From an uncultured Lachnospiraceae bacterium (GTDB lineage: Bacteria > Bacillota > Clostridia > Lachnospirales > Lachnospiraceae), in the NCBI GenBank assembly GCA_902766365.1, contig CACXDC010000192.1, positions 1 to 38,859 on the forward strand: DNA of 38,859 nucleotides. The letters are read 5' to 3'. The position numbers were made by a program, and so were the translations under genes. Below are positions 1-38,859 of the stretch, in pieces; within the stretch, counting starts at the first letter, position 1; every line of letters starts with the position of its first letter. The notes beneath the pieces are model-generated. The model did not search any database. It was given only the letters and a program-made list of their open reading frames with translations, and was not told the origin of the DNA.

Positions 1-40
1 CCCGGCACCGCGTCTTTTGACGTAATGCTGGGCTTTGTAC

Positions 41-1255
41 TTAGTTCCATTCCTCAGCCAGGAGGAAATCGCGGATATTTCGGTGTTTGATACCGTTTCG
101 ACTCATATCTAACTCATCGAGAGAAACAACGTACTTCGGGAAGTTGTCACGGATATTATCATATGCGCCAAACTCACGGTTAACCGTTTCTTCCGATGCC
201 AGCAGATACGTGACCTGAACATACAGCTTTTCACCGCGCTTGTCGCATACAAAATCAATTTCCTTATCGCCCGTTCTGCCGACAGTCACTTCATAACCCC
301 GGCGCAGCAGTTCCAGATAAACGATATTTTCCAAAATGAGATTGATGTCCCGCATATTGCCGCCGAAAACAGCCTCGCGGATGCCATGATCGGCAATATA
401 ATACTTCTCATTGGAGGCAAGAATCTGTTTCCCCTGCAAGTCCTCCCGCTTCACCTGATAAAACAGGTACGCTTCACAGCAGTATTTGATATAGTTCAGG
501 ATCGTTTCCGGGGCAACAGTACGCTGCTCATTTTTCAGGAACCTTGCAAGAGAGGTCGCAGAGAAGGTCGTTCCCACATTGGTGATCACATAGGCAATGA
601 TCCGTTCCAGCAAGTCAACATCCCGGATTTTATTCCGCTTCACGATATCCTTGAGCTGAACCGAGTTGAACAGATCGTGAAGATATTGCTTGGACGGCGC
701 ATCTGCATATCGGAGGTTTGCGAGGTAGGGCATACCTCCGGCAAGCAGGTACTTTTGGAAACACTGCTGGATGGGCGCATCGGGAGCAATCGAACGGTAA
801 AGCTCCATGAACTCCCCGAATGAGAACGGATAGATCACAAACTCCACATACCGACCGCCCAAACAGGTCGCAAGCTCACCGGACAGCAGCTTTGCATTGG
901 AACCGGTAATGTAGATATCGCAATCCAGCGAAACGCGGAGAGAGTTGATGCACCTTTCCCAGTCCTTGACCTCCTGTATTTCATCAAAGAACAGATAGAC
1001 CTTGCCCTCTATTTCTACGGCTCTTGTAGTGATTTCGTCGTGCAGCGCCTGTGCGTTTTGCAGGTGGGAATAGCTCATATCTTCAAAGTTGATGGAGATA
1101 AACTGTGTCGGGCTGACACCGGACTCCGCGAGCTCCTGCTTGATCAGCTCCAACATGACCGACTTTCCGCAGCGGCGGATACCGGTCATGACCTTGATAA
1201 GCTCTGTTCCGATAAATGGACGGATACGGCTCATATACAATTCGCGTTTGATCAT
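41..1255 (-). CDS. AAA ATPase with C-terminal DUF4143 domain
   Basis: The 404-residue protein begins with an AAA_14-type ATPase. A Walker A motif reading GIRRCGKS lies near residue 26 and a Walker B motif reading YLFFDEIQ near residue 87. A sensor-like TGSNAKLLS follows. The C-terminal half is a DUF4143 region with an EIDFVCD...LYVQVTY stretch near residue 345 that resembles a degenerate PD-(D/E)XK nuclease core. Families of this build are abundant in gut anaerobes as solitary accessory genes, and their substrate is not established. The ATG start has AGGAC just upstream and a promoter-like element 32-60 bases upstream. The gene stands alone, 162 bases from the next gene. The full domain order is present, so it appears intact. 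The domain call is firm; the cellular role is unknown. Confidence 0.88.
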   Translation of the reverse strand: MIKRELYMSRIRPFIGTELIKVMTGIRRCGKSVMLELIKQELAESGVSPTQFISINFEDMSYSHLQNAQALHDEITTRAVEIEGKVYLFFDEIQEVKDWERCINSLRVSLDCDIYITGSNAKLLSGELATCLGGRYVEFVIYPFSFGEFMELYRSIAPDAPIQQCFQKYLLAGGMPYLANLRYADAPSKQYLHDLFNSVQLKDIVKRNKIRDVDLLERIIAYVITNVGTTFSATSLARFLKNEQRTVAPETILNYIKYCCEAYLFYQVKREDLQGKQILASNEKYYIADHGIREAVFGGNMRDINLILENIVYLELLRRGYEVTVGRTGDKEIDFVCDKRGEKLYVQVTYLLASEETVNREFGAYDNIRDNFPKYVVSLDELDMSRNGIKHRNIRDFLLAEEWN

Positions 1256-1286
1256 TAGTCCTAGCCCCCTTTCCGTGGCTGATCAT

Positions 1287-1315
1287 AGCATAACACATAT
1301 ACAGGTGAATCTCAA
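1287..1315 (-). promoter_or_regulatory. Putative sigma-A promoter for the DUF4143 ATPase
   Basis: On the minus strand TTGAGA (1310-1315) is separated by 17 bases from TATGCT (1287-1292), about 32 bases before the ATPase start codon. About 20 bases upstream of the -35 is a perfect 12-bp palindrome, AAGTTATAACTT (1336-1347), flanked by several TTGCA/TGCAA words. It could be a regulator site, though AT-rich palindromes also arise by chance. Confidence 0.5.
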
Positions 1316-1416
1316 TGGTGAAATTGCAAATTCATAAGTTATAACTTGCAAAATGCAAAACTCGACAAGAAATTTCAGATAAGATTAATACAAAATAATC
1401 AAGTGCCCTTTTCGTA

Positions 1417-1809
1417 TCATTCCGTTATTTTTTTATCCCCATAATACTGCATCAGGATCAGAATCAGGGCACTGCCGGCAAGGATTCCGTCCATGATTCC
1501 GGCAGGCAGTAAAAACATCATCAGGGTCACTGTGATCACACAGTTTATCACAGACAGTACAAGTCCCCACATTCTGTTCTTCAACAGTCCTATTGCCCCG
1601 GTCAGCCGCAGTACCCCATAGATTGCTCCCATGACCATCATCAGATAAAGATTCTCCTGAAAATACGCAAGCCTAAACTCAAAATACTGTCCGATATCAA
1701 ATTTATCCGTCCCCAGCATAAGTGCCGGGATCATACAAAGCACTCCGCCAATTTCCATAAAGCCACCGTGTATGATCATCAGTATTGCTGCAATCCTGTA
1801 CTTTTTCAT
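1417..1809 (-). CDS. Small four-helix membrane protein, unknown function
   Basis: I do not recognise this 130-residue protein. It shows four hydrophobic stretches, near residues 6-28, 55-75, 80-95 and 100-122, with a short polar loop after the first, so it is probably an integral membrane protein with four helices. An upstream in-frame ATG at 1828-1830 exists, but the purine-rich AGGGAGGAG lies between it and the ATG at 1809. That makes 1809 the likely start, with an ideal 7-base spacing. The C-terminus is short and charged (GDKKITE). It lies downstream of the Fic remnant with little room for a separate promoter. No conserved catalytic motif is visible. Confidence 0.6.
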   Translation of the reverse strand: MKKYRIAAILMIIHGGFMEIGGVLCMIPALMLGTDKFDIGQYFEFRLAYFQENLYLMMVMGAIYGVLRLTGAIGLLKNRMWGLVLSVINCVITVTLMMFLLPAGIMDGILAGSALILILMQYYGDKKITE

Positions 1810-1864
1810 AAGAATTCTCTCCTCCCTCATGTTCCAGCCAAAATGCGATTTGTTTACCCGTCCA

Positions 1865-2246
1865 TTATCTTTCTTTCAATATAATCCATTCACCCTTCTT
1901 ATTGGATCCAATCCGTTTAACAATACCTTTTTTACCATTGACTGCATGTTCTCATTACTGTTGATTCCGAACATGACAGTTTTTCTGCCATACCGCCATG
2001 AGTCAATGACGAGTTTTCGTGCAAAAGATTCACAATATCTTTTTCCCTTGCAGTCAAATTTATCAGTTCATTTTTCAGGTCTTTTATCGGTTCATTTATT
2101 GGTTCATCGTGATCCGATAAAATTTTCTGCCTGATATGCATTTCTCTGTTATGCAGTTCATTCTTTTCACCCAACAGAAGATTTCTTAAAAACTTCTCCA
2201 AAAGCTCCGTTGTCTCATATACTCCATCTTTAATGTTGTTAAAGCT
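1865..2246 (-). pseudogene. Fic-family protein, C-terminal remnant with frameshifts
   Basis: The reading frame starts abruptly at 2246 with SFNNIKDGVYETTELLEKF and continues through FLRNLLLGEKNELHNREMHI. This is the characteristic segment that follows the catalytic Fic fold in many Fic/DOC proteins. A NEPINEPIKDL linker and a winged-helix domain follow, with LTAREKDIVNLL and AEKLSCSESTVMR. The frame then breaks near 1970. The wing continues in other frames (NMQSMVKK, then KGIVKRIGSNKKGEWIILKER) to a stop at 1865, so two small indels are needed, one in a run of six A. The catalytic Fic motif and everything N-terminal are absent. Upstream it fuses directly to a toxin-like remnant in another frame. 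It is a dead gene fragment. The family call rests on remembered sequence pattern, not on a search. Confidence 0.68.
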
Positions 2247-2497
2247 TCCCGTTTGATTTGTTTCAGGTTGATCATCGTCTCCTTAAATTCATCTTTATCT
2301 ATAATGGCATCTGAAGTATCTATATAATCTGTCTTCTCCAGAATCACAATCTTACTGTAGTCAAGCCCAGATCTGTGAGTTCTGAATCTTACTGTAGTTG
2401 TAAAATGGAACGCATACTTATGTCTGATTTCTGTTCTGTAGGGAATGCAGATGAAATAATCATAATGTGTCTGAAACAGCAAACAGTTATAAGCTCT
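2247..2497 (-). pseudogene. TenpN/ToxN-like type III toxin, 5'-truncated remnant
   Basis: About 84 codons read RAYNCLLF, then ICIPYRTEIRHKYAF, then SGLDYSKIVIL, YID...AIIDKDEFKE and IKREAL. This succession resembles the endoribonuclease toxins of type III toxin-antitoxin systems, especially the TenpN group, with its IP-R-x-I-x-HKY-A and GLD-x-SK-x-V-I segments. The expected N-terminal 25-35 residues are missing, and the frame upstream runs into a hairpin-rich element. The C-terminus ends at the Fic junction after KREAL. No tandem-repeat antitoxin RNA is visible upstream, as an active type III locus would require. I infer an inactivated toxin. Alternatives are a distant member of the ToxN/AbiQ fold with another role. 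Confidence 0.5.
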
Positions 2498-2509
2498 CTG
2501 CTGTAAGAA

Positions 2510-2604
2510 AGAATCCTGCTTACAGGATTCTCCGCCTGCGGCGGGTCGCTTCAAGCGACATCTGCCCTTCCGTCGCAGTGTGATCCTGCCCGGAGGGCTT
2601 TTTT
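2510..2604 (+). other. Compact multi-hairpin element ending in a terminator
   Basis: Three hairpins follow each other almost without spacing, then a terminator. GAATCCTG/CAGGATTC has a 4-base loop (2511-2530), CCGCC/GGCGG has a 3-base loop (2532-2544), and GTCGC/GCGAC lies at 2545-2559. GCCC-GGA-GGGC followed by six T (2588-2604) completes the array. The T tract makes the last one a plus-strand intrinsic terminator, yet no plus-strand gene lies nearby. The element sits exactly where the toxin remnant loses its 5' end. Its compactness suggests a REP-like dispersed repeat or a small structured RNA. No second copy occurs in this window. Confidence 0.5.
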
Positions 2605-2640
2605 ATGTCACCAGAACATTACGAAGTAATTTCCTATGAT

Positions 2641-2674
2641 ATAAAAACAAACGAGAGACCTTTCAGCCTCTCGT
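2641..2674 (-). terminator. Intrinsic terminator of the candidate small RNA
   Basis: The stem ACGAGAG/CTCTCGT (2651-2657 with 2668-2674) has a 10-base loop. On the minus strand it is followed by TTTGTTTTTAT. It can only end transcripts coming from the right, such as the one starting near 2770. Confidence 0.7.
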
Positions 2675-2770
2675 AATCAGCTCCATCATCCGGTCATTTT
2701 TTATTTTACCGTCCTGTCAGAACCGTCACAGGACTCATCAGAAATGATGAAGAAGAACATCTCTGTTCCC
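2641..2770 (-). ncRNA. Candidate orphan small RNA, about 130 nt
   Basis: A consensus promoter (2777-2805) and an intrinsic terminator (2651-2674 with its T tail at 2641-2650) bracket roughly 130 bases that contain no convincing gene. Inside is a perfect 7-bp stem, GTCCTGT/ACAGGAC (2711-2734), with a 10-base loop. A 19-codon frame (2701-2760, beginning MFFFIISDESC) fits within the transcript but has no good Shine-Dalgarno sequence. A small peptide is therefore the main alternative. Start of transcription near 2770 is inferred from the -10 position. No known Rfam family is recognised. Confidence 0.5.
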
Positions 2771-2776
2771 GATTTT

Positions 2777-2805
2777 ATTATACGTAAATGTTACAAAAAT
2801 ATCAA
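2777..2805 (-). promoter_or_regulatory. Consensus sigma-A promoter of the candidate small RNA
   Basis: On the minus strand TTGATA (2800-2805) is separated by 17 bases from a perfect TATAAT (2777-2782), in an AT-rich context. No protein gene with a good ribosome binding site follows within 130 bases. The promoter instead points at a short interval closed by a terminator. Confidence 0.65.
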
Positions 2806-2870
2806 CACTTTTTTGATGGTATTTCAAGTGTCCGTATTTTAAGTGTCGCCTAATACAGCCACCAAATACA

Positions 2871-2927
2871 AAAGCCATGTCACCGCACAGGACACCACTC
2901 TTATGTCCTGTACAGCACATGGCCTTT
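2871..2927 (-). terminator. Long two-part hairpin terminator after the flavodoxin gene
   Basis: GCCATGT (2874-2880) pairs with ACATGGC (2917-2923), and inside it ACAGGACA (2887-2894) pairs with TGTCCTGT (2904-2911). On the minus strand the outer stem is followed by TTTTGTATTT. It lies 44 bases after the flavodoxin stop codon, so it probably ends that transcript. The inner stem shares the words GTCCTGT and ACAGGAC with the stem in the neighbouring candidate small RNA. Confidence 0.65.
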
Positions 2928-2970
2928 GTGTGATATAAGATTTTAGAAGTTAGGTAATAAGCAATTTGAT

Positions 2971-3402
2971 TTATAATGCTGCCAGAGCCTTGCCAAGTGC
3001 CTTGCAGTTTGCGATGGCATCATCATCCGGGGTTTCCTGACAGATCACGCCTTCACCGCCTACAACAGTTGCACCTGCTGCCTTGCATCTCTCTTCCCAG
3101 TCACGCATCCACTGGCCGTCTCCCCAGCCGTAGGAACCAAACAGACCTACGCTCTTGCCGGCAAGGCTTCCTTCCAGTTCGCACATGAAGGGCTCCATTT
3201 CCATTTCCTCCAGGACTTCAGCTCCCATGGCAGGACATCCAAGGGCAAAGCCCTTCATGCTCTGCAGATCGGCTGCGGATGCATCACTGACGTTGATGAT
3301 CTCTGCCTTGCTGCCGGCTTCCTGTACGCCCTCTGCTACGGCTGTTGCCATAGCTGCTGTATTTCCACCCTGTGACCAGAATACGATTTTTACTGTTTCC
3401 AT
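2971..3402 (-). CDS. Short-chain flavodoxin
   Basis: A 143-residue flavodoxin, an FMN-binding soluble electron carrier that replaces ferredoxin when iron is scarce. The phosphate-binding loop is SQGGNTAAMA near residue 10, a variant of the usual S/T-x-T-G-N-T. The isoalloxazine-binding regions are seen as GCPAMGAEVLEE near residue 57 and GSYGWGDGQW near residue 90. Length is normal for the family. An ATG three codons upstream is only two bases from the AGGAG ribosome binding site, so the ATG at 3402 is preferred, with 10-base spacing. It follows the DUF3793 gene by 21 bases and presumably shares its operator-bearing promoter. The function is secure; iron-linked regulation is inference from the operator and from flavodoxin biology. 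Confidence 0.93.
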   Translation of the reverse strand: METVKIVFWSQGGNTAAMATAVAEGVQEAGSKAEIINVSDASAADLQSMKGFALGCPAMGAEVLEEMEMEPFMCELEGSLAGKSVGLFGSYGWGDGQWMRDWEERCKAAGATVVGGEGVICQETPDDDAIANCKALGKALAAL

Positions 3403-3423
3403 TATTATCATTCTCCTCTCTTT

Positions 3424-4075
3424 TTATGCCGGAACGATCCCAAGCGGTCTCTGATACAGCCTGATGATCTCCGGAATGCTCCGTCCTTCCTTCAGAAGAC
3501 AAAGCAGATGATGTTCTGCAAAGGAATACCACCGGAAGGTTCTCTGTTTCTGTGAAACATTGTGGTACACTTTCCAGTATCCGTTGCAAAGGTAACTGCC
3601 ACCCTTATGTAAAATAAACCCCTCCACATCCTCCACCGGATATCCAAGCAGGATTCCCATTTCATGGGGAAATTCTCTCATCCCCCTGCTGTAGGACTGG
3701 TATCTTCTGCGGAAACGGGCCAGGATCGCTGACAGGCTGCTGCACTCATGTCCTGCCCTTATGCTGTCATGATCTGTCTGATATCCCGCTTTTACCAGCC
3801 AGTCTTTTCTGTCCGGTTCTCCGAGCATCCTCTGCAGCCATTCCCTGTGATAAAGCATGATCACCAACCGTCCCTCTTCCTTCAGAAGAAGATACATGCT
3901 GATGCCGCTGTCCTTCCGGAATGATCAGCAGATTGGATACCTTAAGGCCTGCGATCACAGGTGCACACTGTATGATCATCTGCACTTCCAGTCCTTCCGT
4001 TTCCATATGCTGCATCAACTCCCATGTTTCTCTGCTCAAGTCCTTCTCTCCCGTATAGTCATTTCTTCTCGCCAT
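3424..4075 (-). pseudogene. DUF3793 family protein, frameshifted
   Basis: Two overlapping frames together make one DUF3793 protein. The first, from the ATG at 4075, has QMIIQCAPVIAGLKVSNLL, the family's conserved CAP-x-hydrophobic-AG-x-K-x-SNL segment. The second, down to 3424, has SGISMYLLLKEEGR, then FPHEMGILLGYPVEDVEGF and the C-terminal YQRPLGIVPA. The second frame is closed by a TGA at 3925-3927, so the switch lies between about 3897 and 3924. It corresponds to one extra base or two missing bases. The molecular role of DUF3793 is unknown, but the family often neighbours flavodoxin and iron-uptake genes. It may be a true pseudogene, a phase-variable site or an assembly error. The start codon lacks a clear Shine-Dalgarno sequence. 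Confidence 0.75.
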
Positions 4076-4081
4076 CCATAA

Positions 4082-4097
4082 GTTAGTTGTATCTAAC
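4082..4097 (-). promoter_or_regulatory. Operator-like dyad, copy 1 (GTTAG-N6-CTAAC)
   Basis: GTTAG (4082-4086) and CTAAC (4093-4097) are perfect inverted arms separated by six bases. The site ends seven bases before the DUF3793 start, where a ribosome binding site would normally be. On the minus strand it reads GGTTAG-N6-CTAACT, matching copy 2 beyond the arms. Confidence 0.65.
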
Positions 4098-4111
4098 CCA
4101 TTCTTGTAGAA

Positions 4112-4136
4112 AACGGCCAGAACCTCTTCTGGCCGT
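4112..4136 (-). terminator. Leader hairpin, terminator or attenuator
   Basis: ACGGCCAGA (4113-4121) and TCTGGCCGT (4128-4136) form a 9-bp GC-rich stem with a 6-base loop. On the minus strand a weak T tail follows. It is downstream of the promoter at 4187-4215 and upstream of DUF3793. It can therefore end rsgA operon transcripts and may also attenuate the flavodoxin transcript. Confidence 0.55.
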
Positions 4137-4169
4137 CCTCAAGAAAAGTATGTCGGGCATTAATGGTTG

Positions 4170-4185
4170 GTTAGTTACCACTAAC
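4170..4185 (-). promoter_or_regulatory. Operator-like dyad, copy 2 at the transcription start
   Basis: GTTAG (4170-4174) and CTAAC (4181-4185) are separated by six bases, just as in copy 1. It begins one base after the -10 box, so it covers the predicted transcription start. This is the classic position for a repressor. The arms resemble half-sites of DtxR/IdeR-type metal regulators (TTAGGTTAG), which would suit a flavodoxin operon. Confidence 0.7.
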
Positions 4186-4186
4186 T

Positions 4187-4215
4187 ATTCTATCTGCAAG
4201 ACATCATTTTGTCAA
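4187..4215 (-). promoter_or_regulatory. Consensus promoter of the DUF3793-flavodoxin unit
   Basis: On the minus strand a perfect TTGACA (4210-4215) directly abuts the rsgA stop codon. It is followed after 17 bases by TAGAAT (4187-4192). The predicted start of transcription falls inside operator copy 2 and leaves a leader of about 105 bases. Confidence 0.8.
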
Positions 4216-5091
4216 CTAATATTTTCTTCTGTTTTTAATTTCTTCGTAAAGCACCTTGTAATTCTCATATCTCACCCGGCTGATGTCACCCTTTTTAAGG
4301 GCATCCTTTACCCCGCAGACCGGTTCGCTGATATGGGAGCAGCCTGCAAATTTACAGTATTTCTCATAGGGTATAAACTCCGGATAAAAGCCCTGCAGCT
4401 CTTCCTTTTCCATCTCTCCAAGACTGAGCGATGTAAATCCCGGTGTGTCAAAAATAAACGTATCCTCAGAGAGGGCAAAAAGCTCTGCATGTCTTGTCGT
4501 GTGCTTTCCTCTTTCGATCTTTCTGCTGATCTCACCGGTTTCCATATTCGCCTGCGGATAAAGGGCATTGATGATCGTAGACTTGCCAACGCCGCTCGGT
4601 CCTGCAACTACTGTGGTCTTTCCCTCTAGTCTCTCTCTGATCGTATCTAATCCTTCCTGCAGCTTTCCACTGACAAAAAGAACCTCATAACCGCTTTTGC
4701 CATAGGCTTCGATCAGTTCCTGCTTTTCTTCCTCTGTGGCAATATCCTGTTTGTTAAAGCAGATCAGACAGGGAAGGGACTGCTGCTCCATAGTGATCAG
4801 AAAACGATCCAGAAGATTATAATTGGGATCTGGCTTCACGATGGCAAAGATCACAAGTGCCTGATCTACATTGGCAGATGCCGGACGTATCAGGGTATTC
4901 TTCCTTGGCAGGATCTCTGTGATATTTCCAGTCATCTTTTCTTCATCAACCGGTACCATCTCCACCAGATCACCTACCAGTGGCTTTTTCTGTTCTTTCC
5001 GGAATATTCCCTTGGCCTTGCATTCAAACAGGCCTGAAGCTGTATAGACATAATAGAAGCCTGCAATTCCTTTGATGATCTTCCCCTGCAT
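4216..5091 (-). CDS. rsgA: Ribosome small-subunit-dependent GTPase RsgA
   Basis: A 291-residue circularly permuted GTPase that helps late maturation of the 30S subunit. The N-terminal OB-fold (about 1-70) is followed by the G4 motif, CFNKQD, near residue 110. The G1 P-loop GPSGVGKSTIINAL near residue 165 and the G3 motif DTPGF near 215 come after it, the order that defines the family. A C-terminal zinc site shows C..FAGCSH..EPVCGV. The start lies three bases after the prkC stop, with the AGGAG ribosome binding site overlapping that stop, so the two are translationally coupled. In many Firmicutes rpe and thiN follow this gene; here the operon ends and a regulated promoter begins at the stop codon. 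Confidence 0.97.
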   Translation of the reverse strand: MQGKIIKGIAGFYYVYTASGLFECKAKGIFRKEQKKPLVGDLVEMVPVDEEKMTGNITEILPRKNTLIRPASANVDQALVIFAIVKPDPNYNLLDRFLITMEQQSLPCLICFNKQDIATEEEKQELIEAYGKSGYEVLFVSGKLQEGLDTIRERLEGKTTVVAGPSGVGKSTIINALYPQANMETGEISRKIERGKHTTRHAELFALSEDTFIFDTPGFTSLSLGEMEKEELQGFYPEFIPYEKYCKFAGCSHISEPVCGVKDALKKGDISRVRYENYKVLYEEIKNRRKY

Positions 5092-5094
5092 GCC

Positions 5095-7350
5095 CTACTC
5101 CTGTACAAAGTTTACTGCACGGCGGATCTCCTTATTTTCCGTAGATCCTTCCGTGGTTGTCACACTGCCGTCCTCATTTGTGATTGTGGAACCTTCTATC
5201 GTGTTCTGATACTGGAAAAGAATATAGCCGGTACTGGTCTTGATCCCGGTAATATTCTGCTGTGCAATAGGAAACGAGGATGTCTGCGTACTCATAAGCT
5301 GCGTTCCGTCATCCGCCATCAGTGTCACTGTCACCATTGTTCCCGATTTATAATTAGGGTCCTCCGCACTGGTTGGTGGTGTAATACTGTCTGTAAAACG
5401 GTAGGTTGCCTGTGCCGGACCTGCACTGACATGAATATCTACCTTGGTGCCTGCATCTACATAAGTTCCTGCTGAATAGCTCTGATAGCATACAAGTCCG
5501 AGATAATCTGCGTTGTTGTTCGTGACCTCTGTTACACTGCCGAGCTGGAGACCGGCTTCCACCAGAATACTCATGGCCTCATCTTCGCTCTTTCCCATCA
5601 CATCCGGTACGGCGATCTTGGCATTTTCAATGCCTGTGCTGATACAGATCGTAACCGTAGCACCAGAAAAAGCTTTACTGCCCCCTTCCGGTGACTGACT
5701 GATGACATTTCCCTTCTGGATATACTGGTCAGCCGCAGAGGTCTTGGATACCTGGAAGCCCTTCTGCTCCAGATTGGAAACGGCCTCTGCCTCTGAGAGC
5801 CCGACTACCTTTGGAACCTCGATCCCTTCTGATCCTGCACTGACTGTCAGCACAATATTGGTTCCTTCCTCTACCATTTCCCCTGCATTCGCACTTGCCT
5901 TGATGACAATACCCTGCGCATACTGGGTATTTTCTTCATACTGGATCTCGGGTGTGAGGTTGATATTGAGCAGGGCAACCTTTACATCATCGATGTTCTT
6001 TCCTACCACATCGATCATTTCCACCTGCTTCTTTTCCTCTGTCAGCTCTTCTTCACTGTCCTGGCTTCCTGTATGGAACAGACCGATGGCCCTGCCTGCC
6101 AGGAAAAGAATGATACAGCCGATAATGACTGCTGCCACGATCGCCAGGATCGTTGTCAGTCTTTCCATACCGGAAGTGGTTTCTTCTTCCTCTTCATCCT
6201 CTTCCAGCTCTTCATCAATTTCATAGTCCTCATCAGGTTCATACTTTCTCCTGCTGCGGTATACATCCTCCCGCTCCTTCTTCGGCGGCTGAGGCTGGGG
6301 CTTTGGCTTACGCTTTACCTGCTTCTTCCCGGAGGGCTGCTGCTTTTTCTTCTGTCCGGAAGGCTGCTGCTTTTTCTGCACATTCCTGCGCACCTCCTCT
6401 TCCTTGCGAAGATGCATGGCTTCCTCAATGGAAGCGCCGGACTGCTTCTTGATCTGCGAATAATCCTTATCTGAGATCATCCTTGTGGATGCTTCCTCAT
6501 CTGCATTGACCTGCTTGACAAAATTTTCATCAGGCGTCATCAGGGAACGCTTCAGATCTGCGATCAGCTCACCCATGGACTGATAACGTCTGTCCGGACT
6601 CTTCTGACAGCATTTGAACACGATCTGTTCTACGCTGACAGGGATCTCCGGCACGAAATCCCTGGGAGAGGGAAGATCCTCCTGAATATGCTTAATGGCG
6701 ATCGCCACTGTAGTTTCTCCGTTAAAGGGCACTCTGCCCGTCAGCATTTCAAAAATGGTGATTCCAAGGGAATAAATATCACTTCTCTCATCGGAATATC
6801 CACCCCTTGCCTGCTCCGGAGAGGTATAATGTACCGATCCCATGACGTTGGAGGTAATGGTGTTGCTGGTAGCTGCCTTGGCGATGCCAAAGTCGGTGAC
6901 CTTTACCTTTCCTTCCTTGGAGATCATAATGTTCTGCGGTTTGATATCCCTGTGGATGATATGGTTGTTATGGGCAGCCTCGATACCCATGCTCACCTGG
7001 ATGGCGATGCTGACTGCCTCTTTCACCGACAGCCTGGCCTTTTTCTCTATATACTTTTTGAGAGTGATCCCCTCTACCAGTTCCATGACAATATAATAAA
7101 TGCCGTCCTCTTCGCCGACATCATATACATTCACGATATTGGGATGCATCAGGCCTGCTGCCGCCTGTGCTTCTATTCTGAATTTGGATACAAAATTGGC
7201 ATTCTCACTGAATTCCTGCTTTAATACCTTCACTGCAATAAACCGGTTCAGCTTGTGATCCTTTGCCTTGTAGACATCGGACATACCGCCGGTACCGATC
7301 TTTTCCAGTATTTCGTATCTGTCTCCTATCATCATTCCTATCTTAATCAT
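5095..7350 (-). CDS. prkC: PASTA-domain Ser/Thr protein kinase (PrkC/Stk1 type)
   Basis: A 751-residue membrane kinase that senses peptidoglycan fragments and phosphorylates cell-division, wall and translation proteins. The kinase domain (about 10-270) has IGTGGMSDVYKA, the catalytic HRDIKPQN and DFGIAKA. A basic, proline-rich juxtamembrane linker (about 315-365) contains a near-perfect repeat of KKQQPSG, then a very acidic stretch. One transmembrane helix lies near 408-435. Three PASTA repeats occupy about 450-655, followed by a C-terminal domain of about 100 residues of unknown fold. It lies 27 bases after its partner phosphatase, with GGAGAGG before the ATG. Kinase residues are intact. A cytoplasmic kinase and extracellular sensor topology is inferred from the single helix. 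Confidence 0.96.
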   Translation of the reverse strand: MIKIGMMIGDRYEILEKIGTGGMSDVYKAKDHKLNRFIAVKVLKQEFSENANFVSKFRIEAQAAAGLMHPNIVNVYDVGEEDGIYYIVMELVEGITLKKYIEKKARLSVKEAVSIAIQVSMGIEAAHNNHIIHRDIKPQNIMISKEGKVKVTDFGIAKAATSNTITSNVMGSVHYTSPEQARGGYSDERSDIYSLGITIFEMLTGRVPFNGETTVAIAIKHIQEDLPSPRDFVPEIPVSVEQIVFKCCQKSPDRRYQSMGELIADLKRSLMTPDENFVKQVNADEEASTRMISDKDYSQIKKQSGASIEEAMHLRKEEEVRRNVQKKQQPSGQKKKQQPSGKKQVKRKPKPQPQPPKKEREDVYRSRRKYEPDEDYEIDEELEEDEEEEETTSGMERLTTILAIVAAVIIGCIILFLAGRAIGLFHTGSQDSEEELTEEKKQVEMIDVVGKNIDDVKVALLNINLTPEIQYEENTQYAQGIVIKASANAGEMVEEGTNIVLTVSAGSEGIEVPKVVGLSEAEAVSNLEQKGFQVSKTSAADQYIQKGNVISQSPEGGSKAFSGATVTICISTGIENAKIAVPDVMGKSEDEAMSILVEAGLQLGSVTEVTNNNADYLGLVCYQSYSAGTYVDAGTKVDIHVSAGPAQATYRFTDSITPPTSAEDPNYKSGTMVTVTLMADDGTQLMSTQTSSFPIAQQNITGIKTSTGYILFQYQNTIEGSTITNEDGSVTTTEGSTENKEIRRAVNFVQE

Positions 7351-7377
7351 GTTTACCTCTCCATGCTTCGTGGGTCT

Positions 7378-8121
7378 TTAATCTTCGTTCTCTCTGGCGA
7401 ACGCATCAATCAGAATTACCGCTATGTTATCTCTGCCGCCGTTCTGGTTGGCCGCATCGATCAGTCTCTCTGCTCTTTCCTCAATCGTACCCGGAGTCTT
7501 CAGTATCCTGCCGATCTCTTCATCCTCTAACATATTGGTCAGTCCGTCAGAGCACATAAGTACCAGATCTCCACTCTTCAGTTCTTCATGAAAGAAGTCT
7601 ATCTCTATGGTATCTCTTGCACCAATTGCTCTGGTAATAATATTCTTATCCGGATGGTTTCTTGCCGCCTCTCTGTCAAGACCGCCCATCCTGACCATTT
7701 CCTCCACCAGGGAATGATCCCTTGTAATCTGTCTTACTTCCTCATTGATGATATAAAGTCTGCTGTCACCTACATTTGCTACCTGCAGATATTTGCCAAG
7801 AACGGTCGCTGCTACTACCGTCGTTCCCATACCATACAGACTTTCATCTTCACGTGCTTTCCGTCTCACCTGATCATTGGCGATCCTGATCGCCTTGCTT
7901 AAAATACGGATGGGACTCTGTTCAAAGCAGCCTCTGATCTCCCGTACCATGGTTTCCACTGTACATTTGGAAGCATAATCACCCGCCTGATGACCTCCCA
8001 TACCGTCTGCAACGATATAAACGTTCTTCAGGTTGCCTACAGGTTCATCTGATGAATATACAAAATCCTGATTCAATTTTCTTTTTCTGCCGATATCCGT
8101 TACAGAAAAGGATTTGATCAC
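7378..8121 (-). CDS. stp: PP2C-type Ser/Thr phosphatase (Stp/PrpC)
   Basis: A 247-residue metal-dependent phosphatase that reverses PrkC phosphorylation. The family signature is intact: ADGMGGH near residue 39, VANVGDSRLY near 118, MCSDGLTNM near 190 and GGRDN near 228. The aspartates in these motifs bind the two Mn/Mg ions. Length matches bacterial PPM phosphatases. The start is a GTG at 8121 that overlaps the TGA stop of rlmN (GTGA), indicating translational coupling, with AGGA just upstream. The kinase gene follows, the usual pairing. The call is secure. Confidence 0.95.
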   Translation of the reverse strand: MIKSFSVTDIGRKRKLNQDFVYSSDEPVGNLKNVYIVADGMGGHQAGDYASKCTVETMVREIRGCFEQSPIRILSKAIRIANDQVRRKAREDESLYGMGTTVVAATVLGKYLQVANVGDSRLYIINEEVRQITRDHSLVEEMVRMGGLDREAARNHPDKNIITRAIGARDTIEIDFFHEELKSGDLVLMCSDGLTNMLEDEEIGRILKTPGTIEERAERLIDAANQNGGRDNIAVILIDAFARENED

Positions 8122-9197
8122 TTTCCTACCTCCTGTGGTGTCTCTTCCATATGTCTGCGGCGCAGCTGTCCGCAGGCACCATCAATATCTCTGCCCAGTT
8201 CTCTCCTAATTGTAGCATTATTTCCGGAGAGTTCAAGCGTCTTTTTAAACCGCAGAACAGCCTTCTCCTCTGACTGCACATAGTTTCTTTCCTTGATCGG
8301 GTTCACCGGGATCAGATTCACATGGCAGTTTAAGGGACTGATCAGGGCGATCAGTTCCCTGGCATCCTCCGGAGTATCGTTCACTCCACTTACCAGACTA
8401 TATTCAAAGGTAATCCGTCTTCCTGTCTGTTTAAAGTAATAGGCACAGGCCTCCATCAGCTCCTCTATGGAGTATTTGTTGGCAATAGGCATGAGCTTTC
8501 TTCTCTTCTCATCTGTCGTCGCATGCAGGGAAAGCGCCAGTGTGATCTGCAGCTTTTCATCCGCAAGCTCCCTGATCTTTTCCACAATGCCGCAGGTAGA
8601 TACTGTCACATTTCTCTGGCTGATGTTCAGTCCCTCTTCTGCCGTCAGAAGATACAGGAACCGGAGCAGATTGTCATAATTATCAAGGGGTTCCCCCGTT
8701 CCCATCACGACTACATTGGAAACCCTCTCACCTGTGATCCGGGTAATGGCATAAATCTGATCCAGCATCTCAGAGGGCAGGAGATTCCGCTCAAGGCCAT
8801 CCAGGGTGGAGGCGCAGAACCGGCACCCCATCCGGCAGCCTACCTGGGAAGAAATACAGACACTGTTTCCATGCTTATAGCGCATGAACACACTCTCTAC
8901 TACATTTCCGTCAGACAGTCCGAACAGATATTTTCTTGTTCCGTCGATCTTTGAGATCTGTTCCCTGACACAGGTCAGGGAAGTATAGGTAAATCTCTCC
9001 CGGCATTTTTCTTTCAGCGCCGCCGGGATATTGGTCATTTCATCATAATCCCTTGCCAGCTTCTGATGCATCCACTGATACAGCTGTCCTGCCCTGAATT
9101 TCCTTTCTCCCATGGCTTCTATCTCAGCCGTCAGTTCCGGAAGTGTAAGTGACTTGATATCTGTTTTTTTCTCTGCAAAAGAACCTGTCTGTTCCAT
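8118..9197 (-). CDS. rlmN: 23S rRNA (A2503-C2) / tRNA A37 methyltransferase RlmN
   Basis: A 359-residue radical-SAM methyltransferase that methylates C2 of A2503 in 23S rRNA and of A37 in some tRNAs. The 4Fe-4S cluster motif is C-R-M-G-C-R-F-C near residue 123. The methyl-carrying cysteine is in the C-terminal GACGQLR near residue 342, as in the two-cysteine mechanism of this family. The conserved VVMGTGEPLDNYDN is also present. The start lies nine bases after rsmB; GGAG is rather far (14 bases) from the ATG, so expression may depend on coupling. Cfr resistance methyltransferases are related, but operon position and motifs fit RlmN. Confidence 0.96.
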   Translation of the reverse strand: MEQTGSFAEKKTDIKSLTLPELTAEIEAMGERKFRAGQLYQWMHQKLARDYDEMTNIPAALKEKCRERFTYTSLTCVREQISKIDGTRKYLFGLSDGNVVESVFMRYKHGNSVCISSQVGCRMGCRFCASTLDGLERNLLPSEMLDQIYAITRITGERVSNVVVMGTGEPLDNYDNLLRFLYLLTAEEGLNISQRNVTVSTCGIVEKIRELADEKLQITLALSLHATTDEKRRKLMPIANKYSIEELMEACAYYFKQTGRRITFEYSLVSGVNDTPEDARELIALISPLNCHVNLIPVNPIKERNYVQSEEKAVLRFKKTLELSGNNATIRRELGRDIDGACGQLRRRHMEETPQEVGK

Positions 9198-9206
9198 TGT
9201 ATCTGT

Positions 9207-10559
9207 TTATTCTCCTGTCTTTTTCAGTCTGGCAATAAAAAATCCGTCTGTCTCATGGACGCCTGGAAGAAGCTGTAACATGCCATCTTTTCCTTCTTCC
9301 TTCAGTGCCTCCGGCAGATACGGGGAAAGGGATTCCAGCCTGAAAGGAAACTGCCTGGTAAGCCAGACTGCATTTTCTTCATTTTCTCCCCTGTTGATCG
9401 TACAGGTACTGTAAAGGAGTATGCCGCCAGTCTTCACATAGGAAGCCGCATTCTTAAGGATCTCTCGCTGTAGTGCCTTAAGGCCTTCAAGTCCCTCTTT
9501 CTCTGCATGATAGCGGATATCCGGCTTTTTTCCCATAATGCCAAGGCCTGAGCAGGGAAGATCTGCCAGCACTACATCATAGGCTTCTTTATCTTTCTCA
9601 CAGAAGATTCTGGCATCGCCTTCTGAAACTTCCATATTCTGTATTTTCATCCTCTGCTGGTTTTCACGGATCAGCGCTGTTTTCTCTTCACTGATATCCC
9701 TGGAAACCACAAGTCCTGTTCCCTTCAGCTTCTGTGCTGCATGGATGCTCTTGCCGCCGGGTGCTGCACAGAGATCAAGGATCCTGTCACCCTCCTGTAT
9801 TCCGGCACATTCACAGACCAGCATACTGCTCACATCCTGCACCTGGAACAGACCTTCCTGAAAACCCGGAAGAGAAGCCATTCCTTCTGCCCCTTCTATG
9901 CAGTAAGCATAGGGCAGATAGGGGTGCTGCTCTGTTTTGCAGCCGGCCTTTTCCATCTCAGAGATCAGCTTTTCCTTCTCAGATGCAGAAAGATCCTCTT
10001 TCAGTCTGACCGTCACAGGCTTTGTCTTTAAAAAAGCTGCCAGCATCCTGCGGGTCTTCTCTTCTCCCTGCTCTTTCAGGAACTTTTCAACAAGCCATGC
10101 AGGCATGGAAAACTTCACGGAAAGTGCCTTTACCAGATCCTTCTCCTCTTCCGGGAAACAGATCTGTTCTTTCTTTCTTGCAATATTACGCAGTACACCA
10201 TTGACAAAGCCGGAAAGCTGGCGGAACCCTCTTTTTCCGGCAAGCTTCACTGCTTCATTGCACACAGCCCGGTCCGGAACACTGTCCATGAACAGAAGCT
10301 GGTATACACTGCTTCGCAGCAGATTCCGGATAAACGGCTTCATTTTCGCTACGGGCACTTTGGAAAACTGATCCAGCACATAATCGATCTGGATACACCT
10401 TTCCACAGTTCCCTCTACCAGCCGTTTTAAGAATGCCTTATCACGGCTGTCTCTGTAATTATATTTCTGAAGCACACTGCGGATCACCAGATGGCAGTAG
10501 CTTCCCTCTTCCATAATCTCTGACAGCATGTCCACTGCCAGTTCTCTTATATTTTCCAA
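9207..10559 (-). CDS. rsmB: 16S rRNA (C967-C5) methyltransferase RsmB
   Basis: A 450-residue two-domain enzyme. Residues about 1-140 form a NusB-like RNA-binding domain. The rest is a Rossmann-fold methyltransferase with DLCAAPGGKSIHAA near residue 265 as the SAM-binding loop. The two catalytic cysteines are in ADLPCSGLG (about 335) and STCTINRGENE (about 386). It methylates C967 of 16S rRNA. The start codon is TTG at 10559 with AAAGAGG nine bases upstream, and it lies 16 bases after the zinc peptidase gene. Length is typical. The call is secure. Confidence 0.95.
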   Translation of the reverse strand: MENIRELAVDMLSEIMEEGSYCHLVIRSVLQKYNYRDSRDKAFLKRLVEGTVERCIQIDYVLDQFSKVPVAKMKPFIRNLLRSSVYQLLFMDSVPDRAVCNEAVKLAGKRGFRQLSGFVNGVLRNIARKKEQICFPEEEKDLVKALSVKFSMPAWLVEKFLKEQGEEKTRRMLAAFLKTKPVTVRLKEDLSASEKEKLISEMEKAGCKTEQHPYLPYAYCIEGAEGMASLPGFQEGLFQVQDVSSMLVCECAGIQEGDRILDLCAAPGGKSIHAAQKLKGTGLVVSRDISEEKTALIRENQQRMKIQNMEVSEGDARIFCEKDKEAYDVVLADLPCSGLGIMGKKPDIRYHAEKEGLEGLKALQREILKNAASYVKTGGILLYSTCTINRGENEENAVWLTRQFPFRLESLSPYLPEALKEEGKDGMLQLLPGVHETDGFFIARLKKTGE

Positions 10560-10575
10560 TCCGGTAAGCCTCTTT

Positions 10576-11301
10576 CTAATCCCTGTTTCTTCTGCGGTTA
10601 CTCAGCATCAGCAGTCTTAACAGCTGCAAAATAGAAGAAGCTGCCGCAGCTACGTAAGTAAGTGCTGCTGCCGTCAGTACATTCCTGCAGTCCCCGATCT
10701 CATCCGAAGACAGCATGCCATAGTCACGAAGCATGGCAAGTGCTCTTCTGGAGGCATTGAACTCTACCGGCAATGTCACGATCTGGAACAGCACTGCCAG
10801 GGAAAAGATCCATACGCCAAGCATGGCCAGTGAAAAATAATCACCATTCGGAAGCCGGAAGCCGATTCCGAGGATCAGGCCAAGGATGACAATAGGAAGT
10901 CCCAGTCTTGAACCAAGGTTTGCTGCCGGTACCAGAAGGGATCTGAGCTTCAGAGGAAGATACCCTTTGTGGTGCTGCACGGCATGACCGCACTCATGGG
11001 CTGCCACGCCGATGGCTGCTACCGAATGGGAATCATACACTGCATCAGAAAGCCGCAGCACCTTCCTGGACGGGTCATAATGATCTGTCAGATCTCCGCT
11101 GATATGCTGGATCGATACATCATGGATCCCTGACATGGCAAGGATCCTTGCTGCCGCCTCTGCACCGGTCATACCGCTCCTGCTCCTGATCTTTGCGTAC
11201 TTTCTGTAGGTATTATTGACATTGCTGCTCGCCAGCATACAGATGACGGCACCAATGATCACCAGAATATAAGTTGGGTCAAATCCATAATAATAGCCCA
11301 T
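10576..11301 (-). CDS. Neutral zinc metallopeptidase, membrane-bound (YugP family)
   Basis: A 241-residue membrane protein with the zinc-binding motif HECGH, in AAHECGHAVQHH, near residue 101. An N-terminal helix (about 8-25) and two to three later hydrophobic segments (about 125-150, 155-180 and 205-225) suggest anchoring in the membrane. The family (Pfam Zn_peptidase_2, B. subtilis YugP) has no established substrate, but the gene is regularly found between fmt and rsmB in Clostridia, as here. The gap to fmt is 89 bases and contains no clear promoter or terminator. Protease activity is inferred from the motif. Confidence 0.92.
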   Translation of the reverse strand: MGYYYGFDPTYILVIIGAVICMLASSNVNNTYRKYAKIRSRSGMTGAEAAARILAMSGIHDVSIQHISGDLTDHYDPSRKVLRLSDAVYDSHSVAAIGVAAHECGHAVQHHKGYLPLKLRSLLVPAANLGSRLGLPIVILGLILGIGFRLPNGDYFSLAMLGVWIFSLAVLFQIVTLPVEFNASRRALAMLRDYGMLSSDEIGDCRNVLTAAALTYVAAAASSILQLLRLLMLSNRRRNRD

Positions 11302-11390
11302 GTTTCATCTCTCCTTTTCTGATCTGCAGGAGTCCTTTTCCTGTAACGGCCTGCCCCAGATCCTGGATTTCTTTCTGATCTACATGCTGA

Positions 11391-12380
11391 TCAGCTTAAT
11401 GTTTCTCCTGCTTTTACTTCATATCCCCTCATAAACTCCGCACAGCTCATCCGTTTCTTGCCCTCAAGCTGCAGGGAACGGATCCGAAGAGCCCCTTCTC
11501 CTGTTGCCAGCGTAAAGGATTCCTTATCCAGAGCGATCACGATGCCGGGTGCCGGACCCTCTGTGCTCATTCCTGCATTCTCTGCTATGGAACATCCATT
11601 TCCGTCGGCGCCTGCATCCGCACATTCTGATACCACATCTGCTTCCCAGATCTTCAGCATCTTTCCTTTATAATGGGTAAAGGCACTTGGCCAGGGATTT
11701 AAGCCCCGGATCAGTCTTTCAATGGTCACTGCTGACTTCGTAAAGTCGATGTTTCCCATATCCTTTGTGATCTTTCCTGCATAGGTTGCCAGCTCTTCCT
11801 TCTGCTTAACAGGCGTAAGCTCTCCGGCTTCGATCTCTGGCAGTGCTTCCACGATCAGCTCTGCTCCTGTCTCCATCAGTCTGTCAAACAGGCTGCCGCC
11901 GGTTTCCTTTTCATCAAGGACTACCTCCTTCTGCAGCAGGATATCTCCGGTATCCATTCCCTTTGCCATCTGCATGATGGTCACACCGGTCTTTTCTTCT
12001 CCGTTGATCACGCACCACTGGATCGGCGCCGCTCCCCGGTAAGCCGGAAGAAGGGAGGCATGGATATTGATGCACCCAAACTTTGGCATATTTAAAATCT
12101 CTTCTGATAATAGCTGTCCAAAAGCTGCCACGACAAAAATATCTGCCGGATACTTTCTCAGCTCCTCTACTGCTTCCTTTTCTTTGATCTTCACAGGCTG
12201 CAGTACCGGAATGCCATGGGAAAGGGCGCACTCCTTCACAGGTGAGTACTGGACCTCCCGGCCTCTTCCCTTCTGTCTGTCAGGCTGTGTCACCACTGCC
12301 GTCACTTCATGTCCGGCTTTCAGGATCGCCTCAAGGGGCGCTACCGCAAAATCCGGTGTTCCCATATAAATAATCTTCAT
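11391..12380 (-). CDS. fmt: Methionyl-tRNA formyltransferase
   Basis: A 329-residue enzyme that formylates initiator Met-tRNA using 10-formyl-tetrahydrofolate. Visible hallmarks are GTPDFAVAPLE at the N-terminus, the folate-site HASLLPAYRGAAPIQW near residue 107, and GMDTGDIL near 142. The C-terminal domain binds tRNA; NPWPSAFTHYKGK marks its start. It contains a low-conservation insert (about 248-275) rich in Ala, Gly and Asp. It lies 17 bases downstream of def, with GGAG eight bases before the ATG. The def-fmt pair is the standard formylation and deformylation unit. The call is secure. Confidence 0.97.
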   Translation of the reverse strand: MKIIYMGTPDFAVAPLEAILKAGHEVTAVVTQPDRQKGRGREVQYSPVKECALSHGIPVLQPVKIKEKEAVEELRKYPADIFVVAAFGQLLSEEILNMPKFGCINIHASLLPAYRGAAPIQWCVINGEEKTGVTIMQMAKGMDTGDILLQKEVVLDEKETGGSLFDRLMETGAELIVEALPEIEAGELTPVKQKEELATYAGKITKDMGNIDFTKSAVTIERLIRGLNPWPSAFTHYKGKMLKIWEADVVSECADAGADGNGCSIAENAGMSTEGPAPGIVIALDKESFTLATGEGALRIRSLQLEGKKRMSCAEFMRGYEVKAGETLS

Positions 12381-12397
12381 CAGAACATCTCCTTATC

Positions 12398-12871
12398 CTA
12401 TTGCTCCGGACTTTCCGTACTCATCAGTTCGCCCTCTACCTTTTCCACATAGAGGTGTCCGTCCAGATGCTCGATCTCATGGCAGAAGGCTCTTGCCAGC
12501 AGTTCTGTTCCTTCGATCTCGAAGGGCTTCATTTCCTCATCATAGGCTCTGACCTTTACATAATTTGGTCTTGTCACCACACCGGTCTTTCCCGGTACGG
12601 AAAGACAGCCTTCGTTGCCGGTCTGTTCTCCGCTTGTTTCGATAATGACCGGATTGATCAGCAGGATCGGATCCTCTCCTGTCACATCGATCACAACGAT
12701 CCTCTTCAGGATTCCTACCTGGGGCGCTGCCAGTCCGACACCGTCTGCGTCATACATGGTCTCAAACATGTCTTCGATCAGCTCTGCAATTCTTTCTGTT
12801 ACTTCTGTGACCGGCTTGCAGGTCTTGTTTAATACCGGATCACCTATTTCTCTGATATTTCTGATTGCCAT
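12398..12871 (-). CDS. def: Peptide deformylase
   Basis: A 157-residue metalloenzyme removing the N-formyl group from nascent proteins. All three motifs are present: GVGLAAPQVG near residue 45, EGCLSVPG near 91 and CHEIEHLDG near 133. They supply the metal-binding Cys and the two His of HEIEH. Length is normal for a type 1 deformylase. It lies 21 bases after priA, and GGAGAGGA precedes the ATG closely. The call is secure. Confidence 0.97.
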   Translation of the reverse strand: MAIRNIREIGDPVLNKTCKPVTEVTERIAELIEDMFETMYDADGVGLAAPQVGILKRIVVIDVTGEDPILLINPVIIETSGEQTGNEGCLSVPGKTGVVTRPNYVKVRAYDEEMKPFEIEGTELLARAFCHEIEHLDGHLYVEKVEGELMSTESPEQ

Positions 12872-12892
12872 TCCTCTCCATCCCTTCTGTTA

Positions 12893-15139
12893 TCAATACG
12901 TATTTACCGGGTCAAAATCAAACTGCACAAACGCACTGTTTCCCGGCAGATTTTTTCTGTAGGTTTCTGTCAGATCCTTATAGAGCTGCAGTTTCTGATA
13001 ATCCTTTTCCTTACAGTATATCACAAAACGATAAGTATCATTTATTTTGGAAACGGCAGCTTTGGACGGGCCGATGATGGTTCCTTCCCGGCTGCCCTTT
13101 TCCTCCTGATAGCTTCTGAGTATCCTTCCTGTTTCCTCTGCTGCCTCAAGGGCCTGCCTTTCTTCCTTTGAGGTAAACAGGATCGCCAGCAGATGCTCTG
13201 CGGGCGGATATCCCATAAGCTCACGGTATCCCATTTCTTCTTCATAAAAGGCTTCATAATCCTGGGTTGCCGCAAGCGTAATGCTGTAATGATCCGGCCG
13301 GTAAGTCTGGATCACGACTTCTCCCTCTCTTACGCCTCTTCCTGCTCTTCCTGCTGCCTGGGTCAGAAGCTGGAAGGTTCTCTCCCCGCAGTGATAATCA
13401 CTGTCATTCAGGGAAAGGTCTGCCGCCAGTACACCCATTAACGTCACCTGAGGGAAATCATGGCCTTTCACGATCATCTGGGTTCCAAGCAGGATATCCG
13501 CCTCCCCTTCGGCAAAGGAAGAAAGGATCTCCTCATAGCTTCCTTTTCTGCGGGTCGTATCTGCATCCATACGGAGCACTCTGGCTCCTGGGAATTTCTT
13601 TCTGATCTGATCCTCGATCTGCTGTGTTCCCGCCTTAAAGCCAAGAATATAGGGTGATCCACAGGACGGGCACTTCTTTGGCTCCTGTATTTCATAACCG
13701 CAGTAATGACACATTAATTTCCCGCCCCTGTGCTCAGAAAGAGATACATCACAGTGGGGACATTTCATCACAAGTCCACAGGACCTGCAGGACACAAAGC
13801 CTGCATAGCCTCTCCTGTTCAGAAACAGCATGATCTGTTCCTTTCTGGAAAGTCTGTCCTCTATCAGCTCCTGCAGCTTTCTGCTGAAAATGGAACGGTT
13901 GCCCTCCCTCAGCTCTTTTCTGAGATCCACAACCGAAACATCTGCCAGTCTGCCGCCTGTCAGTCTCCTTGTCAGGGTAAAGAGCTCATATTCTCCCTTT
14001 TTCGCCCTGCTGTAGGCTTCCAGGGAAGGCGTGGCAGAACCAAGCACAAGACTGGCTCCCTTAAGAGAAGCAAGGTACTCTGCGGTTTCCCTTGCATGAT
14101 ATCTTGGCATGGTCTCACTTTTATAGCTTGGCTCGTGTTCCTCATCGATCACGATCATGCCAAGCTTTTCAAAAGGTACAAACAGGGCCGATCTTGGTCC
14201 TATGATCACATCAATCTCACCTTTTCTTGCCCGCTCGCACTGGTCGTACTTCTCGCCCTCGGAAAGGCTGGAATTTAAGACCGATACCCGGTCTCCAAAC
14301 CGTTTGTAAAAACGAAGCAGTGTCTGATAGGTCAGGGCGATCTCGGGGATCAGCATGATACACTGTCTGCCTCTTTTTACCGTTTCCTCTATGAGGGAAA
14401 GATATACCTCTGTCTTACCGCTTCCGGTAATGCCATGGATCAGATAGGTTTTGCAGATCCCTGCATCCCTGTCTGAGATCACGGTATCTACGATCGCCTG
14501 CTGCTCACTGCTGAGCTTCTTTTCTTCTCTGCCGCCTGCTTCCAGCCGTACGGGATTACGATAATAATTTTCTGTCTCTACTGTGATCGCCTGCTGTGAG
14601 ATCAGGCTCTTTATGGTTGATGGTGCTATATGGAGCTTTCCCATCACCAGTTCATAGGGAAGCTGCTGCTCTTCTGTCAGCTCTGCAAGAAGCCTTGCCT
14701 TTCCCGTCTGGTGCTTCCTGATGCTCTCTGCAAGAAGTGACCGGATCTCTTCTCCGGTCATCTTCCTTACGATCGTTTTCTTCTCTTTCGCCCTGACTTC
14801 CCTTTTTACGGGAAGCACCGTTTTCAGGGCTGCGATCATGGTGGATCCGTAGGTTTCCTTCAGAAAGGCTGCAAGCTTCAGTGCATCCTCTGACGGAGAG
14901 ACCTTCTGCTTTGAAAGACTGTAGATCTCTTTCATCTTTTCTTCGTCAAACTCTGCCTGATCTGTGATCTCCACCACATAACCGGCTGTAAGGCGGTTTC
15001 CCTTTCCAAAGGGCACCATCACACTGGTTCCGACAAATACCGTATCCCTTAAGGCTTCCGGTATTTTATATTGAAAAGTCCGGTCTACCTTTTCATGGGA
15101 AATGTCAATAATGACATCTGCATATTTCTTTTCCTTCAT
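12893..15139 (-). CDS. priA: Primosomal replication restart helicase PriA
   Basis: A 748-residue superfamily 2 helicase that reloads the replisome at stalled forks. An N-terminal DNA-binding domain (about 1-105) and a winged-helix region precede Walker A GITGSGKTEVYL near residue 237. The DEEH box follows in VIDEEHEPSYK near 332. The helicase core is interrupted by the zinc-binding cysteine cluster (CRSCG...CPHC...CHYCG...CPSCG, about 452-495), typical of PriA. The C-terminal helicase motif TQMIVKGHDFP is intact. It lies 18 bases after murE, with GGGAG close to the ATG. The call is secure. Confidence 0.97.
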   Translation of the reverse strand: MKEKKYADVIIDISHEKVDRTFQYKIPEALRDTVFVGTSVMVPFGKGNRLTAGYVVEITDQAEFDEEKMKEIYSLSKQKVSPSEDALKLAAFLKETYGSTMIAALKTVLPVKREVRAKEKKTIVRKMTGEEIRSLLAESIRKHQTGKARLLAELTEEQQLPYELVMGKLHIAPSTIKSLISQQAITVETENYYRNPVRLEAGGREEKKLSSEQQAIVDTVISDRDAGICKTYLIHGITGSGKTEVYLSLIEETVKRGRQCIMLIPEIALTYQTLLRFYKRFGDRVSVLNSSLSEGEKYDQCERARKGEIDVIIGPRSALFVPFEKLGMIVIDEEHEPSYKSETMPRYHARETAEYLASLKGASLVLGSATPSLEAYSRAKKGEYELFTLTRRLTGGRLADVSVVDLRKELREGNRSIFSRKLQELIEDRLSRKEQIMLFLNRRGYAGFVSCRSCGLVMKCPHCDVSLSEHRGGKLMCHYCGYEIQEPKKCPSCGSPYILGFKAGTQQIEDQIRKKFPGARVLRMDADTTRRKGSYEEILSSFAEGEADILLGTQMIVKGHDFPQVTLMGVLAADLSLNDSDYHCGERTFQLLTQAAGRAGRGVREGEVVIQTYRPDHYSITLAATQDYEAFYEEEMGYRELMGYPPAEHLLAILFTSKEERQALEAAEETGRILRSYQEEKGSREGTIIGPSKAAVSKINDTYRFVIYCKEKDYQKLQLYKDLTETYRKNLPGNSAFVQFDFDPVNTY

Positions 15140-15157
15140 GCCATTCTCCCGGAAAGG

Positions 15158-16648
15158 TCAGTTTCTGCCTGCCCTCTCCTGTAAGATCTCTGCGATCAGG
15201 ACTCTTTCATCCATCGGATACTTGACCCCTTTGATCTCCTGATAATCCTCATGTCCCTTTCCGGCAAGAACGATGATATCTCCCGGCTGTCCATGGTCGA
15301 TCGCATAGGCGATCGCTTCCTTCCGGTCGCAGATCTCAATATATTTACCATCTGTCCTGTCAATTCCCGTCTTAATATCAGCCATGATGTCAAGCGGCTC
15401 TTCAAATCTTGGATTATCAGAGGTAATGATCGTCAGATCCGCCAGCTTTCCACTGACTTCTCCCATCTCATAACGACGGAGTTTGGACCTGTTGCCGCCG
15501 CAGCCAAATACACAGACAAGCCTTGCAGGATGATATTCCTTTAAAGTGGAAAGGAGGCTGTTCAGGCTCATGGCATTGTGTGCATAATCAATGAGCAGTG
15601 TAAATTTGTCAGAAACCGGTACCATCTCGATCCTGCCCTTTACGTGGGCCTTCAGAAGTGCTTCTTTGATCTTCGGGATCTCCACCTTGAAATGTCTGCA
15701 GACAGCAATCGCTGTCAGTGCATTATATACGCTGAATCTGCCGGGTGTCGGTACTTCCACTTCAAAGTCCATCTTGCCCTTTACATGGAAATCAACGCCA
15801 AGCTCTCCCGGCTTGTCAATGAGCTTCAGATCCTCTGCATAAAGATCTGCTGTTTTATCAAAACCATAGGTTTCCAGATCACAGGTGTGTCCCTTCAGTA
15901 CTGCTTCCATATGTTCGTCATCCTTATTGACGATCCCATGACGGCACTGCTTGAACAGCAGTCCTTTGCATGCCTGATATTCTTCAAAGCTTGCGTGCTC
16001 GTTTGGTCCGATATGATCCGGCTCCAGGTTGGTAAAAATACCTACTTCAAAGATGAACCCCTGGGTTCTGTGGAGCTTGAGTCCCTGGGAAGCCACTTCC
16101 ATGACCACGATCTCTATGCCTGCATCCAGCATCCTGCGGAAGGTTTCCTGCAGCACAAAGGATTCCGGTGTGGTATTCTTGGACGGGATATGGGTATCCC
16201 CTATGATCGTTTCGATCGTGCCGATCAGGCCTACTTTGTATCCTGCACTCTCCAGAATGGATTTGATCAGGTAAGTACTTGTCGTCTTGCCCTTGGTTCC
16301 CGTGATGCCGATGACCTTCAGCTGATCTGCCGGGTGTCCGAAATATGCTGCGGCAATAAATGCCATGGCATACCGGGTATCCTCCACCCTGATCACAGTC
16401 ACGTCACTGTCTTCCGGTATCTCCACATCTTTCTGCACTACCAGCGCAGAAACACCCTTTTCAAGAGCCTCCGGTATATAACTGTGGCCGTCCACATTGT
16501 ATCCGCAGATGCAGATGAACAGACACCCTTCTTTTATCTTTCTGGAATCGTATACAACTTCATTTACACATTTGTCCACACTGCCCCTGACACACTCATA
16601 AGACAGTCCTGCCAGCAGGTCCTTACAACAATACTCTTTTTCCGTCAT
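15158..16648 (-). CDS. murE: UDP-MurNAc-tripeptide synthetase (MurE, DAP-type)
   Basis: A 496-residue Mur ligase adding the third stem-peptide residue to UDP-MurNAc-L-Ala-D-Glu in the cytoplasm. The central ATPase domain has GITGTKGKTTSTY near residue 108. The usual Asn of the GTNGKTT loop is Lys here. The substrate motif is DNPR, in TSDNPRFEEP near residue 411, which in characterised enzymes selects meso-diaminopimelate over lysine. A carbamylated-lysine region and C-terminal GKGHEDYQ are present. Two upstream ATGs are possible, but AAGGAG sits about eight bases before 16648, so that start is preferred. It heads the operon, with an extended -10 promoter about 40 bases upstream. The Lys variant suggests a clade distinct from classical MurE. 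Confidence 0.92.
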   Translation of the reverse strand: MTEKEYCCKDLLAGLSYECVRGSVDKCVNEVVYDSRKIKEGCLFICICGYNVDGHSYIPEALEKGVSALVVQKDVEIPEDSDVTVIRVEDTRYAMAFIAAAYFGHPADQLKVIGITGTKGKTTSTYLIKSILESAGYKVGLIGTIETIIGDTHIPSKNTTPESFVLQETFRRMLDAGIEIVVMEVASQGLKLHRTQGFIFEVGIFTNLEPDHIGPNEHASFEEYQACKGLLFKQCRHGIVNKDDEHMEAVLKGHTCDLETYGFDKTADLYAEDLKLIDKPGELGVDFHVKGKMDFEVEVPTPGRFSVYNALTAIAVCRHFKVEIPKIKEALLKAHVKGRIEMVPVSDKFTLLIDYAHNAMSLNSLLSTLKEYHPARLVCVFGCGGNRSKLRRYEMGEVSGKLADLTIITSDNPRFEEPLDIMADIKTGIDRTDGKYIEICDRKEAIAYAIDHGQPGDIIVLAGKGHEDYQEIKGVKYPMDERVLIAEILQERAGRN

Positions 16649-16684
16649 TTTCATTCTCCTTTTTTTGCCAGCTATCCTTATAAT

Positions 16685-16713
16685 AAAATAGCATGACTGC
16701 CATGTTTTTTCAA
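16685..16713 (-). promoter_or_regulatory. murE: Promoter of the murE-priA-...-rsgA operon
   Basis: On the minus strand TTGAAA (16708-16713) is followed after 17 bases by TATTTT (16685-16690). A TG one base upstream makes an extended -10. The predicted leader is about 30 bases. No other promoter of this quality was seen down to rsgA, so the ten genes are probably one transcript. Confidence 0.6.
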
Positions 16714-16800
16714 CTGCATGGTTCTTTTCTGACACCCTGCGGCCTTATCCCGGGAAATGTGTGTGAATAAAATAAGATCAACTTAACTGAAAATCCAGGC

Positions 16801-16837
16801 AAAGCAAAACCCCCGGGGGATACCGGGGGTTTGCTTT
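16801..16837 (-). terminator. Strong GC-rich terminator after the PfkB kinase gene
   Basis: AAACCCCCGG (16807-16816) pairs with CCGGGGGTTT (16823-16832) around a 6-base loop. The stem continues through AAAGC/GCTTT with one bulged base. T-containing tails exist on both strands, but the only gene pointing into it is the kinase at 16945. Confidence 0.8.
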
Positions 16838-16851
16838 TCTTATGAGGGGGG

Positions 16852-16892
16852 AGATAGTGAGTTGTTCAACTATCTTGGTTCTTATAATAACC
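16852..16892. other. Two adjacent dyads between kinase gene and terminator
   Basis: AGATAGT (16852-16858) pairs with ACTATCT (16869-16875). Immediately after, GGTTCTTA-TAATAACC (16877-16892) is a 16-base dyad with one mismatched pair that spans a TATAAT-like word. A GAGGGGGGAG purine block precedes them on the plus strand. Nothing coding is evident. A regulator site or a structured 3' leader are both possible. Confidence 0.4.
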
Positions 16893-16944
16893 GGTAAATG
16901 TGTACAAATTGTGACTACTTCCTAATAAAAGTATAAAATCAAAA

Positions 16945-17883
16945 TTAAGAAAAAATAAATAGGTTCTCCACTGTCACCTTCTGCATCAGTTCTTCCGCCA
17001 GTTCCTTTGAAAATACACCATTCTCCGCTGTAGTGGCATTCGCTGCCGAAATCGCTGCCGCTTTCACAAGTGATGTCTGTGCATCTTCTCCTGCAAGAAC
17101 GGACATGGCAAGGGATGCCACTGCAGTATCACCACAGCCTACTGTATTGACTGCTTTGATCTTTGGCGGTTTTGCTGCGATTCTTTCTGTTTCTGATATA
17201 TAAAGAAGTCCTTTTTCTCCCATGGATACGACCACGCTGTGGACACCCTCCCTGCAGAGCATAAGCGCAGCTTCTGTGATCTCTTCCCTGCTTCTTAAGC
17301 TTCTGCCTGTAAGATATTCCAGTTCCTTCGTGTTTGGCTTGATCAGAAAGGGCTTTCCCTTGATCCCTTCCCGCAGGCTTTCCCTGCTGGTATCGAGGAT
17401 CACTTTTTTCCCAAGGGCAGATGCCTTTTCGATGAGTTCCCTGTATATATCCGGGCTGATGCCAAGAGGCACGCTTCCGCTCATTACCACAAGCTCCGTA
17501 TCTGCAAGGGCTCCCTCATAGTCTTTCCGGAATCTTGACAGCTCCGCCTCTGTGATCACCGGGCCAGGCTCCAGGATTTCTGTCACATAGCCATCCTCCG
17601 TAACCAGGTTTGTATTGGTCCTGGTGCTTTCTGAAATCTGCGTAAAAGCACATACCGCTGGGAACTGTCTGACTTCATTTTCAATAAAAGTGCCTGTATG
17701 TCCTCCAAGAAATCCCATGGCTCTGACCGGAAGTCCATAACCGGTAAGCACTCTTGTGACGTTGATGCCCTTTCCTCCCGGAAGATTCCTGACCCTGTCC
17801 ATACGGTTGACCTGTCCGGGACACATCCGTTCCCCGAAGCAGGTTTTATCCACAGCCGGATTCAGTGTTATTGTTGTGATCAT
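16945..17883 (-). CDS. PfkB-family sugar kinase, probable 1-phosphofructokinase
   Basis: A 312-residue PfkB kinase of the 1-phosphofructokinase/tagatose-6-phosphate kinase (FruK/LacC) subgroup. NPAVDKT at the N-terminus and the NLPGGKGINVTRVL loop near residue 33 bind the sugar phosphate. The C-terminal AVNTVGCGDTAVA near residue 245 holds the catalytic Asp of the GxGD motif. FruK phosphorylates fructose-1-phosphate to fructose-1,6-bisphosphate. There is no fructose PTS or DeoR-type regulator next to it here, so the substrate is uncertain and no symbol is given. It lies 11 bases after recJ, with an excellent GGAGGG ribosome binding site, and ends before a strong terminator. It is the last gene of the scfA-to-kinase run. 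Confidence 0.88.
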   Translation of the reverse strand: MITTITLNPAVDKTCFGERMCPGQVNRMDRVRNLPGGKGINVTRVLTGYGLPVRAMGFLGGHTGTFIENEVRQFPAVCAFTQISESTRTNTNLVTEDGYVTEILEPGPVITEAELSRFRKDYEGALADTELVVMSGSVPLGISPDIYRELIEKASALGKKVILDTSRESLREGIKGKPFLIKPNTKELEYLTGRSLRSREEITEAALMLCREGVHSVVVSMGEKGLLYISETERIAAKPPKIKAVNTVGCGDTAVASLAMSVLAGEDAQTSLVKAAAISAANATTAENGVFSKELAEELMQKVTVENLFIFS

Positions 17884-17894
17884 ATCATTCCCTC

Positions 17895-19673
17895 CTAACA
17901 GTAATACTGCATGATGATCTGGATGCTCTCCCGTCCCATATACCGGTTGATCTCCGGGTAATAGACCATACTGATCGTGAGCCCGTCAAAGCTCCTGCCG
18001 CCACTGTACAGCGCATCTTTTTCATGCTCTCCATACTTTTCACTGAGAAACCCGTTCAGTTTCCCGGTATCTCCAAAATAGATCATGTCATATCCATTGC
18101 CGCTTTCATCCGCAATTCTGAATTTTCCTACATTTCTGTTCTTACCAAGGATCTTTCCAGATAAAAGGCGCACATTTTTCTGCGCAAATACAGGCTTTGG
18201 ATTTCCTACCCCAAAGGGTTCCAGAAGTGATAATTCCTTTACAAAATGATTATCGGCATAAGACAGTGGCATCGGAACATCTATATGTACAACTTCTCTG
18301 AAATCTTCCTCTGTCAGCGTGGAATTTTCATTCAGCCTTTTCCGGAGTTCATTTAAGTCATCTTCATTTGCCAGAGAAAATCCGGCTGCCATCTTATGTC
18401 CGCCAAATTTGGTAAACAGTTCCCGGCATTTTGACAGCTCCTCATACATGGAATAGGCTTCTATGGAGCGTCCGCTTCCCTTGATCCCTTCCTCTGCCCT
18501 GGTCGCAACCAGTACGGGCTTATGATATTTCTCCTTCAGTCTTCCCGCTATGATCCCTGCGATACTTTCATGGCAGTCAGGCAGATATACCACAAGGACA
18601 GAATCCTGCTTCTCTCCTTCTGCCTCCAGCATGTGCACTGCCTCACTGACGCCGTCCTCTGTCATCTGCTTACGACTGTCATTCAGGCTCTTCAGGTCAT
18701 AGGCTTCTGTTACAGCCTTCTGGAAATCCGTTTCCTCAAACAGCCGGAGAGCCCTGTCAGCACTGTCCAGTCTTCCCGTGGCATTCAGGCAGGGACCAAG
18801 GATAAAGCCGGCGTGGTAGGGTGACAAATCCTTATCCATCAGGTCATTGACCTGCAAAAGAGCCAGAAGCCCCGGATTCTCTGTCTCCTTCATCTGCTGC
18901 ATGCCATACTTGACGATAATGCGGTTCTCATCCCGAAGCTCCATTACATCACAGACCGTTGCCAGTGCTGCGAAAGGAAGCAGTTCTTTCTGCAGGGACT
19001 TTTTCTTTGCTTCTTCTCCTGCTTCTTCACAGAGGGCTTCTATCAGCTTGTAAGCAATAAGGGCACCGCAGATCCCCTTGAAATGGCTGGTATCAGCACT
19101 CTGCTTGGGATCCACCACTACATCTGCCGGTGGCAGATGATATTCCTTTTCCCCGTTCTCTTCTGTATAAGGTACCTCATGGTGGTCTGTCACGATCACG
19201 GTCATGCCATAGTCTCTGGCAAGGCTGATCTCATCAAAGGCCGCAATACCATTGTCGCAGGTCAGGATCGTATCCACTTCATCCTCTCTGGCATTTTCAA
19301 TCAGGCTGATATTTAACCCATAGCCATCCCGGATCCGGTGTGGGATCACACGGTCCACATTGCCGGAAAGTGCCTGGATCCCACGGCACAGGATATAGGT
19401 GCTGCAGATCCCGTCCACATCATAATCACCGATCACACGGATCCTTTTTCCTGCCCGGATCTTCAAAAGCAGCAGCCCTGCTGCTTCCTTCATCTGATAC
19501 AGTTCAAAAGGGGAAGGCCTGTCTGCCAGTGTCCCCCTAAGGAACAGCCGGATCTCCTCATCCTCTGTCAGATCCCGGTTTCTCATGATCCTGGCAAGTA
19601 CAGGCGTGATCCCATATTCCTGTGCGATTGCATTAAAGTCAGCCTTCTTGGCTGCCACCATCCATTTTTCCAC
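17895..19673 (-). CDS. recJ: Single-stranded-DNA-specific exonuclease RecJ
   Basis: A 592-residue DHH/DHHA1 phosphoesterase degrading single-stranded DNA 5'-3' in recombination and mismatch repair. The metal-binding motifs are in order: IGDYDVDGICS near residue 77, LTCDNGIA near 130 and VIVTDHHE near 152. VVDPKQ and the DHHA1 GSGRS box near 397 follow, then a C-terminal OB fold. The frame is open further upstream, but GGAG seven bases before the GTG at 19673 marks the start. A hairpin lies in the gap to secDF. RecJ commonly follows secDF in Clostridia. The call is secure. Confidence 0.95.
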   Translation of the reverse strand: MEKWMVAAKKADFNAIAQEYGITPVLARIMRNRDLTEDEEIRLFLRGTLADRPSPFELYQMKEAAGLLLLKIRAGKRIRVIGDYDVDGICSTYILCRGIQALSGNVDRVIPHRIRDGYGLNISLIENAREDEVDTILTCDNGIAAFDEISLARDYGMTVIVTDHHEVPYTEENGEKEYHLPPADVVVDPKQSADTSHFKGICGALIAYKLIEALCEEAGEEAKKKSLQKELLPFAALATVCDVMELRDENRIIVKYGMQQMKETENPGLLALLQVNDLMDKDLSPYHAGFILGPCLNATGRLDSADRALRLFEETDFQKAVTEAYDLKSLNDSRKQMTEDGVSEAVHMLEAEGEKQDSVLVVYLPDCHESIAGIIAGRLKEKYHKPVLVATRAEEGIKGSGRSIEAYSMYEELSKCRELFTKFGGHKMAAGFSLANEDDLNELRKRLNENSTLTEEDFREVVHIDVPMPLSYADNHFVKELSLLEPFGVGNPKPVFAQKNVRLLSGKILGKNRNVGKFRIADESGNGYDMIYFGDTGKLNGFLSEKYGEHEKDALYSGGRSFDGLTISMVYYPEINRYMGRESIQIIMQYYC

Positions 19674-19715
19674 GTTTTCTCCTTCTTCTTTCCACAGGTT
19701 TTTCCTGTAGAAAGG

Positions 19716-19758
19716 AAAAGGCAGGGACATCCTGTTCTTCAGAACATCCTTGCCTTTT
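19716..19758 (-). terminator. Hairpin in the secDF-recJ gap, partial terminator
   Basis: AAAAGGCA (19716-19723) pairs with TGCCTTTT (19751-19758). Inside, TGTTCT (19733-19738) pairs with AGAACA (19741-19746) across two bases. The U-rich arm gives a terminator-like end on the minus strand. It sits between secDF and recJ, so it probably reduces recJ and kinase expression without ending the operon completely. Confidence 0.55.
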
Positions 19759-19778
19759 CAGATTCATTTCTGTTTTCT

Positions 19779-22028
19779 TTATTTATTCTTCTTAGCGAAG
19801 CACTTTCTCAGTACTAACCACAGGGAACCTGCAATACATACAGATGAATAAGCACCGCAGAGGATACCTACCATCAGAGGCAGAGCGAATTCCTTTACAC
19901 TTGTCACACCAAAGATGTAAAGCATGGCAACCATGATGAAGGTTGTCAGGGAAGTAAAGATACTTCTTGACAGGGTCTGTGTGATACTGGTATCTACGAT
20001 TGGCTCAAGACCATCCTTCTGGCTCATGCTTCTCATATTTTCACGGACACGGTCGAAGATAACGATGGTCGCATTGATGGAATAACCTACGATCGTCAGC
20101 ATGCAGGCAATGAATGTAGTACCTACAGATACCTTTGCGATTGCATAGAAGGTCAGTACGACCAGTACGTCATGGAGCAGGCAGAGTACGGAGCTTGCAC
20201 CAAAGCGTACATCCTTGAAACGCAGCCATACATAGATCAGCATGAATACAGCTGCTACCAGAACAGCTACGATGGATTCCTGTTTCATTTCATTACTGAT
20301 AGTGGAACTGATCGTTTCTGCTGTGATCTTCTCTCCGTCAACCTGGAAATTATCTACCATGGCATCCTTGAAAGTCTCACGCTCTTCCTGTGTCAGGGAT
20401 CTTGTCTTGAAGATAACCTCGTTGGTACCGTCGATCTTCTGTGTCTGTACATTGCCGTCACCGGTAATATCCTCGATCAGTGGAACTACCTTGGAATCAA
20501 TATCTGCAAGGCTCAGATCCTCATTGAAGGTAACGCTTGTGGAAGTACCGCCGACAAACTCAAGGCTGTAATTCAGCGGGTTGCCTGTCTGTGCCTTATT
20601 CACACCCATAAAGATGAAGCCTGCTATGATCACAGCAAGGGAAGCAGTGAAGAAAATCGCTTTCTTCTTTGTGAACTGAACTGCTTTCCTCTCTTTTGCC
20701 TTACCATACAGCTTCGGATTTGTAAGTCCAAGGGCAAAGAACGCTTTCATGATCAGCTTGGTCACTACCATAGCTGTAAACATGGATAATACAATACCAA
20801 GTGCCAGTGTGTAGGCAAATCCCTTAACGGTACCGGAGCCCATCACTGCCAGCACTGCTGCTGCGATCAGTGTGGTGATATTTCCATCGATAATAGCAGA
20901 CTGTGCTTTCTTGAATCCGATGTCAATGGCTGTCTTTACCGTTCTGCCTGCTGCCAGTTCCTCACGGATCCGGGCGAAGATGATAACATTGGCATCTACC
21001 GCCATACCTACGGAAAGGATGATACCTGCAATACCGGGCAGTGTCAGTGTAATGTCAAAACCATTCAGAAGAATGATGATCATCTCTACATAAAGGCTCA
21101 GTGCCAGGCTGGCTGCCACACCGGAAATATAATAAACAGCGATCATAAATACAACAATGATAGCAAATCCGATCAGACCCGCCTTGATACTGGTAGCGAT
21201 TGCCTCCCCACCAAGCTGTGCACCTACTACCTTGGAATGGAGTTCTTCCAGTTCAACCTTCAGACCACCGATACGGATGGTGGACGCAAGCTGTTCTGCA
21301 CTTTCATAATCAAAGTTACCACTGATCTGTGCTTTACCATCTGTCAGAGCTGCCTGTACCCTGGGAGCACTGATGATCTGTCCGTCATAATAGATACCAA
21401 GGGTTTCCCCCTTCTGATATGCTCTTGTAGTCGCATCTGCAAACTTTTTGGTTCCTTCTGTTGTCATGGTAAGATCAACAACTACTTCAGAATTATTCAT
21501 ATTGTCTGTAGCGGTTGCTGCCTGGGCATCCTTGACATCGGTACCGGAAAGAGGTGCACTGCCCTCTGCCACGATGGTATCAATATCCTTCATCAGCATA
21601 TAAACCACATTGCCGTTTGCATCCATGGTTGCCTGATAGTTGGCATTACCATCTTCATCTGTTTCATAGATGAAATACAGGGAGCCCGGCTTACCCAGCT
21701 CAGCAAGAATGGCATTGGCATCTGTTACACCGGGGATCTCGATATTGATCCTGTCATCCCCTTCCTGATATACAACTGCCTCTGTACTATAGTTTTCCAC
21801 ACGCTTCTGCAGCTTGTAGATCGTATCTGACATATCCTCACTGCTTGGCTTTTCCTCACCTACTGCCTGATAGGTGATACTTACACCGCCTGCCAGGTCA
21901 AGACCAAGCTTAATGTCTGATGCAGAACCGAATCTGTCTGTTCCGATCCCCTCTGTTGCTGTGTATCCGAGGCCGCCAAGGAGCAGCACCAGAACGATCA
22001 GCACAATGATTGCTCTACTCTTCTTCAT
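19779..22028 (-). CDS. secDF: Fused protein-export membrane protein SecDF
   Basis: A 749-residue fusion of SecD and SecF, the proton-driven partners of the SecYEG translocon. The SecD part starts with a helix (about 4-24). It has LGLDLAGGVS near residue 40, a large periplasmic-type domain, and a five-helix bundle between about 280 and 440. The SecF part begins near 460, with LEFVGGTSTS near 497 and a second five-helix bundle to the end. Most bacteria encode the two separately; fusions occur in many Firmicutes. An earlier in-frame start exists, but GGAG seven bases before the ATG at 22028 decides the start. It follows scfB by only two bases. Confidence 0.96.
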   Translation of the reverse strand: MKKSRAIIVLIVLVLLLGGLGYTATEGIGTDRFGSASDIKLGLDLAGGVSITYQAVGEEKPSSEDMSDTIYKLQKRVENYSTEAVVYQEGDDRINIEIPGVTDANAILAELGKPGSLYFIYETDEDGNANYQATMDANGNVVYMLMKDIDTIVAEGSAPLSGTDVKDAQAATATDNMNNSEVVVDLTMTTEGTKKFADATTRAYQKGETLGIYYDGQIISAPRVQAALTDGKAQISGNFDYESAEQLASTIRIGGLKVELEELHSKVVGAQLGGEAIATSIKAGLIGFAIIVVFMIAVYYISGVAASLALSLYVEMIIILLNGFDITLTLPGIAGIILSVGMAVDANVIIFARIREELAAGRTVKTAIDIGFKKAQSAIIDGNITTLIAAAVLAVMGSGTVKGFAYTLALGIVLSMFTAMVVTKLIMKAFFALGLTNPKLYGKAKERKAVQFTKKKAIFFTASLAVIIAGFIFMGVNKAQTGNPLNYSLEFVGGTSTSVTFNEDLSLADIDSKVVPLIEDITGDGNVQTQKIDGTNEVIFKTRSLTQEERETFKDAMVDNFQVDGEKITAETISSTISNEMKQESIVAVLVAAVFMLIYVWLRFKDVRFGASSVLCLLHDVLVVLTFYAIAKVSVGTTFIACMLTIVGYSINATIVIFDRVRENMRSMSQKDGLEPIVDTSITQTLSRSIFTSLTTFIMVAMLYIFGVTSVKEFALPLMVGILCGAYSSVCIAGSLWLVLRKCFAKKNK

Positions 22029-22030
22029 TT

Positions 22031-23422
22031 TTATTCTCCTTCTTCTTCGGCCAGCGCCGCTTTTATCATGATCGCACACTCTATGCGCTTTCTCTGCAGT
22101 TCACATCCGATATCGTAGGCATCGTTGATGCTTCCGTGGAAATTATAGGAGTTAGCCGCACAGCCGCCGCTGCAGTAGAACTTGGCAAAGCATTTCTTAC
22201 ACTTGTCCTTTGCGTAGACATTGCATGTCTTAAACTCATCCCGGATGTCGGTTCTTGTGATACCTTCATCCACATTTCCCATCAGGAACTCCTCATGTCC
22301 TACGAACTGATGACAGGGATAAAAATCACCCCAGGGTGTCACAGCCAGATACTCGGTACCTGATCCGCAGCCTGACAGTCTTTTGGCTACACAGGGACCA
22401 CCCTTCAGATCTATCATGAAGTGGAAGAAGTTCACACCCCTTCCTTCCTTCTTTCTCTTCAGAAGTTCTCTTGCCAGCTCATCATATTCCTCAAGGATCG
22501 CCGGGATATCTTCCTCGGTGATCGCATAGCTCTCTTCCGGAGCTGCCACAACAGGCTCTACGGAGATCTGCTCAAAGCCAAGGTCTGCCAGATGCTTCAC
22601 ATCCTCTGCAAAGTCCAGATTATTATGGGTGAAGGTTCCTCTTACATAATAATTCATCTGGTTTCTGCTCTCTGCCAGCTTTTTGAACTTGGGAACAATG
22701 GTATCATAGCTTCCCTGTCCGCCTCTGTGGGGACGCATCAGGTCATTGATCTCCTTACGTCCGTCAATGCTGAGTACCACATTGGACATCTCCTTATTCA
22801 GGAACTCCATGATCTCATCATTTAACAGAATGCCATTGGTCGTCAGGGTAAAACGGAACTTCTTGTTGTTTGGTTTCTCAAGGCTTCTGCCATACGCTAC
22901 CAGATCCTTCACAACCTGCCAGTTCATCAGTGGTTCCCCGCCAAAGAAATCCACCTCCAGATTGACACGGCTGCCTGAATTTGCTACCAGGAAATCCAGT
23001 GCCTTCTTACCAACCTCATAGCTCATCAGGGCTCTTCTGCCATGATACTCTCCTTCTTCTGCAAAGCAGTATCTGCAGGCAAGGTTACAATCATGGGCAA
23101 TATGGAGGCAGAGTGCCTTTACAACCGTCTGCCTGCTCTTGAAGTCAGTAATATACTTTTCGTAAATATCCTCTGTATAAAGTAATCCCGCATCCTTCAG
23201 TTCAAGCACCTCTGAAAGTGCTTCCCTAATATCGGCCTCTTCATAGCGATCCTTCAGGGCAGAAAGAACTGTATCTTCCAATTCTTTCCCCTCTCCGGAT
23301 GCCTGGAGTGCCTCTTCTGCAACCGGGATCACATCATAAACTACATCATCCACTACATGGACAGATCCGCTGTTCACATCCAGTACGATGTTGTAGCCAT
23401 TGTTCTTATATTGATGTATCAC
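22031..23422 (-). CDS. scfB: SCIFF peptide maturase, radical-SAM/SPASM thioether synthase
   Basis: A 463-residue radical-SAM enzyme of the ranthipeptide class that installs thioether cross-links in the SCIFF peptide. An N-terminal RiPP-recognition-like region (about 1-95) precedes the SAM cluster motif C-N-L-A-C-R-Y-C near residue 112. The SPASM region carries many cysteines (CGSGTEY..., FYPCHQF, KCKKCFAKFYCSGGC) for two auxiliary iron-sulfur clusters. The start is GTG at 23422 with AAAGGA upstream. It follows its precursor gene scfA by 132 bases that include a hairpin. Clustering with scfA and secDF is the standard Clostridia arrangement. The call is secure; the final role of the modified peptide is not fully settled. 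Confidence 0.96.
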   Translation of the reverse strand: MIHQYKNNGYNIVLDVNSGSVHVVDDVVYDVIPVAEEALQASGEGKELEDTVLSALKDRYEEADIREALSEVLELKDAGLLYTEDIYEKYITDFKSRQTVVKALCLHIAHDCNLACRYCFAEEGEYHGRRALMSYEVGKKALDFLVANSGSRVNLEVDFFGGEPLMNWQVVKDLVAYGRSLEKPNNKKFRFTLTTNGILLNDEIMEFLNKEMSNVVLSIDGRKEINDLMRPHRGGQGSYDTIVPKFKKLAESRNQMNYYVRGTFTHNNLDFAEDVKHLADLGFEQISVEPVVAAPEESYAITEEDIPAILEEYDELARELLKRKKEGRGVNFFHFMIDLKGGPCVAKRLSGCGSGTEYLAVTPWGDFYPCHQFVGHEEFLMGNVDEGITRTDIRDEFKTCNVYAKDKCKKCFAKFYCSGGCAANSYNFHGSINDAYDIGCELQRKRIECAIMIKAALAEEEGE

Positions 23423-23472
23423 GTTTCTAATTCCTTTCCTGTGCGATACTGTGCAAACTGGAAAACGTAGAA

Positions 23473-23499
23473 TAAGCAGCGATGATCCACCGCTGCTTA
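23473..23499 (-). terminator. Attenuator-like hairpin between scfA and scfB
   Basis: TAAGCAGCG (23473-23481) pairs perfectly with CGCTGCTTA (23491-23499) around a 9-base loop. The T tail on the minus strand is weak and interrupted. It probably allows partial read-through, so that the peptide is made in excess over its enzyme. Confidence 0.6.
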
Positions 23500-23554
23500 C
23501 ATACCTTATCTACTTGTTGATAAATACCGCACTTTTCACTCCGCTTTTCAGAGA

Positions 23555-23698
23555 TTATTTTGCATGCTCACAGCTCTGATTTCCTACGGTACAGCTTGTT
23601 TTGCAAGCTGACTGGCAGGATGTCTGGCACTCGCCGCAGCCGCCCTTCTTCATGGATTCCTTTAAGTCTCTTGTTGTTAATGTCTTAATACGCTTCAT
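23555..23698 (-). CDS. scfA: SCIFF ranthipeptide precursor (six cysteines in forty-five)
   Basis: A 47-residue peptide. It starts MKRIKTLTTRDLKESMKKGG, the leader, and has six cysteines at 21, 24, 28, 32, 36 and 43 in CGECQTSC...CKTSC...SCEH. This matches the SCIFF family, which is almost universal in Clostridia. The cysteines are cross-linked to upstream residues by the adjacent ScfB. AAGGAGATAAG precedes the ATG, and a good promoter lies about 67 bases upstream. Work in other clostridia links ranthipeptides of this kind to quorum sensing and metabolic control, but the function here is inferred. The family call is very firm. Confidence 0.96.
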   Translation of the reverse strand: MKRIKTLTTRDLKESMKKGGCGECQTSCQSACKTSCTVGNQSCEHAK

Positions 23699-23736
23699 AA
23701 TCTTATCTCCTTAAAAGCTAATTTCTCTTTCCAGGC

Positions 23737-23752
23737 CGGTATCAATATACCG
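23737..23752 (-). promoter_or_regulatory. Dyad in the scfA leader
   Basis: CGGTAT (23737-23742) and ATACCG (23747-23752) are perfect inverted arms with four bases between. They lie just downstream of the predicted scfA transcription start. It could be a repressor site or the foot of a 5' stabilising hairpin. Confidence 0.45.
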
Positions 23753-23764
23753 ACATTATTTGAT

Positions 23765-23794
23765 ATTATAGCATAGGTCATTCCTTGCTGACAA
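23765..23794 (-). promoter_or_regulatory. scfA: Promoter of the scfA operon
   Basis: On the minus strand TTGTCA (23789-23794) is followed after 18 bases by a perfect TATAAT (23765-23770). The -35 box lies inside the last codons of the upstream CorC-like gene. It explains separate transcription of scfA-scfB-secDF-recJ-kinase. Confidence 0.7.
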
Positions 23795-25067
23795 GAGGAA
23801 TCTCTTCTGCCTTTTCCTTTTTCTGCTCAGGCAGTGTCATCAGCACATTGACGATCCTGTTCTGCCTGATATCTCCTGCTTTCAGGATGATCCCGTCCGG
23901 CAGTGTGATGGTCTCACCGATCTCCGGCAGTCTGTCAAGGCTCTCGATCAGAAGACCACCAATCGAATCATAGTCCTCTGAATGCAGCTCTGTGCCAAGT
24001 TCATCATTGATATCATCCAGCTTCATGCTGCCTTCTACCAAATAGGTCCTCTCTCCCTTTTTCTGGATCTGTTCTTCTTCATCCTCATCATATTCGTCAC
24101 GGATCTCCCCGACGATCTCTTCAAGCAGATCCTCCAGCGTGATCATGCCGACCGTTGCACCATACTCATCCAGCACAAAAGCCACATTGATCCGCTTTTC
24201 TCTCATTTCCAGCATCAGATCGGCTGTCTTTTTGAATTCATAAGTATAATAAGCCTCCCTGATGATATCTTTAATATGGAAGTTATTTCTCTCTTCCACC
24301 AGGATAAAGTCCTTGATATTGATCAGACCTATGATATTGTCCTTATCTCCGCTGTAAACAGGGATCCTCGTATACATACATTCCCGGAACAGTGTCATTA
24401 CCTCTTCATAGCCGGCATCCTCACTGATGCTTGCCATGTCGATCCTGGGGATCATGATATCCTTGGCTACGGTATCTGAGAAATCAAATACATTATAGAT
24501 CAGCTCTCTTTCCTCTGATTCGATCACACCGTCCTCATGACTGACTTCCACATAGGTACGCAGTTCCTTCTCCGTCATGGCTGTATGTAGATCCTTATCC
24601 ATATGGAACAGCTTTTTGAGCCCTTCCGTAATGGCATCTACCACGAAGATCACCGGCGTCATGACCTTCATCAGTCCCGATATGATCGGTGCATAAAAAA
24701 GTGTCAGGTTCTCAGAATAGGCTGCCGCTGCATTCTTTGGCATGATCTCACCAAGGAACAGGATAAAAACTGTCAGAACGCCTGTCGCGATTCCCACTGT
24801 CAGATTAATTTTGATTGCAAGGGTAGTAGCCAGTGATGAAGCTGTCAGATTCACGATATTATTACCGATCAGAATAGCACTCAGCATCTTTCCATACTGC
24901 TCCAGAACAGAAAGAGCTGTTTTCGCACGTTTGTTGCCTTCCTCTGCCATCGCCTTAAGACGCACCCTGTTCACAGTGGTCAGCGCTGTCTCTGCAGAAG
25001 AAAAGAATGCAGAAAGCAAGATAAGAATTAAAATAATAATCAGTTGTATGACACCATCGGTATCCAA
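23778..25067 (-). CDS. CorC/HlyC-type membrane protein (CNNM domain + CBS pair)
   Basis: A protein of about 429 residues with an N-terminal DUF21/CNNM membrane domain (about 1-195, four hydrophobic segments) and two CBS domains (about 200-330). It ends in a CorC_HlyC transporter-associated domain. SSAETALTTVNRVRL near the N-terminus is the family's first-helix signature. Such proteins are linked to magnesium or other cation efflux; the old name hemolysin is misleading. A GTG at 25079 overlaps the AAGGAG sequence itself, so the TTG at 25067, 11 bases after AAGGAG, is the more likely start. A promoter with a spacer dyad precedes it. Ion specificity cannot be read from the sequence. Confidence 0.9.
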   Translation of the reverse strand: MDTDGVIQLIIILILILLSAFFSSAETALTTVNRVRLKAMAEEGNKRAKTALSVLEQYGKMLSAILIGNNIVNLTASSLATTLAIKINLTVGIATGVLTVFILFLGEIMPKNAAAAYSENLTLFYAPIISGLMKVMTPVIFVVDAITEGLKKLFHMDKDLHTAMTEKELRTYVEVSHEDGVIESEERELIYNVFDFSDTVAKDIMIPRIDMASISEDAGYEEVMTLFRECMYTRIPVYSGDKDNIIGLINIKDFILVEERNNFHIKDIIREAYYTYEFKKTADLMLEMREKRINVAFVLDEYGATVGMITLEDLLEEIVGEIRDEYDEDEEEQIQKKGERTYLVEGSMKLDDINDELGTELHSEDYDSIGGLLIESLDRLPEIGETITLPDGIILKAGDIRQNRIVNVLMTLPEQKKEKAEEIPLVSKE

Positions 25068-25104
25068 AATGTAACACACTCCTTGTTTTTAATATAATGA
25101 GTAA

Positions 25105-25134
25105 AATATACAATACGGAGGTATTACCTGTCAA
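25105..25134 (-). promoter_or_regulatory. Promoter of the CorC-like gene with a dyad in the spacer
   Basis: On the minus strand a perfect TTGACA (25129-25134) is followed after 18 bases by TATATT (25105-25110). Within the spacer AATAC (25112-25116) and GTATT (25121-25125) form an inverted repeat with four bases between. This is a plausible repressor site. The regulator is unknown. Confidence 0.65.
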
Positions 25135-25191
25135 GTTCACTCATATCATTTAAGTGTAAAGATTATGTAATTTCTGAAACAGGAGGCCTTT

Positions 25192-25566
25192 ATGTTCCCT
25201 ATGAAAAATCCTGGCAGCCGCCTCACCTTTATTCTGAAGGATCTGCTTCTTTCCTATCTGCTGACTGCGATCCTTCTTCTTTTGCTTTCCCTGCTGCTCT
25301 ACCGTTTCTCTCTCAGCGAAAAGACCGTTTCCCTGTGCATCACCGGTATTTATATCCTTGTTACATTTCTCGCCGGATTCCTCGCGGGCAGAAAAGAAGG
25401 CAGCCGGAAGTTTCTCTTTGGTCTTCTTCTCGGCGGCCTTTATTTTCTCATCCTGCTCCTGATCTCCCTGATCGTCAATCACTCGCTTCAGGGCTTTTCC
25501 GGGCATTTCTTTACAGTTCTTCTGCTCTGCTGTGGCAGCGGTATGCTGGGTGGCATGTTAAGCTGA
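25192..25566 (+). CDS. TIGR04086-type small membrane protein
   Basis: A 124-residue protein with four hydrophobic helices at about 20-38, 46-65, 72-92 and 104-122. Glycine-rich LAGFLAGRKEGSRKFLFG and LLLGGLYF pieces join the second and third helices. This fits the TIGR04086 family of Clostridia, whose function is unknown. The GGAGG ribosome binding site sits six bases before the ATG. It is divergent from the CorC-like gene and overlaps the convergent MATE gene by nine bases (TTAAGCTGA holds both stops). It appears intact. Confidence 0.82.
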   Translation: MFPMKNPGSRLTFILKDLLLSYLLTAILLLLLSLLLYRFSLSEKTVSLCITGIYILVTFLAGFLAGRKEGSRKFLFGLLLGGLYFLILLLISLIVNHSLQGFSGHFFTVLLLCCGSGMLGGMLS

Positions 25567-26904
25567 TATGCTTTCCTTATCCTGCATCTTAAGGACAGGA
25601 CTTCTTACCATATTGACTACCAGGGGGATCACCATGATAAACCATACAATGGGCTCTGCCACGATAATCCCATAGTATCCGATGGCCGGTGCCAGCAGGA
25701 GTGCGATCAGCACCTTACCGATCATCTCAAGGGAACTGGAGATCACCGGTGTTCGGTTATCCCCAAAGCCCTGCATGCTGTTCCTGAACAGACAGATCAC
25801 AGTGGGGACATAGTAAAACGGGGTGTTCACCCGAAGATACAACGACGCTGTATCAATGATATCCTGTTTCCGGGTGGCTGTGACCATACGGATCAGCCAG
25901 GGTGCCACTGTATAGGCACTGACGATCACTCCGGTACACCAGATAAAGGTAACAAGAACGGTGTCCCTGATCCCCTTCTTGATCCTGGAATATTTTCCTG
26001 CCCCAAGGTTCTGTCCACAATAGGTTGCCAGTGTCGTACCCATGACAGAAAACGGCAGCATATATATGGAAGAGATTTTTCTTGCCGCTGTATGGGCAAC
26101 AATGATATCTGTACCAAAGGTATTGATGCTTGTCTGCAATGCCATTGTGCCGATGCTTACCAGTGATGTCATAAATCCCATGGAGAGTCCCGCTCCGAAA
26201 AGCTTCTTATATAATGTCATATCCGGCCTGAAATCTTCCTTTTTAAGTGTCAGCTGCGGATATTTTCTTCTCATATAAAGGAAGCACAGAAACGCCGAAG
26301 CAGCCTGGGCGATCACCGTTGCACAGGCAGCCCCCTCCACCCCGGTATGAAGGCACAGGATAAAGCCATAGTCCATGGCAATATTTAAGAATGCTGCAAG
26401 GATCAGGAACAGAAGTGGTGTAAAGGAATCCCCGATCGCACGGAGCATGGCTGCGCAGATATTATAAAGCGTCGCTGCAAGAAGCCCTGCTATGACGATC
26501 CCGATATATCCCCTTGCTGCTGCAAGAAGTTCCGATGAAATATTCAGGATCTTTAACAGCCCACTCATATTCAGGAGACACAGTCCGCTTAAAACAACTG
26601 CACAGCATGAGCCAAGCAGGATCGTCCCTCCCATGGCTTTCTTCATCTGCTTTTCGTCCTTTGCCCCAAAACAGGTCGCGATCACAATGGCAAATCCATT
26701 GGTCAGTCCATTCAGAAAAGACAGCATCATATCGCTGAGCGTAGTTGTAGCCCCTACAGCAGCCAGCGCCTCATCTCCCAGTGTCTGCCCTACGATTCTT
26801 GTATCTGCCAGACTGTAAAACAGTTGAAAAAGCTGTCCCACAAAAAGAGGCACAGCAAAAAGCAGGATCAACCGGATCGGTTTCCCTTTTGTCAGATCTT
26901 TCAT
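25558..26904 (-). CDS. MATE family multidrug/Na+ efflux protein
   Basis: A 448-residue transporter with twelve hydrophobic segments in two similar halves, as in the MatE family. The N-terminal PIRLILLFAVPLFVGQLFQ and the first-half FSLADTRIVGQTLGDEALAAVG are typical. The second half has an equivalent GLSMGFMTSLVSIGTMALQ. Members expel cationic drugs or metabolites using a sodium or proton gradient. The substrate cannot be told from the sequence, and no regulator gene is adjacent. The ATG has AGGGAAG rather far upstream. It is convergent with, and overlaps, the TIGR04086-type gene by nine bases. Confidence 0.93.
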   Translation of the reverse strand: MKDLTKGKPIRLILLFAVPLFVGQLFQLFYSLADTRIVGQTLGDEALAAVGATTTLSDMMLSFLNGLTNGFAIVIATCFGAKDEKQMKKAMGGTILLGSCCAVVLSGLCLLNMSGLLKILNISSELLAAARGYIGIVIAGLLAATLYNICAAMLRAIGDSFTPLLFLILAAFLNIAMDYGFILCLHTGVEGAACATVIAQAASAFLCFLYMRRKYPQLTLKKEDFRPDMTLYKKLFGAGLSMGFMTSLVSIGTMALQTSINTFGTDIIVAHTAARKISSIYMLPFSVMGTTLATYCGQNLGAGKYSRIKKGIRDTVLVTFIWCTGVIVSAYTVAPWLIRMVTATRKQDIIDTASLYLRVNTPFYYVPTVICLFRNSMQGFGDNRTPVISSSLEMIGKVLIALLLAPAIGYYGIIVAEPIVWFIMVIPLVVNMVRSPVLKMQDKESISA

Positions 26905-26981
26905 GATATTTTAACTTCCCTTACTGATTTTCTGTCTTATCTTTATTGTCATAACCCAACTGTATGACCTTATCTCTGCAT

Positions 26982-27500
26982 TCATGCCTGATGCTTCGCC
27001 ACCATCCGTGCGATCACATCAAAAATTTCCTTTAGTATATGAAACACAACCATGATAACAGAGACCAGTGAAAAACCAAGGATCACTGCCGTTACGGAAA
27101 GCATCATTTCCTCATAGCTGTAGTGCCTGCTTGGAAGATAATTCTTACACTTTTCTGTCACACAGGCAATGGCGCACAGGATCCCCGCTGAAAGAACAGT
27201 CCTGATGACCCAGTACCATCTGTAAAAAGTCACATGAATTGTCAGTGTTCCCAGTATGCCGATCAGGAAAAAAGCCACTACCCTTCCCGTCTGCCTGAAC
27301 TGATAGGTTACCGCAAGAATCTGTGTTTCTGTCACCGATTCCCCATATTTCCGGACTGCCAGATACTGGATCAGTTTCTTTCCCATTAATTTGGTTTCTT
27401 CTCCATCCTGTACGGACAGATAAGCAACTGCAAAAACCCCCGTCAGAAAAAGGATCCACAGAAAAAAAGCGATCAGTGGATGAGATTTTTTCTTTTTCAT
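26982..27500 (-). CDS. VanZ-like membrane protein
   Basis: A 172-residue protein with four hydrophobic segments at about 8-28, 68-90, 95-115 and 135-155. The VanZ pattern is visible as FAVAYLSVQDGEET after the first helix and EKCKNYLPSRHYSYEEM before the last, corresponding to the family's E-x-x-Q-x-F-x-x-GR-x-x-S-x-x-D. VanZ of enterococci raises teicoplanin resistance, but most homologues in commensals are not tied to resistance and no van genes are near. AGCAGG lies upstream of the ATG. It is divergent from degV. Confidence 0.82.
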   Translation of the reverse strand: MKKKKSHPLIAFFLWILFLTGVFAVAYLSVQDGEETKLMGKKLIQYLAVRKYGESVTETQILAVTYQFRQTGRVVAFFLIGILGTLTIHVTFYRWYWVIRTVLSAGILCAIACVTEKCKNYLPSRHYSYEEMMLSVTAVILGFSLVSVIMVVFHILKEIFDVIARMVAKHQA

Positions 27501-27641
27501 AAATACTACCTGCTATATATGTTTAACCCAAACCCATTAAAATAGTTCTCTGTATTTATTTCAGTATAACACATCTGCCAGATAAATGGGAACCGAAACA
27601 ACCTTAAGATATTTTTAACAACAAATGATTTTCAAAATCCA

Positions 27642-27670
27642 TTGACATAGTATCAAATACTACATATAAT
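27642..27670 (+). promoter_or_regulatory. Perfect consensus promoter of degV with a spacer dyad
   Basis: TTGACA (27642-27647) and TATAAT (27665-27670) are both perfect and 17 bases apart. The spacer contains TAGTAT-CAA-ATACTA (27648-27662), a perfect inverted repeat that starts right after the -35 box. This is an ideal repressor site, since a promoter this strong usually needs control. Confidence 0.85.
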
Positions 27671-27742
27671 ATCTATGGTGTGCAGATAATATGGTTTATT
27701 CATGCACAAATAACTACTATACAGAAAGTGAAAGGTAATCCC

Positions 27743-28636
27743 ATGTTCCAGATTGTAGTGGATTCTGCTGCCAATATTCCTGCGCAGCTTGTAAAAAAAT
27801 ATGATATCAGAGTCATCTCCTTTGTCAACTATGTGAACGGTCAGCCCCTGACCTGTTTTGATCCTGACCTCACCATGGAGCAGGAACGTGCCAAAGGAAA
27901 AGAATATTATAATGCGGTCCGTGCCGGTGCCGAGATCAAGACCGGCCTGATCAGCAGCGGCGACTTCGAAGAATGCTTCCGCAGCATTATGGAAAAGGGA
28001 GAAGATGTTCTTTATTTTTCTCTCAGCAAAAATATCAGTGGCACCTTTAACTCTGCAAGGATTGCTGCACAGGAGCTGATGGAGAACCCTCCCATGGAGC
28101 GCAGGATCCGTATGATCGATTCTTTAAACGCTTCCCTTGCACAGGGGATCCTCGCCATCTATGCCAGTGAAATGAGAAGCCAGGGCATGGATTTTGATGC
28201 CATTGCCGATAAGCTTGAAACCTATCCTGCCAGAATGAATGGCGTCTTTACCGTAGGTGATCTGAAATACCTTGCACAGACAGGACGGCTCAGCGGCTCT
28301 GCTGCCCTGATCGGCAACATCCTCAGCATCAAGCCGATTCTCCGTGGCAATAAAGACGGTTACATTGTCCAGTATAAGAAATGCCGTGGCAGAAAGGCAG
28401 CTTTGAACACACTGGTCTCCCTTGTCTGCGAGACGATCGTCAATCCTGAAGAACAGATCATCGGCATCGCCCATGCAGATTCCTATGAGGATTCCCTTTA
28501 TGTTATGGAAGAGATCCAGAAACGGATCCATGTAAGGGAGTTTATCAACACCTCCTATGATTACTGTACCGGAAGCCATGTAGGCCCGGATACCATTGCC
28601 ATGTTCTATATGGCAAAAGACAGAGAGCTGCTGTAA
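27743..28636 (+). CDS. DegV family fatty-acid-binding protein
   Basis: A 297-residue protein of the DegV/FakB type, which binds a fatty acid between its two domains and can present it to a FakA kinase. The N-terminal VVDSAANIP loop is the family's signature. ISSGDFEECF near residue 78 and SKNISGTFNSA near 103 match other conserved parts of the fold, and SHVGPDTIAMFY lies near the C-terminus. The frame is open upstream, but AAAGG seven bases before the ATG at 27743 marks the start. No fakA kinase gene is adjacent, so it may serve a remote kinase. Transcription comes from the strong promoter at 27642. Confidence 0.92.
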   Translation: MFQIVVDSAANIPAQLVKKYDIRVISFVNYVNGQPLTCFDPDLTMEQERAKGKEYYNAVRAGAEIKTGLISSGDFEECFRSIMEKGEDVLYFSLSKNISGTFNSARIAAQELMENPPMERRIRMIDSLNASLAQGILAIYASEMRSQGMDFDAIADKLETYPARMNGVFTVGDLKYLAQTGRLSGSAALIGNILSIKPILRGNKDGYIVQYKKCRGRKAALNTLVSLVCETIVNPEEQIIGIAHADSYEDSLYVMEEIQKRIHVREFINTSYDYCTGSHVGPDTIAMFYMAKDRELL

Positions 28637-28666
28637 GCCCTCTGTCCCATGACTTTTTTCCTGTTT

Positions 28667-29239
28667 TCACAAAAGCCGGACCACAAAGATAACATCCGCT
28701 GCCAGCAGACACAGGAAGCCTGCCAGTAGTGCCTTTGTCCTGACCTGAAAGCCATAGGCATAACCGGCATAGAGTCCGAGAACTGCCATCAGAAGCCCGG
28801 TTGCCAGCAGCAGGACATACTGCTGCACAACTCCCGTATTGCACAGGGATACGGCAAATCCAGCCAGAAAGGTTCTTCCTGCAATCGCCCAGGTATCCTG
28901 CAGCAGTGGCAGAAATGCTATCTCGTCCTGTCTTCTTTCATCGATCAGCTTCTTTCCCATGGCAAGAAGCAGCATCCTGACTGCAAGTCCCAGAAAGATC
29001 ACCGCCACAAAAAACTTCAAAAACCGTTCGGATCCCTCCAGGACTCTGGCATATCTGAGGAGTTCTGCCACATAGAAGCCAAGTGACACAGAGACAAGCT
29101 CCCAAATGCCAAATACACCGGTAAAGCACAGCAGCTTTTTTCTTCCGATGCAGGAAAACAGGGTGCTCCTGCAGGTCGTCCATGCAAAGATATCCATGGA
29201 AAGACCTGCAGCAATCAATACCATTTCAAGCATTGTCAT
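28667..29239 (-). CDS. MntP-like six-helix membrane protein
   Basis: A 190-residue protein with six hydrophobic segments in two halves. The first half begins LIAAGLSMDIFAW, matching the first-helix signature of the MntP/YtaF (DUF204) family with its buried Asp. The second half has QDTWAIAGRTFLAGFAV at the equivalent place. MntP exports manganese, but this protein is divergent, and the second repeat's usual DA pair reads DT. Metal specificity is therefore uncertain. It lies 18 bases after the heptad-repeat lipoprotein gene, with GGGAG before the ATG, and so is the third gene of the MMPL operon. Confidence 0.72.
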   Translation of the reverse strand: MTMLEMVLIAAGLSMDIFAWTTCRSTLFSCIGRKKLLCFTGVFGIWELVSVSLGFYVAELLRYARVLEGSERFLKFFVAVIFLGLAVRMLLLAMGKKLIDERRQDEIAFLPLLQDTWAIAGRTFLAGFAVSLCNTGVVQQYVLLLATGLLMAVLGLYAGYAYGFQVRTKALLAGFLCLLAADVIFVVRLL

Positions 29240-29257
29240 AAAGAGCTCCCATCTGCG

Positions 29258-31732
29258 CTATTTGATCGCCTCTGTCTTATAGATAAACTTCACGCTGCTG
29301 TCCATATCTGACGCAGAATCAGAATAGATCCGGTAATCCTCCCCTGCTTCACAGACTGCCTTCAGCTCATCGATCACATCCTGTACATTATCTCCGAACA
29401 GATCTGTCAGCTTGCTGATTCCCTCTTCGTCAAAGGTAAACAGACCGTCCATCAGTTCCCCGGTTCCGTCAAGAAGTCTGATCGCACCATCATTCAGTTC
29501 TGTGGTACCGTCTACGAACTGGGCTGTACCGTCTTTCAGGGTAATGGTTCCATTTAACAGGGCAGAGGTACCATTTTTCAGTGTCTGCGTGCCATCCATT
29601 AAGGACTGTGCACCGCTGCTGAGCTGTGAAGTACCGCTCTTTAACTGGGAAGCGCCATCATCCAGCTGTCTGGCACCGTCAACCGCAGAGCTGGTTCCGC
29701 TGACAAGCTGGTCAGCACCGGCCTTCAGGGCTACCATACCGCCCTTGCCGTCTTTTCCGGATGCCAGCTGATTAACACCTGCATCCAGCTGGTTAAGACC
29801 ATCTTCTACCTGCTTCATACCAGCCTGCAGAAGAGTAATCTGCTGCATCGGAGTCATCGTACTGCCACTGCTGCTTTCGCTATCTGCCATGACTGCAGTC
29901 CCTGTACCGGCCACACTGGCAGCCGCATCACCATACGCCTCTGCACGTCCTGCACTGGTATAATACGCTTCGCTGTAAGAAGCGACTGCCCCGGCATAGT
30001 CAGAAACGGCACCCTGGTAACTGCCAACTTCATTTGCATAATCACTCACACTGCCCTGATAGGACTGCATGGCACTGATATAATCATTGACCTGTGCCAT
30101 ATAGGCTTCTACTTCATCTGCATTGTAAGTTCCTGTCTCTTCATCCTTTGTCAGGCTTCCTGCATCCGGTACAGATACATCAACGGACGGTGCACTTCCC
30201 TCAAAGGACGGTGCCTCCGGTGCAGATCCGGCATTGCCTGCTGCCTCACCGCTTTCGATTGCCTTTGCCTCTAGCTCTGATGCCGTATCAGCAACTGCGC
30301 TGCTCATGGAACTGGTCAGTGCTCCATTTTTCTGTATCATCTGGATCAGTGTAGTCACACCGGCCTCTACCTGCGCATAACCCTTGATCAGTCCCGGATT
30401 ATTCTGATCTGTACCTTCTAATCCTGCTTTTAACTGGCCAACACCGCCTGCTGCCTGATAAATACCATCCTTAAGCTGTCCGGCACCACTGTTTAACTGA
30501 CTGGCACCACTGACAAGAGAAGAGGTACCATTTTTCAGTGTCTGTACACCGCTGTCCACCTGATCAATGCCGCTCTTCAGTTCGCCGGCACCACTGTTTA
30601 AACTCTCTGCTCCATTATCAAGTGCCTGTGCACCTTCCTGCAGATCTCCTGCTCCCTTGTCCAGATCCTTTGACTTATCTGCCAGGGTCTGCGCGCCATC
30701 CTGCAAAGTTGCTGCTCCGTCATTTAATTCTGTGGAGCCATCCTTAAGCTGCTGTGTGGCATCCTGCAGTTCATCCATGGAATCTGTCAGTTCACTGGTG
30801 TCAATGTCCAGTGTATCTCCAAGGTTCAGATCAGATAACAGATCCGGCATTGCCATGGTCATGGTCTGATTTAAGGTAAAGTCGGTAGCGTAGGCATGGA
30901 TCTCAACGGTTTCCGGGATCTCCATGTCATCCAGTTTTTCCCTGGCCTTGTCGTCCACTGCCTTTTCCTTCAGGCTGTCAATGTTAATGCTGTCCTTAAG
31001 CCCGGGGAAGGCCATGCCGATCACGATCGTATTGTCTCCTTCAGAAAGGATCTTGCCGTTTGTTACTTCAATATCACTGAAATGCTCTGCCGGGAGCAGT
31101 GCACCTGAGATCATGGCAAAAGGTACATACACCTCTTTTTTCTTTCCATTGACCTCTACTGTCGTCTTTTCCTTATTGGTATAGGTGAAACGGATCGTCA
31201 CATCACCTGTTTTTCCCACCAGCTCCTGTGGATCGATCTCCTTTCCTTCATACTCATAGGTGATCTTCACATCTACCGGAAGTGCCTTGTCTGTGGTTCC
31301 CTGATAGGTGATATCATTGCCATCTGCGTTCCATACCAGATTACCATCTGCATCTACTGTATAGGCCTCATTTCCCTTGACGTTTTTGATATCTGTCAGG
31401 GAAGAAGCATCGGTAATGGTGTTGTCTCCCTTTACATTTTTCAGGCTGTCACTGACGATGACCTTCTGGGTGTTTCCCATGGCATCTGCCATTACATAAA
31501 CGACCTCATCCTTATGAAGGGTATCTCCCTTTACGGAAGAACGGTGGATCACCTGATCCATGACCCCTGTTAAAAGTTCTTCATCTGCATCCGTCTGTGT
31601 GCTTTCTACCGCACTTGTTTCTCCTGCATTCTTACTGCCGCAGCCTGCCAGTCCTCCAAGTACCATGGATGCGCCTGTCAGCACTGCTACTACCTTAAAT
31701 CCAAGCTTTTTATTGATTTCCAGATTTTTCAT
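29258..31732 (-). CDS. Heptad-repeat lipoprotein (YhgE/Pip-like), MMPL partner
   Basis: An 824-residue surface lipoprotein. A signal peptide ends in the lipobox LAGC with Cys31, so the protein is anchored on the outer face of the membrane. A globular part (about 45-305) is followed by two long runs of the X-X-X-Leu-X-X-Gly heptad (about 310-445 and 635-765; for example LNDGAATLQDGA). These are the TIGR03057-type coiled-coil repeats found in YhgE/Pip proteins. Between them lies a Ser/Ala/Pro/Gly-rich, low-complexity stretch (about 490-550). Unlike classical YhgE it has no C-terminal transmembrane helices. It directly follows the MMPL gene, so an extracellular adaptor role in export is inferred. 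Confidence 0.85.
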   Translation of the reverse strand: MKNLEINKKLGFKVVAVLTGASMVLGGLAGCGSKNAGETSAVESTQTDADEELLTGVMDQVIHRSSVKGDTLHKDEVVYVMADAMGNTQKVIVSDSLKNVKGDNTITDASSLTDIKNVKGNEAYTVDADGNLVWNADGNDITYQGTTDKALPVDVKITYEYEGKEIDPQELVGKTGDVTIRFTYTNKEKTTVEVNGKKKEVYVPFAMISGALLPAEHFSDIEVTNGKILSEGDNTIVIGMAFPGLKDSINIDSLKEKAVDDKAREKLDDMEIPETVEIHAYATDFTLNQTMTMAMPDLLSDLNLGDTLDIDTSELTDSMDELQDATQQLKDGSTELNDGAATLQDGAQTLADKSKDLDKGAGDLQEGAQALDNGAESLNSGAGELKSGIDQVDSGVQTLKNGTSSLVSGASQLNSGAGQLKDGIYQAAGGVGQLKAGLEGTDQNNPGLIKGYAQVEAGVTTLIQMIQKNGALTSSMSSAVADTASELEAKAIESGEAAGNAGSAPEAPSFEGSAPSVDVSVPDAGSLTKDEETGTYNADEVEAYMAQVNDYISAMQSYQGSVSDYANEVGSYQGAVSDYAGAVASYSEAYYTSAGRAEAYGDAAASVAGTGTAVMADSESSSGSTMTPMQQITLLQAGMKQVEDGLNQLDAGVNQLASGKDGKGGMVALKAGADQLVSGTSSAVDGARQLDDGASQLKSGTSQLSSGAQSLMDGTQTLKNGTSALLNGTITLKDGTAQFVDGTTELNDGAIRLLDGTGELMDGLFTFDEEGISKLTDLFGDNVQDVIDELKAVCEAGEDYRIYSDSASDMDSSVKFIYKTEAIK

Positions 31733-31794
31733 ACTCTTTTCCTTTCCTGCCCGCCTTCTCCTTCTCGACCTGGGAAGCGGGGAACTTTACTTTT

Positions 31795-33936
31795 CTATGA
31801 CTGTGCTGCTTCTGTTTTCTTTCCTGTATGGCGTCTTCTCAGCTTTCTGGCTGCTTCCTTTGCTGCGCTCTCCGGTGTAAAGCCAACACTGGTATGGCAG
31901 ATCAGTTTATCAAAGATCATAAACATGGACGGCAGCATAAAGATAACGGTAAACATACTGATGATCGCACCTCTTGCCATCAGGTTACAGAGGGAACTGA
32001 TCATATCAATATCCGAATACAGGCCAACACCAAAGGTTGCTGCGAAGAAACTCAGTGCACTTACAATGACTGACTGGATGGATGCGCTGTGTGCAATGGT
32101 AATGGCTTCCTTTTTATCCTTGCCTGCGCTTCTCTCTGTCCTATATCTTGTTGTCATCAGGATCGCATAGTCTACGGTAGAACCAAGCTGGATCGTACCG
32201 ATTACGATAGATGCGATAAAGGGCAGTGTCGTATGGGTATAATAAGGAAGACCCATATTGATATAAATAGCAAATTCGATCACACCAACCAGAATGACCG
32301 GCAGGCTTATGGACTTAAATACAAACAGGATAATGGCAAAAATGATACCAATGGAAACTGCACTGACTGTCTTGAAGTCTGTATCCGTGATCTCGATCAG
32401 ATCCTTGGTGCAGGGCGCTTCTCCGATCAGCATGCCCTTGCTGTCATACTTCTTGACGATCTGATTTAAGGTATCACACTGTGCATTGACCTCATCCGAT
32501 GCCACTGCATATTCAGAGGTGATCAGTACCAGTTCATATTCGTCACTTTCCAGCGTATCCAGCAGTTCCTCCGGAATGAAATCCTGCGGAATGGACGGGT
32601 CGACTGCTTTTTCCAGTCCAAGCACGGACTTGACACCTTTCACATCCGCCATTTCATCCATCATGGCTACCTTATCCTTTGCCGGCAGATCCACATCCAT
32701 CAGTACCATATGGGTTGCCCCCATCTGGAAGTCCTCTGCCAGCTTGCTGTTTGCCTGCACACTGGCCAGATCCTGCGGAAGACTGGAATCCAGATTGTAG
32801 TAAACCTCTGTATGGTTATAACCGAAGATCGCCGGGATCCAGATCAGGACAAACAGGATGGCAAACAGTACATAATGCTTTGTCATGAATGCGGAAGTCC
32901 TGGAAAAGCTCGGCATGATCGGTCTGTGTCTCGTCTTTTCAATTGCTTTGTCAAAGATAAGGATCATGGACGGCAGTACTGTTACACAGCAGATCACGCC
33001 AAACACAACACCCTTTGCCATGACAAGACCAAGGTCAAGTCCCAGTGTAAAGCTCATAAAGCAGAGTGCCAGGAATCCGGCTACTGTTGTTGTAGAGCTT
33101 CCGATCACAGAGGTAAAGGTCGTAGCGATCGCTTCTGCCATGGCCTCCTTTTTATCAGAATAGGTCTGCTGTTGTTCCTGATAGCTGTGCCACAGGAAAA
33201 TGGAGTAGTCCATGGTAACACCAAGCTGCAGGACTGCTGTCAGCGCCTGGGTAATATAGGAAATCTCTCCAAGGAAGATATTGCTTCCCAGATTGTAGAT
33301 AATGGAAAAGCCGATGCTCAGAAGGAAAAAGAGCGGGATCAGCGCACTGTCCATCGTCAGGGAAAGCACGATCGTGGAAAGTACGACTGCGATACAGACA
33401 TAGATCGGTGTCTCCTTATTGGACAGATCCCTCGTATCCGTAACGATCGCTGACATACCGCTTAAAAAGCACTGTTCATTTGAGAGCTTACGGATCTCTG
33501 CCACCGCATCCATGGTTTCATCTGCTGACATGCCGGTGTCATACAGGATAAACATCATCGTGCTGTCCGTGGAAGCATTGTTGAATGCCTCATAGATCTC
33601 ATCCGGCAGCATTTCCATCGGAATACTCAGATCCATAAAGCTGTCATACCACAGAACAGAATCCACATGATCTACCTGTTCTATTTTTTCCTTCAGTGCG
33701 GATACATCCTTCTGCTCCATGCCTTCTGCAATAAACATGGAAAAGCTTCCCACACCGAACTGATCAAGCAGGATGTCCTGCCCCACCATCGTTTCAATAT
33801 CCTTCGGTAAATATGTCAGTACATCATAATTGATCCTGGTATTGAAGTAGCCGATCGCTGATGGGATCAGGAGCACTACTGCAATGATCAGTATCATCAC
33901 TCTGCACTTTACAATTCCCTTTGCCAGTTTTTTCAT
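31795..33936 (-). CDS. MMPL/RND-family exporter (HAE3 type)
   Basis: A 713-residue RND permease with twelve predicted helices in two repeats. Each repeat has one helix, a large extracytoplasmic domain (about 33-165 and 370-520) and five helices. GVTMDYSIFLWHSY near residue 238 and GSTVDYAILMTTRYR near 592 are the family's proton-relay segments, with the Asp-Tyr pair. In Gram-positives MMPL proteins export lipids, glycolipids or hydrophobic peptides. The gene has an AAGGAGG ribosome binding site and is the first of the operon with the heptad lipoprotein and the MntP-like gene. The upstream TetR gene is the likely repressor. The substrate is unknown. Confidence 0.92.
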   Translation of the reverse strand: MKKLAKGIVKCRVMILIIAVVLLIPSAIGYFNTRINYDVLTYLPKDIETMVGQDILLDQFGVGSFSMFIAEGMEQKDVSALKEKIEQVDHVDSVLWYDSFMDLSIPMEMLPDEIYEAFNNASTDSTMMFILYDTGMSADETMDAVAEIRKLSNEQCFLSGMSAIVTDTRDLSNKETPIYVCIAVVLSTIVLSLTMDSALIPLFFLLSIGFSIIYNLGSNIFLGEISYITQALTAVLQLGVTMDYSIFLWHSYQEQQQTYSDKKEAMAEAIATTFTSVIGSSTTTVAGFLALCFMSFTLGLDLGLVMAKGVVFGVICCVTVLPSMILIFDKAIEKTRHRPIMPSFSRTSAFMTKHYVLFAILFVLIWIPAIFGYNHTEVYYNLDSSLPQDLASVQANSKLAEDFQMGATHMVLMDVDLPAKDKVAMMDEMADVKGVKSVLGLEKAVDPSIPQDFIPEELLDTLESDEYELVLITSEYAVASDEVNAQCDTLNQIVKKYDSKGMLIGEAPCTKDLIEITDTDFKTVSAVSIGIIFAIILFVFKSISLPVILVGVIEFAIYINMGLPYYTHTTLPFIASIVIGTIQLGSTVDYAILMTTRYRTERSAGKDKKEAITIAHSASIQSVIVSALSFFAATFGVGLYSDIDMISSLCNLMARGAIISMFTVIFMLPSMFMIFDKLICHTSVGFTPESAAKEAARKLRRRHTGKKTEAAQS

Positions 33937-34045
33937 AAAGCCTCCTTTTCAAGCTTATCTTGATTTTCTATAGCCTCTCTGTGGAATATCTTATGCAAAG
34001 CAGATAAAAGAACACAGATGCAATATGCAGGAATTGTTTGCTTTA

Positions 34046-34073
34046 TTTATACAATAGGAGGGGATCCGTCCAA
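34046..34073 (-). promoter_or_regulatory. Putative promoter of the MMPL operon
   Basis: On the minus strand TTGGAC (34068-34073) is followed after 16 bases by TATAAA (34046-34051). A leader of about 100 bases separates it from the MMPL start. The -35 box overlaps the T tail of the TetR terminator. No clean dyad for TetR binding was identified here. Confidence 0.45.
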
Positions 34074-34099
34074 AAGAAAAAGACAGGCGGACCTGTCTT
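34070..34099 (-). terminator. Terminator of the GGDEF-TetR transcript
   Basis: AAGACAGG (34080-34087) and CCTGTCTT (34092-34099) form a perfect 8-bp stem with a 4-base loop. On the minus strand it is followed by TTTTCTTTT. The 150 bases between the TetR stop and this hairpin hold nothing recognisable and read as 3' untranslated sequence. Confidence 0.85.
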
Positions 34100-34251
34100 G
34101 TTTATCTGAATAATACATTTGATGCGATTTGTATAGGAATACCACCATCAGGTGGATCTGCATGTGGATTTCTGTTACGGGAAGCAGTCTTCTTTCCTTC
34201 CTCTTCTGCAGGATACCTGCACAGATGCTCCTGACACAGTGCTGTCAGATA

Positions 34252-34815
34252 TCACCGCATTTTCTGCAGGATATCCTCCATGGAATTGTTCAGCATATAA
34301 TAATAAAGATTGGCAACCTCCGCTGCCGGGATCACCAGGTCTGACTCAAGCCAGCGCTGCAGCACATAACTCATGGACTGCGCATAATACTCTGCCAGAT
34401 ATTCTGTAGGCATCCAGTCATTCAGTCTTGCATTCTCCCCTACCTGTTCCTTCATAAATTCAAAGAGCAATCCCTGGATGCAGTATTCTATAATGGACCG
34501 GAAGGAATTCTGACCTTCCATTTTGCATGCCCTTTTATAAAATGCCTTATCCTTCTCCACATTCTGGAAAGCAAGGGTAAAGCCTTCCCTGATAAAGCCT
34601 CCCTGAAATAATGGCAGGATCGGATCCAGGATCTCTGTCCTGATGATCCATTCCAGGAGTTCATATTTATCCTGAAAATGATTATAAAACGTAGGCCGGA
34701 TCACTCCAGCCCTGTCTGTGATTTCCTTAATGGTGATCTTTTCCACCGGTGTGATAACTACCAGTTCCTTGAAGCTTTCTGCCAGCAGCTTATCTACGGT
34801 TGCCTTTTGCGGCAT
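34252..34815 (-). CDS. TetR/AcrR family transcriptional regulator
   Basis: A 187-residue repressor-type protein. The N-terminal helix-turn-helix (about 10-58) reads ITIKEITDRAGVIRPTFYNHF followed by DKYELLEWI, the classic TetR pattern. The C-terminal ligand domain resembles the DhaS/TetR_C_8-like group of Firmicutes. Its start lies 26 bases inside the end of the GGDEF gene, with AAGGA ten bases before the ATG, so the two are co-expressed. The next operon downstream encodes the MMPL exporter, and TetR regulators next to such exporters usually control them. That link, and the ligand, are inference. Confidence 0.92.
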   Translation of the reverse strand: MPQKATVDKLLAESFKELVVITPVEKITIKEITDRAGVIRPTFYNHFQDKYELLEWIIRTEILDPILPLFQGGFIREGFTLAFQNVEKDKAFYKRACKMEGQNSFRSIIEYCIQGLLFEFMKEQVGENARLNDWMPTEYLAEYYAQSMSYVLQRWLESDLVIPAAEVANLYYYMLNNSMEDILQKMR

Positions 34816-35884
34816 ACTGATTCATTCCTTTCTGTCGTTTTCTTTCATACATCACTCGGTCAGCTTCTGCGATCACTTCCGCTACGCTTTCCTTTTCGGG
34901 TGTGTACCAGGCATACCCCACTGATACATCAGGAAGCTTTCTTTCCTGACTGCGCCTGTTTTCCAGTTCTTCATAAAAATCATAGATATATTTATCCGGC
35001 TCGCCTTCCTTAGAACAGATCATTGCACAGAACTCATCTCCTCCAATCCGGTAACAGCGGCCCTTTTTTCCAAATACAGTATAAATAGCTGCCCCGATTT
35101 CTATCAGTACCTTATCTCCCATGGCATGTCCATAAGTATCATTCATTTTCTTAAACTTATCAACATCAAAAAAGAAGATCATGGTATTCTCTTTCATCTG
35201 TGACAGCCTGTTCTCATAGCTTCTCCTGTTCAGGAGATGGGTAAGCCCGTCCAGCTTCTGTGTCAGTTCGGAATACAGATTATAAATGATAAATACATCT
35301 ACGGCAGTGCAGAGCCATGTCACTCTGATACTGCTGTTCATATACTGCATGCCAAGCCCCATCAGGAAAAAAGCCGGTATCACGATCATGATCATCCTGT
35401 TTGTGCTGTAATACCGCCGGCTTTCCCTGAGAAGGACACACATAAAAAGTATCATCCCACTCAGATAGGTCAGGATATAGACCCAGTAATAAGATCCGTG
35501 GCGGTAATAATTGGCATCATCCACATAATAGATAAATCCATAAAAGCCCGACAGTACCTCCAGGATACCATGTGCTGCCAGCACACCCATAAAATATTTC
35601 CTGTATTTCAGGGCGCTGAACAGTTCACTGCACAGCACCGCTATGGCTGGTGCTGTTGACAGTTCTATCATTTTTACAAGGATATGCAATGGCCTGAGCC
35701 CGATATCCTTACCATCCATGATCACTCCCATCCACTCACAGGTGGCACTTATGATCATGATCATGGATATGATATAGATCCGCAGCTTCTGTTCTTTTTC
35801 TATAATATCATTTCCATAGACGAGGATATCCATGATCAGTGTGATCACGATCGCCAGGAAAATAATTGCTGAATAATATGACAT
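34790..35884 (-). CDS. Membrane-bound diguanylate cyclase (GGDEF)
   Basis: A 364-residue protein with six or seven hydrophobic segments in residues 1-195, then a GGDEF domain (about 205-355). Catalytic YRIGGDEFCAM is intact near residue 285, and FFDVDKFKKMNDTYGH near 242 supplies the metal and substrate residues, so c-di-GMP synthesis is expected. The inhibitory I-site RxxD normally five residues before GGDEF is absent (GKKG there), so product feedback is probably lost. The membrane part shows no named sensor domain. A perfect promoter (35933-35961) drives it, and its 3' end overlaps the TetR gene. No EAL or PilZ gene is in the window. Confidence 0.92.
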   Translation of the reverse strand: MSYYSAIIFLAIVITLIMDILVYGNDIIEKEQKLRIYIISMIMIISATCEWMGVIMDGKDIGLRPLHILVKMIELSTAPAIAVLCSELFSALKYRKYFMGVLAAHGILEVLSGFYGFIYYVDDANYYRHGSYYWVYILTYLSGMILFMCVLLRESRRYYSTNRMIMIVIPAFFLMGLGMQYMNSSIRVTWLCTAVDVFIIYNLYSELTQKLDGLTHLLNRRSYENRLSQMKENTMIFFFDVDKFKKMNDTYGHAMGDKVLIEIGAAIYTVFGKKGRCYRIGGDEFCAMICSKEGEPDKYIYDFYEELENRRSQERKLPDVSVGYAWYTPEKESVAEVIAEADRVMYERKRQKGMNQYAAKGNRR

Positions 35885-35932
35885 ACTGACTCCTCTGGTA
35901 TGTTTCCCAGTATATTTGTTTGCTAAGATGAA

Positions 35933-35961
35933 ATTATACGTATCCCTTATCCAAATGTCAA
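35933..35961 (-). promoter_or_regulatory. Perfect consensus promoter of the GGDEF-TetR unit
   Basis: On the minus strand TTGACA (35956-35961) and TATAAT (35933-35938) are both exact and 17 bases apart, about 50 bases before the GGDEF start. Such strength is unusual for a signalling gene and suggests that it is repressed or constitutively on. Confidence 0.85.
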
Positions 35962-36021
35962 TCGAACCATTATTTCAGGAGAATTATTATAGATATTCCT
36001 CCAATATTTTCAACACAACAG

Positions 36022-36050
36022 TTTACTTTATTTCCAAAATATATTAGAAT
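36022..36050 (+). promoter_or_regulatory. pfp: Promoter of the PPi-phosphofructokinase gene
   Basis: TTTACT (36022-36027) is followed after 17 bases by TAGAAT (36045-36050) in very AT-rich DNA. The leader is about 80 bases and contains a possible short frame beginning at 36078, in phase with the gene. Confidence 0.6.
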
Positions 36051-36137
36051 TATGTCGTATGTAATACAGGAGAAACTATGGACGATTCAATGAATATCGT
36101 GTCAAATAGTTACCAAAAAATAAAGGAGAGACAAAAC

Positions 36138-37799
36138 ATGAGCATTTCACCATTACAGAAGGCCAGATATGAGTATGCTCCCAAACTTCCGGGCATGCTC
36201 AGACACGGCATTGCAGACATCTGCGTAAAGGAAGGCGAGGAAACACAGAGCGTTGCTGATCAGGATAAGATCAAGGCTCTTTTCCCCAACACTTACGGTA
36301 AGAAGGAAATCACCTTTGAGAAGGGTCAGAACACATCTGAAATGAAGAAGCAGATCGTTGGTGTTATCCTTTCCGGCGGACAGGCTCCTGGTGGACATAA
36401 CGTTGTCTGTGGTTTATATGACGCTTTAAAGGCAACCAACAAAGAGAACGAGCTTTACGGCTTTAAGGGTGGTCCGAGCGGACTGATCGAGGATGATTAC
36501 ATCGTTATGACTGATGATTATATCAACCAGTTCAGAAATACCGGTGGTTTCGATATCATCGGATCCGGCAGAACCAAGCTTGAGACTAACGAACAGTTTG
36601 CTATCGCTGCTGATGTATGTAAGAAGCATGGCATCACTGCTATCGTTATCATCGGTGGTGATGATTCCAATACCAATGCTGCTGTTCTTGCAGAGTACTT
36701 TGCAGCACACAATACCGGCGTTCAGGTAATCGGATGCCCGAAGACCATCGACGGTGACTTAAAGAACGAAGACATCGAGTGTTCTTTCGGTTTCGATACC
36801 GCAACCAAGACCTACAGCGAGATCATCGGTAACATTGAAAGAGATGCTAACTCCGCTAAGAAGTACTGGCATTTCGTTAAGGTTATGGGACGTAGTGCTT
36901 CCCACGTTGCTCTTGAGTGTGCTCTTGAGACACAGCCTAACATCTGCCTGATCTCAGAAGAAGTTGCTGAAAAGAAGATGTCCCTTTCCGCAATCGCTGA
37001 TTATATTGCTGATTCCGTAGCTGCAAGAGCTGCAAAGGGCATGAACTTCGGTGTTGCTATCATTCCTGAAGGTGTTGTTGAATTCGTACCTGAATTCTCC
37101 GTACTGATCCAGGAGATCAACGAGCTTCTTGCAGGAAGCAAGGCTGATGCCTTCAATGCACTTCCTACATGGGAAGAGAAATACGCTTTCATCGAGAAAG
37201 GCTTAACCAAGGAATCCATGGAAGTATTCGCTATCCTTCCTCAGGCTATCCAGCAGCAGTTATTCCTTGAGAGAGATCCTCACGGAAACGTTCAGGTTTC
37301 CCTGATCGAGTCCGAGAAGTTATTCTCCGCTCTTGTAAAAGATAAATTAGCAGCAAGAAAAGCAGCCGGAACCTACAACGGTAAGTTCAGTCCTCTTCAT
37401 CACTTCTTAGGTTATGAAGGAAGATGTGCTTTCCCTTCAAACTTTGACTCCGACTACTGCTACTCCTTAGGATACAATGCATTCATGCTCATCCAGTATG
37501 GTTACAATGGCTACTTATCCAAGGTTTCCAACCTTTCTGCTCCCGCAAGTGAGTGGGTTGCAGGTGGTATGCCGATCACCAAGATGATGAACATCGAGAG
37601 AAGACACGGTGAAGACAAGCCGGTTATCAGAAAAGCTCTTGTTGAACTTGATGGCGCACCGTTCAAGTATTTCGAAGCTCACCGTAAAGAGTGGTCTGAA
37701 AATACCTGCTTCAAATATCCTGGTGCTATCCAGTACTACGGACCGACTGAAGTATGCGACATCACAACAGTAACCCTTGCTCTTGAGCAGGCTAAATAA
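36138..37799 (+). CDS. pfp: Diphosphate-fructose-6-phosphate 1-phosphotransferase
   Basis: A 553-residue long-form phosphofructokinase using pyrophosphate as donor, which makes the committed glycolytic step reversible and saves ATP in anaerobes. [15 protein letters not shown] near residue 75, [11 protein letters not shown] near 172 and [10 protein letters not shown] near 201 are present. The Asp following GGD in the second motif is the residue linked to PPi rather than ATP use. [11 protein letters not shown] near 251 binds fructose-6-phosphate. The frame is open from 36078, but AAGGAGAG eight bases before the ATG at 36138 sets the start. Codons end in T much more often (GTT, GCT, GGT) than in neighbouring genes, a sign of high expression. 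Confidence 0.95.
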
Positions 37800-37814
37800 G
37801 ATACTAAAAAACAG

Positions 37815-37839
37815 GGCCACCGGTGTTAAGCCGGTGGTC
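37815..37839. terminator. Bidirectional terminator between convergent genes
   Basis: GGCCACCGG (37815-37823) pairs with CCGGTGGTC (37831-37839) through a 7-base loop, with one G-U pair. TTATTTTG follows on the plus strand and CTGTTTTTT on the minus strand. It can therefore end both pfp and the convergent AAA/PD-(D/E)XK gene. Confidence 0.9.
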
Positions 37840-37855
37840 TTATTTTGTATCTATG

Positions 37856-38859
37856 CTACTTTTTCACTACTATAACTTCTTTTCCTTCAAACGCAAATCC
37901 CAGTTTACAGATTCGCTCCCCTGCTATCCCTGTGGCAATCAGATCCGCTTCATATTTCTTCTCTTCTATCTGACGCAGTGCATTTGCCGCCGTCTGTGCA
38001 AGGTCTTTTTCCTTCCGTTCATCGAACACCTTAAATTCCATAATAAAAGCATCGTCTTCCGGCCGCAATGGATAAAGGGCAATATCATATCTTCCTCTTC
38101 CGCTTTCACGATTGGATACAATTCGATAGCTGTCTTTCAGGGAGACGATCAGTCCAAGCACCAGTCCATGGAAAAAGTTTTCCGGATTTCTTTTTGAGGA
38201 CGCTCCTGTATCAAAATAACTCATGGACGAATAGGTAATATCAAGAAGTATATCTTCCATTTCTTCTGTATTGTGTGCAAGCAGTGCCTTTATAAATTCG
38301 TTGTAATATAAATTTCCATTATCAAACATTCCAAGGATCTCATTTCGGAACATACTCATGACCTCCTGGTTGGTAACAGATACATCGCACTCCGTATATT
38401 CCTCATACTTTATCACATTGTCAGCTTTGATATATCCGATCGCCAGCAGCAATGACCACAGGCTGTTTTCATCACCATCCATATACTGAAAGGTAATGTT
38501 TTCATTTATCTTCTTATGTACCACTTCTCCTGCCATCAGCCGTTCAATCTCAAATTTACTACGTACCGGATGCCTTCGGATAATATCCCCTATGATCTTA
38601 TTGCTGCTGGTATTGATCCAGTAGGAAATCAGCTGGCCTCTGTCCAGGAAATTACAGATAGACCATGGATTGTATATATCCTTGCAGTTTCCGAAAATAA
38701 AGCCATCGTACATCGCCTTCACATCCTGAAAACAGTCCATATTCTGACATTTCAGTGCATCCATGACTTCCCTCTCTGTAAACCCGAAGCAGTCGCTGTA
38801 CTCTTCATCCGTCACTGTATATGTTTCAATATTATTCAGATCTGAAAAAAGCGAGTTTC
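37856..38859 (-). CDS. AAA-ATPase-like / PD-(D/E)XK protein, C-terminal part
   Basis: The frame is open to the right edge (FSDLNNIETYTV lies upstream of the first possible internal start), so the gene is cut by the window and lacks its N-terminus here. The visible 334 residues begin near the end of an AAA_ATPase-like domain, with YSDCFGFTEREV and YDGFIFG...YNPWSICNFL. They finish with a DUF1703-type PD-(D/E)XK nuclease-like domain. There RGRYDIALYP and DAFIMEFKVF give the D...ExK core, and ALRQIEEKKY follows. Such genes are multicopy accessory genes in gut Clostridia and Bacteroidetes with no firmly known role. Only the P-loop part is unseen. Confidence 0.88.
   Translation of the reverse strand, partial: NSLFSDLNNIETYTVTDEEYSDCFGFTEREVMDALKCQNMDCFQDVKAMYDGFIFGNCKDIYNPWSICNFLDRGQLISYWINTSSNKIIGDIIRRHPVRSKFEIERLMAGEVVHKKINENITFQYMDGDENSLWSLLLAIGYIKADNVIKYEEYTECDVSVTNQEVMSMFRNEILGMFDNGNLYYNEFIKALLAHNTEEMEDILLDITYSSMSYFDTGASSKRNPENFFHGLVLGLIVSLKDSYRIVSNRESGRGRYDIALYPLRPEDDAFIMEFKVFDERKEKDLAQTAANALRQIEEKKYEADLIATGIAGERICKLGFAFEGKEVIVVKK

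Follow-up and report, generated by a model that had tools for sequence, protein, structure and literature searches.

Eukaryotic RNA polymerase I (Pol I) terminators of the Reb1/Nsi1/TTF1 kind combine an RNA hairpin, a T-rich element and a protein site at a set spacing. As excerpts of one report describe it, the enzyme pauses on colliding with the DNA-bound protein, at a T-rich stretch that lies 15 bp upstream of the protein's site; the hairpin then causes release (PMC12366685). In bacteria, the roadblock repressors LacI, CcpA, CodY and PurR act downstream of the transcription start, where they stop elongating polymerase (PMC10310618, PMC4132739). LacI-blocked polymerase is cleared largely by Mfd (PMC4132739), and the excerpts of these two reports mention no built-in terminator at a fixed distance from the roadblocks. 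Intrinsic terminators and attenuators place a GC hairpin and a T-tract in a leader, and the DtxR, IdeR and MntR regulons pair regulators of the DtxR superfamily with sites at Feo genes.

The leader described here lies in a window of 38,859 nt (the whole stretch of DNA that was analysed) from an uncultured Lachnospiraceae bacterium, and it shares features with each of these systems. As in the Pol I terminators, a hairpin, a T-rich element and a putative protein site stand at a set spacing. Unlike them, the unit would act on bacterial polymerase, its candidate binder belongs to the DtxR family and has no kinship to Reb1/Nsi1/TTF1, and it would be regulated, probably by iron, and stands in leaders and inside operons. 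Its hairpin also abuts the T-tract directly, so deep backtracking would not be needed. A DtxR-superfamily candidate regulator and sites at Feo genes recall the DtxR/IdeR/MntR regulons, but the operator, GTTAG-N6-CTAAC, and the coupling of a second operator to a terminator do not. In contrast to attenuators, several of the leaders have no room for an antiterminator, and the gate appears to be a downstream DNA site. Judging from sequence comparisons, we put the probability at roughly two in three that the leader is an iron-gated double lock, in which a DtxR-type repressor would bind both operators and would raise termination from the second.

Literature searches on roadblocks together with intrinsic terminators or termination showed, among the titles and opening parts of abstracts listed, no bacterial case gated by a repressor. 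Searches for operator-terminator coupling, for DUF3793 with flavodoxin, for DtxR with Lachnospiraceae, and for iron and flavodoxin likewise returned none, and DUF3793 was named in one unrelated paper.

Architecture of the window leader

The leader and its downstream genes comprise the following features.

4187..4215, minus strand: promoter TTGACA-N17-TAGAAT, with the -35 box at 4215-4210 and the -10 box at 4192-4187; 11/12 consensus matches
4170..4185, minus strand: operator 1, GTTAGTGGTAACTAAC, an exact GTTAG-N6-CTAAC, expected over the transcription start
4114..4135, minus strand: terminator-shaped hairpin CGGCCAGAA-GAGG-TTCTGGCCG, with the stem ending 16 nt before operator 2
4108..4113, minus strand: T-tract TTTTCT, 5 T in 8
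4098..4113, minus strand: 16-nt spacer from the hairpin base to operator 2, made up of the T-tract and then 10 nt; spacing conserved in relatives
4082..4097, minus strand: operator 2, GTTAGATACAACTAAC, an exact GTTAG-N6-CTAAC; proposed roadblock site
3767..4075, minus strand: DUF3793 gene, N-terminal frame, broken by a frame change
3424..3897, minus strand: DUF3793 (PF12672), C-terminal frame, E 2.1e-37
2971..3411, minus strand: flavodoxin (PF00258), E 6.5e-16

The promoter and both dyads are as the original prediction had placed them. The -35 box directly follows the rsgA stop codon, and the two exact dyads are spaced 88 bp apart. Because only 1 nt separates operator 1 from the -10 box, operator 1 should cover the predicted transcription start, as had been proposed. 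Operator 2 starts 90 nt past the end of the -10 box, well downstream of that start. It had been assigned to the DUF3793 translation start, and it does end 6 nt before the ATG at 4075; the true start codon of this gene is uncertain. A claimed match between the dyads beyond their arms proved weak.

The GC-rich hairpin between the dyads had been noticed, but its terminator shape and its tie to the second operator had been missed. The hairpin carries a T-tract directly 3' of it, which is the shape of an intrinsic terminator, and its 24-nt form has a folding energy of -17.1 kcal/mol (leader folding z = -5.2). A simple terminator scan of the window did not return this hairpin, and no Rfam family matched the window at gathering score.

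Both genes of the proposed DUF3793-flavodoxin unit were confirmed by Pfam. DUF3793 itself (3424-4075, minus strand) is broken into two overlapping frames; elsewhere in family genomes it is an open frame of about 180-270 aa in most of 58 places. The break may mark a unit that is decaying in this strain, or it may be an error in the contig. When an 861-base leader query was run against 37 genomes of the same genus, 13 matched, the window's own included; the other 12 matched at the rsgA end only (10 genomes) or in the DUF3793 part only (2 genomes).

The operator motif recurs at iron-related genes

The window holds two matches to GTTAG-N6-CTAAC, and still two when one mismatch is allowed. With 0.67 matches expected by chance and at least two found in 12 of 100 shuffles, these counts alone are no more than suggestive of operators that did not arise by chance, as the original prediction had argued. 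The genome as a whole has 16 exact sites (the window pair included) against 2 for a reversed-pattern control. Two of the 16 (L007 26-41 and L015 47-62) read as the same inverted hairpin, found at the ends of two contigs, and probably do not represent separate operators. Genes adjoining the sites encode, by Pfam, a DtxR-type regulator, a nitroreductase, flavodoxin and a methyltransferase. Other sites adjoin genes without an obvious link to iron, namely MATE and a TetR regulator (by Pfam) and enolase (by eye), and some of the sites may therefore be non-functional.

We then compared genomes across the family, drawing nearly one per genus; the statistics ignore kinship, and some genomes contribute several sites. 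DUF3793 was present in 56 of 80 genomes drawn. Among 30 DUF3793 loci from this draw, an exact dyad occurred anywhere in the locus in 25, and a dyad with at most one mismatch in 27. The three others (L042, L043 and L045) have no such dyad anywhere in the locus. By eye, the DUF3793 leaders of L042 and L045 carry a Fur-box-like sequence in place of the operator; both genomes encode the DtxR-type regulator, which raises the possibility of a regulator swap. A further 80 named DUF3793 loci were the best 80 of 587 confirmed. Across the resulting 111 leaders (30, 80 and the window), scanned over 420 nt upstream of the unit's first gene, 85 had at least one exact site and 42 at least two. Among 299 family genomes, 43 have a pair of exact sites separated by 38-68 nt and 33 a pair separated by 66-96 nt; the reversed pattern gave 0 in either range.

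Pfam-confirmed genes downstream of sites encode FeoA, FeoB, DUF2325, flavodoxin, DUF6110, a NifH-like protein, FecCD, ZIP and two further ABC transporters; some other downstream genes were named by eye. A site with at most one mismatch was present in 44 of 90 FeoB loci. Its repeated presence at FecCD, flavodoxin, DUF2325 and DUF3793 genes, at feoA, in the interval from feoA to feoB and beside a short DtxR-type regulator gene supports GTTAG-N6-CTAAC as a probable iron-responsive operator across the family. The enrichment at iron-related genes that had been looked for in this genome and its relatives was thus found in the loci examined, and membership of an iron-responsive regulon gains support from the motif's place at iron genes and beside the regulator. 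Excerpts of one study report that feoB of Roseburia intestinalis rises 1.8-fold in low iron and 3.8-fold in high iron (PMC4659462). This response is a misfit with a simple iron repressor; the operators of that gene lie outside our comparison.

Two side observations concern genes near the operators. A NifH-family protein (PF00142) stands under a double operator with hairpin in L146 (1626-2384), pointing to a possible iron-controlled nitrogenase-like system. Enolase-like genes lie near operators in L009, L138 and L052, upstream in the first two; in L052 the operator follows by 17 nt a hairpin at the apparent enolase 3' end.

A short DtxR-type protein is the likely binder

The likely binder of the operators, judged from sequence, is a DtxR-superfamily protein of 119-136 aa, a length that leaves no room for the SH3 domain at the C terminus of DtxR. 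The regulator of the window's own genome (L002) matches PF01325 (E 1.6e-10) and PF02742 (E 1.1e-15) and has an exact operator site 163 nt upstream. The other two PF01325 hits in this genome (L202 and L203) have no exact site in their loci. An operator with at most one mismatch lay within 300 nt upstream of 10 of 12 regulator genes, a count biased by the fact that these loci were mostly fetched for their operators. In L126, L133 and L192, the regulator gene is divergent from FeoA (identified by Pfam).

The best solved relatives of the regulator profile are MntR (1.6e-21) and then DtxR (1e-17). The primary metal site of DtxR/IdeR consists of Met10, Cys102, Glu105 and His106. In all 11 regulators aligned, C100, E103 and H104 (C-x2-EH) are invariant, as in the Cys102-x2-Glu-His of DtxR/IdeR; aligned MntR has Glu in place of Cys100. 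The position equivalent to Met10 is Met in 7, Asn in 3 (the window's own genome included) and Asp in 1. The Asn of the window genome's regulator counts against the double-lock reading.

Assigning the regulator by co-occurrence was uninformative. Its profile has a match in 75 of the 80 genomes drawn, and Fur has one in 71 of them; presence alone cannot decide. Two genomes (G005 and G077) encode the regulator and have DUF3793 leaders without the motif; two others (G011 and G030, each 86% complete) have the motif and no detected regulator.

The hairpin stands at a fixed distance from operator 2

We assembled 101 distinct adjacent pairs of exact operators (gap 20-130 nt) and kept the 70 for which promoter score fixed the direction; the direction calls rest on these scores. 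Stems were required to be perfect and G-C-ended, a definition chosen after looser detectors had extended stems into the T-tract. Such a stem was found in 55 of the 70 pairs, and a strong one in 37. Twenty-nine of the 37 strong stems end 16-19 nt before operator 2 (3, 15, 9 and 2 at the successive distances), while 20,000 trials of random placement never put more than 16 of 37 into any 5-nt window. Measured from operator 1, hairpin distance in the oriented pairs showed no clustering (p 0.52). By eye, seven of the eight outliers (L011, which is the window, and L032, L115, L119, L168, L172 and L182) contain another or shorter stem that ends some 16-18 nt ahead of the operator, but the counts treat them as misses.

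The arrangement also has a direction. Twenty-nine of the 70 pairs had a stem at 16-19 nt upstream of operator 2. On the mirror side of operator 2, examined over 64 nt, one pair did, and on the inner side of operator 1 two did. In a set of 638 site-orientations with no direction chosen, stems ending at 16, 17, 18 and 19 nt numbered 6, 33, 16 and 7 (62 together), and no other distance had more than 6. Twenty of these 62 stems are operators themselves, spaced 33-34 bp from the next operator; without operator stems the counts are 4, 22, 11 and 5, with at most 5 at any other distance. In the relatives' profile the stem is followed by 7 positions with 55-72% T and then by about 9 unconserved nt. The stem sequences themselves differ between genera by inspection. 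Because RNA downstream of the terminator is absent when the terminator acts, the constraint on distance to operator 2 should act through DNA.

A gated terminator should be weak alone, and we therefore compared 31 coupled hairpins having at least 4 T in 8 with 56 gene-end terminators; the coupled sets count both orientations. The coupled hairpins were weaker, with a median of -9.1 against -12.4 kcal/mol (p 0.005, operator stems excluded), or -8.3 kcal/mol (p 0.001) with operator stems included. Their T-tracts did not differ from those of gene-end terminators (p 0.17, operator stems included). The window copy is a counterpoint: at -17.1 kcal/mol its hairpin exceeds the coupled median in strength and might stop polymerase unaided.

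The proposed lock is optional: the same detector left 41 of the 70 oriented pairs without a stem at that distance ahead of operator 2, and in 38 of 43 leaders with a single operator, a scan of the stretch between operator and gene showed no terminator.

Operators 33-34 bp apart are common in the loci examined. In L126, L192, L293 and L306 (and L154 by eye), an operator palindrome occupies the place of the terminator hairpin, about 16-18 nt before the next operator. In such palindromes a single sequence may act both as an operator in the DNA and as a hairpin in the RNA; cooperative binding could instead account for the 33-34 bp spacing. In L219 (about 1200-1340), the hairpin segment appears by eye to be tandemly duplicated, and the second copy alone lies about 17 nt before the operator.

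FeoB loci and units without operator 1

A second set was gathered after the spacing hypothesis had been formed. It comprised 90 FeoB loci (30, and 60 later) from a longer list and contained 88 sites with at most one mismatch. Stems were called at 4 bp and a score of 11, a lower threshold than in the set of 638 orientations. We split the sites by the presence of an exact TTGACA in the 45 nt upstream. Among the 51 non-promoter sites, 27 had a run of at least five T in the last 24 nt; 26 of these runs end 6-11 nt before the operator, 18 of them at 8 or 9 nt. A stem ending at 16-19 nt was present at 11 of the 51, two of these stems being operators. Of the 37 promoter sites, 2 had such a T-run and none had a stem at 16-19 nt. 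The initial 30 loci had drawn attention to the T-run gap. In the 60 later ones, T-runs occurred at 13 of 25 sites with gaps of 7-11 nt, and stems at 16-19 nt at 8, two of them operators. The mirror side of the FeoB sites had no stems and no T-run at gaps of 6-11 nt. The T enrichment spans positions -18 to -9, counted from the operator, the same place as the T-rich stretch of Pol I terminators in the excerpted report (PMC12366685).

Many of the non-promoter sites seem to lie between feoA and feoB, with FeoA recognised by a loose pattern or by eye. In L184, where Pfam confirmed both genes, FeoA occupies 1215-1433, the sites lie at 1501 and 1589, and FeoB begins at 1733; a stem stands 17 nt upstream of the site at 1501 and, by eye, likewise at 1589. 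Many feoA-feoB T-runs have no strong hairpin. In L229, L232, L241, L252 and L265, the run follows the apparent feoA stop and ends 8-9 nt before the operator, again with no strong hairpin. The minimal element may thus be a T-run at a set distance.

The unit of hairpin, T-tract and operator also precedes DUF2325 (by pattern or eye) in L084, L105, L114 and L217, where the 230 nt upstream contain no dyad with up to three mismatches and operator 1 is thus absent. Upstream of these units, a sequence resembling the end of an AraC-type regulator gene was seen by eye; such a regulator might drive these promoters. The window's own genome shows the unit three times: in the window, in L013, where a methyltransferase gene follows and the 230 nt upstream contain no promoter-like pair scoring above 9/12, and in L250 upstream of FeoB, where T7, 8 nt and an operator with one mismatch follow a FeoA identified by eye.

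Alternative explanations

Two ordinary operators, one blocking the promoter and one acting as a plain roadblock, could flank an unrelated leader hairpin or a constitutive attenuator. Roadblock repressors downstream of promoters are known, at least in the excerpts of PMC10310618, and one-operator leaders with no terminator behind the operator exist, as counted above. This reading gives no reason to expect a preferred 16-19 nt between hairpin and operator 2, a direction in that arrangement or its repeated use inside operons, and we consider it unlikely.

Operator 2 could instead act as RNA, either as a 5-bp hairpin at the translation start or within a tandem-hairpin target of an RNA-binding protein. 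In the predicted fold of the leader, GTTAG-N6-CTAAC does pair its arms into a 5-bp stem around a 6-nt loop, near the start codon, and the original prediction had allowed for action of the second copy on the RNA. The same sequence, however, is also used at promoters, its six central bases are weakly conserved in the relatives' profile, and in other leaders the site is far from the first gene. Its position is moreover tied to an upstream terminator-shaped element that would act before the second copy is transcribed. We regard an RNA role as improbable.

We think it similarly doubtful that the promoter makes a short iron-responsive small RNA ending at the terminator, with operator 2 serving the downstream gene separately. 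The promoter and the terminator-shaped element lie about 70 nt apart in the window, which would fit such an RNA of about 70 nt. Yet the T-tract profile has no -10 pattern, the segment from operator 1 to the hairpin shrinks to 0-4 nt in L031, L046, L055, L058 and L061, and the fixed spacing is not predicted; a small RNA may be a by-product. Two related candidates were rejected: a second promoter in the T-tract, since the profile has no TANNNT pattern, and riboswitch or leader-peptide attenuation, since the hairpin starts 0-4 nt after operator 1 in those same loci.

DNA looping by the repressor between the operators, with the hairpin incidental, is very unlikely: weak helical phasing of operator spacing was seen (R ~0.25, p ~0.01, with five periods tried and uncorrected), but the spacing varies widely and the unit occurs without operator 1. 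Bending of the DNA by the A/T-tract to aid repressor binding would suit the constant distance of the tract, about 8-9 bp, but we give it hardly any credence, as the operator is symmetric and yet the T-run at a gap of 6-11 nt lies on the upstream side only (26 upstream against 0 mirror at 50 sites), and is rare at promoter operators (2/37).

Proposed mechanism and implications

What the sequences give directly is a motif and its enrichment, a gene neighbourhood, a terminator shape, a fixed spacing with a direction, and hairpins weaker than those at gene ends. The iron-gated double lock goes beyond these in three respects: we infer a DtxR-type protein as the binder, iron as its ligand, and termination raised by the bound repressor. 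With ferrous iron, the DtxR-type repressor would bind operator 1 and block initiation. The same repressor at operator 2 would form a roadblock for polymerases that escape. A blocked polymerase would have its active site over the T-tract and the hairpin just emerged behind it, and the stall would make a weak intrinsic terminator efficient, releasing the transcript before the flavodoxin operon. At low iron, both operators would be free, and polymerase, no longer held at the weak terminator, would read through. The hairpin, T-tract and operator would work as a unit also alone, in leaders without operator 1, and inside operons, as between feoA and feoB.

Taken more broadly, we think it somewhat probable that these units form a bacterial regulatory class: a metal sensor bound to DNA would determine whether transcription ends at a hairpin and T-tract 16-19 bp upstream of it. 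The class would be functionally convergent with Pol I terminators and would operate in leaders and between cotranscribed genes of the iron regulon of one large family.

Roadblocks and intrinsic terminators are each well known, and their standing at one shared distance in many genera implies joint action. If this reading is true, roadblocked polymerase would have a built-in release element, and bacteria would have a parallel of the Pol I terminator. The geometry leads to sharp and cheap predictions, and it supplies a searchable signature for iron control in bacteria with little-studied regulators. For the family, iron control would reach beyond initiation, to termination and to individual genes of an operon.
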